A DNA stretch of 64,000 bases from Planctomycetota bacterium. GTDB taxonomy: Bacteria > Planctomycetota > SZUA-567. Below are positions 1-64,000 of this stretch, piece by piece. Where the stretch lies: contig JAGUZQ010000084.1 in the NCBI GenBank assembly GCA_020060765.1, positions 1 through 64,000 on the forward strand, given 5' to 3'. The translations under genes were made by a program, and so were the position numbers. The notes under the pieces were generated by a model that saw only the letters and a list, made by a program, of their open reading frames with translations, ran no database searches and was not told the origin of the DNA. Each line of letters opens with the position of its first letter. Position 1 is the first letter of the stretch.

Positions 1-287
1 CGGAAGATGCAAGATAAGATCGTACCCCTTGTAGGGGAACCAGTAACAATGCCCTTTCAGGGCTAATCAAGCCACCGGCTACGCCGGTGGTACTGACTGA
101 ACCGTATTGGGACTAGGGGACTAAGAAAAACACTTTGCAGGCGCGACGCCAATAGCTCCTGAGCGCGAACAACTTAAGGCAAATTGGGAAAACTTCAACC
201 AGAATCTTAGTCCCCTAGTCCCTTAGAGCCTTAGTCCCCTGCATGCTTTTGCCCCCATATTTGCGGGGCGCTGCACTCAGTCACGCG
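1..287. other. Hairpin-rich intergenic region at window start
   Basis: No gene is supported in this stretch. It holds several short hairpins: CCCCTTGTAGGGG at about 26-38, GCCCTTTCAGGGC at about 51-63, and CCACCGGCTACGCCGGTGG at about 73-91. It also holds the inverted repeat listed separately at 109-222. The stretch lies downstream of the minus-strand tad gene ending at 288. Short plus-strand reading frames here resemble no known protein. Confidence 0.5.
109..222. repeat. 18-bp inverted repeat with GGGGACT motif
   Basis: GGGACTAGGGGACTAAGA at 109-126 is exactly the reverse complement of 205-222. The arms are about 78 bases apart. A further partial copy (CTTAGTCCCCT) follows at about 230-240. 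The same G-rich vocabulary (GGGGACT, GGGGGACC, GGGGATTAGGGG) recurs at the end of uup near 13755. This looks like a dispersed repeat family rather than a terminator. Confidence 0.7.
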
Positions 288-3257
288 TCAATGCCGCACC
301 ACGTTCTCAATCCCGTCGCTTTCCCAGTTGATGGAACTGTTCACGTTTCCACCCTGCATCGGCGGCGCCTTGATATTATCCCATCCTTGGACAGGTCCCT
401 CGGTGCGGTTATCGGTGTTATGCCAGCCGTAGCCGGAATCGACCACGCTCTTGCGCCAGTAGGAGGTTCGCAGCAGCCTCATCATCAGCGCCACGCCGTT
501 ATCCTCCACCCCGCCGTCGTCCAGTTCCTCCTGGGTGTAATAGTCCAGCGGGTTCACCGCCAGCCGCAGCGGCGAAATCCCCGCCCCCCAGGCCGGTTCA
601 AACAGGTTGTAGCCGTTCCTGAGCCAGCGTTCGCGGTTCCAGTTCATCTGTCGCCCGATAGGGTCGAGGTCGTCCTCGCCCTCGATGGGAACCCCTGAAT
701 CCCAGACGAAACCATCTTCGCCGTAGGCCATGCCGGGATCGATGCTGACTTTGTGCACCCCGGGCATGGTCGATTCCCCGACCGCCAGAAACAGCCGCGC
801 CGAGGACAGCGCGAAGTGCCCCCAGTTGGGGCTTTCCAGCGGGTTCCACTGCCATTGATCCTGGGGAGTGTTGCCTTCTTTCCCTTTGACCGATCCCGTC
901 AGATCCTGCTCGTTGGACTTGGCGTAAGTCATCACGTTGATGGAATTGCGGAAAATCTCGCTGGTCAGCTCCAGGGGTTTGCGCACGGCATGGTCGCCGC
1001 TGGAAGGAAGCTTCAACGCGAAAAAGTCCCGGTAATCAGGGTGCGCCTCCTCGTCGTACCCCATATCCATCTGCCTGCTGATTGCCTGCGGCGGAACCGG
1101 CACCTTTCCGTGACGGCCGAAGGCGTGATAGAGATAGCGCCGTATCCGGGTGGGGGTGTTGTGCTCCTCGCCCTCCGCGCAATAGCGCTTGGGCGCATGT
1201 TCGAACACGTTCTTGCAGCCGAAGGGGCAATTAACCTGGAGCATATAGGATTTATAGGGATTGTTCACATCGTCCTTGTCCAGCGCGGAAAAATTTGCTC
1301 CCCGGCTGCCGTAGTAGGCCTTGCGGGCGTTCCAGGCGTTTTCCGCCGCGAGGTCGGTGCCTAACAGTTCGTGCCAGAAACCGCAGGGGCGAACGCATTT
1401 CTTGAGGAAAGTGCCGGTGTGGGTGTAATTCAGATCCACCAGCGGCCCGGCCACGTCGCCCTTGTCGCCGCAGTACCAGCATTCCCGCGTCTGGCTGAAA
1501 CAGGTGCCGTGCGCCGGGCCTGATTCGCCCTGATGGGGCGCGCCTGCCGCCAGGTCAAACCAGCCGCCAAATTCCGGGTCTGCGATATCCGCCGGGTCGC
1601 GCGGCGGCTGCGCCCACTTGGGAAAGTTCGCCCACTCGCCGGTGGCGGATGTCTTCCATTCCTCGTCCGCCGTGGAGTCGGGCATGGCGTAAGCCGTGTC
1701 CGAACTTGCGTAAAAGGAATCGTCATCCATGATGCCGTGCAGTCCCAGTTTCTTGAAAGTCATCTCCGTCATGTACGACCCAACCCGCACCCATTCGTAT
1801 TTCCACTTGGCCTCGTATTCCTCCAGCATCCGGTGGCGGGTACGGTCGTTGTTCTGCTGCTGGCGGTCGGTATCCCAGCGTTTCCACTTGGAGTCGGCAT
1901 GTTTAGTGGAAAGGCCGTTGATAGTGGCAAAGTCGTCTTCCAGGTAAATCTGGCCGCAGTGGGTGGAGTAGCTGACCTTCAGCGGTTCGGTCAGGGTGAC
2001 ATGCAACTTGCCCAGATAGATATGGATAGGATCGGTAAGTTTAACCGACACGTCGGTATCGATCTCGATTACGGGATTGAAATTGAACGGCACCTCCACG
2101 CCGTTTATGTTCGCCGAGGTCTTGTCGCTGACGCGATCCCATTCGTCTGGATCTTGCACCCCGTCCTGGTCGGCATCGTTCCACTGGCACAGAAAACCGT
2201 CCTTGTCATATGACATTGAAGTATTTTTGCCGTCGGGATACTCCATGTCGATGATGGACTTCCCGTCCGGCGTCACCGTCAGGGAAATATCGGCCATATC
2301 CCCCTCCCCCTGGATCAGACATTTGCCGTTTTTATCCACAAACACAGTGCGTTCTTCGGTTTCTGGTTCCTCAACTTCGACATCGCCTTCGGCGGTTTTT
2401 ACCACAGTGAAGCGGTACGTGGCCGGGCGGGTTTCTCCTTTTTCCTCGAACCGCGCTTTAATGCTGATCTGCGACAGGGCTTCGAGTTCCAGCGAGGAAA
2501 TGTCCCAGACATCGTGCCACTCGGCCTGTTCCCATCCCTCGTCTTCGGGCTCGATCTTGGTCGTATGGACGGCGCTCAAATCGAATTGGTCGGTATCGCT
2601 CCAGACGTGCCAGCCGTCGGGATCTTCCAGCTTCGCGATATCGACATCCCGCTTGTTGGGGCCGTCGGGCAGGAAGGAAAAACCGGGATAGAAACAAGTC
2701 CGTTCCGCGCCGTTGTTTTCCGCGGTATGAAAAATCTGGTGTTCGACCAGGGCAGGCGCGATGGAGGCGATGCCCCGTTCCAGTTGCGACAGCCGCCGCA
2801 TCCACAGTTCTCCGCGCGGCACCCATTCCACCGCCTCGTCGTAGGCGTTTTTCCACTTCCCCACCGCGCCGCTGATGCCCACCACGCCGTCGTCCGGCTT
2901 GATCCCGTCCGTGCTTTCCGGCGTCCAGTCCAGGTAGGTCGGGTCGGCGATTTCCGCATAGACGGCATAGGTAGCGGTGTCGACGCAGCGGCGGACGGTG
3001 TAATAATATACCTGCGCCATGGCCTCGTTGGTCCAGGCGATCTGGGCGACGCAATCGGCCTGCACCTGCGCGCCGGAATAGGCGGCGGAGTCGGCGGCGT
3101 TCTGCAACCTGATCTGGATGCTGCCCGCCTCGCCGATACCGAGAATCATCAGCGAAAAAATCACGATCAGGAACATGGTGAACGCGGCAAAGACAAAAGA
3201 CTGCCCCCCTTCGTCTTTCCGGAAATCAAGCGTGCGAGCCTTAATTCTTTTCCACAT
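288..3257 (-). CDS. TadG-like pilus assembly protein, very large
   Basis: This is a 989-residue envelope protein, probably anchored by one N-terminal helix and part of the Tad (Flp) pilus system. The ATG at 3257 follows a good ribosome site (ACGGAGGCG); an upstream in-frame extension would read through a repeat and is rejected. Residues about 14-45 have the TadE/TadG signature: GGQSFVFAAFTMF, a long hydrophobic helix, then RLQNAADSAAYSGAQ. The rest is mostly soluble and acidic, with cysteine clusters (CWYCGDKGD; CPFGCKN followed by KRYC) that could bind metal. It is much longer than the usual TadG of 400-600 residues, and no von Willebrand domain is obvious. It is the last gene of the minus-strand cluster, 271 bases after tadE. 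The family call rests on the N-terminus and context; the function of the large C-terminal part is unknown. Confidence 0.7.
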   Translation of the reverse strand: MWKRIKARTLDFRKDEGGQSFVFAAFTMFLIVIFSLMILGIGEAGSIQIRLQNAADSAAYSGAQVQADCVAQIAWTNEAMAQVYYYTVRRCVDTATYAVYAEIADPTYLDWTPESTDGIKPDDGVVGISGAVGKWKNAYDEAVEWVPRGELWMRRLSQLERGIASIAPALVEHQIFHTAENNGAERTCFYPGFSFLPDGPNKRDVDIAKLEDPDGWHVWSDTDQFDLSAVHTTKIEPEDEGWEQAEWHDVWDISSLELEALSQISIKARFEEKGETRPATYRFTVVKTAEGDVEVEEPETEERTVFVDKNGKCLIQGEGDMADISLTVTPDGKSIIDMEYPDGKNTSMSYDKDGFLCQWNDADQDGVQDPDEWDRVSDKTSANINGVEVPFNFNPVIEIDTDVSVKLTDPIHIYLGKLHVTLTEPLKVSYSTHCGQIYLEDDFATINGLSTKHADSKWKRWDTDRQQQNNDRTRHRMLEEYEAKWKYEWVRVGSYMTEMTFKKLGLHGIMDDDSFYASSDTAYAMPDSTADEEWKTSATGEWANFPKWAQPPRDPADIADPEFGGWFDLAAGAPHQGESGPAHGTCFSQTRECWYCGDKGDVAGPLVDLNYTHTGTFLKKCVRPCGFWHELLGTDLAAENAWNARKAYYGSRGANFSALDKDDVNNPYKSYMLQVNCPFGCKNVFEHAPKRYCAEGEEHNTPTRIRRYLYHAFGRHGKVPVPPQAISRQMDMGYDEEAHPDYRDFFALKLPSSGDHAVRKPLELTSEIFRNSINVMTYAKSNEQDLTGSVKGKEGNTPQDQWQWNPLESPNWGHFALSSARLFLAVGESTMPGVHKVSIDPGMAYGEDGFVWDSGVPIEGEDDLDPIGRQMNWNRERWLRNGYNLFEPAWGAGISPLRLAVNPLDYYTQEELDDGGVEDNGVALMMRLLRTSYWRKSVVDSGYGWHNTDNRTEGPVQGWDNIKAPPMQGGNVNSSINWESDGIENVVRH

Positions 3258-3296
3258 CGTTCGCCTCCGTAGGCAGTTCAATCGCGCATTAAAATC

Positions 3297-3338
3297 CCCC
3301 TCTCCCCTTACAAGGGGAGAGGGCTGGGGTGAGGGGTT
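3297..3338. repeat. CCCTCTCCCC-type palindromic repeat
   Basis: CCCTCTCCCCTTACAAGGGGAGAGGG forms a perfect hairpin and is followed by GGGTGAGGGG. A diverged relative (CCCCCTCTAACTCCCCCTGTAAGGGGGAGA) sits at about 19233-19264. Both copies lie next to a GTCATTCCCGC palindrome pair, so the two repeat types may travel together. Confidence 0.65.
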
Positions 3339-3398
3339 TCCGCAAGTTATGCTTCGCAAAGGCGACAAAATTCCTGTTTTGCAAATAAACTTACGCGC

Positions 3399-3476
3399 GT
3401 CATTCCCGCGAAGGCGGGAATCCAGGAGGTGTTGCGTGCGGTTTCCCCACTGGATTCCCGCCTGCGCGGGAATGAC
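3399..3476. repeat. Paired GTCATTCCCGC palindromes
   Basis: GTCATTCCCGCGAAGGCGGG at 3399, continuing AATCCAG, is mirrored by CTGGATTCCCGCCTGCGCGG ending GAATGAC at 3476. Each arm is itself a hairpin and the pair is inverted across a short spacer. Relatives lie at 6349-6572, 19093-19171, 34739-34764 and 47657-47682. This is the widespread ATTCCCGC...GCGGGAAT repeat class, resembling Neisseria dRS3 or REP elements. Confidence 0.85.
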
Positions 3477-3528
3477 GGTACAAGTTTGAGATACAGGACA
3501 AACCCATCAACCCAATCCGCCGTCAACC

Positions 3529-4212
3529 TCACTTCCCCCCGAAATCGATCATTCCGCCATCGCCGCTGTTGTCCAGCCCATACTGGCGGTACATCGTACA
3601 TTCGCGCGCGATAGTCAAGTGATTTGCGCCGCCCACCTTGCGGATACGGCCGCGCGCATAATCTTTTGAAACATGATTGTAATTGAGCATACGCTGGAGG
3701 TAGGGTTGAGCTTCGGCAGACTCATCCAATTGGCCAAAAGCTGTTTCCGTTTCCTCAGCCTCGTCGCTCCGGAAAAAAGCGGCGTAAAGAGTATCGACGA
3801 CAGGGAAAATAAGTTCGTAATCGAATTCCACCACCACGGTCAGATCTTTGTCTTCCTTGGTGGTCACTTCCTCCACCAGCGTCTTGGCCTGCGCGACGTC
3901 GCTGCCACGAAGCGGCCCCCAGCCCGGCACGGTGATCATGCCGTATTTTTCCAGGTCTTCCGCGTCTATACTTTTCCCCGCCAGCGGCGCCAGCACGATC
4001 GCGGCCGCCAGATGTTTGTCCTCGCCCACGATCGCCGCGCGGCAGGCGCGGTACGAAGCATAATTCACGCAAAGGTTGGCGATGGAAATTAGTATCATCT
4101 GCATCAAGCCGAAAGTAATGAACAACTGCAAGGGAAACGCGATAGCGAACTCAGACAACGCCTGCCCGCTCCCCTCGTCGTCACGCCAGAATTCCCGCGC
4201 CAGCTTCATCAT
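3529..4212 (-). CDS. tadE: TadE-like pilus assembly protein
   Basis: This 227-residue protein is probably inner-membrane anchored and assists Flp pilus assembly. The N-terminus carries the TadE-type signature: a short charged stretch, GSGQALSEFAIAFPLQLF, and one helix of about 22 residues (roughly 25-47), followed by an alanine-rich segment with YRACRAAIVG. The remainder is a soluble domain without a recognised motif. The start is one of two adjacent ATGs (4212 or 4209) after GAGGTG. It lies 60 bases downstream of the prepilin peptidase gene and upstream of the large TadG-like gene, consistent with one transcript. The family is confident from the N-terminus and context; tadE and tadF-type minor pilins are hard to separate. 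Confidence 0.75.
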   Translation of the reverse strand: MMKLAREFWRDDEGSGQALSEFAIAFPLQLFITFGLMQMILISIANLCVNYASYRACRAAIVGEDKHLAAAIVLAPLAGKSIDAEDLEKYGMITVPGWGPLRGSDVAQAKTLVEEVTTKEDKDLTVVVEFDYELIFPVVDTLYAAFFRSDEAEETETAFGQLDESAEAQPYLQRMLNYNHVSKDYARGRIRKVGGANHLTIARECTMYRQYGLDNSGDGGMIDFGGK

Positions 4213-4272
4213 AGTTCGCCCACCTCGTTTCTGATAATACTTTTTGAATAATATGCCAATATCGTGCCAGAA

Positions 4273-4878
4273 TTACAAAAACGGCAGCGCCCTGCCCTGC
4301 GCCAGCAACTGCGCCACTCCCGCCACCGCGCCGAAACAAATTGCCAAGGCGTAGGGAATTGTAATCGATTCTTCGGCATTGTCAGTTATTTCGGAAGAAT
4401 CATTTACATCTGGCTTGGTCACATTGCGTTTATATCGCCAGCGCAACATCCCGCCGACCGATTTTAAAACACCGCGACGCAAAGCTTTGCCTCGCCATAA
4501 AGCTATCAGCGCCAAGGGGATGCCGAATATAGCAGTATAGATTATCACCCATTTCAGCAAACCCCAGTCTGCCGCCAGCGCGCCCAGCGCCGTAATCAGC
4601 TTCACATCGCCCGCGCCCAGACCGCCGATCAGGTAAAACAGGAAGAAGATAAAAAAGCCTGCTCCCGCGCAACCCAGGCTGCTGTAAAGAGATACGGGGC
4701 CGCCCTCAAGGCCGCCCCGCAGATACGAAAGCATCAGTCCGCCGATCAGGCCAACCGCGCAGACAGGATTGGGCACTTTTCGTTGCCAGACGTCAGTGAT
4801 GGCGCTGGCGAAAATCACGAAAAAAAACAGCACCCCCTGCGCCACAGCACAACCGGAGAGAAAAACTCCCTCTGTCAC
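4273..4878 (-). CDS. cpaA: Prepilin peptidase, TadV/CpaA type (A24)
   Basis: This 201-residue polytopic membrane aspartyl protease would cleave Flp prepilins on the cytoplasmic face. Both family aspartates are visible: D29 in AITDVWQRKVPN and D91 in the GLGAGDVKL motif (GxGDxK). Several hydrophobic segments follow. It lacks the N-terminal methylase region of PilD-type enzymes, as expected for the Tad type. The start is GTG at 4878, with GGCGGAGG about 6 bases upstream. It lies between the pilin gene (198 bases upstream, with palindromes between) and tadE. It is the only prepilin peptidase in the window, so it is also a candidate to process the pseudopilin fusion at 7178, although that substrate class usually uses a PilD-type enzyme. 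Confidence 0.88.
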   Translation of the reverse strand: MTEGVFLSGCAVAQGVLFFFVIFASAITDVWQRKVPNPVCAVGLIGGLMLSYLRGGLEGGPVSLYSSLGCAGAGFFIFFLFYLIGGLGAGDVKLITALGALAADWGLLKWVIIYTAIFGIPLALIALWRGKALRRGVLKSVGGMLRWRYKRNVTKPDVNDSSEITDNAEESITIPYALAICFGAVAGVAQLLAQGRALPFL

Positions 4879-4960
4879 GAATCCTCCGCCTCATTCACAA
4901 AACGCAAAAACGCTTCTTGTCAGTTTAATGGTTTTAATCACACCGTAAATCGTAATTTAT

Positions 4961-5076
4961 GAGCAATCGTTTGCTCGCCAAAAACACCGCGAAATTCAAT
5001 AGAAAAAGGCGCTTTTCGTGCAATCTGACAGCAAACGAAATCGTTTGACACGATCTCTTTGAGCAAACGTTTGCTT
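4961..5076. promoter_or_regulatory. Three CAAACG-core palindromes (operator-like)
   Basis: GAGCAATCGTTTGCTC at 4961-4976 has one mismatch, CAAACGAAATCGTTTG at 5032-5047 has perfect arms, and GAGCAAACGTTTGCTT at 5061-5076 has a perfect 14-bp core. The first and third start exactly 100 bases apart. The core resembles operators of LacI/CcpA-type repressors. No uridine tract follows, so they are poor terminators. They separate the pilin gene from cpaA and could regulate cpaA-tadE-tadG separately from the pilins. Confidence 0.45.
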
Positions 5077-5313
5077 TCAGAAATCAGCCAAAGACTTGTC
5101 GACAGTTTCTCCGTTCATCTTGTTGTCGACCGTGCCAGTATCGCCAACCATCTTTTCACCGGAGTGGCTGAAGAACTCGCGGATCTGGTCACCGAATTTG
5201 GTGATAATGCCGATAGACAAAATCGCGATGACGGCGACGATGATGATGTACTCGGTCATGCCCTGGGCGCGCTTGAGTTTGCGCCGCAGCCCGTTCCCTG
5301 AAAAACCAAACAT
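5077..5313 (-). CDS. flp: Flp-type pilin
   Basis: This 78-residue prepilin is the probable major subunit of the Tad pilus. A positively charged leader (RRKLKRA) is followed by QGMTEYIIIVAVIAILSIG, the Flp motif with Glu at +5 and Tyr at +6 if cleaved before Q17. It then has a single hydrophobic helix and a short hydrophilic tail. The residue before the cleavage site is Ala rather than the usual Gly. The ATG follows AAGGAGGAAAA, a strong ribosome site fitting an abundant product. It lies 82 bases downstream of a second, shorter pilin gene and upstream of cpaA. Confidence 0.87.
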   Translation of the reverse strand: MFGFSGNGLRRKLKRAQGMTEYIIIVAVIAILSIGIITKFGDQIREFFSHSGEKMVGDTGTVDNKMNGETVDKSLADF

Positions 5314-5395
5314 TGCCTTTTCCTCCTTAAAACCTTGAACAAAGATATATTATTTCAATTTGACTGCAAAAAAACATTCAGCTATACGACTCAAA

Positions 5396-5557
5396 TTACG
5401 GCAGCGGCAGGCAGATCACTTTGGATACGTTGCTGTAAAAATTTCCCAGCGCCGCCACGAAAATATCTCCCACCGCAAGAAAAGCCACAATCAGCATCGA
5501 AACCAGGATAATGTATTCAGTCATTGCCTGCCCGGAGCGGCGGTTGCCGAACTTCAT
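5396..5557 (-). CDS. Second short Flp-like pilin
   Basis: This 53-residue gene was found by reading the minus strand between flp and arfB. It encodes MKFGNRRSGQAMTEYIILVS, then a hydrophobic stretch (MLIVAFLAVGDIFVAAL) and a short tail ending VICLPLP. The motif G-QAMTEY fits Flp cleavage better than the neighbouring flp, with Gly at -1 and Glu at +5. The ribosome site (AAAGGCG) is weak. It is probably a minor pilin or an alternative subunit co-transcribed with flp. A single cysteine near the C-terminus is unusual for Flp. A longer assignment is excluded by stop codons on both sides. Confidence 0.75.
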   Translation of the reverse strand: MKFGNRRSGQAMTEYIILVSMLIVAFLAVGDIFVAALGNFYSNVSKVICLPLP

Positions 5558-5791
5558 TTAATCGCCTTTGCAAACAGATACTTAGCCTACTTAAGCATAA
5601 CCGATTCCGCCGTCAGTTGCAAATAAACTCTCGCGATGGCTTCTTAAAAATATTTTTACCTGCGCAAAAATCTCATTCTGTAGGCGTTTTATTGCATAGC
5701 AACTGTGGCTTTTTCCTACATCATGACGGATTTTTCCACATACAAGTTAGCAGCTCGCGCCTGGATGCCGGAGATAATAGCGATAATTCTT

Positions 5792-5820
5792 TTCACATCG
5801 GCGCATCTGTCAGTTAAAAT
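5792..5820 (+). promoter_or_regulatory. Sigma-70-type promoter of arfB
   Basis: TTCACA at 5792-5797 and TAAAAT at 5815-5820 are separated by 17 bases, five of six matches each to consensus. A transcript would start near 5827, about 20 bases before the arfB ATG. This is a visual match only. Confidence 0.5.
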
Positions 5821-5847
5821 GCAAGGGAGGTGCCAGGAAAGAAAGCT

Positions 5848-6264
5848 ATGTTTATTAATGACAAGATCGATATACCGGAACACGAAATCTGGTTCGAGTT
5901 TTCCCACTCGCGGGGGCCGGGCGGGCAGAACGTGAACAAGGTCAGTTCCCGCGTGACGCTGTGCTTTGCCGTCTCCGGCAGCGGCGCGCTTACTTCTGCG
6001 CAGAAAGGCCGCGCGGAAAAACGCCTGCGCAACCGCATCTCCGCCGACGGAGTCTTGCGTATCACCGCCGACGAGGAACGTTCCCAGCTTCGCAATCGCC
6101 AGCTCGCGTGCGAGCGCTTCGCCGCGCTGCTCGCCCAGGCGCTGACCGTGCGCAAGAAACGTGTGCCGACCAAACCCACCCGCGCCTCCAACGGAAAACG
6201 TCTGCGGGAAAAAAAAGCCCGTTCCCACTTGAAACAGGATAGAAATTTTCTGTTTGAGGATTGA
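5848..6264 (+). CDS. arfB: Ribosome rescue peptidyl-tRNA hydrolase ArfB
   Basis: This is a 138-residue relative of class I release factors. It hydrolyses peptidyl-tRNA on ribosomes stalled without a stop codon. The catalytic motif GPGGQNVNKV is at about residues 23-32 (GGQ at 25-27). The C-terminal tail is rich in Lys and Arg (KPTRASNGKRLREKKARSH), the part that enters the empty mRNA channel. Length matches the family, which lacks the stop-codon recognition domains of RF1/RF2. ATG 5848 has AGGAAAG upstream; an in-frame GTG at 5830 is possible but would overlap its own ribosome site. It appears to be a single-gene transcript. Confidence 0.92.
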   Translation: MFINDKIDIPEHEIWFEFSHSRGPGGQNVNKVSSRVTLCFAVSGSGALTSAQKGRAEKRLRNRISADGVLRITADEERSQLRNRQLACERFAALLAQALTVRKKRVPTKPTRASNGKRLREKKARSHLKQDRNFLFED

Positions 6265-6348
6265 TATCGCCTCAGATTGCGGCAGACCTGAAAAATACAA
6301 AATGCCTTGAACGAGTATATATTACGGATTATAAAAACCTTACTGGTC

Positions 6349-6572
6349 GTCATTCCTGCGAAGGCAGGAATCCAAGTGCGTACCGCACACGCATACTTCG
6401 CAAGGTGCCTGCGGCACTCGCATTTTTCGCAAGCGGCGGCGAAGCGTGAATGCTTTCTGCGCTCCCGTTGGTCGCGGGCGAAGAACGCGCGAAAGTTTCA
6501 TGCGAACTTAAACGCTTGCGTAATATAGCAGCGGGGCTTCCCCGCCTGGATTCCTGCCTTCGCAGGAATGAC
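6349..6572. mobile_element. Inverted-repeat-bounded element, MITE-like
   Basis: GTCATTCCTGCGAAGGCAGG at 6349 (continuing AATCCAA) and its inverted copy TGGATTCCTGCCTTCGCAGG ending at 6572 bound about 170 internal bases with no convincing gene. The interior contains GTGCGTACCGCACACGCATA and TTCGCAAG, a relative of the 70-bp unit at 22217-22426. This looks like a non-autonomous composite of two repeat families just upstream of the ECF sigma operon. Target-site duplication was not identified. Confidence 0.5.
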
Positions 6573-6661
6573 GGCGCAAAGAAAACCCGTTTGACACATA
6601 TGCAGTTTTTTCTTTTTTTTCGATCCGTTTCCTCGCTTCAAGAGGAATATAAGCAAGAACG

Positions 6662-7171
6662 ATGGATCATAAAAAATTTCTCCGGTTATTTCTTTCATGC
6701 GAGCAGGATCTGCGCGCGTATCTGCTTGGCCTCTGCGGAGACCTGGCAGTGGCGGAAGAAATCTTCCAGGATGCAAGTGTTGTGTTATGGGAGAAATTCG
6801 CCGATTATGACGAAAGCCGACCGTTTTTACCGTGGGCTTTGGGCGTGGCGCGGCTGCAATTCCTGAAGTGGCGGCAGAAGCTGGCGCGTAGCCGCCTGTA
6901 TTTTTCCGGCGACACGCTGGAGCTGCTGGCGGAAACCGCCGCCGAAATGCCGCCTGACGACAATGACGAGATCGTGAAACTACGGGAGTGTTTGCGCGAA
7001 TTGGAGCCGGGGCAAAAGCATTTGCTGGAGTTGCGCTATGCGGAGTCTCTTGCGGTGGACGAAATCGCGTCCAGGCTGAATCGGTCTTTTGCCAGCGTGA
7101 AAATGACCTTGCAGCGGCTGAGAGTGATTTTACAAAAATGTGTCGAACGCAAGCTCAGGCTTTCGGAGTAA
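6662..7171 (+). CDS. ECF sigma factor (PVC type)
   Basis: This 169-residue alternative sigma factor would direct RNA polymerase to a small regulon, probably including its own operon. Region 2 spans about residues 5-75 (FLSCEQDLRAYLLGLCGD, AEEIFQDASVVLWEKF, PWALGVARLQFLKW). Region 4 spans about 105-165 (LEPGQKHLLELRYAESLAV followed by EIASRLNRSFASVKMTLQRL). The pattern fits the sigma-70 subfamily typical of Rhodopirellula and Verrucomicrobium. The ATG follows GAGGAATATAAGC. The next gene starts 6 bases after its stop and begins with an anti-sigma-like segment, the usual arrangement of an ECF factor and its regulator. A TTGACA at 6591 lacks a matching -10 box. Confidence 0.9.
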   Translation: MDHKKFLRLFLSCEQDLRAYLLGLCGDLAVAEEIFQDASVVLWEKFADYDESRPFLPWALGVARLQFLKWRQKLARSRLYFSGDTLELLAETAAEMPPDDNDEIVKLRECLRELEPGQKHLLELRYAESLAVDEIASRLNRSFASVKMTLQRLRVILQKCVERKLRLSE

Positions 7172-7177
7172 GGTAAA

Positions 7178-8221
7178 ATGGGATTGGTGGATATTGAATA
7201 TCTGGTTGATTCGTATCTGCTGGGCGCGGCCGGGGACGGCGAAATCGCCCGGCTGGAAGCTGCGATTCGGACAGACGCCAATGCCCGGCGCTTTCTGGTT
7301 TCCTCCTGCAAAAACGTGCTTAATCTGAGGGCTGCTATCATGCAAAACAATGCAATCGACAGAAGAGTTTCAACCATACCAATATTGGGTCGCCAACCGG
7401 GAAACAGGTTCCGGCGCATGGCCGCGTTCACGCTGGTGGAACTGCTGGTGGTGATAGCCATACTTTCGATCATTGCAGGAATGCTTCTGCCGGTGCTGGG
7501 CAAGGCGCGGGACGCCGCCATCCAGATAAGCTGCACCAGCAACCAAAAGCAACTGTACCTGGCTTATTCTCTGTATGACAACGAAGCCGGGCGCCAGCCA
7601 GCCTTCCGTTACGAGATACTTGGCGAACCGCAGCCGACCCAAGCAAACTCACTTCCCGGCCATTCCCTGTACTGGTACACCTCATCCGCCGGAAAGGGGC
7701 ATTGGTACGGTTTTGGAAAATTGTACGAAATGGAATACCTCGGCGGCGACGGGCATATTTTCTACTGTCCCAGCCAAAGCAACCAGTATTGGGCCAGCAC
7801 GTTCAATGGCTTGCCTAACACCGGGTTTATCGGGGTGCTGAGTTACACCGGTCGCAAAACGGATGGCGCATACAAATGGAGACCCAGCCCTACCACCCAG
7901 CATATCCTGAACAATTACTGGCTGAGATGGTGCGAATATACCAATCTCTATTGCGAAAAGGACGGGCTGGCTCCGGCGAGAATGCGCGCGCGCCTGTCAG
8001 GCAACTCGTCCAACCGCTGGCTGGCCACCGATTCCTACGGGGATTACGCCGCCGGCAAACAGGAGTTCTGGATGCCGCATCCCTCCGGCCTGAACGTGCT
8101 GTTCGTAGACGGGCACGTCAAGCACGTCCCGACCTCGCTTAGCGAGATATGCGATTTCAGCTGGACCAGTTCCGCCTCAGTTATTCCCAAGCTGACAGAT
8201 ACTTATTCCGACAAGCCTTGA
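7178..8221 (+). CDS. Anti-sigma-like domain fused to pseudopilin
   Basis: This 347-residue protein has two parts. Residues 1-80 look like the start of PVC/FecR-type anti-sigma proteins: a leading acidic helix with YLVDSYLLGAAGDGEIARL, then AIRTDANARRFLVSS. At residue 81 follows MAAFTLVELLVVIAILSIIA, a type II pseudopilin motif with F84 at +1 and E88 at +5. Residues about 84-110 form the membrane/assembly helix. The rest is a pseudopilin body of the H-X9-DG class, with HPSGLNVLFVDGH near residues 305-317. If cut by a prepilin peptidase, an 83-residue leader would be released in the cytoplasm, against 6-25 residues normally. The frame is open throughout; ATG 7178 lies 6 bases after the sigma stop. 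An internal ATG at 7418 could make an ordinary pseudopilin. The fusion is seen; sigma binding is inferred. Confidence 0.8.
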   Translation: MGLVDIEYLVDSYLLGAAGDGEIARLEAAIRTDANARRFLVSSCKNVLNLRAAIMQNNAIDRRVSTIPILGRQPGNRFRRMAAFTLVELLVVIAILSIIAGMLLPVLGKARDAAIQISCTSNQKQLYLAYSLYDNEAGRQPAFRYEILGEPQPTQANSLPGHSLYWYTSSAGKGHWYGFGKLYEMEYLGGDGHIFYCPSQSNQYWASTFNGLPNTGFIGVLSYTGRKTDGAYKWRPSPTTQHILNNYWLRWCEYTNLYCEKDGLAPARMRARLSGNSSNRWLATDSYGDYAAGKQEFWMPHPSGLNVLFVDGHVKHVPTSLSEICDFSWTSSASVIPKLTDTYSDKP

Positions 8222-8251
8222 TTTTTCCGACCTTATTTTCAGGAGTGCGAA

Positions 8252-11200
8252 ATGCAAAACACGACCCGCGCCGTTTTCACCTTCGTCACGTTTGCCTTTC
8301 TGGCGACGCTTGCGTTTCAAGGCGCGAAGGCATCGGCGATCGAACAGCAACTGGAAAAAATCCGGGTGACAAAATTCATCTGCTCTCCCGCCCCGCGAGA
8401 GGATTACGCCGATTACGGGCTCCTGCAGGACGGCAAGACCGAGGGCAACTACAAAACCGGCGTGCTGTGGAGCTTTTCCAAAAGTGAGTTGTTCACCAGA
8501 AAACTAAGCCTCGTCATGGAACTGGAAAAGGCCGCCCGTATCTCCGCTGTCAGGCTGCACGGCACCCAGCGCACCGACTGGGGCGTGGTCGCGCCGGAGT
8601 GGATTGACCTCCAGGCCAGCGCAAACGGCCGGGAGTGGACAGACCTCGGGCGCAGTTCTCCGCCTCCACTTGGGAAGGAAGGCTCCCAGTGGTTCATCTG
8701 GCAAGCGGACGGACAGACCGAGCCCATGCGTTTCGTGCGGATGGAGGCGGTTCCTTTCATGCGCCAGGAAAAGCCCACCAGCCATTCCCTGTCAATCAAC
8801 GAAATCTCTATCGAGGGCGTTGCCGCCGACGATGCCGCTGAAAAGGAAGCCGGAGAGGAGGCCAAGCTTGTGCAAAACCTGGTAATCAACGGTTCTTTCG
8901 AACATCACGACGTGCTGGACGTGCCGAATTTCTGGAATCCGCAAATCGGCTGGCTGTCTGCCAAAAAGCGCAACCGCTTCCGCGTGTATTGCGACACCGA
9001 CGCCTGCCTGGGAAAATCCTCGCTCTGCATCGACACGACCCATCTGGAAAAAGACTTCCCCCAGGATTTCTTCGGCATGCGGCAGGGGAACACGGTATCG
9101 GCGCAGGAAGGCAAACCGTTTACCTTCTCCTTTTACGCCAAGGCGCTGAAGCCGGGCAGCAAGCTTGGAGCCGGATATGATTCCCGCTCCAAGGTTTTCG
9201 AAATCGGGCAGGAATGGCAGAGGTATTCCTTTACCAGCACATTCGGCCCCTCCCACTCTAACGGCAGGCGTTACGTCTATCTGAAGTTCATTCCTACAGA
9301 TGAAAAAGACCCGGAGACAGGCTTGCCCCTGTTCCTGGCGGGACAAAAAATCTGGCTGGACGGGTTGCAGATAGAACACGGCGAAACCGTAAACCCGTAC
9401 GCGGAAAGCGAAGTCGAACTCACGTCATTCGAAGTGCTTGAGACCAACCGCATCCTGCCGGAATTATCCTTAGGCAGGGTCGAAGACGGGTTGTTGAAAA
9501 TCGACGGGGTCATGGACGAAGCCTGCTATGCCGGGGATGCGTCAGTTCAACGCCTGCACCTGCTGGATTCTCCTGTTCTGGCGCAAGATAAAACCGAGGT
9601 GCGTCTTTTCCGCGACAGCAATAATCTGTATCTTTCCGCGCGGATGCAGTTCGACCCGGCAAATCCGCCCAAAGCCGAGGCTGAGGGACGCGAGGGAGAC
9701 ATCTTCCGCGACCAGACGCTGGAGCTGTTTTTCCAGCCCGACGACCAGACGCCGGAATATTATCAACTGGTGTTTAACGCCAAAGGCGCGATCTGGGATG
9801 CGCGTTTCGCCTACGGCGAACAGAACATTTCCGACCTGACCTGGAACGCCCCCTTCACCCATGCCGCCAATGTCGGGCAGGATTACTGGTGCCTGGAACT
9901 GGCGATCCCGCTGGAATGGCTCAAGGCGCGCATGGGCAAAGGCTCACCGAGATTCAATATCTGCCGGGAACTGACGACATGGGCGCCGGTCAGGATGCGC
10001 TTCCACGATCCCGCCTCGTTCGGTCTGGTCAAGGGGCTGGAAGACATGCAGACCCCGCGCAAGGCCGTTATCCGCCAGCCGCGCGCCAGCTTCGATCTGG
10101 CAGGGAACCGCCAGCTTCTGCATATTCCCGTGGAAAATCTTACCGGCGGGAATCTGCCGCTGATCTGCGAGGTGACTTTGCGCGGCGCGGACAAGAAAGC
10201 CGCCGAGATAAAGCTCCCCGGCCAGAATGCCGAAATCGCCGCCGGGCAGTCTTCGGTCTTGTCTGTTCCGGTCGAAGCAGAATTTGCAGACCTGCATTTC
10301 ATCGAAATCTCCCTGTCTGCCAAAAACGACGGCCAGCAGCTTGCCCGCTATTCCAGCACAATCGTCTTCATGCCGCCGCTGCATTTCCGGGTTAACCAGT
10401 TGCTGCTGCCGGGAGAACCGGTGCGGGTAAGTTGGAAGCATTTCCTGGCTACCGACAAGTACAACGTTCACGCCACTCTTTCGCGCCTGCCGGGAAAAGT
10501 TTTCGCGTCAATCGACGCGCCGCTGTCGGCGGGGAGTGTTTCACTGAAACCGGAAACAGCGTTACAGGCTGGCAACTATCATCTTCGCGCGACTCTGACT
10601 GATGAAGCAGGCAAGGAAGTTTATCAGGCGGATAAAGAGATTTACATCGCGGCCGAAAACCCGCCCAGCTGGTCGCGGATCAACGCCCATACCAAGGCAC
10701 TGGAGATAAACGGGCAGGCGCTGTTCCCCTACGCGCCCTATTACACGCCGTTTGACGCTTTGTCTTCCCTGCGCGATCAGAATTATAACATGACGCTTTT
10801 CCGGCAGGTGAAAGACGCCGATACGGATTATTTGATGGCCTATCTCGACGAAGCGCATAAGTCGGGCGTAGCTGTTTTCATCGATCTTACGGACTGGATT
10901 CGCCGCACCGATGTGGATGCAGGGTGGTTTTTTCCGGAACTGGAAAAACTGCTGGGTAAAGTCAAAACGCATCCCGCGTATGTCGGCATACATGTATTCG
11001 ACGAGCCTAACTGCCGGCCGAATCCGCTTACCTCGGAACGGGCTTTGCGCGAGATACGCCGGTTCCTGCGCGAGGCAGACCCGCTCCATATCTGCTGGTT
11101 CGTCTCCGGCGGCACCCTGACTTACCGCCACGCCTTCGACGCCACCGACGCGCTGGCCTATGACCGCTACGCCACCGTCACCGGCCCGCAAACGCGCAAC

Positions 11201-11734
11201 CTCCGGGAAAATTATTATACCGTCCGCGTGGCGATGGACGCGGCAGACTTTTACGATATCCCGATGTGGCGTTGCCTGGAATCGAACGAAGGAGCCTATG
11301 CCAACGGGGTACGCTGTCCGTCTCCGCTGGAATGGCGCGCGCTGGCGTTTTCGACCCTCGCCTCCGGTTCGCGCGGTATCTGGCTATGGTCTGGCCTTCC
11401 ATCCTATCCCACTTTGTACGAGGCCTATGCTCCCGTACGCGCGGAACTGGCGGTGGTCGCGCCCCGCTTCATGACGGAAGCCGAAGCCGGAGGGATTTCC
11501 CTCTTACAACCCGAAGACCTGGTCTGGCGGGCGGTTGAAACCGACGGCGTAACGACGCTTGTGGCGGTTAATCTCGATTACAAAGAAATAACGGTGAAAT
11601 TCAAATTAACTCGGGTTCCGCTTGAAATCCGTTCTCTACTGACAGATAAGGATGTTCCGATTTCGTTGAAGGGTGATTTGCTGGAAGCGAAACTCGCGCC
11701 TTATGGCGTGATTGCGGTTGAATGGAAGAAATAA
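8252..11734 (+). CDS. Secreted multidomain glycosidase-like protein
   Basis: This 1160-residue exported protein begins with a signal peptide (about 1-29, ending KASA). Apparent domains in order are: an F5/8 type C-like beta-sandwich (about 40-195); a CBM4/9-like sandwich (about 205-400, starting LVINGSFEHHDV); a CBM9-like carbohydrate/DOMON module (about 410-605, LKIDGVMDEACY and NNLYLSARMQF); Ig-like linkers (about 610-800); and a TIM-barrel-like region (about 815-1090) with HPAYVGIHVFDEPNC, where the Glu could be catalytic. A small beta domain ends the protein. The likely role is binding and cutting a polysaccharide at or outside the cell surface. The glycoside hydrolase family cannot be named by eye. 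It follows the sigma/pseudopilin pair by 30 bases (site CAGGAG), suggesting one sugar-responsive operon closed by the terminator at 11753. Confidence 0.75.
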   Translation: MQNTTRAVFTFVTFAFLATLAFQGAKASAIEQQLEKIRVTKFICSPAPREDYADYGLLQDGKTEGNYKTGVLWSFSKSELFTRKLSLVMELEKAARISAVRLHGTQRTDWGVVAPEWIDLQASANGREWTDLGRSSPPPLGKEGSQWFIWQADGQTEPMRFVRMEAVPFMRQEKPTSHSLSINEISIEGVAADDAAEKEAGEEAKLVQNLVINGSFEHHDVLDVPNFWNPQIGWLSAKKRNRFRVYCDTDACLGKSSLCIDTTHLEKDFPQDFFGMRQGNTVSAQEGKPFTFSFYAKALKPGSKLGAGYDSRSKVFEIGQEWQRYSFTSTFGPSHSNGRRYVYLKFIPTDEKDPETGLPLFLAGQKIWLDGLQIEHGETVNPYAESEVELTSFEVLETNRILPELSLGRVEDGLLKIDGVMDEACYAGDASVQRLHLLDSPVLAQDKTEVRLFRDSNNLYLSARMQFDPANPPKAEAEGREGDIFRDQTLELFFQPDDQTPEYYQLVFNAKGAIWDARFAYGEQNISDLTWNAPFTHAANVGQDYWCLELAIPLEWLKARMGKGSPRFNICRELTTWAPVRMRFHDPASFGLVKGLEDMQTPRKAVIRQPRASFDLAGNRQLLHIPVENLTGGNLPLICEVTLRGADKKAAEIKLPGQNAEIAAGQSSVLSVPVEAEFADLHFIEISLSAKNDGQQLARYSSTIVFMPPLHFRVNQLLLPGEPVRVSWKHFLATDKYNVHATLSRLPGKVFASIDAPLSAGSVSLKPETALQAGNYHLRATLTDEAGKEVYQADKEIYIAAENPPSWSRINAHTKALEINGQALFPYAPYYTPFDALSSLRDQNYNMTLFRQVKDADTDYLMAYLDEAHKSGVAVFIDLTDWIRRTDVDAGWFFPELEKLLGKVKTHPAYVGIHVFDEPNCRPNPLTSERALREIRRFLREADPLHICWFVSGGTLTYRHAFDATDALAYDRYATVTGPQTRNLRENYYTVRVAMDAADFYDIPMWRCLESNEGAYANGVRCPSPLEWRALAFSTLASGSRGIWLWSGLPSYPTLYEAYAPVRAELAVVAPRFMTEAEAGGISLLQPEDLVWRAVETDGVTTLVAVNLDYKEITVKFKLTRVPLEIRSLLTDKDVPISLKGDLLEAKLAPYGVIAVEWKK

Positions 11735-11752
11735 CGCCGACCCAAACTGTGC

Positions 11753-11783
11753 AAACGGCGCGAGAAATCGCGCCGTTTTTTTT
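11753..11783 (+). terminator. Rho-independent terminator
   Basis: An 11-bp stem AAACGGCGCGA / TCGCGCCGTTT with a GAAA loop is followed by a run of T. It lies 19 bases after the stop of the glycosidase-like gene and closes the sigma operon. Confidence 0.93.
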
Positions 11784-11952
11784 ATAGAAGTTTCGTAGCT
11801 GAACAACGACTTCACAAAATACCGCCCTTGCGGAAGCAATGTCCGACTGGTACTATTGCTGCCGACTCCGGTAACCGAGAACTCTGATAAATTGTGATAT
11901 CCTTTTCGGGCGGCAACCAAGACCGGTCAACAACCTGACGCGAGAACACTTC

Positions 11953-13779
11953 ATGCATATCCGGGCATTGGCGCTTGGCAAGAGCTTCGGCTCGCGCACA
12001 TTGTTTGAAAATCTTTCATTTTCCTTCCATCCGGGCGAACATATCGGCCTGATCGGTCCCAATGGCAGCGGCAAATCTACGCTGCTCAGGATTCTCGCCC
12101 GCCTGGAGGAACTTGACAGCGGTTCGGTAGACGGTAACCAGACCCTGCGGATTGCCTACCTGCCGCAGGAAGACCAGCTTGCACCAGAACCTACGCTGGA
12201 GGAATGCCTACTTGCCGTGCTGGCAGAAAGTTCGCTGCAGGAGCACGAACAACTGACGCGCGTCCGGGTCATGCTGGGCAAGGTCGGATTCACCGATTTC
12301 AGCCAACGCACCGGCGCGTTGTCCGGCGGTTGGCGCAAGCGGTTGGCTATCGCCCGCGAATTGGTCAAGGAACCGGATCTGCTTCTGCTAGATGAACCCA
12401 GCAACCATCTCGACCTGGCGGGTATTCTCTGGCTTGAGCGCCTGCTGCAGAAAACCGGCACCGGTTTCATGCTGGTCAGCCACGACCGGTATCTTCTGGA
12501 AAGCGTGACCGACCGGATTATCGAGATCAATCCTAAATACCCCGAAGGTTACCTGAGCTTTCCCGGCTGCTACAGCGATTTTCTGGAACAGCGGCTGGCA
12601 TGGTTCGAAATGCAGGAAAAGCGTGAGCAGGCGCTGTCGTCCCAGGTGCGCCTGGAAGTTGCCTGGTTGCGCCGCGGCCCCCAGGCGCGCCGCACCAAAG
12701 CCAAGGGGCGAATCCAGACCGCGCACGAAAAGATCAACTCCCTGTCAGACCTGCGCAGCCGTAACCGGCAAGGCGGACGGATGGAGGCTGATTTCGCGGC
12801 CACGCGACGGAAGACAAATGACCTGATTGTTACCCAAGGCTTGAACAAGTCTCTGGGCGGCAATTCGCTATTTTGCAAACTCGATTTTACCCTCAGTCCG
12901 GGCACGTGTCTCGGCGTGGTCGGCAACAACGGCACCGGCAAGACCACGTTAATCCGTACGCTGGTCGGCGATATTGAACCGGATGCCGGGACGATCAAGC
13001 GCGCTCAGGAATTGAAAGTGGCGTGGTTCGACCAAAGGCGGGAGCAACTTGACCGCAGCCTGACGCTGCAGCAAGCCCTGTCTCCTAACGGCGATCTGAT
13101 CCGGATCGGCGACCGAACGGTTCACGTGGTTTCCTGGGCGCAGGACTTTCTGTTCCGCGCAGACCAACTGGATCAGCCGGTGGGAAGCCTCTCGGGTGGC
13201 GAACAGGCGCGCGTGCTCATGGCTACGCTTATGCGGCAACCGGCTGATCTGCTGTTCCTCGACGAGCCAACCAACGACCTGGATATTGATTCCATCGAGG
13301 TATTGGAGGAAAAGCTGGCGGCGTTCCCGGGAGCGGTGGTGCTTATTACCCATGACCGGGCCATGCTCGACCGCATCTGCACGACGATTGTCGGCCTGCA
13401 CGGCGGCGGTGAAAGTCGCCTCTACGCCAGCCTTGACCAATGGGAAGCGGCGGAAGAACGACTGGTTGAGAAAGCCCCTGCGCCTTTGCCCCGCTCCTCT
13501 TCGTCCCCTGCCGCCGCGCCGTCCGCCTCCGGCTTTTCGCGCGAGGAACAAAGGGAGCTGGAGCGCCTCGCCAGGCTGATTCCAAAAGCGGAGGAAATCG
13601 TGGCTGGCCTGCATGCCCAACAGGAAGATCCAGCCCTGTGCAACGATCACAAGCGCCTGCACGAATTATATAGCCAGATCGCCGACGCGCAGGCCGAGGT
13701 GGATCGTCTGTACGGCAGATGGATGGAACTTGAGGAGAAGCGGAATGGTAAACAGGGGACTGGGGGACCGGGGGATTAG
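11953..13779 (+). CDS. uup: ABC-F ATPase, Uup type
   Basis: This 608-residue cytoplasmic protein has two ATP-binding cassettes and no membrane segment. ABC-F proteins act on ribosomes or, for Uup, on nucleic-acid intermediates. Cassette 1 has Walker A GPNGSGKS at 35-42, the signature LSGGWRKR, Walker B LLLLDEPSNHLD and switch His LVSHDR. Cassette 2 has Walker A from G324 (GNNGTGKTT), LSGGEQAR, LFLDEPTNDLD and ITHDR. A charged interdomain linker separates them. The C-terminal 90 residues are a proline/serine linker plus a coiled coil (EEQRELERLARLIPKAEEIV) as in Uup. The last residues (GKQGTGGPGD) are encoded by a G-rich repeat that also supplies the stop. The start at 11953 lacks a strong ribosome site. 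It appears monocistronic. Confidence 0.88.
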   Translation: MHIRALALGKSFGSRTLFENLSFSFHPGEHIGLIGPNGSGKSTLLRILARLEELDSGSVDGNQTLRIAYLPQEDQLAPEPTLEECLLAVLAESSLQEHEQLTRVRVMLGKVGFTDFSQRTGALSGGWRKRLAIARELVKEPDLLLLDEPSNHLDLAGILWLERLLQKTGTGFMLVSHDRYLLESVTDRIIEINPKYPEGYLSFPGCYSDFLEQRLAWFEMQEKREQALSSQVRLEVAWLRRGPQARRTKAKGRIQTAHEKINSLSDLRSRNRQGGRMEADFAATRRKTNDLIVTQGLNKSLGGNSLFCKLDFTLSPGTCLGVVGNNGTGKTTLIRTLVGDIEPDAGTIKRAQELKVAWFDQRREQLDRSLTLQQALSPNGDLIRIGDRTVHVVSWAQDFLFRADQLDQPVGSLSGGEQARVLMATLMRQPADLLFLDEPTNDLDIDSIEVLEEKLAAFPGAVVLITHDRAMLDRICTTIVGLHGGGESRLYASLDQWEAAEERLVEKAPAPLPRSSSSPAAAPSASGFSREEQRELERLARLIPKAEEIVAGLHAQQEDPALCNDHKRLHELYSQIADAQAEVDRLYGRWMELEEKRNGKQGTGGPGD

Positions 13780-13782
13780 GGG
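13755..13782 (+). repeat. G-quadruplex-like G-tract repeat over the uup stop
   Basis: Four runs of four or five G are separated by ACT, ACC and ATTA. The uup stop codon TAG lies in the last loop region (13777-13779). The composition matches the GGGGACT repeat at 109-240. The spacing satisfies the usual quadruplex pattern (G4+ runs, loops of 3-4) on the coding strand, so the mRNA would carry it too. Confidence 0.6.
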
Positions 13783-13872
13783 CAATACGGTTTAATTCAG
13801 AGGAAATCTTTCCGTTCTTCGCTGGAATGACGATCATACGTTTTTTGTGCCCCCTTTTCCCGGGGAGTTGTC

Positions 13873-14466
13873 CTAAACTTCCTCGCGCGGCATTTCCGGC
13901 GCGGCGCGGCTGAGGCTGTCGAGGATGTCGGTGAGGTGGATTCTCAGCACCAGTCCCAGAAACCCGAACGTGAGCACCGGCACCAACCCAAACAGCAGCA
14001 TATTCAGTAAACCCCGGTAGGCCGGAAAAGGCAGGAGTCCAGCCACCGCCAGAAACGCGAACTGCCCCAGGCGTAGACCGCTCAACATCAGCTCGCCCAC
14101 GATTCCCCGCCTTGCGCAGATAATCACCAGGAACACCGCCAGCATTCCCACCGCCACGTCGCTGAAAAGAAACCGGGTGATCTTGATGCCGTCTGCCACC
14201 ACCCATCGGGAAAAAATAAACAGCAGGGCCATGTCGGGGATGACCAGCATCACCGCGCCGAAACCGTACAGCCGCAGACACCGCAGCCGCCACCCCCGCA
14301 GCACCACCGCTTCGCTCTCTCGCTCGGCGTGCAACTGCTCGGAAAACGCCGACTCGTAGTTGTTGCACTCGCCCAGAATCTTCCCGCAGAGAGGGCAGAA
14401 CTTGTATTCGGCGGGAAACCACCTCCGGCATGCAACGCAGGTTCGGCCCGCTGTTTTTTCTTCCAT
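13873..14466 (-). CDS. Zinc-ribbon membrane protein of unknown function
   Basis: This 197-residue protein is not a recognised family. The N-terminus has a zinc ribbon with two CxxC knuckles (CVACRRWF and CPLCGK, residues about 10-28). Four hydrophobic segments follow, at about 65-85, 95-120, 130-150 and 155-175, so it is an inner-membrane protein with a cytoplasmic metal-binding head. It lies 22 bases downstream of the double PilZ gene on the same strand and is probably co-transcribed. Both proteins begin with a two-knuckle zinc ribbon. The ATG at 14466 follows CGGAGCGGGCGG. Confidence 0.65.
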   Translation of the reverse strand: MEEKTAGRTCVACRRWFPAEYKFCPLCGKILGECNNYESAFSEQLHAERESEAVVLRGWRLRCLRLYGFGAVMLVIPDMALLFIFSRWVVADGIKITRFLFSDVAVGMLAVFLVIICARRGIVGELMLSGLRLGQFAFLAVAGLLPFPAYRGLLNMLLFGLVPVLTFGFLGLVLRIHLTDILDSLSRAAPEMPREEV

Positions 14467-14488
14467 CCGCCCGCTCCGAAAAGAAAAG

Positions 14489-15418
14489 TCAGTGCCGTGG
14501 AACCATGCCCACCTGCAGGAAATTGCACCCCGCCTCGTACTCGCCGGGCTTGACCAATCTGATCCTGATGATCCTGACCTCTGCCTGCAGATCCGATTTG
14601 AGAAACACCCCCGATTCGCCCCTCACGCGCACCTTCATTTCGGCGTCTGTCTCCATTAATTCGTCCAGCACCAGGCGAAACCCGCCTTGTGAAATATCCT
14701 TGACCTTTGCCTTGGCGACGTACTCCCCACCCTTGGGCGTGTAATAGGCCGCCATATCAGCCTTGTAGCGGCGGAACAGGCGTCGGTTTTCCTCGCGCGC
14801 GCGGCTGCGCCGGACAAACATCACCCCGATTTCAAACCGCCCGTCCTCCAGCGGAATCACACGCTTGACTTCCCCCCCACTGATCAGGCGGGTCTTGCTT
14901 TTGTTTTTATTCTCCACTCCGACCTCGAACATGATGATCTGCCCTTCGTCAACTTTCTTGTTCGTGACGAAGCGCATACCGCCCTGGGAAATGTCGCGGA
15001 TCCGACCCTGGCAAATCTCGTCGTCGCGCATCAGGGAAAAGCTGACCGACAGGTTGGCAACGTGCCGTTCGGTCTTGCGTTCGTGGGAGCGGGGAGCTTC
15101 ATCGGGGACGTCGAATTTTTTCAGGGAATCCCGCATCTGTTCGAACTTCTGGGTCATTTCGCGCAGGTCGTGTTCCACGTGCGCCTGGGGCCGGCGTAGC
15201 GGCGGGGTATGCTGGCTACCGACTTTTTCCTGCATGGTACGCAGGGAGCGCTCTTCGTCCGGCGCACTTTCAGGGACAGGCGCTTCCTTGGCGACTTCGG
15301 TGGGTTTATCCTGGACACACTCGCTGCAGAGGGTAACCCAACGGTTCTCCGCGTTGCGGGTCAGCACCAGTTCCGCCTTGGTCTGTACGTTTTTCCCGCA
15401 CAGGCTGCATTTGGGCAT
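14489..15418 (-). CDS. Tandem PilZ protein with N-terminal zinc ribbon
   Basis: This 309-residue cytoplasmic protein probably senses cyclic di-GMP. Residues 1-40 carry CSLCGKN and CSECVQD, a two-knuckle zinc site. Residues about 45-110 are a charged, probably helical linker (HDLREMTQKFEQMRDSLKKF). Two PilZ domains follow: about 113-205 with ERKTERHVAN and RIRDISQGGMRF, and about 215-305 with RRLFRRYKADMAAYY and KVKDISQGGFRL. The DISQGG boxes and preceding arginines match the c-di-GMP-binding pattern in both. It is divergent from pilT, 191 bases away, so it may link second-messenger level to pilus retraction. The ATG follows GGAAGG. The ligand is inferred from motifs. Confidence 0.85.
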   Translation of the reverse strand: MPKCSLCGKNVQTKAELVLTRNAENRWVTLCSECVQDKPTEVAKEAPVPESAPDEERSLRTMQEKVGSQHTPPLRRPQAHVEHDLREMTQKFEQMRDSLKKFDVPDEAPRSHERKTERHVANLSVSFSLMRDDEICQGRIRDISQGGMRFVTNKKVDEGQIIMFEVGVENKNKSKTRLISGGEVKRVIPLEDGRFEIGVMFVRRSRAREENRRLFRRYKADMAAYYTPKGGEYVAKAKVKDISQGGFRLVLDELMETDAEMKVRVRGESGVFLKSDLQAEVRIIRIRLVKPGEYEAGCNFLQVGMVPRH

Positions 15419-15609
15419 ATGCGCCTTCCCTTGCTTCTGATTTGGTAAACAATTCCATAATACCCGCCGCCACTTGCCAAATCAAGCCCGCTTGCCTGAA
15501 AATTCGGCGCGCAGATTCATTTGCCTGCGAAACACAAATTGCCGCTTTACATTTTCCTGATATCTCTATACTAATAATAATCATCATCGCAGACCTGGGA
15601 GAAATAAAC

Positions 15610-16662
15610 ATGGAACTTACCATCGATAAAATCCTGGAACGGGCAGGCCGGGAAAAAGCCAGCGACATTATTATCTCCTCCGGAATGCCGCCAGTACTTA
15701 TAATCAATGGCAGAATTCACCGGCTGGGCGATTTCCTGATGAGCCCGGAAGAGACGCGCAAGCTGGTCTACAGCCTGCTGGAACGCTTCCAGATTGCCAG
15801 GTTCGAGACCGAACGGGAGCTGGATTTTTCCATCTCCCTGAACGGCAACATGCGTTTCCGCGGCAACGCCTTCTGGCAGAAAAATTCGGTTGGCACTGTC
15901 CTGCGCCTGGTTCCCACCGAAATCCCCGCCATCAGCAACCTGGGGCTTCCTCCCATCGTGACGGAACTGGCGGCCGCCAACCAGGGGCTGGTTCTGGTGA
16001 CCGGCCCCACCGGACACGGAAAAAGCACTACCCAGGCCGCGATGATCGACCACATCAACAAAACCCGGTCATGCCATATCATCACGATTGAAGACCCCAT
16101 TGAATTCCTCCACACGGGAATAAAGTCTGTCATCCAGCAGCGCGAGGTGGGAACAGACACGCTGTCCTTCGCCGCCGCCCTGCGCCACGCCCTCCGGCAG
16201 GCTCCGCACGTCATCCTGGTAGGCGAACTGCGCGACACGGAAACCATCGGCACCGCCCTCACCGCCGCCGAAACCGGGCATCTGGTGCTGGCCACCCTGC
16301 ACACCAACGACGCGCCGCAATCGATCGACCGGATCATAGACGTGTTTCCGCCCAACCAGCAGAACCAGATCAGGGCGCAGCTTTCCAGTTGCCTGCTGGC
16401 AGTTATTTCCCAGCGCCTGCTGCCTCACGCTCTGGAAAAAAGGCGCATCCTCGCCTGCGAAATCCTGCGCGCCAATCCGGCGGTTTCAAACCTGATCCGG
16501 GAAAACAAGGTCGCCCATATCTATGGGGTCATGGAGACCCAGGCGAAAGCAGGCATGGTCGCGATGGACAAGGCGCTGAAACAGTTATATATGGAAGGGC
16601 AGATTTCCGAGGAAGTGGCCAAGACTCATATGAAACATCCGCAGACATTGTTCGGAGCATGA
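15610..16662 (+). CDS. pilT: Type IV pilus retraction ATPase PilT
   Basis: This 350-residue hexameric ATPase powers pilus retraction from the cytoplasmic base. The N-terminal PAS-like domain (about 1-100) is followed by the secretion ATPase core. Walker A is GPTGHGKST (G132 onward), with the Asp box ITIEDPIEF, Walker B-like HVILVGELRDTETI and His box LATLHTNDAPQSIDRIID. Length matches PilT rather than the longer PilB. The start is ATG 15610, which begins the canonical MELTIDKIL; the reading frame extends upstream without support. The next gene overlaps by ATGA. A possible promoter (TTTACA, TATACT, 15-base spacer) lies at 15546-15572. Confidence 0.93.
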   Translation: MELTIDKILERAGREKASDIIISSGMPPVLIINGRIHRLGDFLMSPEETRKLVYSLLERFQIARFETERELDFSISLNGNMRFRGNAFWQKNSVGTVLRLVPTEIPAISNLGLPPIVTELAAANQGLVLVTGPTGHGKSTTQAAMIDHINKTRSCHIITIEDPIEFLHTGIKSVIQQREVGTDTLSFAAALRHALRQAPHVILVGELRDTETIGTALTAAETGHLVLATLHTNDAPQSIDRIIDVFPPNQQNQIRAQLSSCLLAVISQRLLPHALEKRRILACEILRANPAVSNLIRENKVAHIYGVMETQAKAGMVAMDKALKQLYMEGQISEEVAKTHMKHPQTLFGA

Positions 16663-17408
16663 GTATGCTGAACCTGCTGCCTGCCGTAATTCTGGACGCA
16701 CTGACCGTTTTTATCGCGCTCGAATGCTTCCGCGGAAACAAGCGTCTCGAATGGATGTCAAAGCCCAGTTTTGCGCTTCCCTGGCTCGCTTTTTCCACGC
16801 TCATGGTAGTGCTATGCACTCTATCTTGGAGCAAAATCAGGCCGGGAGGAACCGCCAGCGCCGGGTCAATGCTCGCGGTGGTGGCGATGGTACTGGTGCT
16901 GGTCTTGCTGGCCGCTCCAAACTGCCTGCTGCTGGCGGCCATGTGGTCGCGTATCATGGAATCGCTGATGGGAATGGATTTCGAAAAAAAAATCGTACTG
17001 GAAAAATCCTGCGACCAGGCAGAGGCAGCAGAGCGACAGAACCGGATTAAAGAAGCGGAAGAAATTTTCCTTAATATTATCTCGGAGAAAACAAACTCCT
17101 CCGAGAAAAAAAAACCGCTTTACGCCAACGTACACCTTAACTACGGGAATTTTCTCTATCGCCAGAAGCGCTTCGATGACGCCGCCAGGCAATGGCGGGA
17201 AGCTCTGGCAGACAACCTCTCTCCGGACAAGTATTATATGACCGCCCTCAGAACCGCCGACCTGCTTTCGCAGCAGTTGGATGAAAAGGCGGATGCGGCG
17301 GAGATTCTGAGATCAGCCTTGGTGAAAAAGCCGTCTGCCGACGAACGCAAGGCCTTGGAAAGCCGTCTCAAGCTGCTTTCCGATGAGTCATACTCAATCG
17401 GCGAATAA
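16659..17408 (+). CDS. Membrane protein with TPR-like cytoplasmic part
   Basis: This 249-residue protein is not assigned to a family. Three hydrophobic helices (about 5-22, 43-60, 70-98) are followed by a soluble region with TPR-like helices, such as QAEAAERQNRIKEAEEIFLN and YANVHLNYGNFLYRQKRFDD, then AARQWREAL. It starts inside pilT (ATGA overlap, site CGGAG), so translation is probably coupled and the product may partner PilT. The 3' end overlaps the convergent FAD gene by 15 bases. Reading frames upstream within pilT are shadows. Confidence 0.75.
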   Translation: MSMLNLLPAVILDALTVFIALECFRGNKRLEWMSKPSFALPWLAFSTLMVVLCTLSWSKIRPGGTASAGSMLAVVAMVLVLVLLAAPNCLLLAAMWSRIMESLMGMDFEKKIVLEKSCDQAEAAERQNRIKEAEEIFLNIISEKTNSSEKKKPLYANVHLNYGNFLYRQKRFDDAARQWREALADNLSPDKYYMTALRTADLLSQQLDEKADAAEILRSALVKKPSADERKALESRLKLLSDESYSIGE

Positions 17409-18986
17409 CCCCGACACCGCCTCGGCGGCGCGGAGGCCGTCGATGGCGCTGCTGACGATTCCGCCTGAGTAGCCCGCCCCCTCCCCCGCCGGGAACAGCC
17501 CTCCTATGCCCACCGCCTGCGAATTATCGTCGCGCACGATCCTGACCGGACTGCTGGAACGAGTTTCAGCGAGATAGACGGAACAGTCCTCCAGATTGAC
17601 GCCGGGCAGCGATTTCAACATGCGCGGAATCGCAAGCGCCAGGGTGGTGGCGACGTAAGATGGAAGTATTTCCGCGACCTTGATTGCGATTTCGCCGACA
17701 TTGCCGCCGGTGGAAATGAATCGGCACGGCTCGTTCTTGTTTATGGCTGAAATGAATTCGGTCAACCTGGTTTTCAATAGGAAATATCCGCCCGCGTGTT
17801 CGAAAATTTTCTGTTCGATTGCCTGCTGGAATTCGATGCCTGCCAGTTCCGGCATTGCGGCGGAAGGAAAATCCGCAGGCTCCACCGGCACCAGAAACGC
17901 CGCATTGCCCGAACTCCCGGCGCGGGCGGAATAGCTCATGCCGTTAGCGGTGACTTCGCCTTCAGATGAAGCGCAGGCAATCACCTCCCCGCCCGGACAC
18001 ATGCAGAAAGAGTAGCACGCGCGCGCCTTTCCCTCCGGCTTGCGGGTGAGGCGGAAGGAAGCGGCTCCCAGTTTTTCATGCCCGGCAAACACGCCCCATT
18101 GCGACTGGTCGATACGCGCCTGCGGAATCTCGACCCTGACGCCGACGGCGAAAGCCTTGGGCTCCAACCTGACTCCAGCCCCGTGCAGCATCGCATAGGT
18201 ATCGCGCGCGCTGTGTCCGACCGCCAGCACGCAAGCATCGCAGGCAAACTCCTCTGTTCCGCTCCGCAGCGCGCGCAGGCTCCCCTGTTCAACCCGCAAG
18301 CCGTCGATTCTCTGCCGGAAGCGGAAAGTACCGCCCATGGCAATGATTTTTTCGCGCAGAACCGGCACCAGCTTTTGTAATACGTCTGTCCCCAGATGAG
18401 GATTGGCGTCGCACAGAATCTCCTCTGGCGCGCCGCACTCGACAAGCGTTTCGAGCACTAACTGCTGGCGCAGGGAATCCTTGCTGCGGGCAGTCAGCTT
18501 GCCGTCAGAGAAAAGCCCTGCTCCTCCTTCGCCAAACAATACGTTGCAGTCGGGATCAAGTTCCTTCCCCTGCCAGACACTCGCAACAACTCCCGCACGT
18601 TCTTCCGCTTCCGCCCCCCGTTCAAAAACCACCGGTTTCGCGCCAGCCCGAGCCAGCAGCAAAGCTGCCAATAATCCAGCGGGACCAGCTCCCACCACCG
18701 CGATTTTCGCTTCACCAAAGTTTCTTTTTACCGTCGTCGGAACGGTTTCTTCCGCAACCAATACAGCTTTTTCCGGCAGAGGCGTGATTTCCGCGACTGT
18801 CTCGACCAGCACCGTGCAGACGAAAACCGGCGTACCCCGGATAACGCGCGCGTCGACCGACCGCCGCTCCAGGCTGATAGAAATTATTTGCACCTCCTCG
18901 CAGCCAAGCGCTTTCGCAGTGGCGGCAAACATGATGACATCATTATAATCCAAGGGTAAAATCAGTTCGCGCAGGCGTATCGGCAT
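17394..18986 (-). CDS. FAD-dependent oxidoreductase (COG2509-like)
   Basis: This 530-residue flavoprotein is probably cytoplasmic. Residues 1-85 form an N-terminal domain with RxPLD-type features (MPIRLRELILPLDYND). The Rossmann motif VVGAGPAGLLAALLLARAG follows at about 96-115, with FERG as the ribose-binding acidic end. Further FAD contacts are likely at CDACVLAVGHSARDTY. The C-terminus has GGLFPAGEGAGYSGGIVSSA, a conserved FAD-binding end seen in this family of predicted dehydrogenases. The physiological substrate is unknown even for well-conserved members. ATG 18986 follows GGAGCCGAA. It is convergent with, and overlaps, the preceding gene. Confidence 0.85.
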   Translation of the reverse strand: MPIRLRELILPLDYNDVIMFAATAKALGCEEVQIISISLERRSVDARVIRGTPVFVCTVLVETVAEITPLPEKAVLVAEETVPTTVKRNFGEAKIAVVGAGPAGLLAALLLARAGAKPVVFERGAEAEERAGVVASVWQGKELDPDCNVLFGEGGAGLFSDGKLTARSKDSLRQQLVLETLVECGAPEEILCDANPHLGTDVLQKLVPVLREKIIAMGGTFRFRQRIDGLRVEQGSLRALRSGTEEFACDACVLAVGHSARDTYAMLHGAGVRLEPKAFAVGVRVEIPQARIDQSQWGVFAGHEKLGAASFRLTRKPEGKARACYSFCMCPGGEVIACASSEGEVTANGMSYSARAGSSGNAAFLVPVEPADFPSAAMPELAGIEFQQAIEQKIFEHAGGYFLLKTRLTEFISAINKNEPCRFISTGGNVGEIAIKVAEILPSYVATTLALAIPRMLKSLPGVNLEDCSVYLAETRSSSPVRIVRDDNSQAVGIGGLFPAGEGAGYSGGIVSSAIDGLRAAEAVSGLFAD

Positions 18987-19092
18987 TTCGGCTCCAAGGG
19001 GACAAATTTAAACCGGCGAGGATATCCGCCAATCAGCACTACGTCAAGCATGTTTGCCTTGTTGGGTGGTTTAACAATTAAACTCACGAATC

Positions 19093-19171
19093 GTCATTCC
19101 CGCGCAGGCGGGAATCCAGTTGGGAAAACCGTATACAACACCTCCTGGATTCCCGCCTGCGCGGGAATGAC
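19093..19171. repeat. Paired GTCATTCCCGC palindromes
   Basis: GTCATTCCCGCGCAGGCGGG at 19093 is mirrored by an inverted copy ending GCGGGAATGAC at 19171, with TTGGGAAAACCGTATACAAC between. The arrangement and spacing equal the 3399-3476 copy. The surrounding 18987-19324 has no gene; it also holds the CCCCCTGTAAGGGGG repeat near 19250. Confidence 0.85.
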
Positions 19172-19324
19172 GGTATAAGTTTTTCCTTAATAAACCGTAT
19201 TGAGGTTAGGAGGGGTGATGACTTTTCCTCTTTACCCCCTCTAACTCCCCCTGTAAGGGGGAGAACTTTTTCCGTCAACCCGTCAACGCTTGACAGCAAG
19301 ATAAAAATAGCCGATGCTTTCTGC

Positions 19325-20497
19325 ATGAATATCGGCTTTAACGGTCTTATTCTGCAACAGGGGCAATACTCCGGCGTGCATGTCGCGGTGCGGGGATTGC
19401 TTAATGCTCTGGCGGAAAATCTCCCGCCGAAAACGCGCCTGACGGTTTACTCGCAGCGGCGGCTGCCGGACAGACTCCCCTCCCCTGGCGAGCAAGTAAG
19501 GTATACCCATCCGTGGTGGCCGGTAGGCTGGCGCGCGGGGCGGATTTCCTATGAACAGTTTTTCCTGCACAGCCGCGTCTTTCGCGATAAAACCGATCTG
19601 CTGCATTGCCCCGCCTACATTGCGCCGCACTGGTGCCTGCAACCGATGATCGTGAATGTGCATGACATCTTTGCCCTGCGCCAGCCGGAAATCTGCACCC
19701 TCGCCAACCGCAGCCATTATTCCCGAATGCTGCCAAAAACCATTCTGCGCGCGCGGAAAATAATCGTTCCCACCGCCTGGGTGCGGGACGAAATCCTCGC
19801 CTGGCGCAATGAGCGCAAGTTCGATTGCCCCGATCTGGCGGAAAAAATCGTGGTCGTTCCCTGGGGAGTAGACCACCGCTTCCAGCCGGTTGCTGACGAG
19901 AGAAGGAGAGAGGCAGTCGCGCTCAAATACGGTCTGCCGGAAAAATATATACTCTTTGTCGGGCGGGTCGAGCCGAAGAAAAACGTGCGCGCCGTAATCG
20001 AAGCCTACTTCGCCGCGGTGCTGGGGCACAAGCTGCCGCACCGGCTGGTGCTGGTCGGCCCCCGGGGGTGGGATAAAAAAATACTCGCCCTGCCGGAAAA
20101 ACTGGGCCTTGCCGACAAAGTGGTTACTCCCGGCTTCGTGCCCGACGAGGATCTTCCCGTGATCTATTCCGGCGCCTCTGCCCTGCTCTTCCCCTCGCTG
20201 GCGGAAGGTTTCGGCCTGCCGGTGGCGGAAGCGATGGCGTGCGGCGTGCCGGTGGTTTGCTCCGATCTGCCGTCGCTACGCGAAGTCGGCGGCGATGCGG
20301 TGTCCTACGCCAGAACCGGCGATCTGCCGGACTTGCGCGGCAAGCTGGAACAGGTGTTGCTCGATCCGAAAAAGGCCAGTGACATGCGCGCCCAAGGCCT
20401 GCGCCGCGCCAGGACTTTTTCCTGGCAGGCGCACGCCCATACCATGCTCGATATCTATCGCGAAGTAATCGAAGCCGACCGCGCGCGGCATCAATAA
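19325..20497 (+). CDS. Glycosyltransferase, GT4/GT-B type
   Basis: This 390-residue GT-B enzyme transfers a sugar from a nucleotide donor, probably in surface glycan synthesis. The N-terminal half starts MNIGFNGLILQQGQYSGVHV, with the glycine loop that contacts the acceptor. The C-terminal donor domain has LFVGRVEPKKN at about 215 and the EX7E-like motif FPSLAEGFGLPVAEAMACGV, followed by PVVCSDLPSLREV. It is a single gene without an obvious glycan cluster. No strong ribosome site precedes ATG 19325. The donor and acceptor cannot be predicted. Confidence 0.88.
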   Translation: MNIGFNGLILQQGQYSGVHVAVRGLLNALAENLPPKTRLTVYSQRRLPDRLPSPGEQVRYTHPWWPVGWRAGRISYEQFFLHSRVFRDKTDLLHCPAYIAPHWCLQPMIVNVHDIFALRQPEICTLANRSHYSRMLPKTILRARKIIVPTAWVRDEILAWRNERKFDCPDLAEKIVVVPWGVDHRFQPVADERRREAVALKYGLPEKYILFVGRVEPKKNVRAVIEAYFAAVLGHKLPHRLVLVGPRGWDKKILALPEKLGLADKVVTPGFVPDEDLPVIYSGASALLFPSLAEGFGLPVAEAMACGVPVVCSDLPSLREVGGDAVSYARTGDLPDLRGKLEQVLLDPKKASDMRAQGLRRARTFSWQAHAHTMLDIYREVIEADRARHQ

Positions 20498-20637
20498 AAC
20501 TTCAGCGGTTGAAACTCTTTTTTGCATGTTTTAACTTTTTTCTCGCATGATCCCAATACTGTTCTCAGGCCATGTGGTATACTTCTACGATATACCTTGG
20601 GAGCAGTTACACCTTTGCCCCTGTCGAGGAATTCAGC

Positions 20638-21009
20638 ATGAGCGAGAACCTGTTTAAAAAGTGCCCTTCCTGTCAACAAAAATGGGAGACGCAAGACGCG
20701 TTCCTCTCTGACCCGCTCCTTAACATCAACGGCTATACCGCCAACTTCAAGAACCTGGAGGGAGGCCTGTTTTTTTTTACGCACAGAACGCCTGGTTGTT
20801 GCTCCACCATGGCTGTCGAGGTTCGTGATTTCAAAAATCTTTATAACGGCCCGTATTATAAAGGCACAAAAGCCGGACAGGATGGTTGCCCCCGCTATTG
20901 CCTGGATTCCGATCAGCTTGAACGCTGCACCGCATTCTGCGAATGCGCCTTTGTGCGCGAAATCCTCCAGATTATCAAAAATTGGCATAAAACCGAAAAC
21001 GTCTGCTAA
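20638..21009 (+). CDS. Conserved cysteine-rich protein of unknown function
   Basis: This 123-residue soluble protein has a likely zinc site from an N-terminal CPSC knuckle and later cysteines (TPGCCST, GCPRYC, CTAFCEC). The pattern CxxC...W followed by FLSDPLLNINGYTANF, LEGGLFFFTH and a C-terminal CAFVREILQII stretch resembles a conserved hypothetical family I recall from delta-proteobacteria; this is memory, not a search. ATG 20638 follows GAGGAATTCAGC. An inverted repeat GGTATA...TATACC lies at 20576-20596. The function is unknown. Confidence 0.7.
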   Translation: MSENLFKKCPSCQQKWETQDAFLSDPLLNINGYTANFKNLEGGLFFFTHRTPGCCSTMAVEVRDFKNLYNGPYYKGTKAGQDGCPRYCLDSDQLERCTAFCECAFVREILQIIKNWHKTENVC

Positions 21010-21033
21010 TCGCAGGCAAAGTCTGGCAGTTGC

Positions 21034-21061
21034 TTGACAACAGCAATTCATGGCGTATAAT
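21034..21061 (+). promoter_or_regulatory. Consensus sigma-70 promoter
   Basis: TTGACA (21034-21039) and TATAAT (21056-21061) are both perfect matches, with a 16-base spacer. Transcription would begin near 21068, inside the palindrome that follows, so a bound repressor would block it. It drives the 21174-24704 operon. Confidence 0.88.
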
Positions 21062-21081
21062 CCAACCAACTAGTTGGTTGG
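21062..21081. promoter_or_regulatory. 20-bp palindromic operator, TetR-like
   Basis: CCAACCAACTAGTTGGTTGG is a perfect 20-bp palindrome that starts directly after the -10 box and covers the expected start site. Its length and placement fit a TetR-family repressor, and a TetR gene ends the same operon (24096-24704). Autoregulation is inferred. Confidence 0.75.
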
Positions 21082-21173
21082 TTTTATGACTCGTTGCCTT
21101 TCGACATATATATTTACATTTAAATTATTTATATTAATAGACTTACATCTATTCTCCTGCCCGGAGCAAGCAA

Positions 21174-22214
21174 ATGACTGAAAATTATCCTGCTGAACTC
21201 CGCAGCGATGCGGAACTTGACGAAACGCTATCCCTCCCAACCAACCAGTTGGTTGGTTTCATGAAACGCATACCCGGCGACATCATGATTCTTGGCATCG
21301 CGGGCAAGATGGGAATCACTTTAGGTCTGGCGGCGCGGCGGGCGATTGATGCGGCGGGGGTGAAAAAAGAGGTGATCGGAGTCAGCCGTTTTTCCGATCC
21401 CGACTCGCGCACACTGCTGGAAGGTCATGGCATTAAAACACTTGCCTGTGATTTATTGGATCGGGCGTCAGTCGCGCAGCTGCCGCTTATACCGAATATT
21501 ATTTATATGGCAGGCCGTAAATTCGGCACTGACGGCAGCGAGGACTTGACCTGGATCATGAACACGGAAGTCCCGGCCAATGTCTGTAACCACTTTACTG
21601 GCACCAACATAGTGGCGTTTTCTACCGGCTGTGTTTACCCGTTGCTGCCGTTGGGTCAAATCGGTTGCACCGAAGAAAATTCGCCCGCGCCGGTCGGAGA
21701 ATACGCGCAATCCTGCCTGGGGCGGGAGCGGGTATTTCAATATTACAGCCGCGCGGGAAAGATAAAATCCCTGCTGTTCCGCCTGAATTACGCTATCGAT
21801 TTACGTTACGGCGTGCTGCACGACTTGGCGATGAAAATCATGAACGACGAAGCGGTTGATCTGGGCATGGGCTACTTCAACGCGATCTGGCAGGGCGACG
21901 CCAACGTGCAGGCTTTGCTCAGTCTGGAACATTGCGCATCGCCAGCGGCGATACTGAACATCACCGGGCCGGAAACGGTTTCGGTCAGATACGCCGCCGC
22001 AGAGCTGGCGCGGGTGATGGAAAAAGACGTCAGCTTTGTCGGCGAACCGGTCGACAAGTCCTATCTGAACAACGCGGCTCGGGCGGCGGCTTTGTTTGGC
22101 TATCCGCGCGTGTCGCTGTTGCAGATGATCAGGTGGACGGGGTTGTGGGTGAAAAACGGTCATCGCTCTTTGGGCAAGCCCACTCACTTCGAAGTCAATG
22201 ACGGCAAGTTCTGA
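21174..22214 (+). CDS. NAD-dependent epimerase/dehydratase family protein
   Basis: This 346-residue protein has an extended SDR Rossmann fold. The dinucleotide site is IMILGIAGKMGITLGLAARR (about 36-55), using the GxxGKMG variant seen in a PVC-enriched family that recurs beside DapA-like genes. Further motifs include NIIYMAGRKFG and VAFSTGCVYPL near the catalytic Ser/Tyr region (EYAQSC rather than YxxxK, so activity is uncertain). ATG 21174 follows GGAGCAAGCAA. The N-terminal 30 residues (ETLSLPTNQLVGFMKRIPGD) look conserved in the family, and their codons contain the second operator palindrome. It is the first gene of the TetR operon; a sugar-acid or sugar-lactone pathway is likely. Confidence 0.8.
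   Translation: MTENYPAELRSDAELDETLSLPTNQLVGFMKRIPGDIMILGIAGKMGITLGLAARRAIDAAGVKKEVIGVSRFSDPDSRTLLEGHGIKTLACDLLDRASVAQLPLIPNIIYMAGRKFGTDGSEDLTWIMNTEVPANVCNHFTGTNIVAFSTGCVYPLLPLGQIGCTEENSPAPVGEYAQSCLGRERVFQYYSRAGKIKSLLFRLNYAIDLRYGVLHDLAMKIMNDEAVDLGMGYFNAIWQGDANVQALLSLEHCASPAAILNITGPETVSVRYAAAELARVMEKDVSFVGEPVDKSYLNNAARAAALFGYPRVSLLQMIRWTGLWVKNGHRSLGKPTHFEVNDGKF
21237..21256. promoter_or_regulatory. Second operator palindrome inside the coding region
   Basis: CCAACCAACCAGTTGGTTGG differs from the promoter palindrome at one base (T to C) and lies 175 bases downstream, centre to centre. It encodes the residues PTNQLVG of the epimerase-like protein. The spacing would allow looping or cooperative repression by a dimeric regulator. 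Confidence 0.6.
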
Positions 22215-22216
22215 GT

Positions 22217-22426
22217 GGTGCGTGCCGCACGGGCATATTTCGCAAGCGTGTGCGTAGCATTAAACTTAATCGCGCTCCCTTCGTTCGGTGCGTGCCGCAC
22301 GGGCATATTTCGCAAGCGTGTGCGTAGCATTAAACTTAATCGCGCTCCCTTCGTTCGGTGCGTGCCGCACGGGCGTATTTCGCAAGCGTGTGCGTAGCAT
22401 TAAACTTAATCGCGCTCCCTTCGTTC
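22217..22426. repeat. Three tandem copies of a 70-bp unit
   Basis: Units start at 22217, 22287 and 22357 and are near-identical; copy 3 has one visible A-to-G change. Each contains the hairpin GTGCGTGCCGCAC, then TATTTCGCAAGCGTGTGCG, an AT-rich TAAACTTAAT, and CGCGCTCCCTTCGTTCG. Diverged single copies occur at about 6376 and 52199-52286. The array sits between the first two genes of the TetR operon, where it could affect mRNA stability or expression ratio. Confidence 0.92.
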
Positions 22427-22473
22427 GCGGGTTTATGGTACAGAAGGATTTTGGCAACAGAGAAAGGGCACTC

Positions 22474-23550
22474 ATGAAAATCTCCGACATTCCCCCCGAG
22501 GTTCTGGCGCAGTTACGAGAGGGAACCGTTATCCCGGCGCAACCGCTGGCGTTGACGGCGGAGCGGAAACTGGACGAGCGGCGGATGAGCGCGCTGACGC
22601 GTTACTACGTGGCGGCTGGCGCAGGCGGGGTGGCGGTGGGCGTCCATTCCACGCAATTTGAAATCCGCCAGCCGGAAGTGGGACTGTTCAAGCCGGTGCT
22701 GCGCCTCGCCTCGGAAACGATGGACGCGGCGTGCGCTAAATACGGTCGGAAAATTCTGAAAGTGGCCGGAGCCTGCGGCCAGACTTCGCAAGCCGTGAAC
22801 GAAGCGGAAACCGCGCGGGAATATGGTTATCATGCCTGTCTGCTCAGTCTTGCCGCGCTGAAACACGAGACGCCGGAAAAGATGGCGGCGCACTGCCGCG
22901 CAGTGGCGAAGGTCATGCCGATTATCGGTTTTTATCTGCAACCGTCGGTTGGAGGCTGCGTGCTGCCTTATCGTTTCTGGCGCGAGTTTGCGGAAATCGA
23001 AAACGTGCTGGCGATCAAGATGGCGCCGTTCAACCGTTACCAGACTTTCGATGTGGTGCGCGCGGTGTGCGACGCGGGGCGCGAGAAAGAGATTTCGCTT
23101 TATACCGGCAACGATGACAATATCATTATTGATCTGCTGACTCCCTTCAACATACGCACGGCGGCGGGGGAAAAGACGGTGCGCATTGTTGGCGGGCTGC
23201 TGGGGCACTGGTGCGTGTGGACTAAACGCGCGGTGGAACTGCTGGAAAAATGCAAAGCCGTGCGTGCCGCGCAATCAGGGATTCCGCACGAGATGCTGAC
23301 GCTGGCGGCGGAAGTGACTGACAGCAACGCCGCTTTTTTCGACGCGGCCAACGGATTTTCCGGCTGCATTCCCGGCATTCACGAAGTGCTGCGGCGGCAG
23401 GGATTGCTGGCGGGAACGTGGTGCCTGAATCCGCACGAAGTGTTGTCTCCCGGACAGAGCGAGGAAATCGACCGGGTATACAAATCCTATCCGCACCTGA
23501 ACGATGATGAGTTTGTGAGAGCGCATCTGGCAAATTGGCTGGATGGGTAA
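22474..23550 (+). CDS. DapA/NanA-superfamily aldolase or dehydratase
   Basis: This 358-residue protein is a TIM-barrel class I aldolase of the dihydrodipicolinate synthase superfamily. Features include the N-terminal VIPAQPLALTAERKLDERR in place of the usual TPF start, a glycine-rich GAGGVAVGVHSTQF, FYLQPSVGG near the position of the YxP motif, and VLAIKMAPFNRY, whose Lys is the probable Schiff base. ATG 22474 follows AGAAAGGGC; the open frame further upstream runs through the tandem repeat. Pairing with the preceding epimerase suggests a catabolic route for a sugar acid, but the substrate is unknown. The length exceeds DapA (about 290) because of a C-terminal extension. Confidence 0.82.
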   Translation: MKISDIPPEVLAQLREGTVIPAQPLALTAERKLDERRMSALTRYYVAAGAGGVAVGVHSTQFEIRQPEVGLFKPVLRLASETMDAACAKYGRKILKVAGACGQTSQAVNEAETAREYGYHACLLSLAALKHETPEKMAAHCRAVAKVMPIIGFYLQPSVGGCVLPYRFWREFAEIENVLAIKMAPFNRYQTFDVVRAVCDAGREKEISLYTGNDDNIIIDLLTPFNIRTAAGEKTVRIVGGLLGHWCVWTKRAVELLEKCKAVRAAQSGIPHEMLTLAAEVTDSNAAFFDAANGFSGCIPGIHEVLRRQGLLAGTWCLNPHEVLSPGQSEEIDRVYKSYPHLNDDEFVRAHLANWLDG

Positions 23551-24099
23551 ATGATTATGCCTATGCAACAGAAAATCTGCCTGAAGCGCCGCATTATCCG
23601 CACGACGATGTTGGTCGCGGTGCTCGGGTTTGGCGGGCTTTTGTTTCTGGCGTATTCCGACCCACAGGCAAGCAGATGGGTCTATATTTTCCAGGCGTAT
23701 TATTACCCCAAACACCGCAATGGGCTAATTCCGGTTCCTGATGAGTATACTGGGGAATGGCGGGAATGGTACCTAAATGGACGACCAAGATGTTGCTGCT
23801 CCATGCGTAATGGAAAAGGTCATGGCAAAGGCGTCAACTGGAACGAGGACGGAACCATCTGTTCGGAATACAATTGTTACGAGGGAAACGCTGACGGCTT
23901 ACTCAAATTTTGGGACTACAAGAATGGAATGCTCCACACAATAACCTATGATCGCAATATACCGTGTACGCCGGAGGGCTTGCGGACTGTTTACGATTAT
24001 CGAAAAGATACTATAGAGGAATATGTTCATTATCAAGGCAACATTGTCAGCACTAAAAAAACCATAATCGGTTTGCAGAATGAAAGGAACCTCCCGTGA
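23551..24099 (+). CDS. Membrane-anchored MORN-like repeat protein
   Basis: This 182-residue protein has one N-terminal helix (about 18-38), after which the chain would lie outside the inner membrane. Residues about 65-135 contain repeated GEWREWYLNGRP, GHGKGVNWNEDG and ADGLLKFWDYKNG motifs, similar to MORN_2/YwqK-type repeats. It starts directly after the stop of the aldolase gene and overlaps the TetR gene by GTGA, so it belongs to the operon. The role in the pathway is unclear. Alternative ATGs at 23557 and 23563 are possible. Confidence 0.65.
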   Translation: MIMPMQQKICLKRRIIRTTMLVAVLGFGGLLFLAYSDPQASRWVYIFQAYYYPKHRNGLIPVPDEYTGEWREWYLNGRPRCCCSMRNGKGHGKGVNWNEDGTICSEYNCYEGNADGLLKFWDYKNGMLHTITYDRNIPCTPEGLRTVYDYRKDTIEEYVHYQGNIVSTKKTIIGLQNERNLP

Positions 24100-24704
24100 T
24101 CGACCGGGCTTATCAGACGCAGCGGAAAATCCTGACGGCGGCGCGCAGGCACTTTGCCGAAAAAGGCCCCCAGGGTGCCCGCATCGACGCGGTGGCGGCG
24201 GAATCCGGCTGCAACAAGGAGCGCATCTACTCATATTTCAAAAACAAGCGCGGGCTGTTCGTGGCTGCGTTGCAGGATTGTTTCGCCGAAATTCTCGCAC
24301 TGGAACTGGAACTGGCGGCTTTGACGGAAAAGGAAATTCCAAAAATGACCGGCCTGATTTTCCGCGCGTACATGGATTTTCACCAGCGGACGCCGGAGTT
24401 CTGGCGGCTGCTGGCGTGGGCGAACCTGGACGGGGAGATTTACGCCGATGCGCTGGAGGGGATGCGGGACAAGACTTTTTCCCGCCTGCGCGAACTCTAT
24501 CAACAGGGACAGGCAGGCGGCGCGTTCCGCGCTGAGGTGTCGTTTGAAACCTATCTCTTCAGCCTCTCGGCGCTGAGTTTCTTCTATCACTCCAACCGGC
24601 ACAGCATGTCTAAAACGCTGGGGCTGAACCTGTCGGATGAGACCGTACGCGGCACCATGACGGCGGAGATCGTGGCGCTGCTGGGCGGGCGAAATCAGCC
24701 GTAA
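24096..24704 (+). CDS. TetR-family transcriptional regulator
   Basis: This 202-residue repressor has an N-terminal helix-turn-helix (about 10-55): ILTAARRHFAEKGPQGARID, then AVAAESGCNKERIYSYFKNK. The C-terminal helical domain would bind an effector and dimerise. The start is GTG 24096 with AAAGGAA upstream, overlapping the previous stop. It is the last gene of the 21174-24704 operon, and the two 20-bp palindromes near the operon start are its likely operators; the effector may be the operon's substrate. The 3' end overlaps the convergent gene by 10 bases. Confidence 0.9.
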   Translation: MIDRAYQTQRKILTAARRHFAEKGPQGARIDAVAAESGCNKERIYSYFKNKRGLFVAALQDCFAEILALELELAALTEKEIPKMTGLIFRAYMDFHQRTPEFWRLLAWANLDGEIYADALEGMRDKTFSRLRELYQQGQAGGAFRAEVSFETYLFSLSALSFFYHSNRHSMSKTLGLNLSDETVRGTMTAEIVALLGGRNQP

Positions 24705-25909
24705 TATTTCAACAGCGCGTCGGCCATGAGGCCGCCCCTGCCGTCGGTGCGGGTGAAGGAAGACTTTTGTGCGATGCGGTTGCCCTTGCCGTCCTCTTCG
24801 TCCGTGTCGGTGTAGCCCACGTTCAGGCTTTCGATGCCTGCTTCCTCCAGCGTGAGAACTTCGTCGAGTTGGTTGATGCCGTCGCCGTTTTTATCCTGGA
24901 ACAGGCGTAACTCCCGGAAAATCAAATCGGCGGCGTCGATCAGGCCGTCGCCGTTGTCGTCGTATTCCGCCAGTTCCGCGAAACCGTTGGCATGGCCTTC
25001 CTGGTCGCCGAAAAGCTCGCGCCCGTTGTCGGCGGTGCCGTTGCCGTTTTTGTCAAGAAAGAGCAGCGCGTCGTCGCCTTGAATAAATGCGGTGCGTTCC
25101 TGCCGACCGTCGCCGGTCAGATCGAAATCCACCCCTTCGTCAGCGCCACGCAGATTGATGCCGTTCCCCGCCAGATCGAGCACCAGCGGATCACAGACTT
25201 GCGCCTCCTGCGAGCCGAAGACGATGCGACCGTTTTCGAAAGTGATATTGAGCGAGACGGTTTTGCTTTCCGCGTCTACTTCCATGCCGTCTATATCCGG
25301 CATATTCGCAGACAAGCGGGCGAATTTCATCTCGATATCTAGCTTTAACGATGTTGATTGGAACACGCCGCCGCTCTGGGAGGATACTTTCGGCGCCGCC
25401 TCCATCAAATCGGCTATTCCTTCAAAGGATTTCATCATCGAAGCGGCGCGTTCAGGGCTTTCCTCTCCCGCCATTTTCATCATGATCAGCATCGCCTGGT
25501 ACAGCTTGCCGTCGAGCATCATCAGCCGGTCGGAGAGTTCGCCGAAATTCTGCATTGCCTTGGAATCGGTGCCGAATTGGTTGCCCAACATTGATTCCAC
25601 ATCGGCGTGGAGAGAGTTGAAATCAAACGAAGCATTGGTATCCGGGGTTTCCGAGGCGCTCTGATTTAGGGAGAGATACTGAATCGAGGCGGAAAGGGAA
25701 TAGGAACCATAGGAGAGAGTCAAGCCGTTGTTCTGCGGGTATTTCAGCGTCTGTCCCGACAGTTCCACGGAATCCTGCGAAAAAACCTCGGACGCGGCGC
25801 TTCCGGACTGCTCCGGCGTAGAACGGAGAGCTGATCCCTCTCTTTGCACTGTCTGGAAACTTTCCTGCCGTTCTTCCAAACCGGAGGCGACAATCGTTAG
25901 ACCCGCCAT
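24695..25909 (-). CDS. RTX-associated calcium-binding repeat protein
   Basis: This 404-residue protein has no signal peptide. Residues about 230-380 carry the conserved module often found in large RTX-type secreted proteins: PLVLDLAGNGINL, FDLTGDGRQERTAF, LFLDKNGNGTADNGRELFGD, EYDDNGDGLID and FQDKNGDGINQLDEVLTL. The DxDGNG-like loops resemble EF-hands or dockerin calcium sites. The N-terminal half is low-complexity and helical (GELSDRLMMLDGKLYQAMLI). ATG 25909 follows GGGAGGAATCCG; the track-length extension upstream is rejected. No type I secretion genes are near. It may be exported by a C-terminal signal or remain internal. Confidence 0.75.
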   Translation of the reverse strand: MAGLTIVASGLEERQESFQTVQREGSALRSTPEQSGSAASEVFSQDSVELSGQTLKYPQNNGLTLSYGSYSLSASIQYLSLNQSASETPDTNASFDFNSLHADVESMLGNQFGTDSKAMQNFGELSDRLMMLDGKLYQAMLIMMKMAGEESPERAASMMKSFEGIADLMEAAPKVSSQSGGVFQSTSLKLDIEMKFARLSANMPDIDGMEVDAESKTVSLNITFENGRIVFGSQEAQVCDPLVLDLAGNGINLRGADEGVDFDLTGDGRQERTAFIQGDDALLFLDKNGNGTADNGRELFGDQEGHANGFAELAEYDDNGDGLIDAADLIFRELRLFQDKNGDGINQLDEVLTLEEAGIESLNVGYTDTDEEDGKGNRIAQKSSFTRTDGRGGLMADALLKYYG

Positions 25910-26076
25910 CGGATTCCTCCCTGAACCCCGCAACCATTCGTCCGAGAACGGCCTCCCTGCCGTTTCAGTTATTATCGGACGGCTGGGGAAAACTTGAGGA
26001 AATTCCGGAAAAATCTTGGTTTTGGCGGGAGGGGCGGGTAAAACAATGGTAATTCGTTACTTTGCAAGGATCAAAC

Positions 26077-26349
26077 ATGACCACCGAAAAATTCATTACC
26101 GACCTGAACAACAAGCCGCTGATTCTATATCCCTGCGAATGGAATTACCGCATCATCGGCACCGACCACGGGGAAATCGAACTGGCGGTGCGGGAGACGC
26201 TAGGCGACACGGAATACGTTTTCGAGAAAGCCAACGTCAAGGGCAAATTCAGTTCCTTCAGCCTGACCTTGACGGTGCGAAACGAAAGCCACCGCAACGA
26301 AATCTACGCCGCCCTCGGCCAACACCCGGCGGTGCGGATTATTATGTAG
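26077..26349 (+). CDS. DUF493 (YbeD-like) family protein
   Basis: This 90-residue small cytoplasmic protein has a ferredoxin-like fold. Family features are YPCEWNYRIIG near the start and GKFSSFSLTLTVRNESHRNE, followed by IYAALGQHPAVRIIM at the end. E. coli YbeD lies beside lipB and its role is unsettled. ATG 26077 follows AAGGATCAAAC. It is monocistronic with a hairpin downstream. Confidence 0.85.
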   Translation: MTTEKFITDLNNKPLILYPCEWNYRIIGTDHGEIELAVRETLGDTEYVFEKANVKGKFSSFSLTLTVRNESHRNEIYAALGQHPAVRIIM

Positions 26350-26368
26350 GGGCGAATATTGGTTAATT

Positions 26369-26394
26369 TCCCTGCAATGAATATTCATCAGGGA
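26369..26394. terminator. Hairpin after the DUF493 gene
   Basis: TCCCTG and CAGGGA flank an inner palindrome ATGAATATTCAT, giving a long imperfect stem. There is no real T-run afterwards (ATTTCCTCC), so it is either a weak terminator or an mRNA 3' stabiliser. Confidence 0.4.
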
Positions 26395-26532
26395 TTTCCT
26401 CCACCTTCCATGCTTGCTTTTACATCGTTTAAGTATAAAATTCATCATACGCTTGTTTAACGCTGTCAACATCATGTAGGGATACAAACCGCTGGACATC
26501 CGTAGCCCCCTGGAGGGCAGAAAGATTCAAGT

Positions 26533-27006
26533 TTGCAAGAATCCTCACCCCATAAACAGCCAGCAACCGGCCCGATCGAACGCCGCATCGCCTGCCCGCG
26601 CGCACTGACGATCTGGCGGTGGAGCAGGAATTGCGCTTTCTGCGCGTTACTGCCGTTATGCGTCACCGCATTTACAAATGCCTATTCACCACACGAAGGC
26701 GTTTTCTTCCCGGCGATGTTTTTGTGGTTATGCCTGTCAGCACCGACATTGGCATGTATGCTTTTTCTTTCGGAAATTACACATCATCCTTCTAAAGAAA
26801 TTTACGAATATGTGATATTGATTTCCTGCCATATTTTTCAATGGTTCGCCATCTGGTGGCATGGCCTGTTGGAAATGCGAAATACTGATCGCGACTATCG
26901 ACGGTTTTTTAAAATACTTGTGTATCCCGCCGTCATGCTGGCTGGAGCAGCGACTTTTATACTGGTTTTCGCTTATTTTATACGGCTTATTGAAGCGATC
27001 AGATAA
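26533..27006 (+). CDS. Membrane protein of unknown function, paralogue A
   Basis: This 157-residue protein has three or four hydrophobic segments (about 33-52, 57-80, 92-112, 130-153). After a short hydrophilic start it carries PIERRIACPRALTIWRWSRN, shared with the next gene, and later IFQWFAIWWHGLLEMRNTDRD. The start is probably TTG 26533, without a strong ribosome site. The family is not recognised. The pair is likely co-transcribed with miaB. Confidence 0.6.
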   Translation: MQESSPHKQPATGPIERRIACPRALTIWRWSRNCAFCALLPLCVTAFTNAYSPHEGVFFPAMFLWLCLSAPTLACMLFLSEITHHPSKEIYEYVILISCHIFQWFAIWWHGLLEMRNTDRDYRRFFKILVYPAVMLAGAATFILVFAYFIRLIEAIR

Positions 27007-27018
27007 GGACAGCAAACT

Positions 27019-27576
27019 TTGAAAATTATCGGCAACATTTCCAGCCGCCATGTTAACAAGATAGAAACTATTTCTTCTCGGCCCGCCACCGGCCTGATCG
27101 AACGCCCCATCGCCTGCCCGCGTGCGCTGACGATCTGGCGGTGGAGCAGGGAATGTATTTTTTACATGTTGTTCCCTCCTGTCGGGATTGGCATAACCTA
27201 CATGCTGGGACAATTGCTAGGGCATATATTCCCCATGCAAAACATTAGGCTGTTAACGTTTACCTTCTATGGTCTGTTTGGATTTATGACCCTGTATTAC
27301 TCTGCTCCAATTATCGTCTGTCTGTGTTTCGCCGCACTTATCCCAGCACTGACACCCGGAATCCAGTTGGTGTATTTTCTTCCTGCCTGTTACATTTTCC
27401 TGTGGTTCGTTGTCTGGTGGGAGGGGTTGCGCGACTTTCGCGAAACCGACCGCGACCCGCACCGTTTGTTAAAGTTGTGGAAATCTACCGGTACCGTGCT
27501 AGTTGTGATTCCGCTTTTGATCAAAACTTTATGGGATATTTATAACGAACTTCTTAAGCTAGGAAATACGCCTTGA
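27019..27576 (+). CDS. Membrane protein of unknown function, paralogue B
   Basis: This 185-residue protein shares the N-terminal box LIERPIACPRALTIWRWSRE and the FLWFVVWWEGLRDFRETDRD motif with the preceding protein. The DNA of the N-terminal box (about 27090-27156) is close to 90% identical by eye to 26567-26633, while the rest has diverged. Four hydrophobic segments are visible. TTG 27019 follows AAGGAC by 8 bases. It overlaps miaB by TTGA. Confidence 0.65.
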   Translation: MKIIGNISSRHVNKIETISSRPATGLIERPIACPRALTIWRWSRECIFYMLFPPVGIGITYMLGQLLGHIFPMQNIRLLTFTFYGLFGFMTLYYSAPIIVCLCFAALIPALTPGIQLVYFLPACYIFLWFVVWWEGLRDFRETDRDPHRLLKLWKSTGTVLVVIPLLIKTLWDIYNELLKLGNTP

Positions 27577-28895
27577 AAATCCTAATCCACACCTTCGGCT
27601 GTCAGATGAACAAGCTTGATTCGGAACTCGTCGCCGAGGCGCTGGTTGCTGCCGGGCATGAAATCGTTGCCGACGAAGCCGAAGCGAACGCGATCCTGTT
27701 CAACACCTGTTCCGTGCGCGACCATGCCGAACAGCGCGTCTTGTCGCGAATCGCGCACCTGCGAGCCAGAAAAAAAGCCGAACCTGATCTGCGGCTGGGC
27801 GTGATGGGCTGCATGGCGCAGCGGCTGGCGCGGGAACTTTTCGATAAAGCTCCTCACCTCGACCTGGTCTGCGGCACGCGCAAGTTTCCGCAGATCGCGG
27901 AATTGCTGGAGCAGTCTTTCGCCGGGCCGGTGCTGGCCGTCGAGGAGGAATCGCTGACCGCTCCCGGCACGCTCGACGCGCACGGGCGCAGCCTGTTTTC
28001 CGGCATACAGGCCTATATCTCCATCATGCGCGGCTGCAACAATTTCTGCACCTACTGCATCGTCCCCTACGTGCGCGGCCGCGAGGAAAGCCGCCCCATC
28101 GCGGCGGTGGTCGGCGAGGCGCGCGCCCTGGTCTCGCGGGGCGCGAAAGAAATCACCCTGCTGGGGCAGAACGTCGACGCCTACGGCAAGGACATCGGTT
28201 CGTCGCTGGCCGAACTGCTGCGCGAGGTGGATAAGGTCGAGGACTTTGTGCGTATGCGATTCGTCACGTCTCATCCCAAGGACATTACCGAGGAACTGGT
28301 GAAAACCGTCGCCGCCCTGCCCCGCGTGTGCAACCATTTCCACATGCCGGCGCAATCCGGTTCGACCAAAATGCTGAAAGCAATGAATCGCGGCTACACC
28401 CGGGAGGAATACGACCGGCGGCTGGAAATTATCGCCAAGCATTGCCCCGGTGCGCTCGTCACCAGCGACTTCATTGTCGGCTTTCCCGACGAGGCTGACG
28501 AGGATCACGAGCAGTCAGTCGAGCTGATCAAGGCGGCGAAATTTCAAAACTCGTATGTGTTCAAGTATTCGCCGCGACCGGGTACGGTGGCTGAGAAAAA
28601 ACTGGTGGATAACGCGCCTGAAGAAGTGAAGAAGCAACGTAATCACGAACTGCTCTCCGCGCAGGAAGAAGTGAATTGCGCGCGTTCCGCAAGTCTGGTC
28701 GGGTCAACCCAGGAAATAATGGTGGAAGGAATTTCCCGGCGCGACAAAACCCGCATGACCGGCCGCACCAGCAATAATCTGATATGCGTCTTCCCCGCGC
28801 CGGAAGACGCCGAAGCGCTTGTCGGCAAATTGGTGACGCTGAAAATAAATGCCTGCGGCGCACTGACGCTGATCGGGGAACTTCAGTCCCGATGA
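27573..28895 (+). CDS. miaB: tRNA methylthiotransferase MiaB
   Basis: This 440-residue radical-SAM enzyme adds a methylthio group to i6A37 of tRNAs. The N-terminal domain has the three cluster cysteines in TFGCQMN, NTCSVRD and GVMGCMAQR. The radical-SAM motif CNNFCTYCIVPYVRG lies at about 155-169. The C-terminal TRAM domain (about 370-438) includes VEGISRRDKTRMTGRTSNN. Length and motifs match MiaB rather than the related MtaB or RimO. The start is TTG 27573 with AGGAAA upstream, overlapping the previous gene. The 3' end overlaps the convergent Mpv17-like gene by 13 bases. Confidence 0.95.
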   Translation: MKILIHTFGCQMNKLDSELVAEALVAAGHEIVADEAEANAILFNTCSVRDHAEQRVLSRIAHLRARKKAEPDLRLGVMGCMAQRLARELFDKAPHLDLVCGTRKFPQIAELLEQSFAGPVLAVEEESLTAPGTLDAHGRSLFSGIQAYISIMRGCNNFCTYCIVPYVRGREESRPIAAVVGEARALVSRGAKEITLLGQNVDAYGKDIGSSLAELLREVDKVEDFVRMRFVTSHPKDITEELVKTVAALPRVCNHFHMPAQSGSTKMLKAMNRGYTREEYDRRLEIIAKHCPGALVTSDFIVGFPDEADEDHEQSVELIKAAKFQNSYVFKYSPRPGTVAEKKLVDNAPEEVKKQRNHELLSAQEEVNCARSASLVGSTQEIMVEGISRRDKTRMTGRTSNNLICVFPAPEDAEALVGKLVTLKINACGALTLIGELQSR

Positions 28896-29566
28896 GATTT
28901 GGATAAAAACACCAGCAGCAGCACCCACAGGCACAGCACGATGTTCTGCATCGGCAGTTGCAGCGGGGTGGGCAGGCAGTAGATAATCGCCACCGCTGGC
29001 AACCATACCAGCCAGCTCGGAATCTGAATTGGAATCACCTGGTTCTTGATGAAATTCGGCCTGATTTTTGCCCACATCCGGGAAAGGCTGAAATCGCAGT
29101 CTTTCCAGCAGTAGAACATCACCATAGTCGGCACCGCCCAGACCGGGCAGTATATCAACTGGTCAAACAGGACTTTGGGCAGAATGACGGAAAAGGTGTT
29201 GCCGTCGCCGAACACCCACGCCTGCGCGCGGTAAAGCAGTTCGACCTCCACGCCCTTGTAACCCCAGTACAGCAGAAGAACCGGCAGGTGGCGCGTTTTT
29301 TCGTGTTTAGTCGCGTCTTTCTGCAGGAACTGCAAGGCGAAAGGCAAAGCCGCGCCGAAAATCGCGGTTGAAATAAATGGAAACGGCAGGCCGCAGCGCG
29401 ACTTGAATTCCGAAATCGAGGTGAAGAATTCGCGCGCCGGGGGGTAGAAATAATAAGACAGAAGCAATCCCATTGCCAGAATCTGCAAGAGAAGACCGGG
29501 GATGAAATTGGCTTTCGCCGCCTCCAGTCCGCGGCGGACAGGAGACATATATAAACGAACAGACAT
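28883..29566 (-). CDS. Mpv17/PMP22-like membrane protein, copy 1
   Basis: This 227-residue protein has about five hydrophobic segments. It has PVRRGLEAAKANFIPGLLLQ at the start, KVLFDQLIYCPVWAVP in the middle (compare the KxxxDQxxxxP box of Mpv17/PMP22), and a C-terminal half with NQVIPIQIPSWLVWLP and LCLWVLLLVFLS (compare the WPxxQ...W...LS end of that family). The assignment is by motif memory and should be tested. It is in tandem with a paralogue 48 bases upstream on the same strand, and convergent with miaB. Confidence 0.6.
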   Translation of the reverse strand: MSVRLYMSPVRRGLEAAKANFIPGLLLQILAMGLLLSYYFYPPAREFFTSISEFKSRCGLPFPFISTAIFGAALPFALQFLQKDATKHEKTRHLPVLLLYWGYKGVEVELLYRAQAWVFGDGNTFSVILPKVLFDQLIYCPVWAVPTMVMFYCWKDCDFSLSRMWAKIRPNFIKNQVIPIQIPSWLVWLPAVAIIYCLPTPLQLPMQNIVLCLWVLLLVFLSKSHRD

Positions 29567-29614
29567 ATTATATCCTGATAAGCTGGCGTAGCCCGCTTGT
29601 TTTGCAGGCGCCTA

Positions 29615-30301
29615 TTAATGCGAAGACTTTGACAAAAACACCAACAGCAACACCCACAGGCACAATATTATGTTTTCCATCGGAAGCTGTAATGGCGTAG
29701 GCAGGCAATAGATCACTACCACGGTCGGAACCCATATCAGCCAACTTTGAATGACAAAAGGGATCACTTGATTTTTGATAAAACCGTGCTTTATTTTTGC
29801 CAAAGTGGCAGAAAAATCAAAACCACAGTCTTTCCATGCATAAAACGTCAGTATAGTGGGTATCGCCCAAAGAGGAGAATACACCATCTGATCGAACAGT
29901 ACTTTCGGCAGAACAGTGCGAAGTTCGTCTCCTTCTCCGAATACCACCGCCTGCAAGCGATAGAGATATTCTACCTCGATGCCTTTGCATCCCCAATATA
30001 GCAACAGGATTGGCAAATATCTTAGTCTTTCATGGTTAGACGTATCTGATTGCAAGAATTGCAATATAAAGGGCAGCGCTGCGCCAAATAATGCAGTGGA
30101 AAAAAATGGGAAAGGCAATCCGAAACTTTGCTTGAATTCAGACAACCAGGCAAAAAAATCCTGCGCAGGAGGGTAAAAATAATAGGATAGCAATATAGAT
30201 ATTGCCAGCGATTGCAGAATCATACCTGGTACTAAATTGGCTTTAGCCGCATTCAGCCCTCGACGGACGGGAGAGCGATACTCCACAGGTTGCGCGGTCA
30301 T
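29615..30301 (-). CDS. Mpv17/PMP22-like membrane protein, copy 2
   Basis: This 228-residue paralogue of the neighbouring protein is collinear over the whole length. The last part (IYCLPTPLQLPM, then NIILCLWVLLLVFLSKS) is almost identical to copy 1, while loops differ more. Motifs include KVLFDQMVYSPLWAIP and NQVIPFVIQSWLIWVP. It is upstream of copy 1 in the same transcript direction. Stronger conservation at the 3' end suggests functional constraint or gene conversion. The role is unknown. Confidence 0.6.
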   Translation of the reverse strand: MTAQPVEYRSPVRRGLNAAKANLVPGMILQSLAISILLSYYFYPPAQDFFAWLSEFKQSFGLPFPFFSTALFGAALPFILQFLQSDTSNHERLRYLPILLLYWGCKGIEVEYLYRLQAVVFGEGDELRTVLPKVLFDQMVYSPLWAIPTILTFYAWKDCGFDFSATLAKIKHGFIKNQVIPFVIQSWLIWVPTVVVIYCLPTPLQLPMENIILCLWVLLLVFLSKSSH

Positions 30302-30383
30302 AGGTGTGGTTTCCGTAAGAGTGAAATTCGCAAGCGTTGATCCTATTTCCGCGCAAGCAGGCAGTCAAGCTATTTCGCGACAA

Positions 30384-30420
30384 CAAAAAACGGCGACGGC
30401 ATCTTTCGATACCGTCGCCG
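30384..30420 (-). terminator. Rho-independent terminator of the alpha-2-macroglobulin gene
   Basis: CGGCGACGG and CCGTCGCCG form a 9-bp GC stem with a loop of about 12 bases. On the minus strand it is followed by TTTTTTGTTGT. It lies 21 bases past the stop at 30442. Confidence 0.85.
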
Positions 30421-30441
30421 GAAAAATCACCCGCGTTTTTT

Positions 30442-33400
30442 TCAGCGAGGCGTCACTGTTACCGCGTGACCTGCCACCCATTGCTTGTGTTCGTCGGTGT
30501 AATAGAGGTATGTGCGGCTGGCGGGAGCGGTGTAGCTGCCGGGAATCGCCGCGGTCAGACTGAGCGGCACAATGCGGTTTTCCCCGGCCTTCAGCGCGCG
30601 CCAGTACAGCACCACCTCGCGCCCCAGCACTTCGTAGCTGTCGATCCGGCCTGCCTTGACCAGTTCCTTCAACTGATCGTGGCGCGGCTCAAGACCGCCA
30701 GGCAGACCGATAATCGCTATCGGCGTAGGCGCGATTTTCTCGCCTGCGGTCACGGTCGCCACCAGTTCCAGCGGCTCGCCCTCGCGGATGGTGGCGGCGG
30801 AAAGCGCGGTCTGCAATTTCAACTCACATTCCTTGCTGGTGGCGGGCAGAGGCGTGTTGCAAGTCACCTCCACCGAGAACGGCATCTTGCTGCCTTTTTC
30901 CATCACCAGTTCCAGCTTGTGCTCGCCCGGCGTCATAGCGGCGGAGAAGTCGGGCAGTTCGATCGCGCCCTTGGTTTCCGGGTCGAACGGGGCGGGCTTG
31001 CCGAAAGGCTTGCCGTCCAGCAGCAGTTGTACCGCGCCGCTTTCCTTCGGCTTGGCGCGCGCCTGGTCGTAGGCGTTGATCGCCTTGAGCGCGAGAATGG
31101 TGGACTGGGTCGAGCCGAAGCGACCGGACTTGCACAGTTCAAACAGCCACTTCATCGAGAGTTCCACCTGATCCGCCCAGGTCGCGTCGTCTTTCAGCCA
31201 GGCCAGAATCGCCAGCGAAGTGGTTTCGATCCGCAGGGCATCGCCGCCGGAACAGGTGATGGTTGATTTCGCACCGCCGACGGAACCGTCTTTCTCCACC
31301 GCGTCCTTCAGCTTCGCGGCCAGTTTGCGTCCGGGCGCGGCGTCGCCGATTTTGTACAGGATATTCGCGGCCAGGGCGATGACATAAGTGTCCTGCGTCT
31401 TTTCCGCTTCCTCGCGGATAGCGGCGATTTCTTTTTCCAGCGTCTTGGGGTCCTGCCCCGCTTCGATCAGCGCCCAGACCACGTAGGCGTTGGTGGTGGG
31501 AACAGGCGCGCGGCCAAAGCTGTCCAGCGCGCGGTCGTTACGCATAAAGCCGCCCTTGCCGTCGCGACGAGCCAGCAACCACTGGCGCGTGCGCTCCAGC
31601 ATGCCGCTGTCCATCTCCATCACCTTGCCCATATCGACGAATTCCATCAGACCGTAAGCGGTCAAAGCTTCATGCCCCGGATCGCCGCCGAACCACTCAT
31701 AGCCTTTCTGTTTGCACTCGAAGCCGGTCAGTTTCTTATAGCCCTTTTCCAGCAAGTCGCGCGCCCTTGCGATTTTCGCGGGGTCGATGCCCTGGTGGGT
31801 GGTGAAATACTGCTGTGCCATCACCAGTGGATAGTTGGAGGAACTGGTCTGCTCGAAGCAGCCGCACGGCTCGCGCAGCAGCGCGTTCAGCGCCTCTTCC
31901 ATGCTGGCCAGCGGCGTGGGATAGACCCGCGCGACCGTTACCATGCTGCCCGGTTCGACCGTGGCGGGAATGGTGACAACCGTGTTGACGGGAGAGTCGG
32001 CACCCACCAGTCCGCCGTGATGGATCGAGACGGGGAAGCCCTTGGGCTTGACCGTCAGGGTGCGGGTGACGGTGTCGGTATAACCGCCTGCGGCGGCGGA
32101 GATGACGAGTTGATAGACGCCCGCTTTTTGCGCCGAGATTTTCACCATGGCGCGGCCGCGGGTGTTGGCGTCGAGCGTTGCGGCGACAGGCGTGATGATA
32201 TCCAGCCCTTCACCGCGCACGGCGAGATTGACGGCGTCGAATTTTTCGACAGTCGAATTGACCAGCGCTACCGGCAATTCGATCACGTCGCCAGCCGTGA
32301 TTTCCAGCGGCATTTTGGGTTCGAGATAGAACGGTTCGACCGATTCGATCACGCTGTCGCCGCAACCGAGCGCGCCGTTGTTGCCGAAGGCGTCGGCGAT
32401 GACGCGGAACGTGGTCACGCTGTCGGAGAGGCCGAATTCGACCGTAGCCTTGCCGTCGCGCGCGCCGGTGCGGATGCCTGCGTTCCAGTATAATGTCTCG
32501 GTGAAATCGACCCGGTCGTTCGGCTTGCGGTTGTCGCGCACCTGGTGGGCGTATTCGCGGATGGCGACCATTTCCCGCATAGGCGCTTCCATATCAGCCT
32601 TTACCTCTGCAAATACTTTAAACGCCCTTCTCGCCTCCTTGGCTTCCTCTTTGGCAGGCACAAGCGCCATCTCCGACGCTTTATCTTTCCCCTGCGGCGC
32701 GACAGCCGGTTTTTCATCATCATCTTCCAAAGCTTCCGCGACTTCTTCCGGCATTTCGGCGCCTTCATTTTTAGCGTCTGCCAGCGCATCGACTTCCGCG
32801 CCCTTGGCAAGTTTCTTCTTCTCCATTCCCAGAACAAACGCCCCTGCTCCTCTCTCTACAGCACACGGCACGGTGACAATTACCCGTTCCGCCAAAACGC
32901 GCATGGCCGGGGCCGACATCTCTTTCTTGATCTCGTCGTAGCGGACGAGGATAAACCGCCGCCAGCCCTGGGTGCCGAGGAGCAGGTCAAGTGCCGTAGG
33001 AGCTTCCGCCGCATTGGGGTCGAGGTAGACCAGGGCGTCGGCCAGTTCCCTGACCTCGTTTTCCAGATACACCATCACCGGCAGGCGCGGCGCCTGTTCG
33101 CGCTTCTCGATCATCTCCAGCACCGCGTCGTCAGTCACGGTCAGACCTACTACCGCTTCGACCGGCCTGCCGTTTTCGTCGGTAGTTTCGATGTTGAGCT
33201 TCACCTTGCCGCCGGGGATGAACGGCGCTTTTTCCGGCGTGATTTTCACATTCACCGCAAACTTGGGACGGCGGTAGACCAGACGTTCGGCCAGCGGCTG
33301 CCCGTCCTGCGCCAGCACCGTCACCATCAACACGCCTTCGGCGTCTTTGGGGTCGAGCGTGACCGACGCCTCTTTCCCGGCGGTTATCTCCTTGGCGTCA

Positions 33401-34572
33401 AGCTCCACCTCGCGCTTGCAGATTACTACTTTCGCTGCCGCGCTGTCGGGGGTTGAGGTCACCTTCAACGCAATGCCGCCTTCATACGGATATACTTCCT
33501 GCAAAGAACGCAACGCCGCGCCTGACGCTTTCACTTCAGGCAAAGCGAAAGTGCGCGCAATCCCGGCGGGTTTGTCCAATACCAGGGCGTAAGCCACCTT
33601 CGCCTCGGGCTTGAACTGCAACAGGCCGCGCCCCTCATGCACGGTGCGAAGTTCCGCGATGACGGTCTCGCCCGGCTTGCCGTCAGCGGACAGTTGCACA
33701 ATGCGGCCTTCCAGATCGGCAGGCTTGCCGTCGGGACGTTTCGCTTCGACATAGACCCGGCATGGCAGCCCCGCGACCAGATCGCCACCTTCGGGATAAA
33801 ACGCGAGGTCGAGAGTCTGTAGTAAGATGGGAATGGTCTTGCTGGCGGTCTCGACCACGCCGCCATCCTCGATGATGAAGGAAAGCGTGCCGTCGCCGAC
33901 CGAAATTTCCGCTGGCAATGAGAAAGCGGCGGTGCAGTTGCCATCGGTGCTGACACTCAGGCCGCTTTTCGAAAAGACCTCCGCGCCGTCGACGCGCGCG
34001 ATTGCCGTCACCTTCGCCCCGGACGGAATACCGCCCTCGGCGCGCGTCACCTTCACCGTAGCGCTGACCTCGTCGCCGGAGCCGTAACCTTTGCGCAGAA
34101 ATTCAATCTGTGTCTTCAGGCGTGGCGGTCGGTATGCGCGGATTTCGAATTTGCGCTCGGTCTCCGGCGCGCCAAGGGAAGGACAGGCGACAGTCGCGGT
34201 GTAGCAACCACCTGCCTGTCCCGGAGGAATTTTCCACAACAGACCCGCGCTGCTGTCGGCGCCCTGCCCTGCCCCCTGAAAGACGATATCGCCTTTGGGA
34301 CCGCCGATTTTCACAGTCGCGTACATGTTGCCGTTCTTGACCGGGATGTTGCTGGCTGCGTCCAGTACGACCACGCGCAGATAAACAGTCTCCCCCTCGC
34401 GATAGATTGGCTTATCGGTGCTGGCGTAGGCCAGATAGCGTTCTTTGCCACCGAGCTTTTCCGTGGTGATCCGCTGCCCGTATTTCAGTCCCGCGCCTGT
34501 CGCGAAGACCGCCACCGAGGTTAGAAGAATTGCCCACGCCGCCTGCGATGCCCGCTTTCTTGAAATATTCAT
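30442..34572 (-). CDS. Bacterial alpha-2-macroglobulin family protein
   Basis: This 1376-residue protein traps proteases in the periplasm or at the surface. An N-terminal hydrophobic segment (about 10-28) serves as signal or anchor; no lipobox cysteine is present, unlike many bacterial members. Macroglobulin-type beta domains follow from about 45 (ASTDKPIYREGETVYLRVVV). The MG/ANA region around 620-690 has DTxYWNAGIRT-like DFTETLYWNAGIRTGARDGK. The thioester motif C905-F-E-Q908 lies in REPCGCFEQTSSSNYP. The toroid (TED) domain and receptor-binding-like end follow. A charged, low-complexity insert rich in Lys, Glu and Ala is at about 560-640. ATG 34572 follows AAAGGGCAGGCA; upstream frame extension is rejected. 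No adjacent penicillin-binding protein 1C gene, its common partner, is seen. Confidence 0.88.
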   Translation of the reverse strand: MNISRKRASQAAWAILLTSVAVFATGAGLKYGQRITTEKLGGKERYLAYASTDKPIYREGETVYLRVVVLDAASNIPVKNGNMYATVKIGGPKGDIVFQGAGQGADSSAGLLWKIPPGQAGGCYTATVACPSLGAPETERKFEIRAYRPPRLKTQIEFLRKGYGSGDEVSATVKVTRAEGGIPSGAKVTAIARVDGAEVFSKSGLSVSTDGNCTAAFSLPAEISVGDGTLSFIIEDGGVVETASKTIPILLQTLDLAFYPEGGDLVAGLPCRVYVEAKRPDGKPADLEGRIVQLSADGKPGETVIAELRTVHEGRGLLQFKPEAKVAYALVLDKPAGIARTFALPEVKASGAALRSLQEVYPYEGGIALKVTSTPDSAAAKVVICKREVELDAKEITAGKEASVTLDPKDAEGVLMVTVLAQDGQPLAERLVYRRPKFAVNVKITPEKAPFIPGGKVKLNIETTDENGRPVEAVVGLTVTDDAVLEMIEKREQAPRLPVMVYLENEVRELADALVYLDPNAAEAPTALDLLLGTQGWRRFILVRYDEIKKEMSAPAMRVLAERVIVTVPCAVERGAGAFVLGMEKKKLAKGAEVDALADAKNEGAEMPEEVAEALEDDDEKPAVAPQGKDKASEMALVPAKEEAKEARRAFKVFAEVKADMEAPMREMVAIREYAHQVRDNRKPNDRVDFTETLYWNAGIRTGARDGKATVEFGLSDSVTTFRVIADAFGNNGALGCGDSVIESVEPFYLEPKMPLEITAGDVIELPVALVNSTVEKFDAVNLAVRGEGLDIITPVAATLDANTRGRAMVKISAQKAGVYQLVISAAAGGYTDTVTRTLTVKPKGFPVSIHHGGLVGADSPVNTVVTIPATVEPGSMVTVARVYPTPLASMEEALNALLREPCGCFEQTSSSNYPLVMAQQYFTTHQGIDPAKIARARDLLEKGYKKLTGFECKQKGYEWFGGDPGHEALTAYGLMEFVDMGKVMEMDSGMLERTRQWLLARRDGKGGFMRNDRALDSFGRAPVPTTNAYVVWALIEAGQDPKTLEKEIAAIREEAEKTQDTYVIALAANILYKIGDAAPGRKLAAKLKDAVEKDGSVGGAKSTITCSGGDALRIETTSLAILAWLKDDATWADQVELSMKWLFELCKSGRFGSTQSTILALKAINAYDQARAKPKESGAVQLLLDGKPFGKPAPFDPETKGAIELPDFSAAMTPGEHKLELVMEKGSKMPFSVEVTCNTPLPATSKECELKLQTALSAATIREGEPLELVATVTAGEKIAPTPIAIIGLPGGLEPRHDQLKELVKAGRIDSYEVLGREVVLYWRALKAGENRIVPLSLTAAIPGSYTAPASRTYLYYTDEHKQWVAGHAVTVTPR

Positions 34573-34738
34573 TGCCTGCCCTTTCCTGAAAAAATGTATA
34601 CCCTGACGCGCCTTTGTGAAAATCAGCTTACTAAAATCTGATTGATTAGACGCCTGCCCAGGCGGTGCGGGGTTAATAATATCAGATTTCGTAAAAAATG
34701 AGGTCATAATAAGTGGATTTTTGCGCTTATTGTTAACC

Positions 34739-34764
34739 GTCATCCCTGCGAAGGCAGGAATGAC
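34739..34764. repeat. Single GTCATCCCTGC palindrome
   Basis: GTCATCCCTGCGAAGGCAGG at 34739, then AATGAC, forms a hairpin extendable to ACCGTCAT...ATGACGGT. It is a single unit of the dispersed family, in the intergenic region between divergent A2M and TonB-receptor genes (34573-34932), which otherwise shows no gene. Confidence 0.8.
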
Positions 34765-34932
34765 GGTCGAAAGTTTATTTGTTTTGCGCAGGTCTGCTAT
34801 CGATCCGACCCTTGCAATAATAAATCCTCTTGCAAAATGCGCAAAAAATGCTTCAATCCCTATGTCGCACAACAGGTAGGCTGTGTCTTTTTTTGGATCG
34901 CGATTTCTCAGCTTAAAGAGAATCTGATTATA

Positions 34933-36870
34933 ATGACATTCAGATATTTGCATATTGCGTATATTCTCCTGATGATGAATATATCGGTTTCTCTTTGTGG
35001 CGTTGCTGGTGAATCAGAACCGCAAGATGACAGCGAAGTTGCTTTGACTCCGTCATCTGACCAGTTGGATGCTATCCACTCGCCCAAGCCTCAGCTTTCC
35101 CTAATCATAAAGGGCTTTCAACCGCTAAGGTATGCAACCGTCGACCTCATCAGCGAAGACAGGAAAAGCATTAATTCAAAACCGGCAGGCGATGCAAAAG
35201 AGGTTTTGCAAAACCAGGCTGGCGTGAACATGGTTACATATGGCGGACTGATCAGAAGTTCTTCGCCAACTATCCGGGGGTCGCTGTCACGGCATGTCCG
35301 CGTGATGCTGGACGATATTCCCCTCTCTTTTCCGGAGGAGGGCACGTCGAATGTGAATATCATCCCTGTTGCCGCGGTGGATTCCCTGCAGATATGGAAA
35401 GACGGGTGTTCTTCCGTTTACGGCTCCGGCCTGGGAGGGGCAATCAAATTCAAGACTATCGATCCGCCTGCGACAAACGGCAGCAAGACCAGAATCTCGC
35501 AATCCCTGGGTTCTGATAGCTCGTCCTCGACCAGCGGTATGACCAGTTTCAGGAAAGACCGGTTCGGCTTTGTCGGCAGCGCATCCTACCAGGACTCCGA
35601 AGGATACAGACCCCGAAGCGGTTTTTATGCCAGACAGGGATTTACGAAACTCACGTACGATTTTTCCGAATCCAACCGGATAGTCCTGAGCGGAGGCGTC
35701 TCGGAGGCGAACCTGGAGGAATTCGAGTATCCGCCTTATGATTACTGGTCGCATCCCAGCACTATCGGCAGATTCGGGCAGATATCCCTGCAACTCGGTC
35801 GCTTCGGCTCCTGGGAAAATTCCCTGTCTCTCTACGGTTTCGATCATTTTCTCAGGCGGGATACCAACTCGCTCTCTACCGGCAATCGTCTTTCCAGAAC
35901 GGAACTGGGCTCAACCGTGGTGGGACTGAACGAGGAATTGAGCAGGAAAAGTTCTTTCCAGTTATCCGAGAATTGGCGGTGTTCAAACAAGTTGACAGTC
36001 GGGTATAATCTTGAACGCTCCACCATTGATTACAAATCCATCCCCGATCCTGTCCAGTATTCCACCCAGGGCATGTTCCTACGCGACATTGTTGCGTTTG
36101 ACTCGGTGTCGTTCACGCTGGGCTGCCGCTACGATGAGACCGAAGCTTACGGCGATTATTTTTCCTCTGAAGCAGGCGTGATGTTCACCCCGCGCAACCG
36201 GATTTTCAGGGATCATATTATTCTGCGTGCAAACGTCAACCGGTCTTTTTCCGCGCCCCCGGTATTATGGCGTTTTTATTCCTCACCGAGCTTTATTCCA
36301 AACCGGGATATTGAAGCCGAGGAAGCACTGACCTATTCCAGCGGCGTTGATTTTGATTACGGAGACAGGTTCTGGGCCAGTATTTCGGCGTTTTCTTCTT
36401 CGATCGACAATGCTCTGGATACGAAAATCGTAAGCGGCTACGTCAGAACGATGAAGAATTACCGGGAACATCGGCGGCGGGGAGTGGAGATTCAGACCCG
36501 GCACAGGCTGGGAAACTTCGAACTGAACGCCAGCGCGTTCTGGGGAAATACGGAAGATATGGCGACTCACGAAGAAGTCCTGGGAAGAGTCAAGCGAAGC
36601 TATAAGCTTGGCCTTGCCTACCACCACAAAAGCGGAGTATCCTGTTCGGTTCTGGGTCGATATGAGGACTGGAACCAACCAGAAATCATCCAGCCGGATG
36701 AGCGGCACATGATCTGGGATATGCGGATAAACAAGACGTTTGAAATAGAAAAGGTCGCCTGCGAACTATTCCTGACAGGACGGAATATCTTCGACACCGC
36801 ATACGGATTCGACGAGTTCACCCAGATGCCTGGTCGCACCATCGAGGCTGGACTTTCGCTGGAATTTTAG
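34933..36870 (+). CDS. TonB-dependent outer-membrane receptor
   Basis: This 645-residue protein has a signal peptide (about 1-26, hydrophobic ILLMMNISVSLCGVAG). The plug domain (about 70-175) has DAKEVLQNQAGVNMVTYGG, SPTIRGSLSRHVRVMLDDIP and SSVYGSGLGGAIKFKT, typical of TonB receptors. The rest is a 22-strand-type barrel with alternating hydrophobic strands, a TonB C-terminal RNIFDTAYGFDEFTQMPGRT and a terminal GLSLEF with the final Phe. No clear TonB box is visible. The substrate is not evident; a binding protein of the peptide/nickel family and a two-component system lie downstream. ATG 34933 was chosen because it starts the signal peptide. Confidence 0.85.
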   Translation: MTFRYLHIAYILLMMNISVSLCGVAGESEPQDDSEVALTPSSDQLDAIHSPKPQLSLIIKGFQPLRYATVDLISEDRKSINSKPAGDAKEVLQNQAGVNMVTYGGLIRSSSPTIRGSLSRHVRVMLDDIPLSFPEEGTSNVNIIPVAAVDSLQIWKDGCSSVYGSGLGGAIKFKTIDPPATNGSKTRISQSLGSDSSSSTSGMTSFRKDRFGFVGSASYQDSEGYRPRSGFYARQGFTKLTYDFSESNRIVLSGGVSEANLEEFEYPPYDYWSHPSTIGRFGQISLQLGRFGSWENSLSLYGFDHFLRRDTNSLSTGNRLSRTELGSTVVGLNEELSRKSSFQLSENWRCSNKLTVGYNLERSTIDYKSIPDPVQYSTQGMFLRDIVAFDSVSFTLGCRYDETEAYGDYFSSEAGVMFTPRNRIFRDHIILRANVNRSFSAPPVLWRFYSSPSFIPNRDIEAEEALTYSSGVDFDYGDRFWASISAFSSSIDNALDTKIVSGYVRTMKNYREHRRRGVEIQTRHRLGNFELNASAFWGNTEDMATHEEVLGRVKRSYKLGLAYHHKSGVSCSVLGRYEDWNQPEIIQPDERHMIWDMRINKTFEIEKVACELFLTGRNIFDTAYGFDEFTQMPGRTIEAGLSLEF

Positions 36871-36876
36871 CGAACA

Positions 36877-37275
36877 CTATTTTGCTGTTATTACCGCGTC
36901 TTCACACATCATGATATTACTGATTTCCGCAGATAGTTTTTCATTGGAGCAAGGCCAAACCAGGTAGGAATCAGCACCGCAATCATTATCATGCTGCTTT
37001 TTGCCGTCGGTTGACGACAACAGGATCATGGGAATGTTTCTGAACGGAGGGACTGATTTTAAAAAACTGACAAGAGAAGCGCCACTGCTGAGACTGACCT
37101 CTTCGTCCACTATTATCACCGATATATCCCGGTTTTCGTATATCTTGCCGATCACTGATTCAATTGTCGACACACAAATTATCTTCCCCAGTTGAGCGAT
37201 GTATTTCTTGAAAAAATCATTGGTTGTCTTGCGATTAGAGGCGACAATAATATTGTTTTGCTTAAGTTGGCTCAT
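36877..37275 (-). CDS. Degenerate response-regulator receiver domain
   Basis: This 132-residue stand-alone receiver-like domain starts NNIIVASNRKTTNDFF, where the acidic pair of normal receivers is replaced by neutral residues. D57 (VIIVDEEVSL) is at the phospho-acceptor position, and LLSST supplies the Ser/Thr. The usual Lys before Pro is Trp (YLVWPCSNEKL). This pattern indicates a pseudo-receiver that is unlikely to be phosphorylated normally and may act by protein contact. ATG 37275 follows GGAAAGAAGG. It is convergent with the TonB receptor, 6 bases away. Confidence 0.7.
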   Translation of the reverse strand: MSQLKQNNIIVASNRKTTNDFFKKYIAQLGKIICVSTIESVIGKIYENRDISVIIVDEEVSLSSGASLVSFLKSVPPFRNIPMILLSSTDGKKQHDNDCGADSYLVWPCSNEKLSAEISNIMMCEDAVITAK

Positions 37276-37462
37276 CCTTCTTTCCTTTCCCATAACCTGA
37301 TGTCGTTTTGTAATTACCAATTTCAATATGGCCTTGTGGGAACATTGCAACTTTGGTGCCAATAATGCCCAATAAACGGGAGATATTTTTGCTGATTTTA
37401 CCTTTTACTGTTGGATATTTTCGCGAATTACGTGCTTGATTACGGATAATACCTATGCCCAT
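37262..37462 (-). pseudogene. Possible NfeD C-terminal fragment
   Basis: This 66-codon frame contains RLLGIIGTKVAMFPQGHIEI followed by GNYKTTSGYG. This resembles the OB-fold end of NfeD proteins (compare LxGxxGxAxTxLRPxGxVxxxGxxxxxxSEG). Helical and membrane parts are missing and no ribosome site was found. It overlaps the start of the receiver gene by 14 bases. It may be a decayed remnant; chance similarity cannot be excluded. Confidence 0.35.
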
Positions 37463-37789
37463 ACCCAGTTTCGCAATAATAGGAAAATGACGATTAATGC
37501 GTTCCTGTTTTTGCGAAAAACTGACGATGGCGGGGTATTAACGGAAAGTGCTACCTGGCAAATACATTTTGGAATAGGCGTGTGCGATATATCAAGTCAT
37601 CCTGATGCAATGCAAAATTGTATTGTATATTTTTCACCGATAAATTATGCTACTTACTGGTCGAGGTTTAGGTGTTTCATCTGTTTTTGGGAATTTCTGG
37701 CTCCCAAATGTCAGAAATTTACGTAAATACAAGCCTTTTGCTTTTTGTGCCAGAAATCAGGCTCGTCGCGTGCGCGGTGAAACAATAAC
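37463..37789. other. AT-rich gap without a supported gene
   Basis: A frame at 37436-37726 (plus) encodes 96 residues with no recognisable motif and unusual composition. The region is more AT-rich than its surroundings. It probably contains the promoter of the binding-protein gene at 37790, but no convincing box was identified. Confidence 0.4.
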
Positions 37790-39280
37790 ATGAAGAAACA
37801 CTTTTGGGTTTATTGCATAATGTTGGCGCTTGTTCTCGCCTTCCTGGCGGGTTACGATAAATGCCCGTCACATTCTGCCATCAGTGATAATATTGAAGAG
37901 GATTGCAAGCCAGGAGTCCTCAGAATCGGCGTTGAAGGCAAACTGTTGCCCTTTGATATAGATAATACCATGTCGTCATTCACCACCCAGCTTTGCGATT
38001 GGATCTACGATAGCCTGCTGACGTTTAATTCACAGGGCGACCCCGTACCCAGCATCGCAGAGAAGTACGAAGTTTCTGAAGACCGGCTTACATACACTTT
38101 CTTTATCAGAAAAAATATCGCTTTTCATAATGGCGCATCCCTGACAGCGCATGATGTCGTTTACAGCTATTCCAGGAAAAAGGCTTCTCAATTGAGCCGA
38201 TACCGTTTAGCCTGCATAAACTCTTTATGCGCGATTGATGATTACACTGTTCGCTTCAAACTTCGTCAGGAAGAGCCTCTTATTCTCTTCTTGGCGGCTA
38301 ATCATGAAATAATATCTTCCAAAGACACGCAGCAAACACCCTTGCCCAATGGGACTGGCCCATTCAGGCTGATCAGGTTCGATGCTGATACCGGGGCTGA
38401 ATTGCAGGCGAACGATAAATACTATTTAGGACGCCCGAAGTTGGATAGAATCCTGGTGAAGAATTACAAGAGACAGGATGATGTCTGGCAGGCATTGGTC
38501 GCCAACAAAATAGATATGCCTGGACATATGGCCATTGACGACCCGGACAAAGTCAGCTCTATAAAAGATATCTGTATCGCTAAGATACCGAATTACCTTA
38601 TGACTTGTCTTATTTTTAATCCTCTGGAAAAATTCAACGACAGAGAGCTACGTAAGCAAATACTGTCATTTATTGACAAGTCCAGACTGATAACAAAGCA
38701 ATGCAAAATACCACTTGCAATCGCTAACAGCATATACCGTCAAAAAGACCCTGAAAACCAACATTCCCCATTTGCCGGACTCAACGGCAATACGCCCTGC
38801 ATGCGGCAGGCTGACTCAAGATGGAAAAAAAACAGAGACAACCATTGGTTGCTGGATGGGAATGTAGTTTCATTTTCATTGGTTATTGATGGTGAATCTG
38901 TCGAACATCATGAAATTGCCCTGGCGCTGCGCGAGCAATTCGCCGCCCATGGCATAAGAATTTTGATACGGCATAACAAGCATAACTACGAAAATTTCGA
39001 CTTCCGTGATGTGGACGCCATTCTTATCACCTCGCCAGCCTGCACCCCTAATGAATTTATCGACTATTTTTGGATGAACACTCCTCTTGTGCCATGGATG
39101 AAATCTTTCCGACTTGAAAATGATTCGGTTGAAGGCGTTTTGTCACGCGAATACCTTGCCATGCCCTTGGCGAGTTCCTATATTTTCCAAATTTATTCGA
39201 ACAGATTCACCGGTGACATAGAGGGATTTTATGGCGCGTTCCGGAAAGGTTCTGCCATGCTGTCGTGGGAAACCAGGTAA
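37790..39280 (+). CDS. Family 5 extracellular solute-binding protein
   Basis: This 496-residue periplasmic binding protein is of the oligopeptide/nickel (SBP_bac_5) family. Family boxes include TTQLCDWIYDSLLTFNSQGD, then PVPSIAEKYEVSEDRLTYTF, FFIRKNIAFHNGASLTAHDV and LPNGTGPFRL. The N-terminal segment is FWVYCIMLALVLAFLAGYDK: the lipobox position reads LAGY, with Tyr where Cys would be lipidated. It may therefore be a soluble or signal-anchored protein. No permease or ATPase genes are adjacent. Instead it sits 7 bases from the convergent sigma-54 regulator gene, so a sensory role with the kinase is plausible. The ligand is unknown. Confidence 0.85.
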   Translation: MKKHFWVYCIMLALVLAFLAGYDKCPSHSAISDNIEEDCKPGVLRIGVEGKLLPFDIDNTMSSFTTQLCDWIYDSLLTFNSQGDPVPSIAEKYEVSEDRLTYTFFIRKNIAFHNGASLTAHDVVYSYSRKKASQLSRYRLACINSLCAIDDYTVRFKLRQEEPLILFLAANHEIISSKDTQQTPLPNGTGPFRLIRFDADTGAELQANDKYYLGRPKLDRILVKNYKRQDDVWQALVANKIDMPGHMAIDDPDKVSSIKDICIAKIPNYLMTCLIFNPLEKFNDRELRKQILSFIDKSRLITKQCKIPLAIANSIYRQKDPENQHSPFAGLNGNTPCMRQADSRWKKNRDNHWLLDGNVVSFSLVIDGESVEHHEIALALREQFAAHGIRILIRHNKHNYENFDFRDVDAILITSPACTPNEFIDYFWMNTPLVPWMKSFRLENDSVEGVLSREYLAMPLASSYIFQIYSNRFTGDIEGFYGAFRKGSAMLSWETR

Positions 39281-39287
39281 AGAAGCA

Positions 39288-40613
39288 TCAGGATTCCAAA
39301 ATCCGGTATACCGTTGACAGGCTTGCGCCTATTGCCTCGGCGGTTCTGGCATAATCGCCGTCATTCTGTTTAAGTACAGCAGTCACATACTGACGCGCGA
39401 AAGTCCTTTTGGCTTCAGCGAGACTGGTTGAGGTTGAAGGAATCCCGGTCATGTCCGCACCGAAGCCCAGGCTCTCAATCGTAGTAATTGCGCAATCAGT
39501 GGGAGTATTTACCACCAGCCTGTGCATGAGGTTTTCCAGTTCCCTGACATTTCCCGCCCATTTTCTCATTTTCAATTCTGTTTCAACTGACGATGAAAAG
39601 CGCAATCCCGGTTTATGGTATAGCCGTGAGAATTTCAGCAGAAAATACTGTGCGAGGAGCGAAATATCCTCTCCGCGTTCATTCAATGTAGGCATGGAAA
39701 TTTCCAGGACATTCAAACGGTAGAACAAATCCAACCTGAACTGCTGCGACTCGATGAGCTTGTTCAGGTCGCTGTTAGTGGCGGCAATTATCCGAACGTC
39801 GACTGTTTGCTCTTTTTCGGATCCAACTTTATTAAAAGTTTTTTCCTGCAGGACTCTCATAATGCCAACCTGAGCGTCAGGAGGCAGTGAGCAAATTTCA
39901 TCGAGAAACAGCGTCCCTCCGTCCGCTGTTTCGAAACATCCTTTGCGTTGCGCGGTGGCGCCGGTAAAGGCTCCTTTTTCGTGCCCGAAAAGTTCGCTGG
40001 CAAGAAGCGTTTTTGACAAGGCTCCGCAATTAACGGCCACAAACGGTTTATTTTTCCGCGCACTCTGTAAATGTATTGCCCTGGCGACAAGTTCCTTGCC
40101 GGTGCCTGAATCGCCTTTGATTAATACCGGGGCGTCGCTTTGCGCTGACGTGACAATCTGGCTCTTCACCTTGAGCATCGCCGGGCTTTCACCAATCAAC
40201 GCCCTTTCTTCATCCCCGGAATACTCCCATAGCTCGTGCAGGCGTTTTTCGTATTCGTAAAAGCCATGCACCATTTCCTTGATTTTAACGTCATCAAAGG
40301 GCTTTACAATATAATCAGCCGCCCCCAGCTTCATGGCTCTTACCCCCCGGGGAGCCATGTTATCGCTGGTTATGACGATGATGTTCGAGTGGGGGTATTG
40401 TTTACGCATTGTCGCCAGAAACGTCATCCCGTCGCCATCGGGGAGGGTGAGGTCAAGCAAGACCAGGTGCAAAACTGTTTTTCTCAAAACAGCTTCCGCC
40501 TTATCGAGGGTTTCCGCCAGATGAACAGTATATTCCCGAAAGAGGATCCGGTAGATCGAGCGCATCGACTCTTCGTCGTCGATTCCCAGAATCGCGAAAT
40601 CCTTGGGCTGCAT
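39288..40613 (-). CDS. Sigma-54-dependent response regulator (NtrC family)
   Basis: This 441-residue regulator has a receiver domain (about 5-120) with acidic D12/D13, phospho-acceptor D54 in LVLLDLTLPDGDG and Lys in YIVKPFDD. The AAA+ domain (about 140-375) has Walker A GDSGTGKE, the sigma-54 contact loop GAFTGA, Walker B GGTLFLDEI and the arginine-finger region FRLDLFYRLNVLEISMPTL. The C-terminal Fis-type helix-turn-helix (about 405-440) ends NDGDYARTAEAIGASLSTVY. ATG 40613 sits 1 base after the TGA of the kinase gene, with GGAGGAATGAG as ribosome site. It activates sigma-54 promoters; rpoN is not in the window, and targets were not found by eye. Confidence 0.95.
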   Translation of the reverse strand: MQPKDFAILGIDDEESMRSIYRILFREYTVHLAETLDKAEAVLRKTVLHLVLLDLTLPDGDGMTFLATMRKQYPHSNIIVITSDNMAPRGVRAMKLGAADYIVKPFDDVKIKEMVHGFYEYEKRLHELWEYSGDEERALIGESPAMLKVKSQIVTSAQSDAPVLIKGDSGTGKELVARAIHLQSARKNKPFVAVNCGALSKTLLASELFGHEKGAFTGATAQRKGCFETADGGTLFLDEICSLPPDAQVGIMRVLQEKTFNKVGSEKEQTVDVRIIAATNSDLNKLIESQQFRLDLFYRLNVLEISMPTLNERGEDISLLAQYFLLKFSRLYHKPGLRFSSSVETELKMRKWAGNVRELENLMHRLVVNTPTDCAITTIESLGFGADMTGIPSTSTSLAEAKRTFARQYVTAVLKQNDGDYARTAEAIGASLSTVYRILES

Positions 40614-40614
40614 C

Positions 40615-42363
40615 TCATTCCTCCGGTTCCTGCGGAAGCCAGATGACAAAGTCGGCTCCCCCCGCGTCATTTTTGCTGTAAGTAATAGTCCCGTTGTGAC
40701 AATGAATCAAGGATCGACAAATAGCCAGGCCAAGCCCCAGCCCGTCCTTCCTGCCGGAGACAAACGGGCGGAACAGATTGGCGACCAGATTTTCCGGTAC
40801 GCCAGAGCCATTATCTGAAATTGTTATCGAGATTCCAGCGATATCATCCCCTAGCGTGCGATTTTCCACCACAAACCTGACTTCGCCCTTTTCGGGAAGG
40901 GCATTCATGGCATTATTCAACAGGTTGAGCAGTACCCGTTGAAGATGATCCTGGTCGGCATGAATGAGATAGTTATCTGCTGTATGCTCCGCGGTCAGCG
41001 CAATGCCATTCTTTCTCGCCAAAGGCCTGTTGGTTAAAATTATCCGCTCTATAAGTATTTTAATATCGATAAGCGTTTTGTTTAAACTGGGATCGCGTGA
41101 ATATTCGCGGATACTGGCGACCAGCCGTTCCAGGCGCTCTATTTCCGCCGGTACTATTGAAAGAAAATCCGAAAGGCAGGACGCGTCTCCGGGTTCTTTT
41201 TCAATAACCGCGATAAGCGTTTTCATGGCGGTGAGAGGCGATCCCAGATCATGGGCAATCCGCTCGACAGCGTCGCCGACAGTGGCGCGTTGTTCCAACA
41301 TGCGTATTTCTTTTATCCGTCGCATCATGTCGTTGAAATCTTCAAACAATATGCCGATGTCGTCCGATCTCGACTTGAGCGGTTCCGCCTCATAGTTTCC
41401 CTGAGCAATGGTTCGGGCGCGGATAGACAACTGCTTCAGCGGCCTGGTGATTATTCTGGGCAGGAAAACGGAGGATACAAAAACAGTCGCGGTGCAAATC
41501 AACAAGCCCCATAACCATAAGGATTGAATGTGACGTGACTTTTCAAAAACTTCAACCGCCTTTTTTCGAATAAGTACGCTGATGCCAATGAACTCAATTC
41601 TTTTTGAGGCAAAGAAAACACCAGCCTCCGACGATGCCTGCGGGCTCGCCAGCCTGTCGCCTATTGCGTCGAGAATCCATTTGCGTTTTTCCGCCACTCC
41701 CGCAACGACAGACATACAGTTGTCGGCGGCAAGAGGATAATCGTCGATATATAATTCGACGGTTCCCGTTTTTCCAAAACGCAGCTCATCGATCGACTGC
41801 CAGATCCCAAGCAAGTCAATTTCGCTAATCAAGATGCGGGTGGAACCATCTGCCGATAGAACCGGATTGACAAATACGACGAAAGGGGCTTCTCCCGTCT
41901 CAACATGTTTAATAAAACAAGGGGATTCGGCAGATTTGATCGCACGCCAAAGCTTTGTGCCAGACCAGTCACGGGGTTGACGTCCGCAGTCCGATGCGGC
42001 TATTTCAGTACCGTCTGTCGCCACAAGCGCGATTCTCTTGATTAAAGGCGATGAGTGGCGGAATCCTACCAGAACGGTCTCTGCCTCCTGCGGTGTTTTT
42101 CCCATGGGATACACCGTGGTTGCAACGCCATCCGATATCTGGGGTATTGCGCCAAGGATTGAAGAAATAGCGCTAGCCAGGCTCTGAGCCTGGAATTTGA
42201 ATTCCACTATCGCCGTCTGCCTGGCCGACTCCTTGATGGAGTTTATTGAAGTCCAGCCCAGATAGTATAACGGCAGCAAAAACACTGCTGATAGAATTAG
42301 ACCTAAGCGAAAGCTATAGCTGAACCACAGGTAGCCTGGATAGCGAAAAACGCGGGACAACAA
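40615..42363 (-). CDS. Membrane sensor histidine kinase
   Basis: This 582-residue kinase is the partner of the downstream regulator. The first helix is at about 18-40; an extracytoplasmic sensor of about 250 residues (Cache-like, with LLGIWQSIDELRFGKTGTVE) follows. The second helix is at about 290-310 and the HAMP at about 312-365 (PRIITRPLKQLSIRARTIAQ). HisKA has H371 in ERIAHDLGSPLTAMK. The ATPase domain has NLLNNAMNALPEKGE (N box), DNGSGVPENL and GLGLGLAI. The start is TTG (42363 or 42360) after GGAAGTGAC. It is translationally linked to the regulator. The nearby binding protein could present a ligand to the sensor. Confidence 0.92.
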   Translation of the reverse strand: MLSRVFRYPGYLWFSYSFRLGLILSAVFLLPLYYLGWTSINSIKESARQTAIVEFKFQAQSLASAISSILGAIPQISDGVATTVYPMGKTPQEAETVLVGFRHSSPLIKRIALVATDGTEIAASDCGRQPRDWSGTKLWRAIKSAESPCFIKHVETGEAPFVVFVNPVLSADGSTRILISEIDLLGIWQSIDELRFGKTGTVELYIDDYPLAADNCMSVVAGVAEKRKWILDAIGDRLASPQASSEAGVFFASKRIEFIGISVLIRKKAVEVFEKSRHIQSLWLWGLLICTATVFVSSVFLPRIITRPLKQLSIRARTIAQGNYEAEPLKSRSDDIGILFEDFNDMMRRIKEIRMLEQRATVGDAVERIAHDLGSPLTAMKTLIAVIEKEPGDASCLSDFLSIVPAEIERLERLVASIREYSRDPSLNKTLIDIKILIERIILTNRPLARKNGIALTAEHTADNYLIHADQDHLQRVLLNLLNNAMNALPEKGEVRFVVENRTLGDDIAGISITISDNGSGVPENLVANLFRPFVSGRKDGLGLGLAICRSLIHCHNGTITYSKNDAGGADFVIWLPQEPEE

Positions 42364-42608
42364 TAAGTCACTTCCTTTCGCCTGTATTTCTTCATTCAGA
42401 GTGAACTTTGTCCGGTATTCTGATGGTAACAGGTTAAACTGGTTTCTGCAAGCTGGAAGGTTACAGAGACTTTGCCACTTTCCTTACGCATTAAATACCG
42501 GCAAACGGTCGGAGCCACGGATAAATATGAATGCGCCAAAGGTTTGACTTTTGCCCTGCCGATTCGTACAGTATAGATATTGAAAAAGCGTACCAGGAAA
42601 TCTTGCCC

Positions 42609-43892
42609 ATGTTGAAAACCGCTCTCCGCCTTTGCGCGGTGCTTGCCGCGATTGTCCTGATGGGTCTGTCCTGCCGCGGCCAGTTGCCGGACAAGACGAA
42701 GCTAGACCTGGCGGTCTACCCCACCGGCCTGAAGGACGCGCCGCAGATTCGCGTGCTGGTCGCCGACAAACTCGACAGCGCCTCGATTTTTGTCAGCGGC
42801 AATTACAAGCTGGAAGTGGTTCATCTGGACGGCACTTCCGAAAGCGGCGGCGACGCGGCGGCGGTCTCGGTCACCGCCATCCCCAACGCCAAGGGAATTT
42901 CCCTCGGCAGTTCCGAAGTCCGTAGCGCCCTCATCATCCCGAAAAAGAACACCACCATCACCCTGCGTTACGCCAGCGACTCCGGTTCCGAGGAGGAAAT
43001 CGCTTATCCTAATCCTATTCTCATCATGCGGGCGATGGTCATGTCCGGAACTGCCCCGGTTCCGAAGTTGCGGATTCTGGCCAAGCTCAACATCGAGGAA
43101 TACCTGACCGGCGTGCTCCCTCACGAAATGTCGGCCAACTATCCCGCCGAATCCCTGCGCGCGCAGGCGGTGGCCAGCCGGACGTTTGCCCTCTACCACA
43201 TGAAGACCCGCGCCGACAAGGACTGGGACGTGGAAAATACCATTATGAGTCAGGTGTGGAAACCGGTTCCCAGTCCCGACCCTCGCGTACTGATTGCGGT
43301 CAACTCCACACGCGGCGTGGTCGTGACCGAGAACAACCGACTCTTCCCCACCTTTTTCCATTCCCGCTGCGGCGGCTATACCGCCGACGCCGGCAAGGTT
43401 TTCAACCAGAAAGATATTCGCGCGCTCTGGGGCGTGCGCTGTCCCTATTGCGCGGAAAGCGGGGCGGCCAGCGAAAAACCCTGGCGCTTCACCATCGCTA
43501 AAACCGACCTGGCCTCGCGACTGGCGAAAAAAGGCCTCATGCGCGGCAGAATCAAAAATCTGGTTCTGCTGGACAAATACGACCAGCCCCTGACCGCCAT
43601 CGGGCGGGTCTACAAGCTCGATGCGACTCTCGAAAGCGGCGCAACGCAGAAAATTCTCGCCAGTGATTTCCGCTTGGCGGTCGGCCCCGGTCGCGACGCT
43701 TTGCCCAGTACATGGTTTTCCATTGCCAGTTCCGACACGCATTTCGTCTTCGAGGGCGAAGGCTTCGGCCACGGCGTGGGGATGTGCCAGAAGGGCGCCC
43801 GCTACTGCGCCGAGGCCAAGGGCTGGGGCTACCGCGACATTCTTGCGCGCTACTACCCCGGCGCCAAACCGGTGCGGCTGTGGGGGGAATGA
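42609..43892 (+). CDS. SpoIID/LytB-domain lipoprotein
   Basis: This 427-residue exported protein has an N-terminal signal with lipobox VLMGLSC (Cys at about 22). The SpoIID domain spans about 160-410: LNIEEYLTGVLPHEMSANYP, AESLRAQAVASRTFALYH, FHSRCGGYTADAGKVF and the C-terminal GEGFGHGVGMCQKGARYCAE. SpoIID and relatives act as lytic transglycosylases on denuded peptidoglycan glycan strands; outside spore formers they are cell-wall remodelling factors. The catalytic Glu of the family is probably in LPHEMS. ATG 42609 follows AGGAAATCTTGCCC. It is the first gene of an operon with purN and kdsD. Confidence 0.85.
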   Translation: MLKTALRLCAVLAAIVLMGLSCRGQLPDKTKLDLAVYPTGLKDAPQIRVLVADKLDSASIFVSGNYKLEVVHLDGTSESGGDAAAVSVTAIPNAKGISLGSSEVRSALIIPKKNTTITLRYASDSGSEEEIAYPNPILIMRAMVMSGTAPVPKLRILAKLNIEEYLTGVLPHEMSANYPAESLRAQAVASRTFALYHMKTRADKDWDVENTIMSQVWKPVPSPDPRVLIAVNSTRGVVVTENNRLFPTFFHSRCGGYTADAGKVFNQKDIRALWGVRCPYCAESGAASEKPWRFTIAKTDLASRLAKKGLMRGRIKNLVLLDKYDQPLTAIGRVYKLDATLESGATQKILASDFRLAVGPGRDALPSTWFSIASSDTHFVFEGEGFGHGVGMCQKGARYCAEAKGWGYRDILARYYPGAKPVRLWGE

Positions 43893-43893
43893 T

Positions 43894-44559
43894 GTGACAA
43901 AACCTATCCGGCTCGCAGTTCTCCTCTCCGGCGGCGGCACCACGCTGGAAAATATTTTCGAGCATATTGAAACTCGCGACCTCCCCGCCGAAGTCGCGTT
44001 GGTGGTTTCATCCAAGCCGGATGCTTTCGGATTGGAACGCGCGCGGCGGCGCGGCATAGACTCGGCTGTGGTCGAGTCGGCCAAATTCCGCAAACGTAAT
44101 GACGTCGGCTGCCTCATCCCCGACTGGGAATCGATGTCGCATGAATTAACAAACGTCATTCTCGCGGCCAAACCTGACCTGGTGTGTCTCGCCGGATTCA
44201 TGTGCATGTATATCCTTCCGCCGGAACTGACGGGAAAAGTGATGAATATCCATCCCGCCCTGATCCCAGCGTTCTGCGGCAAAGGCATGTACGGCCACCA
44301 CGTGCACGAAGCTGTCGCGGCGGCGGGAGTCAAGATCACCGGCTGCACCGTCCACTTCGTCACCAATGAATACGACGCAGGCCCTATTATTCTGCAAAAA
44401 TGCTGCCCTGTCCTGTTCAACGACACGCCGGACGAAATCGCCGCCCGGGTGTTCGAGCAGGAATGCGAAGCCTACCCCGAAGCGATCCGCCTGTTTGCCG
44501 AAGACAGACTTGAAATCTGCGGCAACAGGGTTCGCGTCACAACCCTGGAGAAAAAATGA
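43894..44559 (+). CDS. purN: Phosphoribosylglycinamide formyltransferase
   Basis: This 221-residue purine-synthesis enzyme transfers formyl from 10-formyl-THF to GAR. Motifs are LLSGGGTTLENIF (phosphate loop), VALVVSSKPDAFGLERA, and the active site MNIHPALIPAFCGKGMYG with the catalytic Asn, His and, later, Asp in EYDAGPII. The start is GTG 43894 with GGGGGAA upstream, one base after the previous stop. It overlaps kdsD by ATGA. Length is normal for the family. Confidence 0.93.
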   Translation: MTKPIRLAVLLSGGGTTLENIFEHIETRDLPAEVALVVSSKPDAFGLERARRRGIDSAVVESAKFRKRNDVGCLIPDWESMSHELTNVILAAKPDLVCLAGFMCMYILPPELTGKVMNIHPALIPAFCGKGMYGHHVHEAVAAAGVKITGCTVHFVTNEYDAGPIILQKCCPVLFNDTPDEIAARVFEQECEAYPEAIRLFAEDRLEICGNRVRVTTLEKK

Positions 44560-45506
44560 GCCTGCACCACGCGCGCGAAATACTTACTGCCGAAATCCGT
44601 GCCATCGAGGCGGTGCGGGAAACCCTGGATGACAGTTTCGAAAAAGCCCTGGATGTCATGCAGAATTGCTCCGGCCATATCGTCTCCTGCGGCATGGGCA
44701 AGGCCGGGTTTATCGCCCAAAAAGTTTCTGCCACCCTCTCCAGCACCGGCGCGCCGTCCTTCTATCTGCACCCCGCCGACGCCCTGCACGGCGACCTGGG
44801 CATGGTCAGTCCCGGCGATGTGGCGCTGATCTTCAGCAACTCCGGCGAAAGCGAGGAAGTTACGCGCCTGCTGCCGTGCCTGCGCGGCATTGACGTGGAA
44901 ATAATCGCCGTCACCGCGTCGGAACGCTCCACCCTCGCCGCCCACGCCGACGTCGCCATCCTGATCGGCGAAATCCGCGAAGCCTGCCCGCTGGGGCTGG
45001 CACCTACCGCCACCACCACGGCGATGCTGGCGCTGGGGGACGCGCTGGCGATGTGCCTGCTCGACCGCAAGGAATTCAAGATACTGGATTACGCCCGCTT
45101 TCACCCCGCGGGCGCGCTGGGGCGCAAGACCATGCCGGTGGAGGCGCTGATGCGGGTAGGCGAGGCGGTGGCGGCAGTGGCGGCGGAAACGAAAATCTCG
45201 GAAGTCATCCTCTCCATCACGCGCGCGCGTTCCGGCGCGGCGGTGGTGATCGACGCGCACCGGAAGGTGCTCGGCATCTTCTGCGACGGCGACCTGCGCC
45301 GGGGGCTGGAGGCTGACCGCGAAATCCTTTCGCGCGAGGTCGGCACGGTCATGACGAAAAATTGCGCCACGCTTAAGGCAGGCACGCTCGCGGGTGAGGC
45401 GCTCGACCTGATGCGCGAAAAGCGGATCGCGGAAATTCCGGTGGTGGACGAAACCGGAGCGCTCGCGGGAATGGCCGACCTGAAGGGGCTGCTCGCGTCG
45501 ATGTAG
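44556..45506 (+). CDS. kdsD: Arabinose-5-phosphate isomerase, KdsD/KpsF type
   Basis: This 316-residue enzyme interconverts ribulose-5-P and arabinose-5-P, the first step to Kdo of lipopolysaccharide. The SIS domain (about 35-175) has IVSCGMGKAGFIAQK, PADALHGDLGMVSPGD and FSNSGESEEVTRLLP. Two CBS domains follow (about 200-255 and 265-315). Domain order and length match KdsD/KpsF/GutQ. ATG 44556 overlaps purN, site GGAG. Its presence supports a Gram-negative outer membrane with Kdo, though the substrate is assigned from family only. Confidence 0.92.
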   Translation: MSLHHAREILTAEIRAIEAVRETLDDSFEKALDVMQNCSGHIVSCGMGKAGFIAQKVSATLSSTGAPSFYLHPADALHGDLGMVSPGDVALIFSNSGESEEVTRLLPCLRGIDVEIIAVTASERSTLAAHADVAILIGEIREACPLGLAPTATTTAMLALGDALAMCLLDRKEFKILDYARFHPAGALGRKTMPVEALMRVGEAVAAVAAETKISEVILSITRARSGAAVVIDAHRKVLGIFCDGDLRRGLEADREILSREVGTVMTKNCATLKAGTLAGEALDLMREKRIAEIPVVDETGALAGMADLKGLLASM

Positions 45507-45560
45507 GATCCGCATACCTGCGTGCAGTTTTTCACTTGCTGTCTTTTTCGACAAATACGC

Positions 45561-46748
45561 CTACATAATCTCAAACTTGTTATGGGGACGTGCATATTTG
45601 CACTCTTCCGACTTTTGCCGTTCCCATTTTTCCCTGGCTATCTCCAGAATCTCGCGCATCCATGGGAGATTTTCATCCACCAGCAGCAGCCGCCCGACCA
45701 GTTCTTCCAGTACCCGTTCGGTCGGCATCTCCCGGATCCTGCGGTGATAGATTTCGAAATGGCGCAAGGCTATCTCTCTCCAGGTATTGCGCACGAATTC
45801 GTCGTCCCGCACCAGCCGGTCAAGTTCTGCAAGATAAGCCAACGCCTTTTCGCGAGCATCCCCGCATACCGGCGTCGGTCGCTGCTCCGGCGGGTCGTAT
45901 ATATCAAACGGTATTTTTTCATGCGAGATTACACCGCTCTTGCCGACCTGGATTTTTAGCAGGAAACTGTGCGCGGTATGAGGCCCGTTCTCTGCCTGAT
46001 ACGCTGAAGTCTTTGCGCAAAAGATGAAGTTGCCCAGCGAGTACGCAATCAGGCAGCCGTCAACCATCTCGACACCCTGGGGCACATGCGGGTGATGTTG
46101 CAGGAATATGTCGGCTCCGGCACGGGCGATTTCACGGGAGACTTCACGGCGCGGCCACGAAGGCGTAGGCATGAATTCCAGGTCGGCATGGTTGGATACT
46201 ACCAGAATATCCACCTGGTCGCGGTTGCTCCTGATATCCTCCAGCACGGTTTCTTTTTTGAAATAGGCTGGCCCCGGATTGGTATGACCCAGGGAATAAT
46301 TGTTGTCCTCCGCATAGCAGAGAAACCCGAAGCTGATGCCGTTCTTTTCGATTACCGGCATTCTCCGCGCCTCGGCCTGAGAATAGCCGACTCCCGCAGC
46401 GATGATACCGGCCCGCTCAATCGCGTTTTTCGTATAGTCCATTCCAACCGAACCACCATCAAGGACGTGATTGGCGGCCATGTTCAGGATGTCAAAACCT
46501 GCATCCCGCATGGCTGTGGCAAATTCCACTCCGGCATCGCGCACAAAGAGTCCATTACCGAAGCGCTCCTTCGGCACGTCCGGCGGCAGCATGATAGCTT
46601 CCATGTTCCCGAAGAGTATATCGCATTGATCGAGGTGCTGGCGCATCTTCGCCAATGGCCAACCGGCGCCATGTTCAGCAATTTCTTCTTCGATCTGCCC
46701 GGCAGGGGCAATGTCGCCGACCGCGCCGAGAGTCACAGTATCCGGCAT
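45561..46748 (-). CDS. CapA-family metallophosphoesterase-like protein
   Basis: This 395-residue protein is of the PgsA/CapA family (calcineurin-like fold, poly-gamma-glutamate-associated). Motifs are LGAVGDIAPAGQIE at the start, DILFGNMEAIM, LNMAANHVLDGGSVGMDYTK, LVVSNHADLEFMPTPSWPRR and FLQHHPHVPQGVEMVDGCLI with YSLGNFIF. The Asp, His and Asn residues fit a metal site. No signal peptide is visible, unusual for exported CapA. A C-terminal extension of about 100 residues (REIALRHFEIYHRRIREMP) is not recognised. No capB or capC is nearby. The site GGCGGA precedes ATG 46748; the start lies 4 bases after the preceding gene's stop. Confidence 0.82.
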   Translation of the reverse strand: MPDTVTLGAVGDIAPAGQIEEEIAEHGAGWPLAKMRQHLDQCDILFGNMEAIMLPPDVPKERFGNGLFVRDAGVEFATAMRDAGFDILNMAANHVLDGGSVGMDYTKNAIERAGIIAAGVGYSQAEARRMPVIEKNGISFGFLCYAEDNNYSLGHTNPGPAYFKKETVLEDIRSNRDQVDILVVSNHADLEFMPTPSWPRREVSREIARAGADIFLQHHPHVPQGVEMVDGCLIAYSLGNFIFCAKTSAYQAENGPHTAHSFLLKIQVGKSGVISHEKIPFDIYDPPEQRPTPVCGDAREKALAYLAELDRLVRDDEFVRNTWREIALRHFEIYHRRIREMPTERVLEELVGRLLLVDENLPWMREILEIAREKWERQKSEECKYARPHNKFEIM

Positions 46749-46752
46749 TTTT

Positions 46753-47565
46753 TTATTCCGCCTTTTTCACCTCGCACCGGGCAAGGTTAAAATCGATATT
46801 TCCTCTGGCACCGTCCTTGCCCCCGGCATATCCTCTAACCCCTTCGGTAATGCCGTTCACCACCAACCGGTCTCCAGGCTTGAGCGAAGAAATCAGCGTA
46901 TCGCAACTGTTGCATGAGACTGTTATCGACACGCTTGGCTTGGCTTTATCGAATCCCGGCTGATTGTACAGGTTGCACCCCAAGCGTTCAAAATATAGGC
47001 TGAACACGTGCTCATCGTCCAGGGGTCGGGTAACGAATTTATTCTTAAACACGACAGTCGCTGTGAACCGCTTGCCATCTATTTTTTTTCTGTACTCCTC
47101 GCATTTTTTTTCCTTTGAATCAGCATCGGTATTCTGCATGATCAAAAGCATATTTTTCACGATGTCCTCAGGCGTAAGCGCTTTGGGCTGCTTGGTGCGC
47201 TCGGCGGCGGCTTCCCCGGCAGTGCCGCCTAATGCTAATTTCAGACTGTCGTTATTTTCCTTCAATAGTTTTGCCGCTTCCTGGTAGGACGCAAGGGTTT
47301 TGCGCGCCGCCTCGATTTTCGCCTCTTTGGTATTCTTTCCCTCCGGCAGGAATTTCTTGGGCGTGTTTTTCAACTCGAACTCCGCCAGTCCCCAACTCTG
47401 GCGCATTTCGGTGTTCGCCTTCTTTTCCCGGTCGAATTCGCCCGACGCCTTGCGGATTTCCAGATCAAGCTGCTTCGGATCGTCCTTGGATTTTTTCTCC
47501 GCGCATTCCCCTCTGCCAAAACAGGCCAGAATAAAAAATAAACAATACACCACCGGCATTCGCAT
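46753..47565 (-). CDS. Exported protein with tRNA_anti-like OB fold
   Basis: This 270-residue secreted or periplasmic protein has a signal peptide (about 1-21, ending GRGECA). Residues about 25-130 are charged and helical (LDLEIRKASGEFDREKKANT). The C-terminal 120 residues have KKIDGKRFTATVVFKNKF, SITVSCNSCD and LKPGDRLVVNGITEGV, resembling the OB-fold tRNA_anti-like domain. ATG 47565 follows AGGGGAATGTC. It is co-oriented with the CapA-like gene. The function is unknown. Confidence 0.6.
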   Translation of the reverse strand: MRMPVVYCLFFILACFGRGECAEKKSKDDPKQLDLEIRKASGEFDREKKANTEMRQSWGLAEFELKNTPKKFLPEGKNTKEAKIEAARKTLASYQEAAKLLKENNDSLKLALGGTAGEAAAERTKQPKALTPEDIVKNMLLIMQNTDADSKEKKCEEYRKKIDGKRFTATVVFKNKFVTRPLDDEHVFSLYFERLGCNLYNQPGFDKAKPSVSITVSCNSCDTLISSLKPGDRLVVNGITEGVRGYAGGKDGARGNIDFNLARCEVKKAE

Positions 47566-47656
47566 GACATTCCCCTTGACTGAAAATAATGCTATACCCG
47601 ACAAGCGACTTGGTGACAATGGAGCTAATGCGGTTCAGTTAAGAAAAACTTGTATC

Positions 47657-47682
47657 GTCATTCCCGCGAAGGCGGGAATGAT
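47657..47682. repeat. Single GTCATTCCCGC palindrome
   Basis: GTCATTCCCGCGAAGGCGGG followed by AATGAT forms one hairpin unit of the dispersed family. It lies in the gap 47566-47718 between the HPr gene and the OB-fold gene, where it could act as a 3' end structure. Confidence 0.8.
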
Positions 47683-47718
47683 GCACGTAGCTTTGAGTTT
47701 AAAACAGTAAGGGCTGCC

Positions 47719-47997
47719 CTAATTCTCGCCGAAGTTGGTGTCGATAAGATTGCGTAGATGTTCCGCGGCGGTTTCCGCGTCGGTGCCGTTGATGTTGAGG
47801 ATCAGTTCCACGCCCTCCTCAGCGCCCAGCATCATGATGTCGAGGATGTTCTTGCCATTGACGGTGAGGGAATCCTTCAGCACCTCCACCTCGCTTTCGA
47901 AGCGGTTGCACATTTCCACAAACAAGGCCGCCGGGCGCGCGTGGAGCCCGTACTTGTTCCGGATCACGACCGTGAGGGTAACGCTTTGTTGTGACAC
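47719..47997 (-). CDS. HPr-like phosphocarrier protein (NPr type)
   Basis: This 92-residue protein accepts phosphate from enzyme I and passes it to IIA proteins. The active site is GLHARPAA with H19. At the place of the regulatory Ser46 of HPr it has Asn50 (VNGKNILDIMML), so HPr-kinase control is unlikely. This fits an NPr-type regulatory carrier. The start is GTG 47997 with AAGGAACAGG upstream, 9 bases after the yvcK stop. It forms an operon with hpf, ptsN and yvcK. No enzyme I is in the window. Confidence 0.9.
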   Translation of the reverse strand: MSQQSVTLTVVIRNKYGLHARPAALFVEMCNRFESEVEVLKDSLTVNGKNILDIMMLGAEEGVELILNINGTDAETAAEHLRNLIDTNFGEN

Positions 47998-48006
47998 GCC
48001 TGTTCC

Positions 48007-49272
48007 TTATTTCCGGTTGGCCGCGAAAGCCTCCATTACCGCCTTGGCCAGTTTCTGCGGGTGGTGTTTCTGTGGGCTGTCGCTATCGACCACATCCCGC
48101 AACAACACGCGCACTTCCAGGGACGCCATTTCCTTGCGGTCGTATTCGGTCAGTTTCACCCCGCTCACGGCCAGCTCCTCCAGCTTTTTCGCCGATGGCC
48201 GGTAGCCGTTTACCACCGCACAGTCGATCCGTAATCCCGGCACATGCTTCCACAGGGTTTCCAGATAGCGGCTGGCGGTAAATTCCTCGGTCTCTCCCGG
48301 CTGGCTCATGGTGTTGACAATGTAAAACACCTGTGCGCGCGACTCGCCGATAGCCTCGACCACATCCTCGTCCAGCAGCGTGGGCAGTACGCTGGTATAC
48401 AGGCTGCCCGGGCCGATGATAATCAACTCCGCATTGCGGATTGCCTCGATCACGTCTTCTGGCGCCTGCCCGGGCTTGGGCTTCAGGCTCAGTTCCTCGA
48501 TCGGCTTTCCGCACTTGGCGATCAGGCGCTGGCCGGTGGTCTTGCTTCCGTCCGGGTGCGTGGCGACGAGGTTGACCTTCTCCAGCGTTGCAGGCAAAAC
48601 CTGTCCCCTCACCGAGAGAATCCGGTTTGCCTCCCGCACCGCCAGGCCGAAATTCCCCCTGAGCTGCGCCAACACCGTGATAAACAGGTTGCCGAACGAA
48701 TGCCCGGCCAGTTCGCCTTCCTCGAAGCGGTACTGCATCAGGTCGGCCATTACCGGCCCGGCGTCAGCCAGCGCGATCAGGCAGTTACGGATATCTCCCG
48801 GCGGCAGCATCTCGAAATCCAGCCGCAACCTCCCGGAACTCCCCCCATCGTCGGCGACGCTGACAATAGCGGTGATGTCGCCGGAATATTCCCGTAATCC
48901 GTACAGGATCGTGCTTAATCCCGTACCGCCGCCAAGACAGACCATCCGCGGCCCCTGCTCCAGGCGGATATGCTGGTAGGCGATTTCCGCCAGTCCGCGC
49001 GATTCCTCCTTGCTCTTGAGCAGCCGTTCAATCCGGCGCACCAATCGGTACACCCCGGCAAATACCAGGATCGAACCCAGGCCGATCAACACCTCTGCGA
49101 CGGCGTAAGGGTCGGCGGGCAGGGTGGTGCCGGGGAAACGCGGCGTCTTCAGGTCGAAGATGCCCAATCCCAGGGAAATCGCTCCCAGGATCAGAAACAC
49201 CATCCCCGCGCAGATGGCCAGCACCCATCTTTTCAGATGCAGACCAGGTTGAAGCCAGCGCCAACTGACCAT
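48007..49272 (-). CDS. yvcK: YvcK-type (CofD-like) protein with N-terminal membrane anchor
   Basis: This 421-residue protein has two N-terminal hydrophobic segments (about 15-37 and 58-80) and then a cytoplasmic YvcK domain. The domain has LGGGTGLSTILYGLREY, AIVSVADDGGSSGRLR, GDIRNCLIALA, ELAGHSFGNLFITVL and IIIGPGSLYTSVLPTLL. YvcK binds UDP-sugars and influences cell-wall precursor flux and gluconeogenic growth in Bacillus and mycobacteria. The Bacillus protein lacks the membrane part. ATG 49272 follows GGGGTGAAG, 4 bases after the ptsN stop. Confidence 0.9.
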   Translation of the reverse strand: MVSWRWLQPGLHLKRWVLAICAGMVFLILGAISLGLGIFDLKTPRFPGTTLPADPYAVAEVLIGLGSILVFAGVYRLVRRIERLLKSKEESRGLAEIAYQHIRLEQGPRMVCLGGGTGLSTILYGLREYSGDITAIVSVADDGGSSGRLRLDFEMLPPGDIRNCLIALADAGPVMADLMQYRFEEGELAGHSFGNLFITVLAQLRGNFGLAVREANRILSVRGQVLPATLEKVNLVATHPDGSKTTGQRLIAKCGKPIEELSLKPKPGQAPEDVIEAIRNAELIIIGPGSLYTSVLPTLLDEDVVEAIGESRAQVFYIVNTMSQPGETEEFTASRYLETLWKHVPGLRIDCAVVNGYRPSAKKLEELAVSGVKLTEYDRKEMASLEVRVLLRDVVDSDSPQKHHPQKLAKAVMEAFAANRK

Positions 49273-49276
49273 GGCT

Positions 49277-49756
49277 TCACCCCTTGATCAAGGATTTCTG
49301 ATCCGCCTCTTCCATCAACTCGATAATTTCTTTTGCGTCTCGCGCCTTCTGGATAAAGCGCCGGAAAATCTCATCGCGCAGGTTGCCGCTGACGTAAGCC
49401 AGCGCCTCCAGATGCTTGCCCGCGCATTCCTGGTTGCTCAACAGCAGGAAAAACAGGTGCGCCGGTTCGCCGTCTATAGCCTCGAAATTGACTCCCTCGC
49501 GGCTGCGGGCAAACAGCCCGACCAGTTTCTTGATGCCGGGATGCTTGGCATGGGGGATAGCGATCCCCTGCCCGATGCCGGTGCTGCCAAGTTTTTCCCG
49601 ATCCAGCAGCGCGGTCATCACGCCCTGACGCATATCTTCGGAAATGGTTTGCGATTTGATCAGCGCATCCACCATTTCCGCGATCGCCTCGTTTTTGGTC
49701 GTAGATTCCAGATCGTCTATTATCGCGGTCCGTACAATAAAATCCCTGAATTGCAT
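49277..49756 (-). CDS. ptsN: PTS EIIA-Ntr-like protein
   Basis: This 159-residue regulatory PTS protein has an active-site H69 in GQGIAIPHAKHPGI and the fold of the fructose/mannitol IIA family. EIIA-Ntr does not feed a transporter but regulates potassium, nitrogen and envelope functions by its phosphorylation state. It sits between hpf and yvcK, with an HPr-like gene following, the same grouping as hpf-ptsN-(rapZ)-npr in proteobacteria. ATG 49756 follows AAAGAGGG. The upstream in-frame TTG is not supported. Confidence 0.88.
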   Translation of the reverse strand: MQFRDFIVRTAIIDDLESTTKNEAIAEMVDALIKSQTISEDMRQGVMTALLDREKLGSTGIGQGIAIPHAKHPGIKKLVGLFARSREGVNFEAIDGEPAHLFFLLLSNQECAGKHLEALAYVSGNLRDEIFRRFIQKARDAKEIIELMEEADQKSLIKG

Positions 49757-49833
49757 AATACCCTCTTTCGCTGAATGATGCCGTGTATTCAAGTGTGCAG
49801 GGCCCCTGTGTCCCGTAAATAAGGGGGCAATTC

Positions 49834-50196
49834 CTAGTTCTCGTCTTCCTCATCCTCGTCGACGGCTTCATTCTGGCTGACTGCGGCGACCGGCGTGGCT
49901 TTGCGGCGATGGCTGGTGCGCTTCTCCTTGACCTTGCGCAGTTGCCGCTCGATCTTGTCCACCGCTACGTCCACCGCCTCTATCATGTCCTCGCGCGACA
50001 CATCCACCACTACCGAATCGTGATTGTTGACGTGGACAATCACCTCGCAGTGATGGTCGCGGCTTTCGGTTTTCAGCACCACCTCGATCTTCTTGATGCC
50101 GTTGATAAAACGGTTGACGTGGCTGATCTTTTCGTGCACGAGTTTCCTGGTTTCGTCGCTGATTTCAAAATGGCGCGTGCTGATGGTTATGTTCAT
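49834..50196 (-). CDS. hpf: Ribosome hibernation promoting factor, short form
   Basis: This 120-residue protein binds the decoding site of idle ribosomes. The family pattern is MNITISTRHFEISDETRKLV, then KISHVNRFINGIKKIEVVL and DMIEAVDVAVDKIERQLRKV. A short acidic tail (DEDEEDEN) follows; the long-form dimerisation domain is absent. ATG 50196 follows GGGAGACCGG. It is the first member of the block hpf-ptsN-yvcK-HPr on the minus strand. Confidence 0.92.
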   Translation of the reverse strand: MNITISTRHFEISDETRKLVHEKISHVNRFINGIKKIEVVLKTESRDHHCEVIVHVNNHDSVVVDVSREDMIEAVDVAVDKIERQLRKVKEKRTSHRRKATPVAAVSQNEAVDEDEEDEN

Positions 50197-50301
50197 TCCG
50201 GTCTCCCTGCGACCCTTTCCGGGTCTGATTGTAAATATCCGCAATGTTGCTCAAACCTCAACGAGACGGCGACGGCTACACCGCCCCGTGAACAATATTC
50301 T

Positions 50302-50628
50302 TCAGTTGACTATCTCCAAGTCAACAAGTTTTTCAAATCCCGCGATTTCAAACAGCCAGCTCAGGTTGCGGGAGACGCGCACGGTCAGGCGTTTGCCCGC
50401 CTTGGCCGATTCCGCCACCATGTGCCCGATTGTCCCCATATAGGCGCTGAAGATGAAAGTCACAGGCGTGAGGTCAAGAATCACCCGCTCGCAATCGTGG
50501 CTCAGTATCTCCTCGACATAGCGCAGGAACTCGGCGTGTTTTTCCCAGTAAAGCTCCACGTTGACAGTCAATACATTGTCGTGAATCTCGAAATTCGACA
50601 ACGCCGTATCTTCTATGCTGACTTTCAT
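50302..50628 (-). CDS. STAS-domain protein (anti-anti-sigma-like)
   Basis: This 108-residue single STAS domain begins with a beta strand (FEIHDNVLTVNVELYW), then VILDLTPVTFIFSAYMGTIG and GKRLTVRVSRNLSWLFEIAG. The Ser in the FSAYMG loop corresponds to the phosphorylation position of SpoIIAA-like antagonists, but the usual Asp before it is replaced by Phe. It may act in a partner-switching system, perhaps with the window's sigma factors; no cognate kinase is adjacent. ATG 50628 follows GAGACTG. Confidence 0.78.
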   Translation of the reverse strand: MKVSIEDTALSNFEIHDNVLTVNVELYWEKHAEFLRYVEEILSHDCERVILDLTPVTFIFSAYMGTIGHMVAESAKAGKRLTVRVSRNLSWLFEIAGFEKLVDLEIVN

Positions 50629-50811
50629 CACAGTCTCCGCTTCATTGCCTGGCGCCAGTCGAGACACGAAATCAAACCCCTGCGTGTCGAGTTAACCGAA
50701 AGGCGCTGAAAATATCTTTTATCATATTCGGAGATAAATACTTATATCCCCACCTTGATTATATGGCGTCGGCTGGATGTTGTCAAATATCTGTTCGGTT
50801 TGATATAAGAT

Positions 50812-51654
50812 TTATCGCCGGATTTTGGTGAATTGCGCATCTTCTCCGGCGGCTTCACGCAGGAAACGGATAGAGGTAAATTCGACCGGCACATTCGTCA
50901 ACGGTTCGTAAACAAGAATGATAATTTCCCTGATCCCCCCCGTCAGCGACACCGGAGACCGGTATTCCCAGCCATTTTCTTCAGTTTTCCAGCGCGGTTG
51001 CGCAAATATGGCTTTTTGATCGCGGTTTAGACCCTGACTTAGGCGGAACGGCTCGAATTCGTGATAAGTGCCTTTCTCGCCTATGGTTACAGCAAATGCG
51101 ACAGATACCTCCTTGCCTGAATTATTGACGATATCCATCGTCAAGCCACTGGCGTTAAAGGAATTACGCGGATTGCTCAAAACTACGGCGACTTTATCCG
51201 CTTTGGCCGTCGGCACGATTTTGAGTGATTTTGCCGCATTTTCGTCGCCGATCTGGCTGACAGTGGCGGCTCCACCCCAACTGGCGCGTTTCCAGCCCAC
51301 TACTTCGGCCAGGTTTTCCCCATTGTCGGCTGGCGGTTTCATTTCGCTTATTTCTGCTTTTACCTCGCTCTGCGTTGTCGTTTTTTGCACATTCTCGATC
51401 AGAATATCAGGATTTTTATCATGATAATTCTGTCCCGCCGGCTGCAACACTGGGACAGAAGAGGTCGACTTTTCCACCGCAGTCCGTTCCGCGGACGGAT
51501 CGTATAGCAGCAGGCCGGAACGGAGCAGGGATTTGTCAGTGATTTGCGGCACCGAGTCTGCTGTCCATTTTTCCGGATAAAGATCCATCATGCACCCGCA
51601 GAGAAATATCTGCGCGGCAAGCAAGAGGAAGAGACTGGCAAAGTTTTTTTTCAT
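50812..51654 (-). CDS. Lipoprotein with carbohydrate-binding-like fold
   Basis: This 280-residue envelope lipoprotein has an N-terminal helix and lipobox IFLCGC (Cys about 21). Residues about 30-115 are a low-complexity linker. About 120-275 looks like a beta-sandwich (AAKSLKIVPTAKADKVAVVL, GLTMDIVNNSGKEVSVAF and EFEPFRLSQGL), similar to carbohydrate-binding jelly rolls. No exact family is recognised. The start is ATG 51654; an in-frame TTG at 51663 is possible. The coiled-coil gene lies just upstream on the same strand. Confidence 0.65.
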   Translation of the reverse strand: MKKNFASLFLLLAAQIFLCGCMMDLYPEKWTADSVPQITDKSLLRSGLLLYDPSAERTAVEKSTSSVPVLQPAGQNYHDKNPDILIENVQKTTTQSEVKAEISEMKPPADNGENLAEVVGWKRASWGGAATVSQIGDENAAKSLKIVPTAKADKVAVVLSNPRNSFNASGLTMDIVNNSGKEVSVAFAVTIGEKGTYHEFEPFRLSQGLNRDQKAIFAQPRWKTEENGWEYRSPVSLTGGIREIIILVYEPLTNVPVEFTSIRFLREAAGEDAQFTKIRR

Positions 51655-51678
51655 TTTAGGCAAATCATGCTTTCTGTT

Positions 51679-52065
51679 TCAGAAATCGAATTTTGCCTTG
51701 CGGGCAGACCCTGCCGGTTCGGCGGAAGGTTCCGGTTGCGCCGGAGCGGCACCTCCCTTTTTCCCGGTCGACTGAATCGCCACTTCCATACTGGCGGCGA
51801 TATTGGCGATCAATTCATGCAGTTGCACGCGCCTGGTTTCCAGCGCGTCGATTTCCTCCCGGGTGGGCAGACCTGCGCGAGGATTGGCTGCATAATATGG
51901 ACTGAGCGATTCCAGATAACGCTGGGTGGCGACGAACTGGTTTTTCTCGCGGATTTCGGCCTCCAGTTCCGCCAGTTCCTTTTTTCTGTCCTCCTCTTCC
52001 GCACGCAATATCTGCAACTTCTCGAACGGCGAAAGCTCCACCCGGATACGTTCGATCTGACCCAC
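51679..52065 (-). CDS. Small coiled-coil protein
   Basis: This 128-residue protein has a charged helix at about 13-50 (EKLQILRAEEEDRKKELAEL, then EAEIREK) and another at about 70-95, with an Ala/Pro tail ending ARKAKFDF. No family or signal is recognised. The start is GTG 52065 with AAGGAGCGGGGC upstream. It is 24 bases upstream of the lipoprotein gene, so probably co-transcribed. Confidence 0.6.
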   Translation of the reverse strand: MGQIERIRVELSPFEKLQILRAEEEDRKKELAELEAEIREKNQFVATQRYLESLSPYYAANPRAGLPTREEIDALETRRVQLHELIANIAASMEVAIQSTGKKGGAAPAQPEPSAEPAGSARKAKFDF

Positions 52066-52198
52066 GCCCCGCTCCTTGTACTACGGCTTTCCGCGCGCGA
52101 AAATCCCCGCGCCGGAAACCTGCTTTAAACACGGATAAAACTCGAAGCACATCATAAGCTCGAAACCGGTTTTTCGTCAAGCAGATGTTTCATAAATG

Positions 52199-52286
52199 TG
52201 TGTGCCGCACAGGCGGCGGGTCGCCGCTGACTTACTGCGCAAGCGTGCTAGTACGCATAATATTTCCGCGCTCCTTTCGTTCGCGG
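52199..52286. repeat. Diverged relative of the 70-bp repeat unit
   Basis: GTGTGCCGCACAGGCGGCGG, then CGCAAGCGTGCTAGTACGCA, TAATATTTC and CGCGCTCCTTTCGTTCGCGG keep the order of landmarks of the 22217 units. The gap 52066-52364 otherwise shows no gene. Confidence 0.7.
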
Positions 52287-52364
52287 ATTGTGCGAAAGCA
52301 AACGAATGTAATTCCATGATAAAATCCAGTTGTCGCGTACCGACTGTTAAGTTATTCTTTCAGC

Positions 52365-53069
52365 ATGATTGAAAATCCTGAAAACTATAACCTCAATGCG
52401 GAATCACCCCAAGATCTGATTGCTGTTGCTGAATACCGGTCTCGTGTCCAAGCCGAGACAGCAAGGTTGCTTTTGGAGAGAGAGAACATTCCTGTATTTT
52501 TTTTCGGCGAACATCTTCAGGGTCGCGCATCCGGTTTGCGAGGGATAGAGATTCGCGTACCTTCGGATCAGGCGCGACGCGCTTTGGAGATCATTCAAGC
52601 TTATACGCAAAAAAAATGCCGGAATTGCTCAAGTCACGGCGAAGGTTGGCAAGCCAAATCCTGGTATCGCTGCCCCAGATTGCGGATAGTTCTGCTGAAG
52701 TATTTTGCCGCCGCCTTTGTGCTTGCGCTTCCAATTATTTGCCTGCGGACATATTACGCCGTGCTGGATTATCAGAAAGAAAGTCTTATCCGGCAGGTGA
52801 AAGTCGGCATGTCGGAGATGGAGGTTCAGGAACTTCTGGGTAGCCCAGACTATATTGAAACCGATTTGGGTCGGAAGTTGATATACCATATATGGCTAAA
52901 TATTGACCCCGGAGACAATTATTTTAATTTAAGGTGCAGGAAGCATGAAATAGTCATAACGGATGATGGAACAGTTTCCGAAACAATGGAATCAGAAGAA
53001 TGCGGTCATGCCGATTGTTTTGGAGAGATTACGCTTCGCGACCGATTTTGGTGCATGATCAGATATTGA
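52365..53069 (+). CDS. DUF2007 domain fused to BamE/SmpA-like domain
   Basis: This 234-residue protein has residues about 15-80 fitting the DUF2007 putative signal-transducing domain (EYRSRVQAETARLLLERENI, GIEIRVPSDQARRALEII). A transmembrane helix (about 108-128) follows. The C-terminal part has VKVGMSEMEVQELLGSPDYI, the SmpA/BamE motif of a short helix and strand, placed outside the membrane. The combination is uncommon. ATG 52365 has a weak ribosome site. It is a single gene closed by the bidirectional terminator. Confidence 0.7.
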   Translation: MIENPENYNLNAESPQDLIAVAEYRSRVQAETARLLLERENIPVFFFGEHLQGRASGLRGIEIRVPSDQARRALEIIQAYTQKKCRNCSSHGEGWQAKSWYRCPRLRIVLLKYFAAAFVLALPIICLRTYYAVLDYQKESLIRQVKVGMSEMEVQELLGSPDYIETDLGRKLIYHIWLNIDPGDNYFNLRCRKHEIVITDDGTVSETMESEECGHADCFGEITLRDRFWCMIRY

Positions 53070-53093
53070 ATTTTCTGCTGTAACGTGTACAAC

Positions 53094-53125
53094 AAAAAAG
53101 CCCGCCGTCGCCAGCGGGCTTTTTC
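53094..53125. terminator. Bidirectional Rho-independent terminator
   Basis: AAAAAGCCCGC and GCGGGCTTTTT form a strong stem with loop CGTCGCCA. It has a T-run on either strand, so it serves both the DUF2007 fusion gene (plus) and transketolase (minus). Confidence 0.93.
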
Positions 53126-53148
53126 TTCATGAACAATTGTGAAAGAAC

Positions 53149-55173
53149 TTAGAAATCAGCCGACGCCAGTTTGTCGATGATCGAGTCGGCGACCAGCCCG
53201 AAGTGGCGGGCGAGTTCCTGGTACGGGCCGGAGACGCCGAAATCGTCCAGGCCGATGAAGATGCCGCTGTCGCCCAGGATGCCTTCCCAGCCCTGAATCA
53301 CGCCAGCCTCGATCACGACGCGTTTCTTGAAGCGCTTGGGTATGATCTTGCGGCGATATCCTTCGGCCTGCTCCTTGAAAACTTCGATACAGGGCATACT
53401 GACGATGCGGACGATTCGTCCGGCTTCGCGCAGAATGTTAGCCACTTCGATAGCCAGATGCACCTCGCTGCCGGAAGCGATCAGGATAATCTCGGCTTTG
53501 CCTTCGGGATCGTACTCGATGATGTAGCCGCCCTTGAGGGTATCCTTGGCCGGAGCATAGTGCGTGCGGTCGAGGACAGGCAGGTTCTGCCTGCTCAAGG
53601 CAAAGGCGGTGGGGCCGTCGGTGCGCGCTAGCGCATGCTGCCAGGCGTAGGCGGTTTCGTTCGCGTCGCAGGGACGCCACACGTTCAGGCGCGGAATGCA
53701 GCGCATCGCCGCCAGATGTTCCACCGGCTGGTGGGTGGGGCCGTCCTCGCCGACGAAAATACTGTCGTGGGTATAGACCCAGAGCGACCGCTGCTTCATC
53801 AGCGCGGAGAGGCGCACCGGCGCGCGCATGTAGTCGTGGAACACCATGAAGGTCGCGCCGAAGGGAATGATGCCGCCGTGCAGCGCCATGCCGTTGACGA
53901 TGCCGCCCATGGCGTGCTCGCGTACGCCGAAGTGGAGGTTGCGCCCCAGGAACATCCCCGGCGCGATGTAGTCGGGATAATCGCCAGTCTTGATGCAGGT
54001 CTTGGTGCTGGGCTCCAGGTCAGCCGAGCCGCCGATCAGTTCCGGCAGCACCGCGCCGAAAGCGTTCATCGCCTTGCCGCCGGCCACGCGGGTAGACATG
54101 CTTTCACCGGCGGGAAAGTCGGGGGTGGCGTTTTTCCACTGCAACGGCAACTGCCCTGAAGTCACGCGCATGAATTCCTTGGCGATCTTCCTGTGTTTGC
54201 TGTCATATTCAGCCAGCATCTTGTCCCAGACAGCGCGGTTTTCCGCCCATTCAGCTTTTTTCTGCTCGAAAAAGGCCTTCACTTCCGCGGGAATATAAAA
54301 CTTCTCCTCCGGCCAGTTCATCGCCTGCTTGGCGGCGAGGACTTCCTCCTCACCCAAGGGTTCGCCGTGAGCATGGGAAGTGCCCTGCTTGTGGGGCGCG
54401 CCTTTACCTATGATGGTATGCGCAACGATCAGGCTGGGGCGCTTGGTTTCCTTCTTGGCTTCGGTGATGGCATTTTCGATTGCCGCCATGTCGTGCCCGT
54501 CGATATCCTGCACGTGCCAGTTCAGGGCTTCGTAACGGGCGTTGACGTTTTCGGTAAAGGCAAGATTGGTCGAACCTTCGATGGAAATTTCGTTGTCGTC
54601 GTAGATGGCAATCAGCTTGCCGAGTTTATTGTGACCGGCAAAACTGGCTGCTTCCTGGCTCAGGCCTTCCATATGACAGCCGTCGCCCATGAGGACGTAG
54701 GTATAATGCTCGGTAACTTCATATTTCGGCGTGTTGTACATTTCCGCCATGATCCGTTCTGCCAGAGCCATGCCTACGGCGGAGCTGAAACCGGCCGCAA
54801 GGGGGCCAGCGGTCATGTCCACTCCGGGAACGTCGTCTACCTCGGGATGGCCGGGGGTCATGCTGTGCAATTGGCGGAATTTCTGCAATTCCTCGGCGGG
54901 AATGTAACCGGCCAGCGACAGCATGGAATACAGCAGCATCGAGCCGTGTCCGGCGGAAAGGATGAACCGGTCGCGGTTTGACCACTTCGGGTCGGCGGGG
55001 TCTAGGCGGAGAAACTTTGTCAACAGCACGGTGGCGATTTCCGCGCAGCCCATCGGCAGGCCGGGATGGCCGCTTTTGGCTTTCTGCACGCCGTCGGCAG
55101 AGAGAAAACGGATGGTATTAGCGATTTTCTGCAGCAAGACCAGATCAATCACGGGAGATGCCTGTACAGTCAT
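53149..55173 (-). CDS. tkt: Transketolase
   Basis: This 674-residue thiamine-diphosphate enzyme of the pentose phosphate pathway moves two-carbon units between sugar phosphates. Motifs are NTIRFLSADGVQKAKSGHPG and LPMGCAEI at the N-terminus; ThDP-binding VLMGDGCHMEGLSQEAASFA; the catalytic Glu region FGVREHAMGGIVNGMALHGG; and the phosphate-binding HDSIFVGEDGPTHQPVEHLA. The C-terminal domain is complete. ATG 55173 follows AAGGAGCCTCC. It is monocistronic with a promoter at 55278-55306 and the shared terminator at 53094. Confidence 0.97.
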   Translation of the reverse strand: MTVQASPVIDLVLLQKIANTIRFLSADGVQKAKSGHPGLPMGCAEIATVLLTKFLRLDPADPKWSNRDRFILSAGHGSMLLYSMLSLAGYIPAEELQKFRQLHSMTPGHPEVDDVPGVDMTAGPLAAGFSSAVGMALAERIMAEMYNTPKYEVTEHYTYVLMGDGCHMEGLSQEAASFAGHNKLGKLIAIYDDNEISIEGSTNLAFTENVNARYEALNWHVQDIDGHDMAAIENAITEAKKETKRPSLIVAHTIIGKGAPHKQGTSHAHGEPLGEEEVLAAKQAMNWPEEKFYIPAEVKAFFEQKKAEWAENRAVWDKMLAEYDSKHRKIAKEFMRVTSGQLPLQWKNATPDFPAGESMSTRVAGGKAMNAFGAVLPELIGGSADLEPSTKTCIKTGDYPDYIAPGMFLGRNLHFGVREHAMGGIVNGMALHGGIIPFGATFMVFHDYMRAPVRLSALMKQRSLWVYTHDSIFVGEDGPTHQPVEHLAAMRCIPRLNVWRPCDANETAYAWQHALARTDGPTAFALSRQNLPVLDRTHYAPAKDTLKGGYIIEYDPEGKAEIILIASGSEVHLAIEVANILREAGRIVRIVSMPCIEVFKEQAEGYRRKIIPKRFKKRVVIEAGVIQGWEGILGDSGIFIGLDDFGVSGPYQELARHFGLVADSIIDKLASADF

Positions 55174-55277
55174 ATGGAGGCTCCTTCCTTAGCTAGTAGG
55201 TGACAAAAATAGGCCGAAATGCACACAAAAACCCAGGCTTTTGGCGTAAGTTCGCGAAAAGCAGGGACAAGCATCAT

Positions 55278-55306
55278 ATGCTAATGGCCGAATCGGTTTC
55301 TGTCAA
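55278..55306 (-). promoter_or_regulatory. Sigma-70-type promoter of tkt
   Basis: On the minus strand, TTGACA (55306-55301) and TAGCAT (55283-55278) are 17 bases apart. This gives a leader of roughly 100 bases to the tkt ATG. The -35 is perfect and the -10 has four of six matches. Confidence 0.5.
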
Positions 55307-55344
55307 GGAAAAACCGTTGCTGGTTAACGAGTTCAGGATGGCAA

Positions 55345-56643
55345 TTATTCTTTCAGAGTGATTCTGAAGACGGCTCCGCCTTCGGACTTGTCGAAAGCCT
55401 CGACCTCCCCGCCCCAGCCGGTCACGGTGGAATACACGATGGACAGACCCAGTCCCATGCCCGCGCCGGCTTCCTTGGTGGTGAAAAACGGGTCAAATAC
55501 CCGGTCCGCGTCCGACCCCAGCCCCGGACCGTTGTCTTCCACCGTCAAGACCACCTTGTCGGGGCAACTTTCCGTCCTGACCAGTATCCGCTTTTCCCTG
55601 ACGCGGCTTTTATCCAGCGCCTGCATGGCGTTAGTTACCAGGTGAATCACCACCTGTTCCAACTGGTGACTGTCTCCCCGGCGCGGTTGCAGCCCCGGGC
55701 TCAGAAGCAGTTGCAGCTTGATCTGATGCACCGACAATTGCGCCCGCAGCAGTTTCAGCGCCTGTTCCACGCAGGCGTTCACGTCGACCGGCGAAATCAC
55801 GTCTGTCTTCTTGTGCCTCACCAGCGACCGCATGTGCGCCACGATTTCGCCGATGCGCCCGACTTCGCCGGTAGCCTTGCGCAGCCGCGCCAGCACCTCG
55901 TCCCGCTCGGCGGAAGGCTCGCGGCGTTCCAACAGCAATTCCAGGCCGCTGACCGTCAGCTCCAGATTATTAAGGGGATTGTTGATTTCATGCGCCACGC
56001 CCGCCGCCAGCGTGCCCACCGCCTCCAGTCGCTTTGCCTGCTGCATGTGCTCCTGCAGGCGCAACCGCTCGGTTTCGTCTTCCAGCAGGCGCACTACGCT
56101 GGCCACTTCCCCGCGGTTGCCCAGGATAGGACAGGCTGTCGCCCGGAAATCGCGCAGTCCCGCGGCAGTGCGAATCCGCATCATACCTTCGTGCGTTATG
56201 CCGTCGGCCAGGCACTTTTTACAGGGATCTTCCCCCGCACCGCAAGCCGCTACGGGATCGGCGAATTCCGCTCCCGGTTTTTCCGGAAACCATTTTTTCA
56301 TCTGCGGGTTGGTCGCCAGCACCTTGCCCTCAGCCGTCAGGAGCGTCACGCCCACGGTGAGGTTTTCGGTAATCTTGCGGTATTTCTCCTCGCTTTCGCG
56401 CAAAGCCTGGCGGGAATTCTCCACCGTCGCCATCAGCTCGTTAATCGATCGCGCAAGATTGGAAAGCTCGTCCACCCCGTCTGGCTGGAGCCGCACCGAC
56501 ATGTCGCCGCTGCGTGCGATAGCACCCACTTCACCGATCATGCGCCGGGCGCGCTCGATCATGCGTTTCTGCATGAGCAGCAGCGTCACCAGCATCGCCT
56601 CGATCACCGCTGCCAGAATCCAGAGAATCCAGTTTATCAGCAT
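55345..56643 (-). CDS. PAS-domain sensor histidine kinase
   Basis: This 432-residue kinase has one N-terminal helix (about 4-24), a HAMP-like linker (SGDMSVRLQPDGVDELSNLA), a PAS domain (about 85-200) with the cysteine cluster CGAGEDPCKKC and EDETERLRLQEHM, HisKA with H218 in GVAHEINNPLNNLEL, and an ATPase domain with VEDNGPGLGSDADRVFDPFF and GMGLGLSIV. The Cys-rich PAS could bind a metal or Fe-S cluster and sense redox. No response regulator is adjacent. ATG 56643 directly follows the stop of the SPOR lipoprotein gene. Confidence 0.9.
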   Translation of the reverse strand: MLINWILWILAAVIEAMLVTLLLMQKRMIERARRMIGEVGAIARSGDMSVRLQPDGVDELSNLARSINELMATVENSRQALRESEEKYRKITENLTVGVTLLTAEGKVLATNPQMKKWFPEKPGAEFADPVAACGAGEDPCKKCLADGITHEGMMRIRTAAGLRDFRATACPILGNRGEVASVVRLLEDETERLRLQEHMQQAKRLEAVGTLAAGVAHEINNPLNNLELTVSGLELLLERREPSAERDEVLARLRKATGEVGRIGEIVAHMRSLVRHKKTDVISPVDVNACVEQALKLLRAQLSVHQIKLQLLLSPGLQPRRGDSHQLEQVVIHLVTNAMQALDKSRVREKRILVRTESCPDKVVLTVEDNGPGLGSDADRVFDPFFTTKEAGAGMGLGLSIVYSTVTGWGGEVEAFDKSEGGAVFRITLKE

Positions 56644-57441
56644 CTACCGGTTCCTGTTTTCGGTGACGACCACCGCCTCGACCCCGCGCGCGGAAAGTTC
56701 CCGCACCCGCTGGATAGCGCCGTCTTTCAGGCGGAAAGACCCGCAGCGGACAGTGTACAGGCTTTCTCCGTTCCGCGCGCGAATGGCGATAAAACTTTCC
56801 ACCTTGATTTTACAGAGTTTCGACTGCAACTCGCGCGCACGGGCAATAGAGTTGAACGCCCCCGCCTGCACCACATACCAGTCGCCCCCATCCTCGACGA
56901 CGTTTTCAGTGATAGCTTTTGCATAGGGACTATTGGGAAATTTCCGGTTCAATTCGCGCCGCAGGGAATCGGCTCCGGACTGTTCGCCGCCTTTTTCAAG
57001 CGCTTCAATCCGCGCCGCCAGCAACTCCGCCGCGTCGGTCTCGCCGGGATAATCCGCTCCCAGCTTTTCATACGCCGCCTCCGCCTCCCGGTAGCGGCCT
57101 TCCGCGAAAAGCAAGCGCGCCAGACCCTTGGCAGACCGCGCACGCACGCCCGGCTCGCCGGAGCGCAAACCCTTTTCCAAAGCCGCGCGCGCCTGGCGCA
57201 ACCGTCCGAGTTCCAGCAGACTCAAGCCCTCCCAACCCGCCGCTTCCACCGACCGAGGCGTGCTGCCAAAAGAGCTGCGGCTGCGGGCAAACAATTCTGC
57301 CGCCTCGCCGTAGTGCTTTTCCACGTAGGCCGTTCCCGCCTGCGCAAAAAGCGCCTCGCCGTCGACTCCGGTTCTGCTCCCGGAAGATTCGCAGCCAGCC
57401 AGAAAGATCAAGCACATTACCAGCCATGTTAAATATTTCAT
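56644..57441 (-). CDS. SPOR-domain TPR lipoprotein
   Basis: This 265-residue envelope lipoprotein has lipobox IFLAGC (Cys about 17). TPR-like helices at about 30-150 include AYVEKHYGEAAELFARSRSS and GLARLLFAEGRYREAEAAYE. The C-terminal SPOR domain (about 185-262, DWYVVQAGAFNSIARARELQ) would bind peptidoglycan stripped of peptides at the septum. ATG 57441 follows AAGAGG. The stop abuts the kinase ATG, indicating coupling. It likely acts in cell division or wall integrity. Confidence 0.85.
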   Translation of the reverse strand: MKYLTWLVMCLIFLAGCESSGSRTGVDGEALFAQAGTAYVEKHYGEAAELFARSRSSFGSTPRSVEAAGWEGLSLLELGRLRQARAALEKGLRSGEPGVRARSAKGLARLLFAEGRYREAEAAYEKLGADYPGETDAAELLAARIEALEKGGEQSGADSLRRELNRKFPNSPYAKAITENVVEDGGDWYVVQAGAFNSIARARELQSKLCKIKVESFIAIRARNGESLYTVRCGSFRLKDGAIQRVRELSARGVEAVVVTENRNR

Positions 57442-57472
57442 TGCGATACCTCTTGCTAAAATCCGCGCGAAC

Positions 57473-58564
57473 TCACTTATTTCCCTTCCCGCCGAAAAAT
57501 TCCTTGAACACCTGCCTGACCGCCTCGTCCTTGAGCACATGGTTCATCGAACAGACCTGCACCCGATCCGCGCCACCTGCTGCAATGGCCTGCAACTCCA
57601 GCCTGACTCTTTCGGCATTCTTGACCGGGTGAGCCTTGGATTCGACATAGACGCCGATCATGGCCACGCCTTCGCCACGCGGGAAATACTTCTTTTCGTC
57701 GCGGGTGATGATCCTGGAATATTCCGTTATTTTTCCCATACTCCAGAACGGCTCGAAAAACCAGGCCGCCGTCTGCCCGCAGTAATCTACGTCCAGCCGA
57801 TTGCCGTAAAGCGGTTCCGGCAGGAAGACGGGGTAGACATGGGTCGCGATCTTAACGTCAGGCTTTACGCTTCTGGCATAGGCCGCGAGTTGGTTGTTGA
57901 ATTCAACCAGCGTCTCCAGGGAGAAGGCCTCCTCCGCTTTTTCCGCCGTAATCTCAGGATGTTTTTCGCGCCATTCTGCCAGCAGTTTTGCAGACTGTTC
58001 ACAACGGCAACAGCGGTAATTCTGGTATCCGAAATAATCGAACGCCATGCCTGTCAATCCCGGCGCCGCAGTCAGGATATCCCCGATCTCAGCCTTGAAA
58101 TAAGCCAGCGTCTCCGGACAGTGCAGGCAAAGAAGCGGGGACGTAAGGACTTCCGTTTCTCCCACCGGCTCGCCGCCGTACTGGTAGCTGGACTTCCCGA
58201 AGGATTTGTCTTCCTTGATTCTTTGCAACGCAGCGGTTTCTTTTTCATTCATCGCCTGCAACGGCGGCTCGCTACCGGGAAATCTTTTTTTGAACCGGTC
58301 GACATGGGAGAGCGACAGGGAACTGTAAATCCCGAGGTTAAACTTGTTGCCCCACTCGACCAGCATATTGAGATAGGCCGGATCATTGCTCCAGACAATT
58401 ATCTCGTCAAAACCGGTGTCGGCGGCCAGGGGAACTATTTCCTCCGGCTTACCTCCGCCCCATCCGGCCAGATGGACAAGATTATTTTTCCCGGCCTCCG
58501 GCAGACATCCCCAAGAAACAAGGGAAGATAAGACCGCAAACAGGAGTAACGCGAAATTGCGCAT
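57473..58564 (-). CDS. Putative glycosidase-like lipoprotein (TIM barrel)
   Basis: This 363-residue exported protein has a signal and lipobox VSWGC (Cys about 20). It has a pattern of strand-helix units typical of TIM barrels: NLVHLAGWGGGKPEEIVPLA, DEIIVWSNDPAYLN, LTGMAFDYFGYQNYRCCRCE and GEGVAMIGVYVESKAHPVKN. The Asp of MAFDYFG and a Glu downstream could be catalytic. The CCRC cluster may bind metal. No exact glycoside hydrolase family is recognised. It lies upstream of the SPOR lipoprotein on the same strand. Confidence 0.6.
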   Translation of the reverse strand: MRNFALLLFAVLSSLVSWGCLPEAGKNNLVHLAGWGGGKPEEIVPLAADTGFDEIIVWSNDPAYLNMLVEWGNKFNLGIYSSLSLSHVDRFKKRFPGSEPPLQAMNEKETAALQRIKEDKSFGKSSYQYGGEPVGETEVLTSPLLCLHCPETLAYFKAEIGDILTAAPGLTGMAFDYFGYQNYRCCRCEQSAKLLAEWREKHPEITAEKAEEAFSLETLVEFNNQLAAYARSVKPDVKIATHVYPVFLPEPLYGNRLDVDYCGQTAAWFFEPFWSMGKITEYSRIITRDEKKYFPRGEGVAMIGVYVESKAHPVKNAERVRLELQAIAAGGADRVQVCSMNHVLKDEAVRQVFKEFFGGKGNK

Positions 58565-58595
58565 CGGTTTCCCTCTACGCCAGCTATTAAAAAAC

Positions 58596-58964
58596 CTAAA
58601 AACATCCTGTCCGCAACATGACCAGCGTGCAAGCCTCGATCACCTCGATTCCCACCTGCGTAGCCTGTTCTGCCAGCGCCGGATTTTCCGTGCCGGGATT
58701 GAAAATGATTTTCTCTGGTCGCAGCGCGATTATAGTCCCGATCAACTTGCCGGAAATCTCGGCGTTGACATACATCGTCAGCGTATGCACCTTCACTTTC
58801 ACTTCAGCCAGGGACGGCACGCACGGCACTCCGTGAATTTCCCTTGCCGCCGGATGCACGGGAATCACCTCGTATCCTCCCGCCAGCAGTTCCCGTACCG
58901 CCATGTTCGAATACCGGTCTTCCTTGGGAGAAGCCCCCAGCACCACCATCGCGCCCGATTTCAT
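58596..58964 (-). CDS. CoA-binding domain protein
   Basis: This 122-residue protein has a Rossmann-like CoA_binding_2 fold. VVLGASPKEDRYSNMAVREL is the nucleotide loop; EVIPVHPAAREIHGVPCVPS and KIIFNPGTENPALAEQATQV follow, as in the YccU family. The function is unknown in general. ATG 58964 follows GGAGGCTGGC and overlaps the stop of the nitrilase-fold gene by ATGA. Confidence 0.88.
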   Translation of the reverse strand: MKSGAMVVLGASPKEDRYSNMAVRELLAGGYEVIPVHPAAREIHGVPCVPSLAEVKVKVHTLTMYVNAEISGKLIGTIIALRPEKIIFNPGTENPALAEQATQVGIEVIEACTLVMLRTGCF

Positions 58965-60121
58965 TTGCCAGCCTCCGCCGGTTTTCTGATTTCCACGTCA
59001 GCCATTACAATCCTGGTGCCGACGTCGCTGCGCGCGCGGCTGAGGAGTTTGCCGTCCCTGCCTATCACCCGCGCCATGCCGTAGCCCGCCCAGTAGGGGC
59101 GGAACTCGTAAGTCCAATTCGACAGCACCAGCGCCACGCCCGCGTCCTTAACCAGGGTGGAGAAACTGTCGCTACGGAAGAAGCGGTCGAAGTTATGCCC
59201 ATACAGCGCGCAGCAATGCAGGACAATGTCGGCACCGCCGTCCTTCAACTCCGGCAGGGCGTCGTGGATGTCGTAGCTGATCATTATTCCGATTTTTCCG
59301 TAAGAAGTCTGCACGGCCTTGGCTGGGATTTTTCCCTCCGAGGCCCAGGCCGTGTCGGTCTTGGGCACCAGCCTGCGCTTGCGGTATTTGAGCACGGACT
59401 TGCCCTCAGGATCGAGCAGGAGCACGGTGTCGAAAAACAGGTTGTTTTCGATTTCGATAAACGGCACGGTCAGATAAACGCCGTATTTTTTTGCCAGGAT
59501 GGCGCAGAATTTCACGCTTTCCCCGTTTTCCCTTTCCGCCACCTTGCGCACGTTCCACGACCAATCGTCGGTCTCTCCGCGCGTCCAGCCGGTTTCCTTG
59601 TTCATGTCGGCGCGCCCCGGAATGCAGGCCTCGGGCAACGCGATTATTTTCGCCCCTCCCGCCGCCGCCTTCTCCACCACGGTGGCAAGGCGCTGGCGGT
59701 TTTTTTCCGGCTCGCCGAATTCGGAATAGAACTGCACCGCCGCCAGCCTGACGTAACCCTCGGGCAGCGGCGCAACCGGCGTGGAGTTTTTCAGATCATC
59801 GGCGTTGTCTTCGTCGCCGGGCAGATCAACTCTCTTGCTCTGCTGCTTTTTCCATTCCTCGTAAAGCAGCTTGGTCGGGTTCATGTAATCGCCCGGGCCG
59901 TACTGCTCGGAAGTGGCACCCGCCGCGCCGATAACTTCAGGATCGACTATCGTCTTCTCGCGAGTGTTCCCGAGCAGGACAAAGAGGCCGATCGCCAGCA
60001 ACGCGAATACCAGCACCGCACCGCCGGCAAAAGGCTTTTTTGCTTCTTCCCGCAACGCCTGCATTTCCTGCGAGAATTTCAGCGGCGACATATCCGGATC
60101 GCGCTCGGTAAGCTTATTCAT
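58961..60121 (-). CDS. Membrane-anchored nitrilase-fold protein lacking catalytic Cys
   Basis: This 386-residue protein has one N-terminal helix at about 32-52 (AGGAVLVFALLAIGLFVLLG) and a carbon-nitrogen hydrolase domain at about 120-380. Of the Glu-Lys-Cys triad, Glu is present in IIALPEACIPG and Lys in LKYRKRRLVP. The third position reads IGIMISYDIHD, with Ser282 (AGC codon) in place of the Cys of ICYD. The protein may therefore be a pseudoenzyme or use serine. ATG 60121 is preferred, with AGGAG 9 bases upstream; earlier in-frame ATGs overlap that site. It is coupled to the CoA-binding gene. Confidence 0.85.
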   Translation of the reverse strand: MNKLTERDPDMSPLKFSQEMQALREEAKKPFAGGAVLVFALLAIGLFVLLGNTREKTIVDPEVIGAAGATSEQYGPGDYMNPTKLLYEEWKKQQSKRVDLPGDEDNADDLKNSTPVAPLPEGYVRLAAVQFYSEFGEPEKNRQRLATVVEKAAAGGAKIIALPEACIPGRADMNKETGWTRGETDDWSWNVRKVAERENGESVKFCAILAKKYGVYLTVPFIEIENNLFFDTVLLLDPEGKSVLKYRKRRLVPKTDTAWASEGKIPAKAVQTSYGKIGIMISYDIHDALPELKDGGADIVLHCCALYGHNFDRFFRSDSFSTLVKDAGVALVLSNWTYEFRPYWAGYGMARVIGRDGKLLSRARSDVGTRIVMADVEIRKPAEAGK

Positions 60122-60292
60122 GAAAATCATCTCCTGCTGCAACCCGAAAACAGTAAACGAAGGAAACGCGGATAGTGCGACGCCCAGAAATCGGATGCGA
60201 AAGACGGTTATGGCAACATGCCATCCCTTCAGGCCTGCCAGGATAATTATAAGGTCAAACCACCGCTTCTGGCAAGCGCTCTCATGCCTGAA

Positions 60293-60324
60293 AAAAAATC
60301 CTTCCCGCCAGGGAAGGATTTTTT
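60293..60324. terminator. Bidirectional Rho-independent terminator
   Basis: AAAAAATCCTTCCC and GGGAAGGATTTTTT form a 14-bp stem with loop GCCA. It has a T-run on both strands and lies 18 bases past the zinc-finger gene, which reads on the minus strand. Confidence 0.9.
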
Positions 60325-60342
60325 GTGCACGAAAATTTCCAG

Positions 60343-61482
60343 CTAAAGGCTGTTCATTGCGTCCTTGTACTTCTTCATGTCGATCTTGCCGTCCTTGAAC
60401 TGCTGCTTGAGTTCCAGATACTTCTGCAACCGGGGCGCTTCCGCCGCCTGCTCGGTTTCGATTTTTTCCACCACTTCCGGCGACGCGCCCAGTTCCCGCA
60501 ACTTCTGCTTGTAAACATCCAGTTTCAACAGGTTGCTGTCAAATCCCATGATCAGCGCCTTTATCTTCTCCTCGATTTCCTTGTTCCCGGCCTGGGCGAC
60601 GGCCTCCTCCTTAGCTTTTTCGGCTGCCTTGGACTGTGCTTCCTGATTTTTTTCCTTGTCTTTCTCCGCCTGGATTCGCTCCGCTTCCTCAATGGCCGTG
60701 CGCCGCTTGGCAATCACTTCCCGGCGGTATTTCTCCTGCGCCACCAGCAGGCGCAATTTCTGGTAATAGGTTTCGTCATCGACCAGCTTCTGATCGTGCA
60801 GCTTTTTCAGGGTTTCGAACTCCTTGGTCTCTCCCAGGTTCTCCAGTGTCGCGCAGTCGGGACAGGCAATTTTTCCGATCCCCCCGCAGGCGGGACAAGT
60901 GCCGGTGCCTTTGATCTTGCCAGTGCCTTTGCATTTTTTGCATTCCAGTTCCTTGGTGCCGTCGCAGTGTTTGCACTTAACTTTCCCAGTGCCGCTGCAC
61001 TTGGCGCACGGCGCATATTTCTCGGGAGCCTCCGGAACTTTCTTGGCGCGCGCTATGGGATCGATGAACTTTTCCGCTATCCTGGACCACTTCTTGTCCC
61101 ATGCCCTCCATTCGTCGGTTATCACGCAAAACACCTTGGTTTTTTCCCCGTCGGTGCCGGTGATGGGACGCTCCTTGCAATTTTCCGGACAATCCATCAT
61201 GCCGTCCTTGTCGCACTTGTTACAGGGAATCTTACCTTTGCCGTCGCAGTCGGGGCAATTGACTAGGGCATTGCGCGACACTCCCTTGCCGTGGCATTCG
61301 GGACATGGCGCATATCCCTTGGCGGAGCAGCGCCTGCACTCATCGGGCTTTATCTGGGAGACGTCAATCGGGGCGTCAATCGGCGTCAAATCTTCTCCGG
61401 CGATTACGTAACAGGAAAAAAACAGGCCTGCCGCCATAGCCAAACAGAAGCCGCGTAGACCTCGTATAACCTGATAATTCAT
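60343..61482 (-). CDS. Exported DnaJ-type zinc-finger protein
   Basis: This 379-residue protein has a signal peptide (about 1-29: FCLAMAAGLFFSCYVIAGED). Residues about 45-215 hold about nine CxxC knuckles in DnaJ-like CxxCxGxG form: CRRCSAKGYAPCPECHGKG, CPDCDGKGKIPCNKC, CAKCSGTGKVKCKHC, CKKCKGTG and CPACGGIG. No J domain is present. The rest is a long charged helix (about 240-320) and a short C-terminal unit (LKQQFKDGKIDMKKYKDAMN) of SHOCT-like form. ATG 61482 follows GGAGGATAG. It probably binds metals or folds partners outside the cytoplasm; the role is unknown. Confidence 0.8.
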   Translation of the reverse strand: MNYQVIRGLRGFCLAMAAGLFFSCYVIAGEDLTPIDAPIDVSQIKPDECRRCSAKGYAPCPECHGKGVSRNALVNCPDCDGKGKIPCNKCDKDGMMDCPENCKERPITGTDGEKTKVFCVITDEWRAWDKKWSRIAEKFIDPIARAKKVPEAPEKYAPCAKCSGTGKVKCKHCDGTKELECKKCKGTGKIKGTGTCPACGGIGKIACPDCATLENLGETKEFETLKKLHDQKLVDDETYYQKLRLLVAQEKYRREVIAKRRTAIEEAERIQAEKDKEKNQEAQSKAAEKAKEEAVAQAGNKEIEEKIKALIMGFDSNLLKLDVYKQKLRELGASPEVVEKIETEQAAEAPRLQKYLELKQQFKDGKIDMKKYKDAMNSL

Positions 61483-61704
61483 TAAACTATCCTCCATAAA
61501 ACATGAAACTCCGTTTTGAATCATCTTCCGCTGAAAGCGAAGTGTTACATATTTAATCGCATCTCGAGTAAAAAAGTTCGAAAAAACTATTGCATGTGGC
61601 AGATCGAGTATCTTTATGAAAAACGTCCGGTAATTTTTGCATAGCCATAGCCTAACTATTTCCGCCGCCGACGTCAAAGACTTTTCGCGTTTGCCTCTAT
61701 TGGC

Positions 61705-62979
61705 TCAGGGCAACATCTGCAGAACAGCTTCGACGCCAGCGTTCAGCGGAACAGTTTCCTGGCCGCCGCCCTCGCGCATGTCCTTGACCGTGATCTCGCC
61801 TTTTTCCAGTTCATTATCGCCCAGGATCAGCGCCACCAGCGCCCCGCGCCGGTTGGCCGCGCGCATCTGCGCCTTGAAGGACTTGCCTTCATAATCCATG
61901 TCCGCCGAAATTCCGGCGTTGCGCAGCCGCGCGATCATTCCCGCCATCGCCTTGTGGCAATCTTCGCCCAGACCGATGCCGTAAACCTGCAACGGCGTCT
62001 CGCACGCGCAGCAGCCCAGCGCCTCCATCGCGATCATGATCCGCTCCACCCCCAGGGCAAAGCCCACCGCCTGGGTGGCGGGTCCGCCCAGTTCCTCCAC
62101 CAGGCCGTCGTATCGGCCGCCGCCGCCGATAGCGTCCTGCGCGCCCAAAGCCGAATGCGTGTACTCAAACACCGTCCTGGTATAATAATCCAGACCCCGC
62201 ACCAGCGTGGGATCGACGTCGTATTGCGCGCCGTGCGCGTCCAGACCTTCCTTTACCGCCGTGAAATGCTGGTCGCATTCGCCGCATAGTTTCTCGTGGC
62301 TTTTGGGCAGATCGGCAGCCAGTTTTTTGCACGACTCGTTTTTGCAATCCAGTATCCGCAAGATATTTTTTTCAAACCGCCCCTGGCAGGTTTTGCAGAA
62401 TTCTCCCAGCTTGGGCGCTATCGCGTCCTTCAATAGTTTCCTGTAAGCCGGACGGCATTCGTCCTTCGCGCAACCGATGGAATTGAGCCGCAGCCGCACG
62501 CCGCCGATGCCGAGGCGCTCGTAATACGCCAGCCCCATCCGGATCACTTCCGCGTCCAGCAGCGGATCGCCCGACCCCACCGCCTCGATTCCGACCTGGT
62601 GAAATTGCCGCTGCCGGCCTTTCTGCGGCCGCTCCCGCCGGAACATCGGACCGCCGTACCACAGTTTCACCAGCCCGCCCTGCTTGTGCATCGAATGCTG
62701 CAGCAGCGCACGGATCACCCCCGCCGTTCCTTCCGGTCTGAGAGTAATGGAATCGCTGCCGGGAGTAAAGGTATACATTTCCTTTTCGACAATGTCGGTC
62801 GCTTCGCCGATGGAGCGGGCGAACAATCCTGTCGCCTCGAACACGGGAGACGTGATTTTCTCATACCCGTAACGCGAGAAAATTTCCGCCGCCGCTCCAA
62901 ACGCCTTTTCAAAACGGATACCGTCGACGCCGAAATAATCCCTGGTGCCCTCAATCGCCCTGATGCCGTCCTTCGCCAT
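61705..62979 (-). CDS. hisS: Histidyl-tRNA synthetase
   Basis: This 424-residue class II synthetase charges tRNA-His. Motif 1 region KITSPVFEATGLFARSIG, motif 2 KLWYGGPMFRRERPQKGRQR followed by QFHQVGIE, the His-specific GLDYYTRTVFEYTH, and motif 3 AVGFALGVERIMIA are all present. The C-terminal anticodon domain includes NAGISADMDYEGKSFKAQMR. Length is typical. The ribosome site before ATG 62979 is weak. The gap 61483-61704 downstream shows no gene. Confidence 0.96.
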   Translation of the reverse strand: MAKDGIRAIEGTRDYFGVDGIRFEKAFGAAAEIFSRYGYEKITSPVFEATGLFARSIGEATDIVEKEMYTFTPGSDSITLRPEGTAGVIRALLQHSMHKQGGLVKLWYGGPMFRRERPQKGRQRQFHQVGIEAVGSGDPLLDAEVIRMGLAYYERLGIGGVRLRLNSIGCAKDECRPAYRKLLKDAIAPKLGEFCKTCQGRFEKNILRILDCKNESCKKLAADLPKSHEKLCGECDQHFTAVKEGLDAHGAQYDVDPTLVRGLDYYTRTVFEYTHSALGAQDAIGGGGRYDGLVEELGGPATQAVGFALGVERIMIAMEALGCCACETPLQVYGIGLGEDCHKAMAGMIARLRNAGISADMDYEGKSFKAQMRAANRRGALVALILGDNELEKGEITVKDMREGGGQETVPLNAGVEAVLQMLP

Positions 62980-63034
62980 GTGTTAATTCCTTAAAATATG
63001 TTAATAACGCTTTGAAAACTATTATCCTGAAAAT

Positions 63035-63838
63035 CTACCGCTCCGCGACTACATACGCGATCCAGCCGGGGCAGTTTTCCTCTTTTTGCGACGGCTTGAA
63101 GACACCGTTGCCTTCTTCCGCCTCGCCGTCCCAGCCTTCCCAGTAGACATCGGATCTGGCAAACCCGGCTTCCGCCAGCAGTTCCGTAATCTCGCGCAGG
63201 CTCCACAGCCGCCAGTCGTAGGAAAAAGCTTTTTCGATACTGGTGCCGTCGCGGAAACGGAAATGAATGTGGTTGATTACCTCGTTATTGATCGGGTTGA
63301 ACTCGGCCTGATCCCAGACATAGGTGAACCCCTTGAGCTTGCGCTCCTCCTCCAGCACCACCTGCGAGTCGGAACCGCCATAAGCATCCAGAAACAGCAT
63401 CCCGCCGCTGTTAAGCGAGGCGCGCGCGGTTTTGAAATATTTCAGCAGAGTTTTCCGTTCCTTGAAGATGAAATAGGAAAAATTGAACGCCATCACCGCA
63501 TCTACTTTCGGCCGCGTCACCGACAGCACGTTTTTGTTCAGCAGCTTCACCCTGTTCATGTCCTGACCCAGCGGTGCCAGCCGGTGCTCACGCCCCCAGT
63601 CTAGCGTGTCGGTGTCCAGATCGACGCCAACCGCGAAATTGTCCCGGTGCCGTTGTACGAATTCCGCGCAGGCGCTGGCAGTGCCGCAGAAATCCTCCTT
63701 CACGCTGCGCGGAGCCTTCTTGCCGCGCTTCTTGAAAATATCCAACACAAAATCTATCTCCGCCTCTACGCATTGCACAGACAATTCGTAGAGATCGTGT
63801 ATATCAGACGTCTTTGCCGTCAGCTTATTCTTTCTCAA
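63035..63838 (-). CDS. SAM-dependent methyltransferase
   Basis: This 267-residue class I methyltransferase has motif I at VKEDFCGTASACAEFV (in place of DxGxGxG), then FAVGVDLDTDTLDWGREHRL, VDAVMAFNFSYFIFKERKTL and LNSGGMLFLDAYGGSD. The substrate is unknown. The start is TTG 63838, with GGAGACGG upstream, overlapping the previous gene by 14 bases. Its position upstream of hisS is likely incidental. Confidence 0.82.
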   Translation of the reverse strand: MRKNKLTAKTSDIHDLYELSVQCVEAEIDFVLDIFKKRGKKAPRSVKEDFCGTASACAEFVQRHRDNFAVGVDLDTDTLDWGREHRLAPLGQDMNRVKLLNKNVLSVTRPKVDAVMAFNFSYFIFKERKTLLKYFKTARASLNSGGMLFLDAYGGSDSQVVLEEERKLKGFTYVWDQAEFNPINNEVINHIHFRFRDGTSIEKAFSYDWRLWSLREITELLAEAGFARSDVYWEGWDGEAEEGNGVFKPSQKEENCPGWIAYVVAER

Positions 63839-64000
63839 TGTTTTCCGTCTCCGATTTCAAAATTTTAACGATATATGCCGCCGCGCAAAGCAGACCGGCC
63901 AGCGTCAGATACCCGCCCACGACCAGCGCCGGGTGCGAGGGATACGCCGCCAGCGGCCCGTGCCAGATACCGTACATCCGGGTCAGAGTGATGAAATTGT
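63825..64000 (-). CDS. C-terminal end of a membrane protein (partial)
   Basis: This is the last 58 codons of a gene running off the window. They encode a loop with TRMYGIWHGPLAAYPSHPAL and a final hydrophobic helix (VVGGYLTLAGLLCAAAYIVK), with a charged tail ending NIEKE. It overlaps the methyltransferase start by 14 bases, so the two are co-transcribed. The family cannot be named from this piece. Confidence 0.7.
   Translation of the reverse strand, partial: NFITLTRMYGIWHGPLAAYPSHPALVVGGYLTLAGLLCAAAYIVKILKSETENIEKE

Follow-up and report, generated by a model that had tools for sequence, protein, structure and literature searches.

Why does a palindrome that overlaps a promoter recur, almost unchanged, inside the first gene downstream, and which protein would bind it? 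The question is raised by two 20-bp sequences in the window, by which we mean the whole 64-kb stretch of DNA analysed here (Table 1). Site 1, CCAACCAACTAGTTGGTTGG, starts directly after the TATAAT box and spans about -6 to +14. Site 2, CCAACCAACCAGTTGGTTGG, carries a single change, central T to C, its centre is exactly 175 bp away from that of site 1, and it is read in frame with the epimerase ORF as CCA ACC AAC CAG TTG GTT GG. The original prediction, which had placed a palindrome across a consensus promoter's start site, with a one-change copy 175 bases downstream in codons for PTNQLVG, was correct on both points and in all its positions. The two sites are the only matches with three or fewer mismatches in the window, and no such match appeared in 100 shuffles. 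Their right flanks are partly alike (TTTTATGA and TTTCATGA), and the TTTYATGA in them hinted that the leader palindrome might be a duplicated coding segment. We dropped this idea: about 1% of random pairs score as high, and across all 153 flank pairs the likeness is not significant.

Table 1. Features of the operon in the window and the remaining exact copies of the palindrome core in the source genome.
Feature	Position	Strand	Basis or placement
Sigma-70-type promoter: TTGACA (21034-21039), 16-bp spacer, TATAAT (21056-21061)	21034-21061	+	sequence read directly; consensus scan, 12/12 consensus bases
Site 1, perfect 20-bp palindrome, very probable operator	21062-21081		sequence; parallel in G288
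NAD-dependent epimerase/dehydratase-family enzyme, 346 aa, operon gene 1	21174-22214	+	PF01370, E 3.6e-7
Site 2, 20-bp palindrome with C-A centre, epimerase codons 22-28 (PTNQLVG)	21237-21256		sequence
Dihydrodipicolinate synthase/aldolase-family enzyme, 358 aa	22474-23550	+	PF00701, E 1.9e-10
182-aa ORF, operon gene 3	23551-24099	+	ORF list; Pfam search
TetR-family regulator, 202 aa, TetR_N + TetR_C_29, last operon gene	24096-24704	+	PF00440, E 7.7e-12; PF17938, E 3.1e-20
Core copy, fpg	codons 15-21		in gene
Core copy, 219-aa small uncharacterised gene without known family	codon 7		in gene
Core copy, GH5-like glycosidase gene			in gene
Core copy, coaX			in gene
Core copy, yidC			in gene
Core copy, IclR-family regulator gene			across stop codon, which is supplied by the palindrome's TAG
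Core copy, near rsmG			intergenic, 0.1 kb after the rsmG stop codon

The operon encodes two enzymes with recognisable relatives. Homologues of the epimerase are 42-58% identical to it, and they adjoin homologues of the aldolase (53-71% identity), the start of which was chosen by homology, its ORF being open already from 22288. The Pfam search assigned no family to the 182-aa ORF. The last gene product has both an N-terminal HTH and a TetR-type C-terminal domain, each scoring above its gathering score (45 bits for PF00440 and 73 bits for PF17938), and belongs to the TetR family. In the gap between the epimerase and aldolase genes (22215-22430) a 70-bp unit is repeated about three times in tandem; pieces of it also occur at L062 (about 5600-5830) and L065 (about 5370, 5600 and 9750), which makes it a dispersed repeat family. 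Another dispersed repeat, built around CGTCATTCCCGCG(A/C)AGGCGGGAATCCAGG, is found in the window at 3397-3470, 19085-19156 and 47655 and in most other stretches of the source genome that were fetched.

The operon's own TetR protein is the obvious candidate for the binder, and we compared its distribution with that of the palindrome in a sample of 392 genomes of the phylum, taking matches with E below 1e-30 as orthologues. Only three other genomes have one, G104 (43% identity), G045 (39%) and G288 (37%), and it is absent from all 15 sampled genomes of the source organism's family; a scan of genome contigs with the TetR protein found only distant TetR proteins, which match mainly in the DNA-binding domain. 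The recognition region, NKxRIYxY, is invariant in all four orthologous proteins. In each of the four genomes that carry the regulator, the 16-base core AACCAACNNGTTGGTT precedes an epimerase gene, lying 45-125 bp before the aligned start and deviating at 0-2 positions. Fourteen further epimerase loci served as comparison, one being a second paralogue in G104 and the rest coming from genomes without a TetR orthologue; their best upstream cores have 4-7 mismatches. Such a split of 4 and 14 loci has a chance probability of 1 in 3060 if the loci are treated as independent.

The individual relatives are informative. G288 has TetR and the epimerase-aldolase pair on different contigs, with an exact core beside each, and these are its only two exact cores. 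The one before the epimerase, TATATAACCAACTAGTTGGTT, follows directly on a -10-like TATATA and is placed just as site 1 is in the window. TetR of G288 adjoins a divergent Gfo/Idh-type oxidoreductase gene and, with the epimerase-aldolase pair elsewhere, the two core-bearing loci (L161 1388-1407, L193 1501-1516) would form a small regulon in trans. G104 keeps the epimerase-aldolase-TetR order of the window and has a one-mismatch core before that operon, which in its 5.7 Mb is the only match with at most one mismatch among the matches listed. G045 is a weaker case: its upstream core deviates at two positions, a degree of match that chance often produces in this AT-rich genome. A palindromic site at the promoter of the regulator's own or a neighbouring operon is therefore present in the window, G288 and G104. 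Together, the G288, G104 and G045 comparisons make it very probable that site 1 serves this TetR subfamily as its operator, and the phylogenetic footprint of four TetR-bearing genomes against 14 other loci supports the operon TetR as its likely binder, as had been proposed.

This part of the system resembles autoregulated TetR repressors. As in those, tetR sits in the operon proposed as its target and the palindrome adjoins the -10 box, a layout that recurs in the distant relative G288. The window's genome differs from them in having eight further exact or near-exact copies, mostly in genes; both the ligand and the binding are predictions here. We met no bacterial operator with these core strings in the open literature searched, and looking there for TetR operators within genes yielded nothing of use.

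The further copies became apparent when the core was searched in the entire source genome (4.78 Mb, 130 contigs). AACCAACNNGTTGGTT occurs there nine times exactly, never with one mismatch and 10 times with two, the last number being equal to that of the reversed-pattern control. Under a Markov model only about 0.003-0.004 exact copies are expected in 4.78 Mb and, as the shuffles gave no matches either, we reject a chance origin of the set. The 391 other genomes of the phylum contain four exact cores in total. Two are the G288 sites; the others, one in G020 close to the 3' end of a TetR gene unrelated to this one and one in G340 within an efflux-type gene, are probably due to chance. Regulons normally hold degenerate sites, and nine exact copies together with zero one-mismatch copies in one genome are unusual. 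Six of the nine lie in genes, one across a stop codon, one in an intergenic region and one at the promoter; the genes hit beyond the window are mostly housekeeping genes with no relation to the operon. Nor do they form a promoter-linked regulon: in a consensus scan a strong promoter immediately adjoins site 1 only, and at the other loci no usefully placed promoter scores above background. The flanks of the nine copies show a mild preference, GGTT(GG) being followed by TTTY in 5 of 18 cases and by GAG in 3 of 18.

Are the in-gene copies maintained as DNA or as protein? Taken as protein, PTNQLVG would be a conserved peptide and the palindrome its by-product, and the homologues of the epimerase do show PT..LV at the columns of site 2. 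However, the host proteins of the in-gene copies are mutually unrelated. A search of the source genome for PTN[Q/R]LV in any codons (arginine as CGR) returned only the palindromes themselves, each with the palindrome's codons. With local codon usage, the probability of the exact codons is about 1e-4 to 4e-4 per site for the six sites, which is low because CCA, TTG and GTT are minority codons. In addition, the fpg copy uses another reading frame (SNQLVGW), and neither the promoter copy nor the intergenic one is translated. Codon identity and rare-codon use thus rule out a conserved protein motif, to which we assign a negligible probability. At the central pyrimidine-purine step, copies that are read through in frame 0 have CA or CG, and TA occurs only in the promoter copy and in the copy whose TAG is the gene's stop codon; this freedom at the centre fits a dimeric binder.

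Alignments show how the sites are accommodated by their hosts. In Fpg and the epimerase the site replaces homologous residues without an insertion, and its LV(G) residues are common to the homologues in the same columns; judging from alignments with relatives, the CoaX, YidC and GH5-like copies fall in loops whose length varies. Site 2 is absent from the homologues of the epimerase. Those of the TetR-bearing relatives have no palindrome at this place, and their amino acids there differ as well (SEPWDNVIEMMKR, TKPTPQLVDFMKK, SRPTPALVAQLAR). The original prediction had proposed codon-level conservation of positions 21237-21256 in relatives as a check, and such conservation is not supported. Its more general idea, that site 2 is constrained both as protein and as DNA, holds in part: every PTN[Q/R]LV found in the source genome is written in the codons of the palindrome, but the constraint does not extend to the relatives. 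Site 2 is thus likely to be under this double constraint in the source lineage only.

What, then, accounts for site 2 and the copies elsewhere? One possibility is a local switch, in which site 2 strengthens repression of the operon by looping or as a roadblock and the other seven copies are unrelated to it. A pair of copies within a single transcription unit, 175 bp from each other and with one over the start site, would suit such a switch, and auxiliary in-gene operators occur for other repressors, e.g. lac O2. However, the spacing corresponds to about 16.7 helical turns, which is not a favourable looping phase and lends looping no support, and the relatives that share TetR and the promoter site have no in-gene site. 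Furthermore, seven exact-core copies are found elsewhere, several of them deep in unrelated genes, and they need the same explanation. Looping or a roadblock, which the original prediction had read from the in-gene operator, is therefore insufficient as a reason for the in-gene copy and for the set, although it may be an effect of site 2; as the whole explanation, we consider the local switch unlikely. A mobile or templated short palindromic repeat, with the operator as its source, would spread by itself and survive wherever the reading frame tolerates PTNQLVG. The copies are indeed near-identical and lineage-specific, and other dispersed repeats are common in the source genome. Nevertheless, Fpg and the epimerase lack the 20-21 bp insertion that a REP- or MITE-like element would require when they are compared with their homologues, which share the LV(G) columns. 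The copies have no common flanks beyond the mild TTTY preference, the one-mismatch relics expected of a repeat are missing, and there is no match in the 2.9 million viral contigs searched. This origin is disfavoured and appears very unlikely.

A third possibility is chromosome marking: some nine scattered sites would be bound by TetR, or by a dimeric protein of another kind, in a position-dependent role like that of SlmA or RefZ. Apart from the promoter copy, placement with respect to genes looks random (six in genes, one at a stop codon, one intergenic), and the sites of SlmA and Noc are likewise mostly intragenic (PMC5519180). RefZ belongs to the TetR family and uses five near-palindromic sites on each chromosome (PMC6657595). 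Its NCBIfam model matches the window TetR (36 bits) and that of G104 (64 bits) weakly but over the full length. These scores are, however, far under the equivalog cut-off of 180 bits, and RutR scores equally well; we therefore do not count the window TetR as a RefZ. RefZ also differs in that the positions of its sites (RBM) are conserved over the genus Bacillus, and the window TetR has no sporulation context. With SlmA and its sites (SBS) in Escherichia coli and Vibrio cholerae, the system would share a TetR-family binder (a prediction in our case) and short scattered palindromes that are mostly intragenic; in V. cholerae SlmA also regulates a sugar operon (PMC5519180). The SlmA sites differ in sequence, length and number (24-79 compared with nine here), and, unlike SlmA, the window TetR is missing from the 15 sampled genomes of the source organism's family. 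A likeness within the source genome itself is parS, the site of ParB, which is present there in 13 exact canonical copies and none with one mismatch, the same exactness without degenerate copies. The core copies are not parS, as their sequence is not of the TGTTTCACGTGAAACA type and canonical parS is present separately; moreover, parS is mostly intergenic here (11 of 13 outside any ORF of 100 aa or more), unlike the core copies. Four of the 13 parS lie within 0.6 kb near the end of one contig (G000 contig C106:82908-83460), the only contig with both parS and a core copy, and the rest are on nine other contigs. Finally, the orthologues of TetR look like plain local regulators with one or two promoter sites. 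We regard chromosome marking as a doubtful reading.

Hence, the explanation that we favour, with a probability of roughly 0.65, is an autogenous TetR operator together with a dispersed set of copies that includes site 2 and is found in this lineage only. Site 1 would serve an autogenous repressor as its operator: TetR, sitting on the start site as one dimer or as two, would block transcription of the epimerase, aldolase, 182-aa ORF and tetR. Its release would come from a ligand, probably a metabolite of the sugar-acid type on which the epimerase and aldolase act. Site 2 would be a second site for the same TetR, inside the epimerase gene, and one of eight additional near-perfect copies whose exactness is kept by selection at the DNA level. 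TetR bound there could act as an auxiliary block to elongation in the epimerase operon, although we would put the odds of a local regulatory effect slightly below even. That site 2 exists at all is more readily understood from its membership of the dispersed set than from a local switch. The same TetR probably binds all nine, but a different protein could bind the dispersed copies. If they have a function, they may serve as auxiliary operators, in titration of the repressor or in chromosome marking similar to that of SlmA and RefZ. Several points speak against this explanation: the source organism's family has no TetR orthologue among the genomes sampled, the lack of degenerate copies is unusual for a regulon, the G045 core could be a chance match, and the TetR-bearing relatives have promoter sites only, so that nothing in them predicts a dispersed set.

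In summary, the comparison of genomes gives good support to an operator and a regulator of an ordinary kind, with a recognition sequence that is new with respect to the open literature searched. The spread of exact copies into coding sequences in one lineage is unusual and unexplained. What is out of the ordinary is that perfect operator copies lie inside unrelated genes of one genome, whereas relatives with the same regulator have promoter sites only. It is conceivable, though in our view unlikely, that an operon regulator of the TetR family has turned into a chromosome-wide binder in one lineage, as an independently evolved positional system of the SlmA/RefZ type. Were this true, nine exact sites of 16-20 bp, most of them set in frame into unrelated genes such as fpg, coaX and yidC, would have been kept at the cost of rare codons and residue replacements, and such a system would have been caught beside relatives whose version of the protein has remained a simple repressor. 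If confirmed, the set would be a clean case of genes constrained simultaneously as protein and as binding site, and it would show how a local repressor can come to have sites all over the chromosome, a possible starting point for positional proteins of the TetR family, SlmA and RefZ among them.
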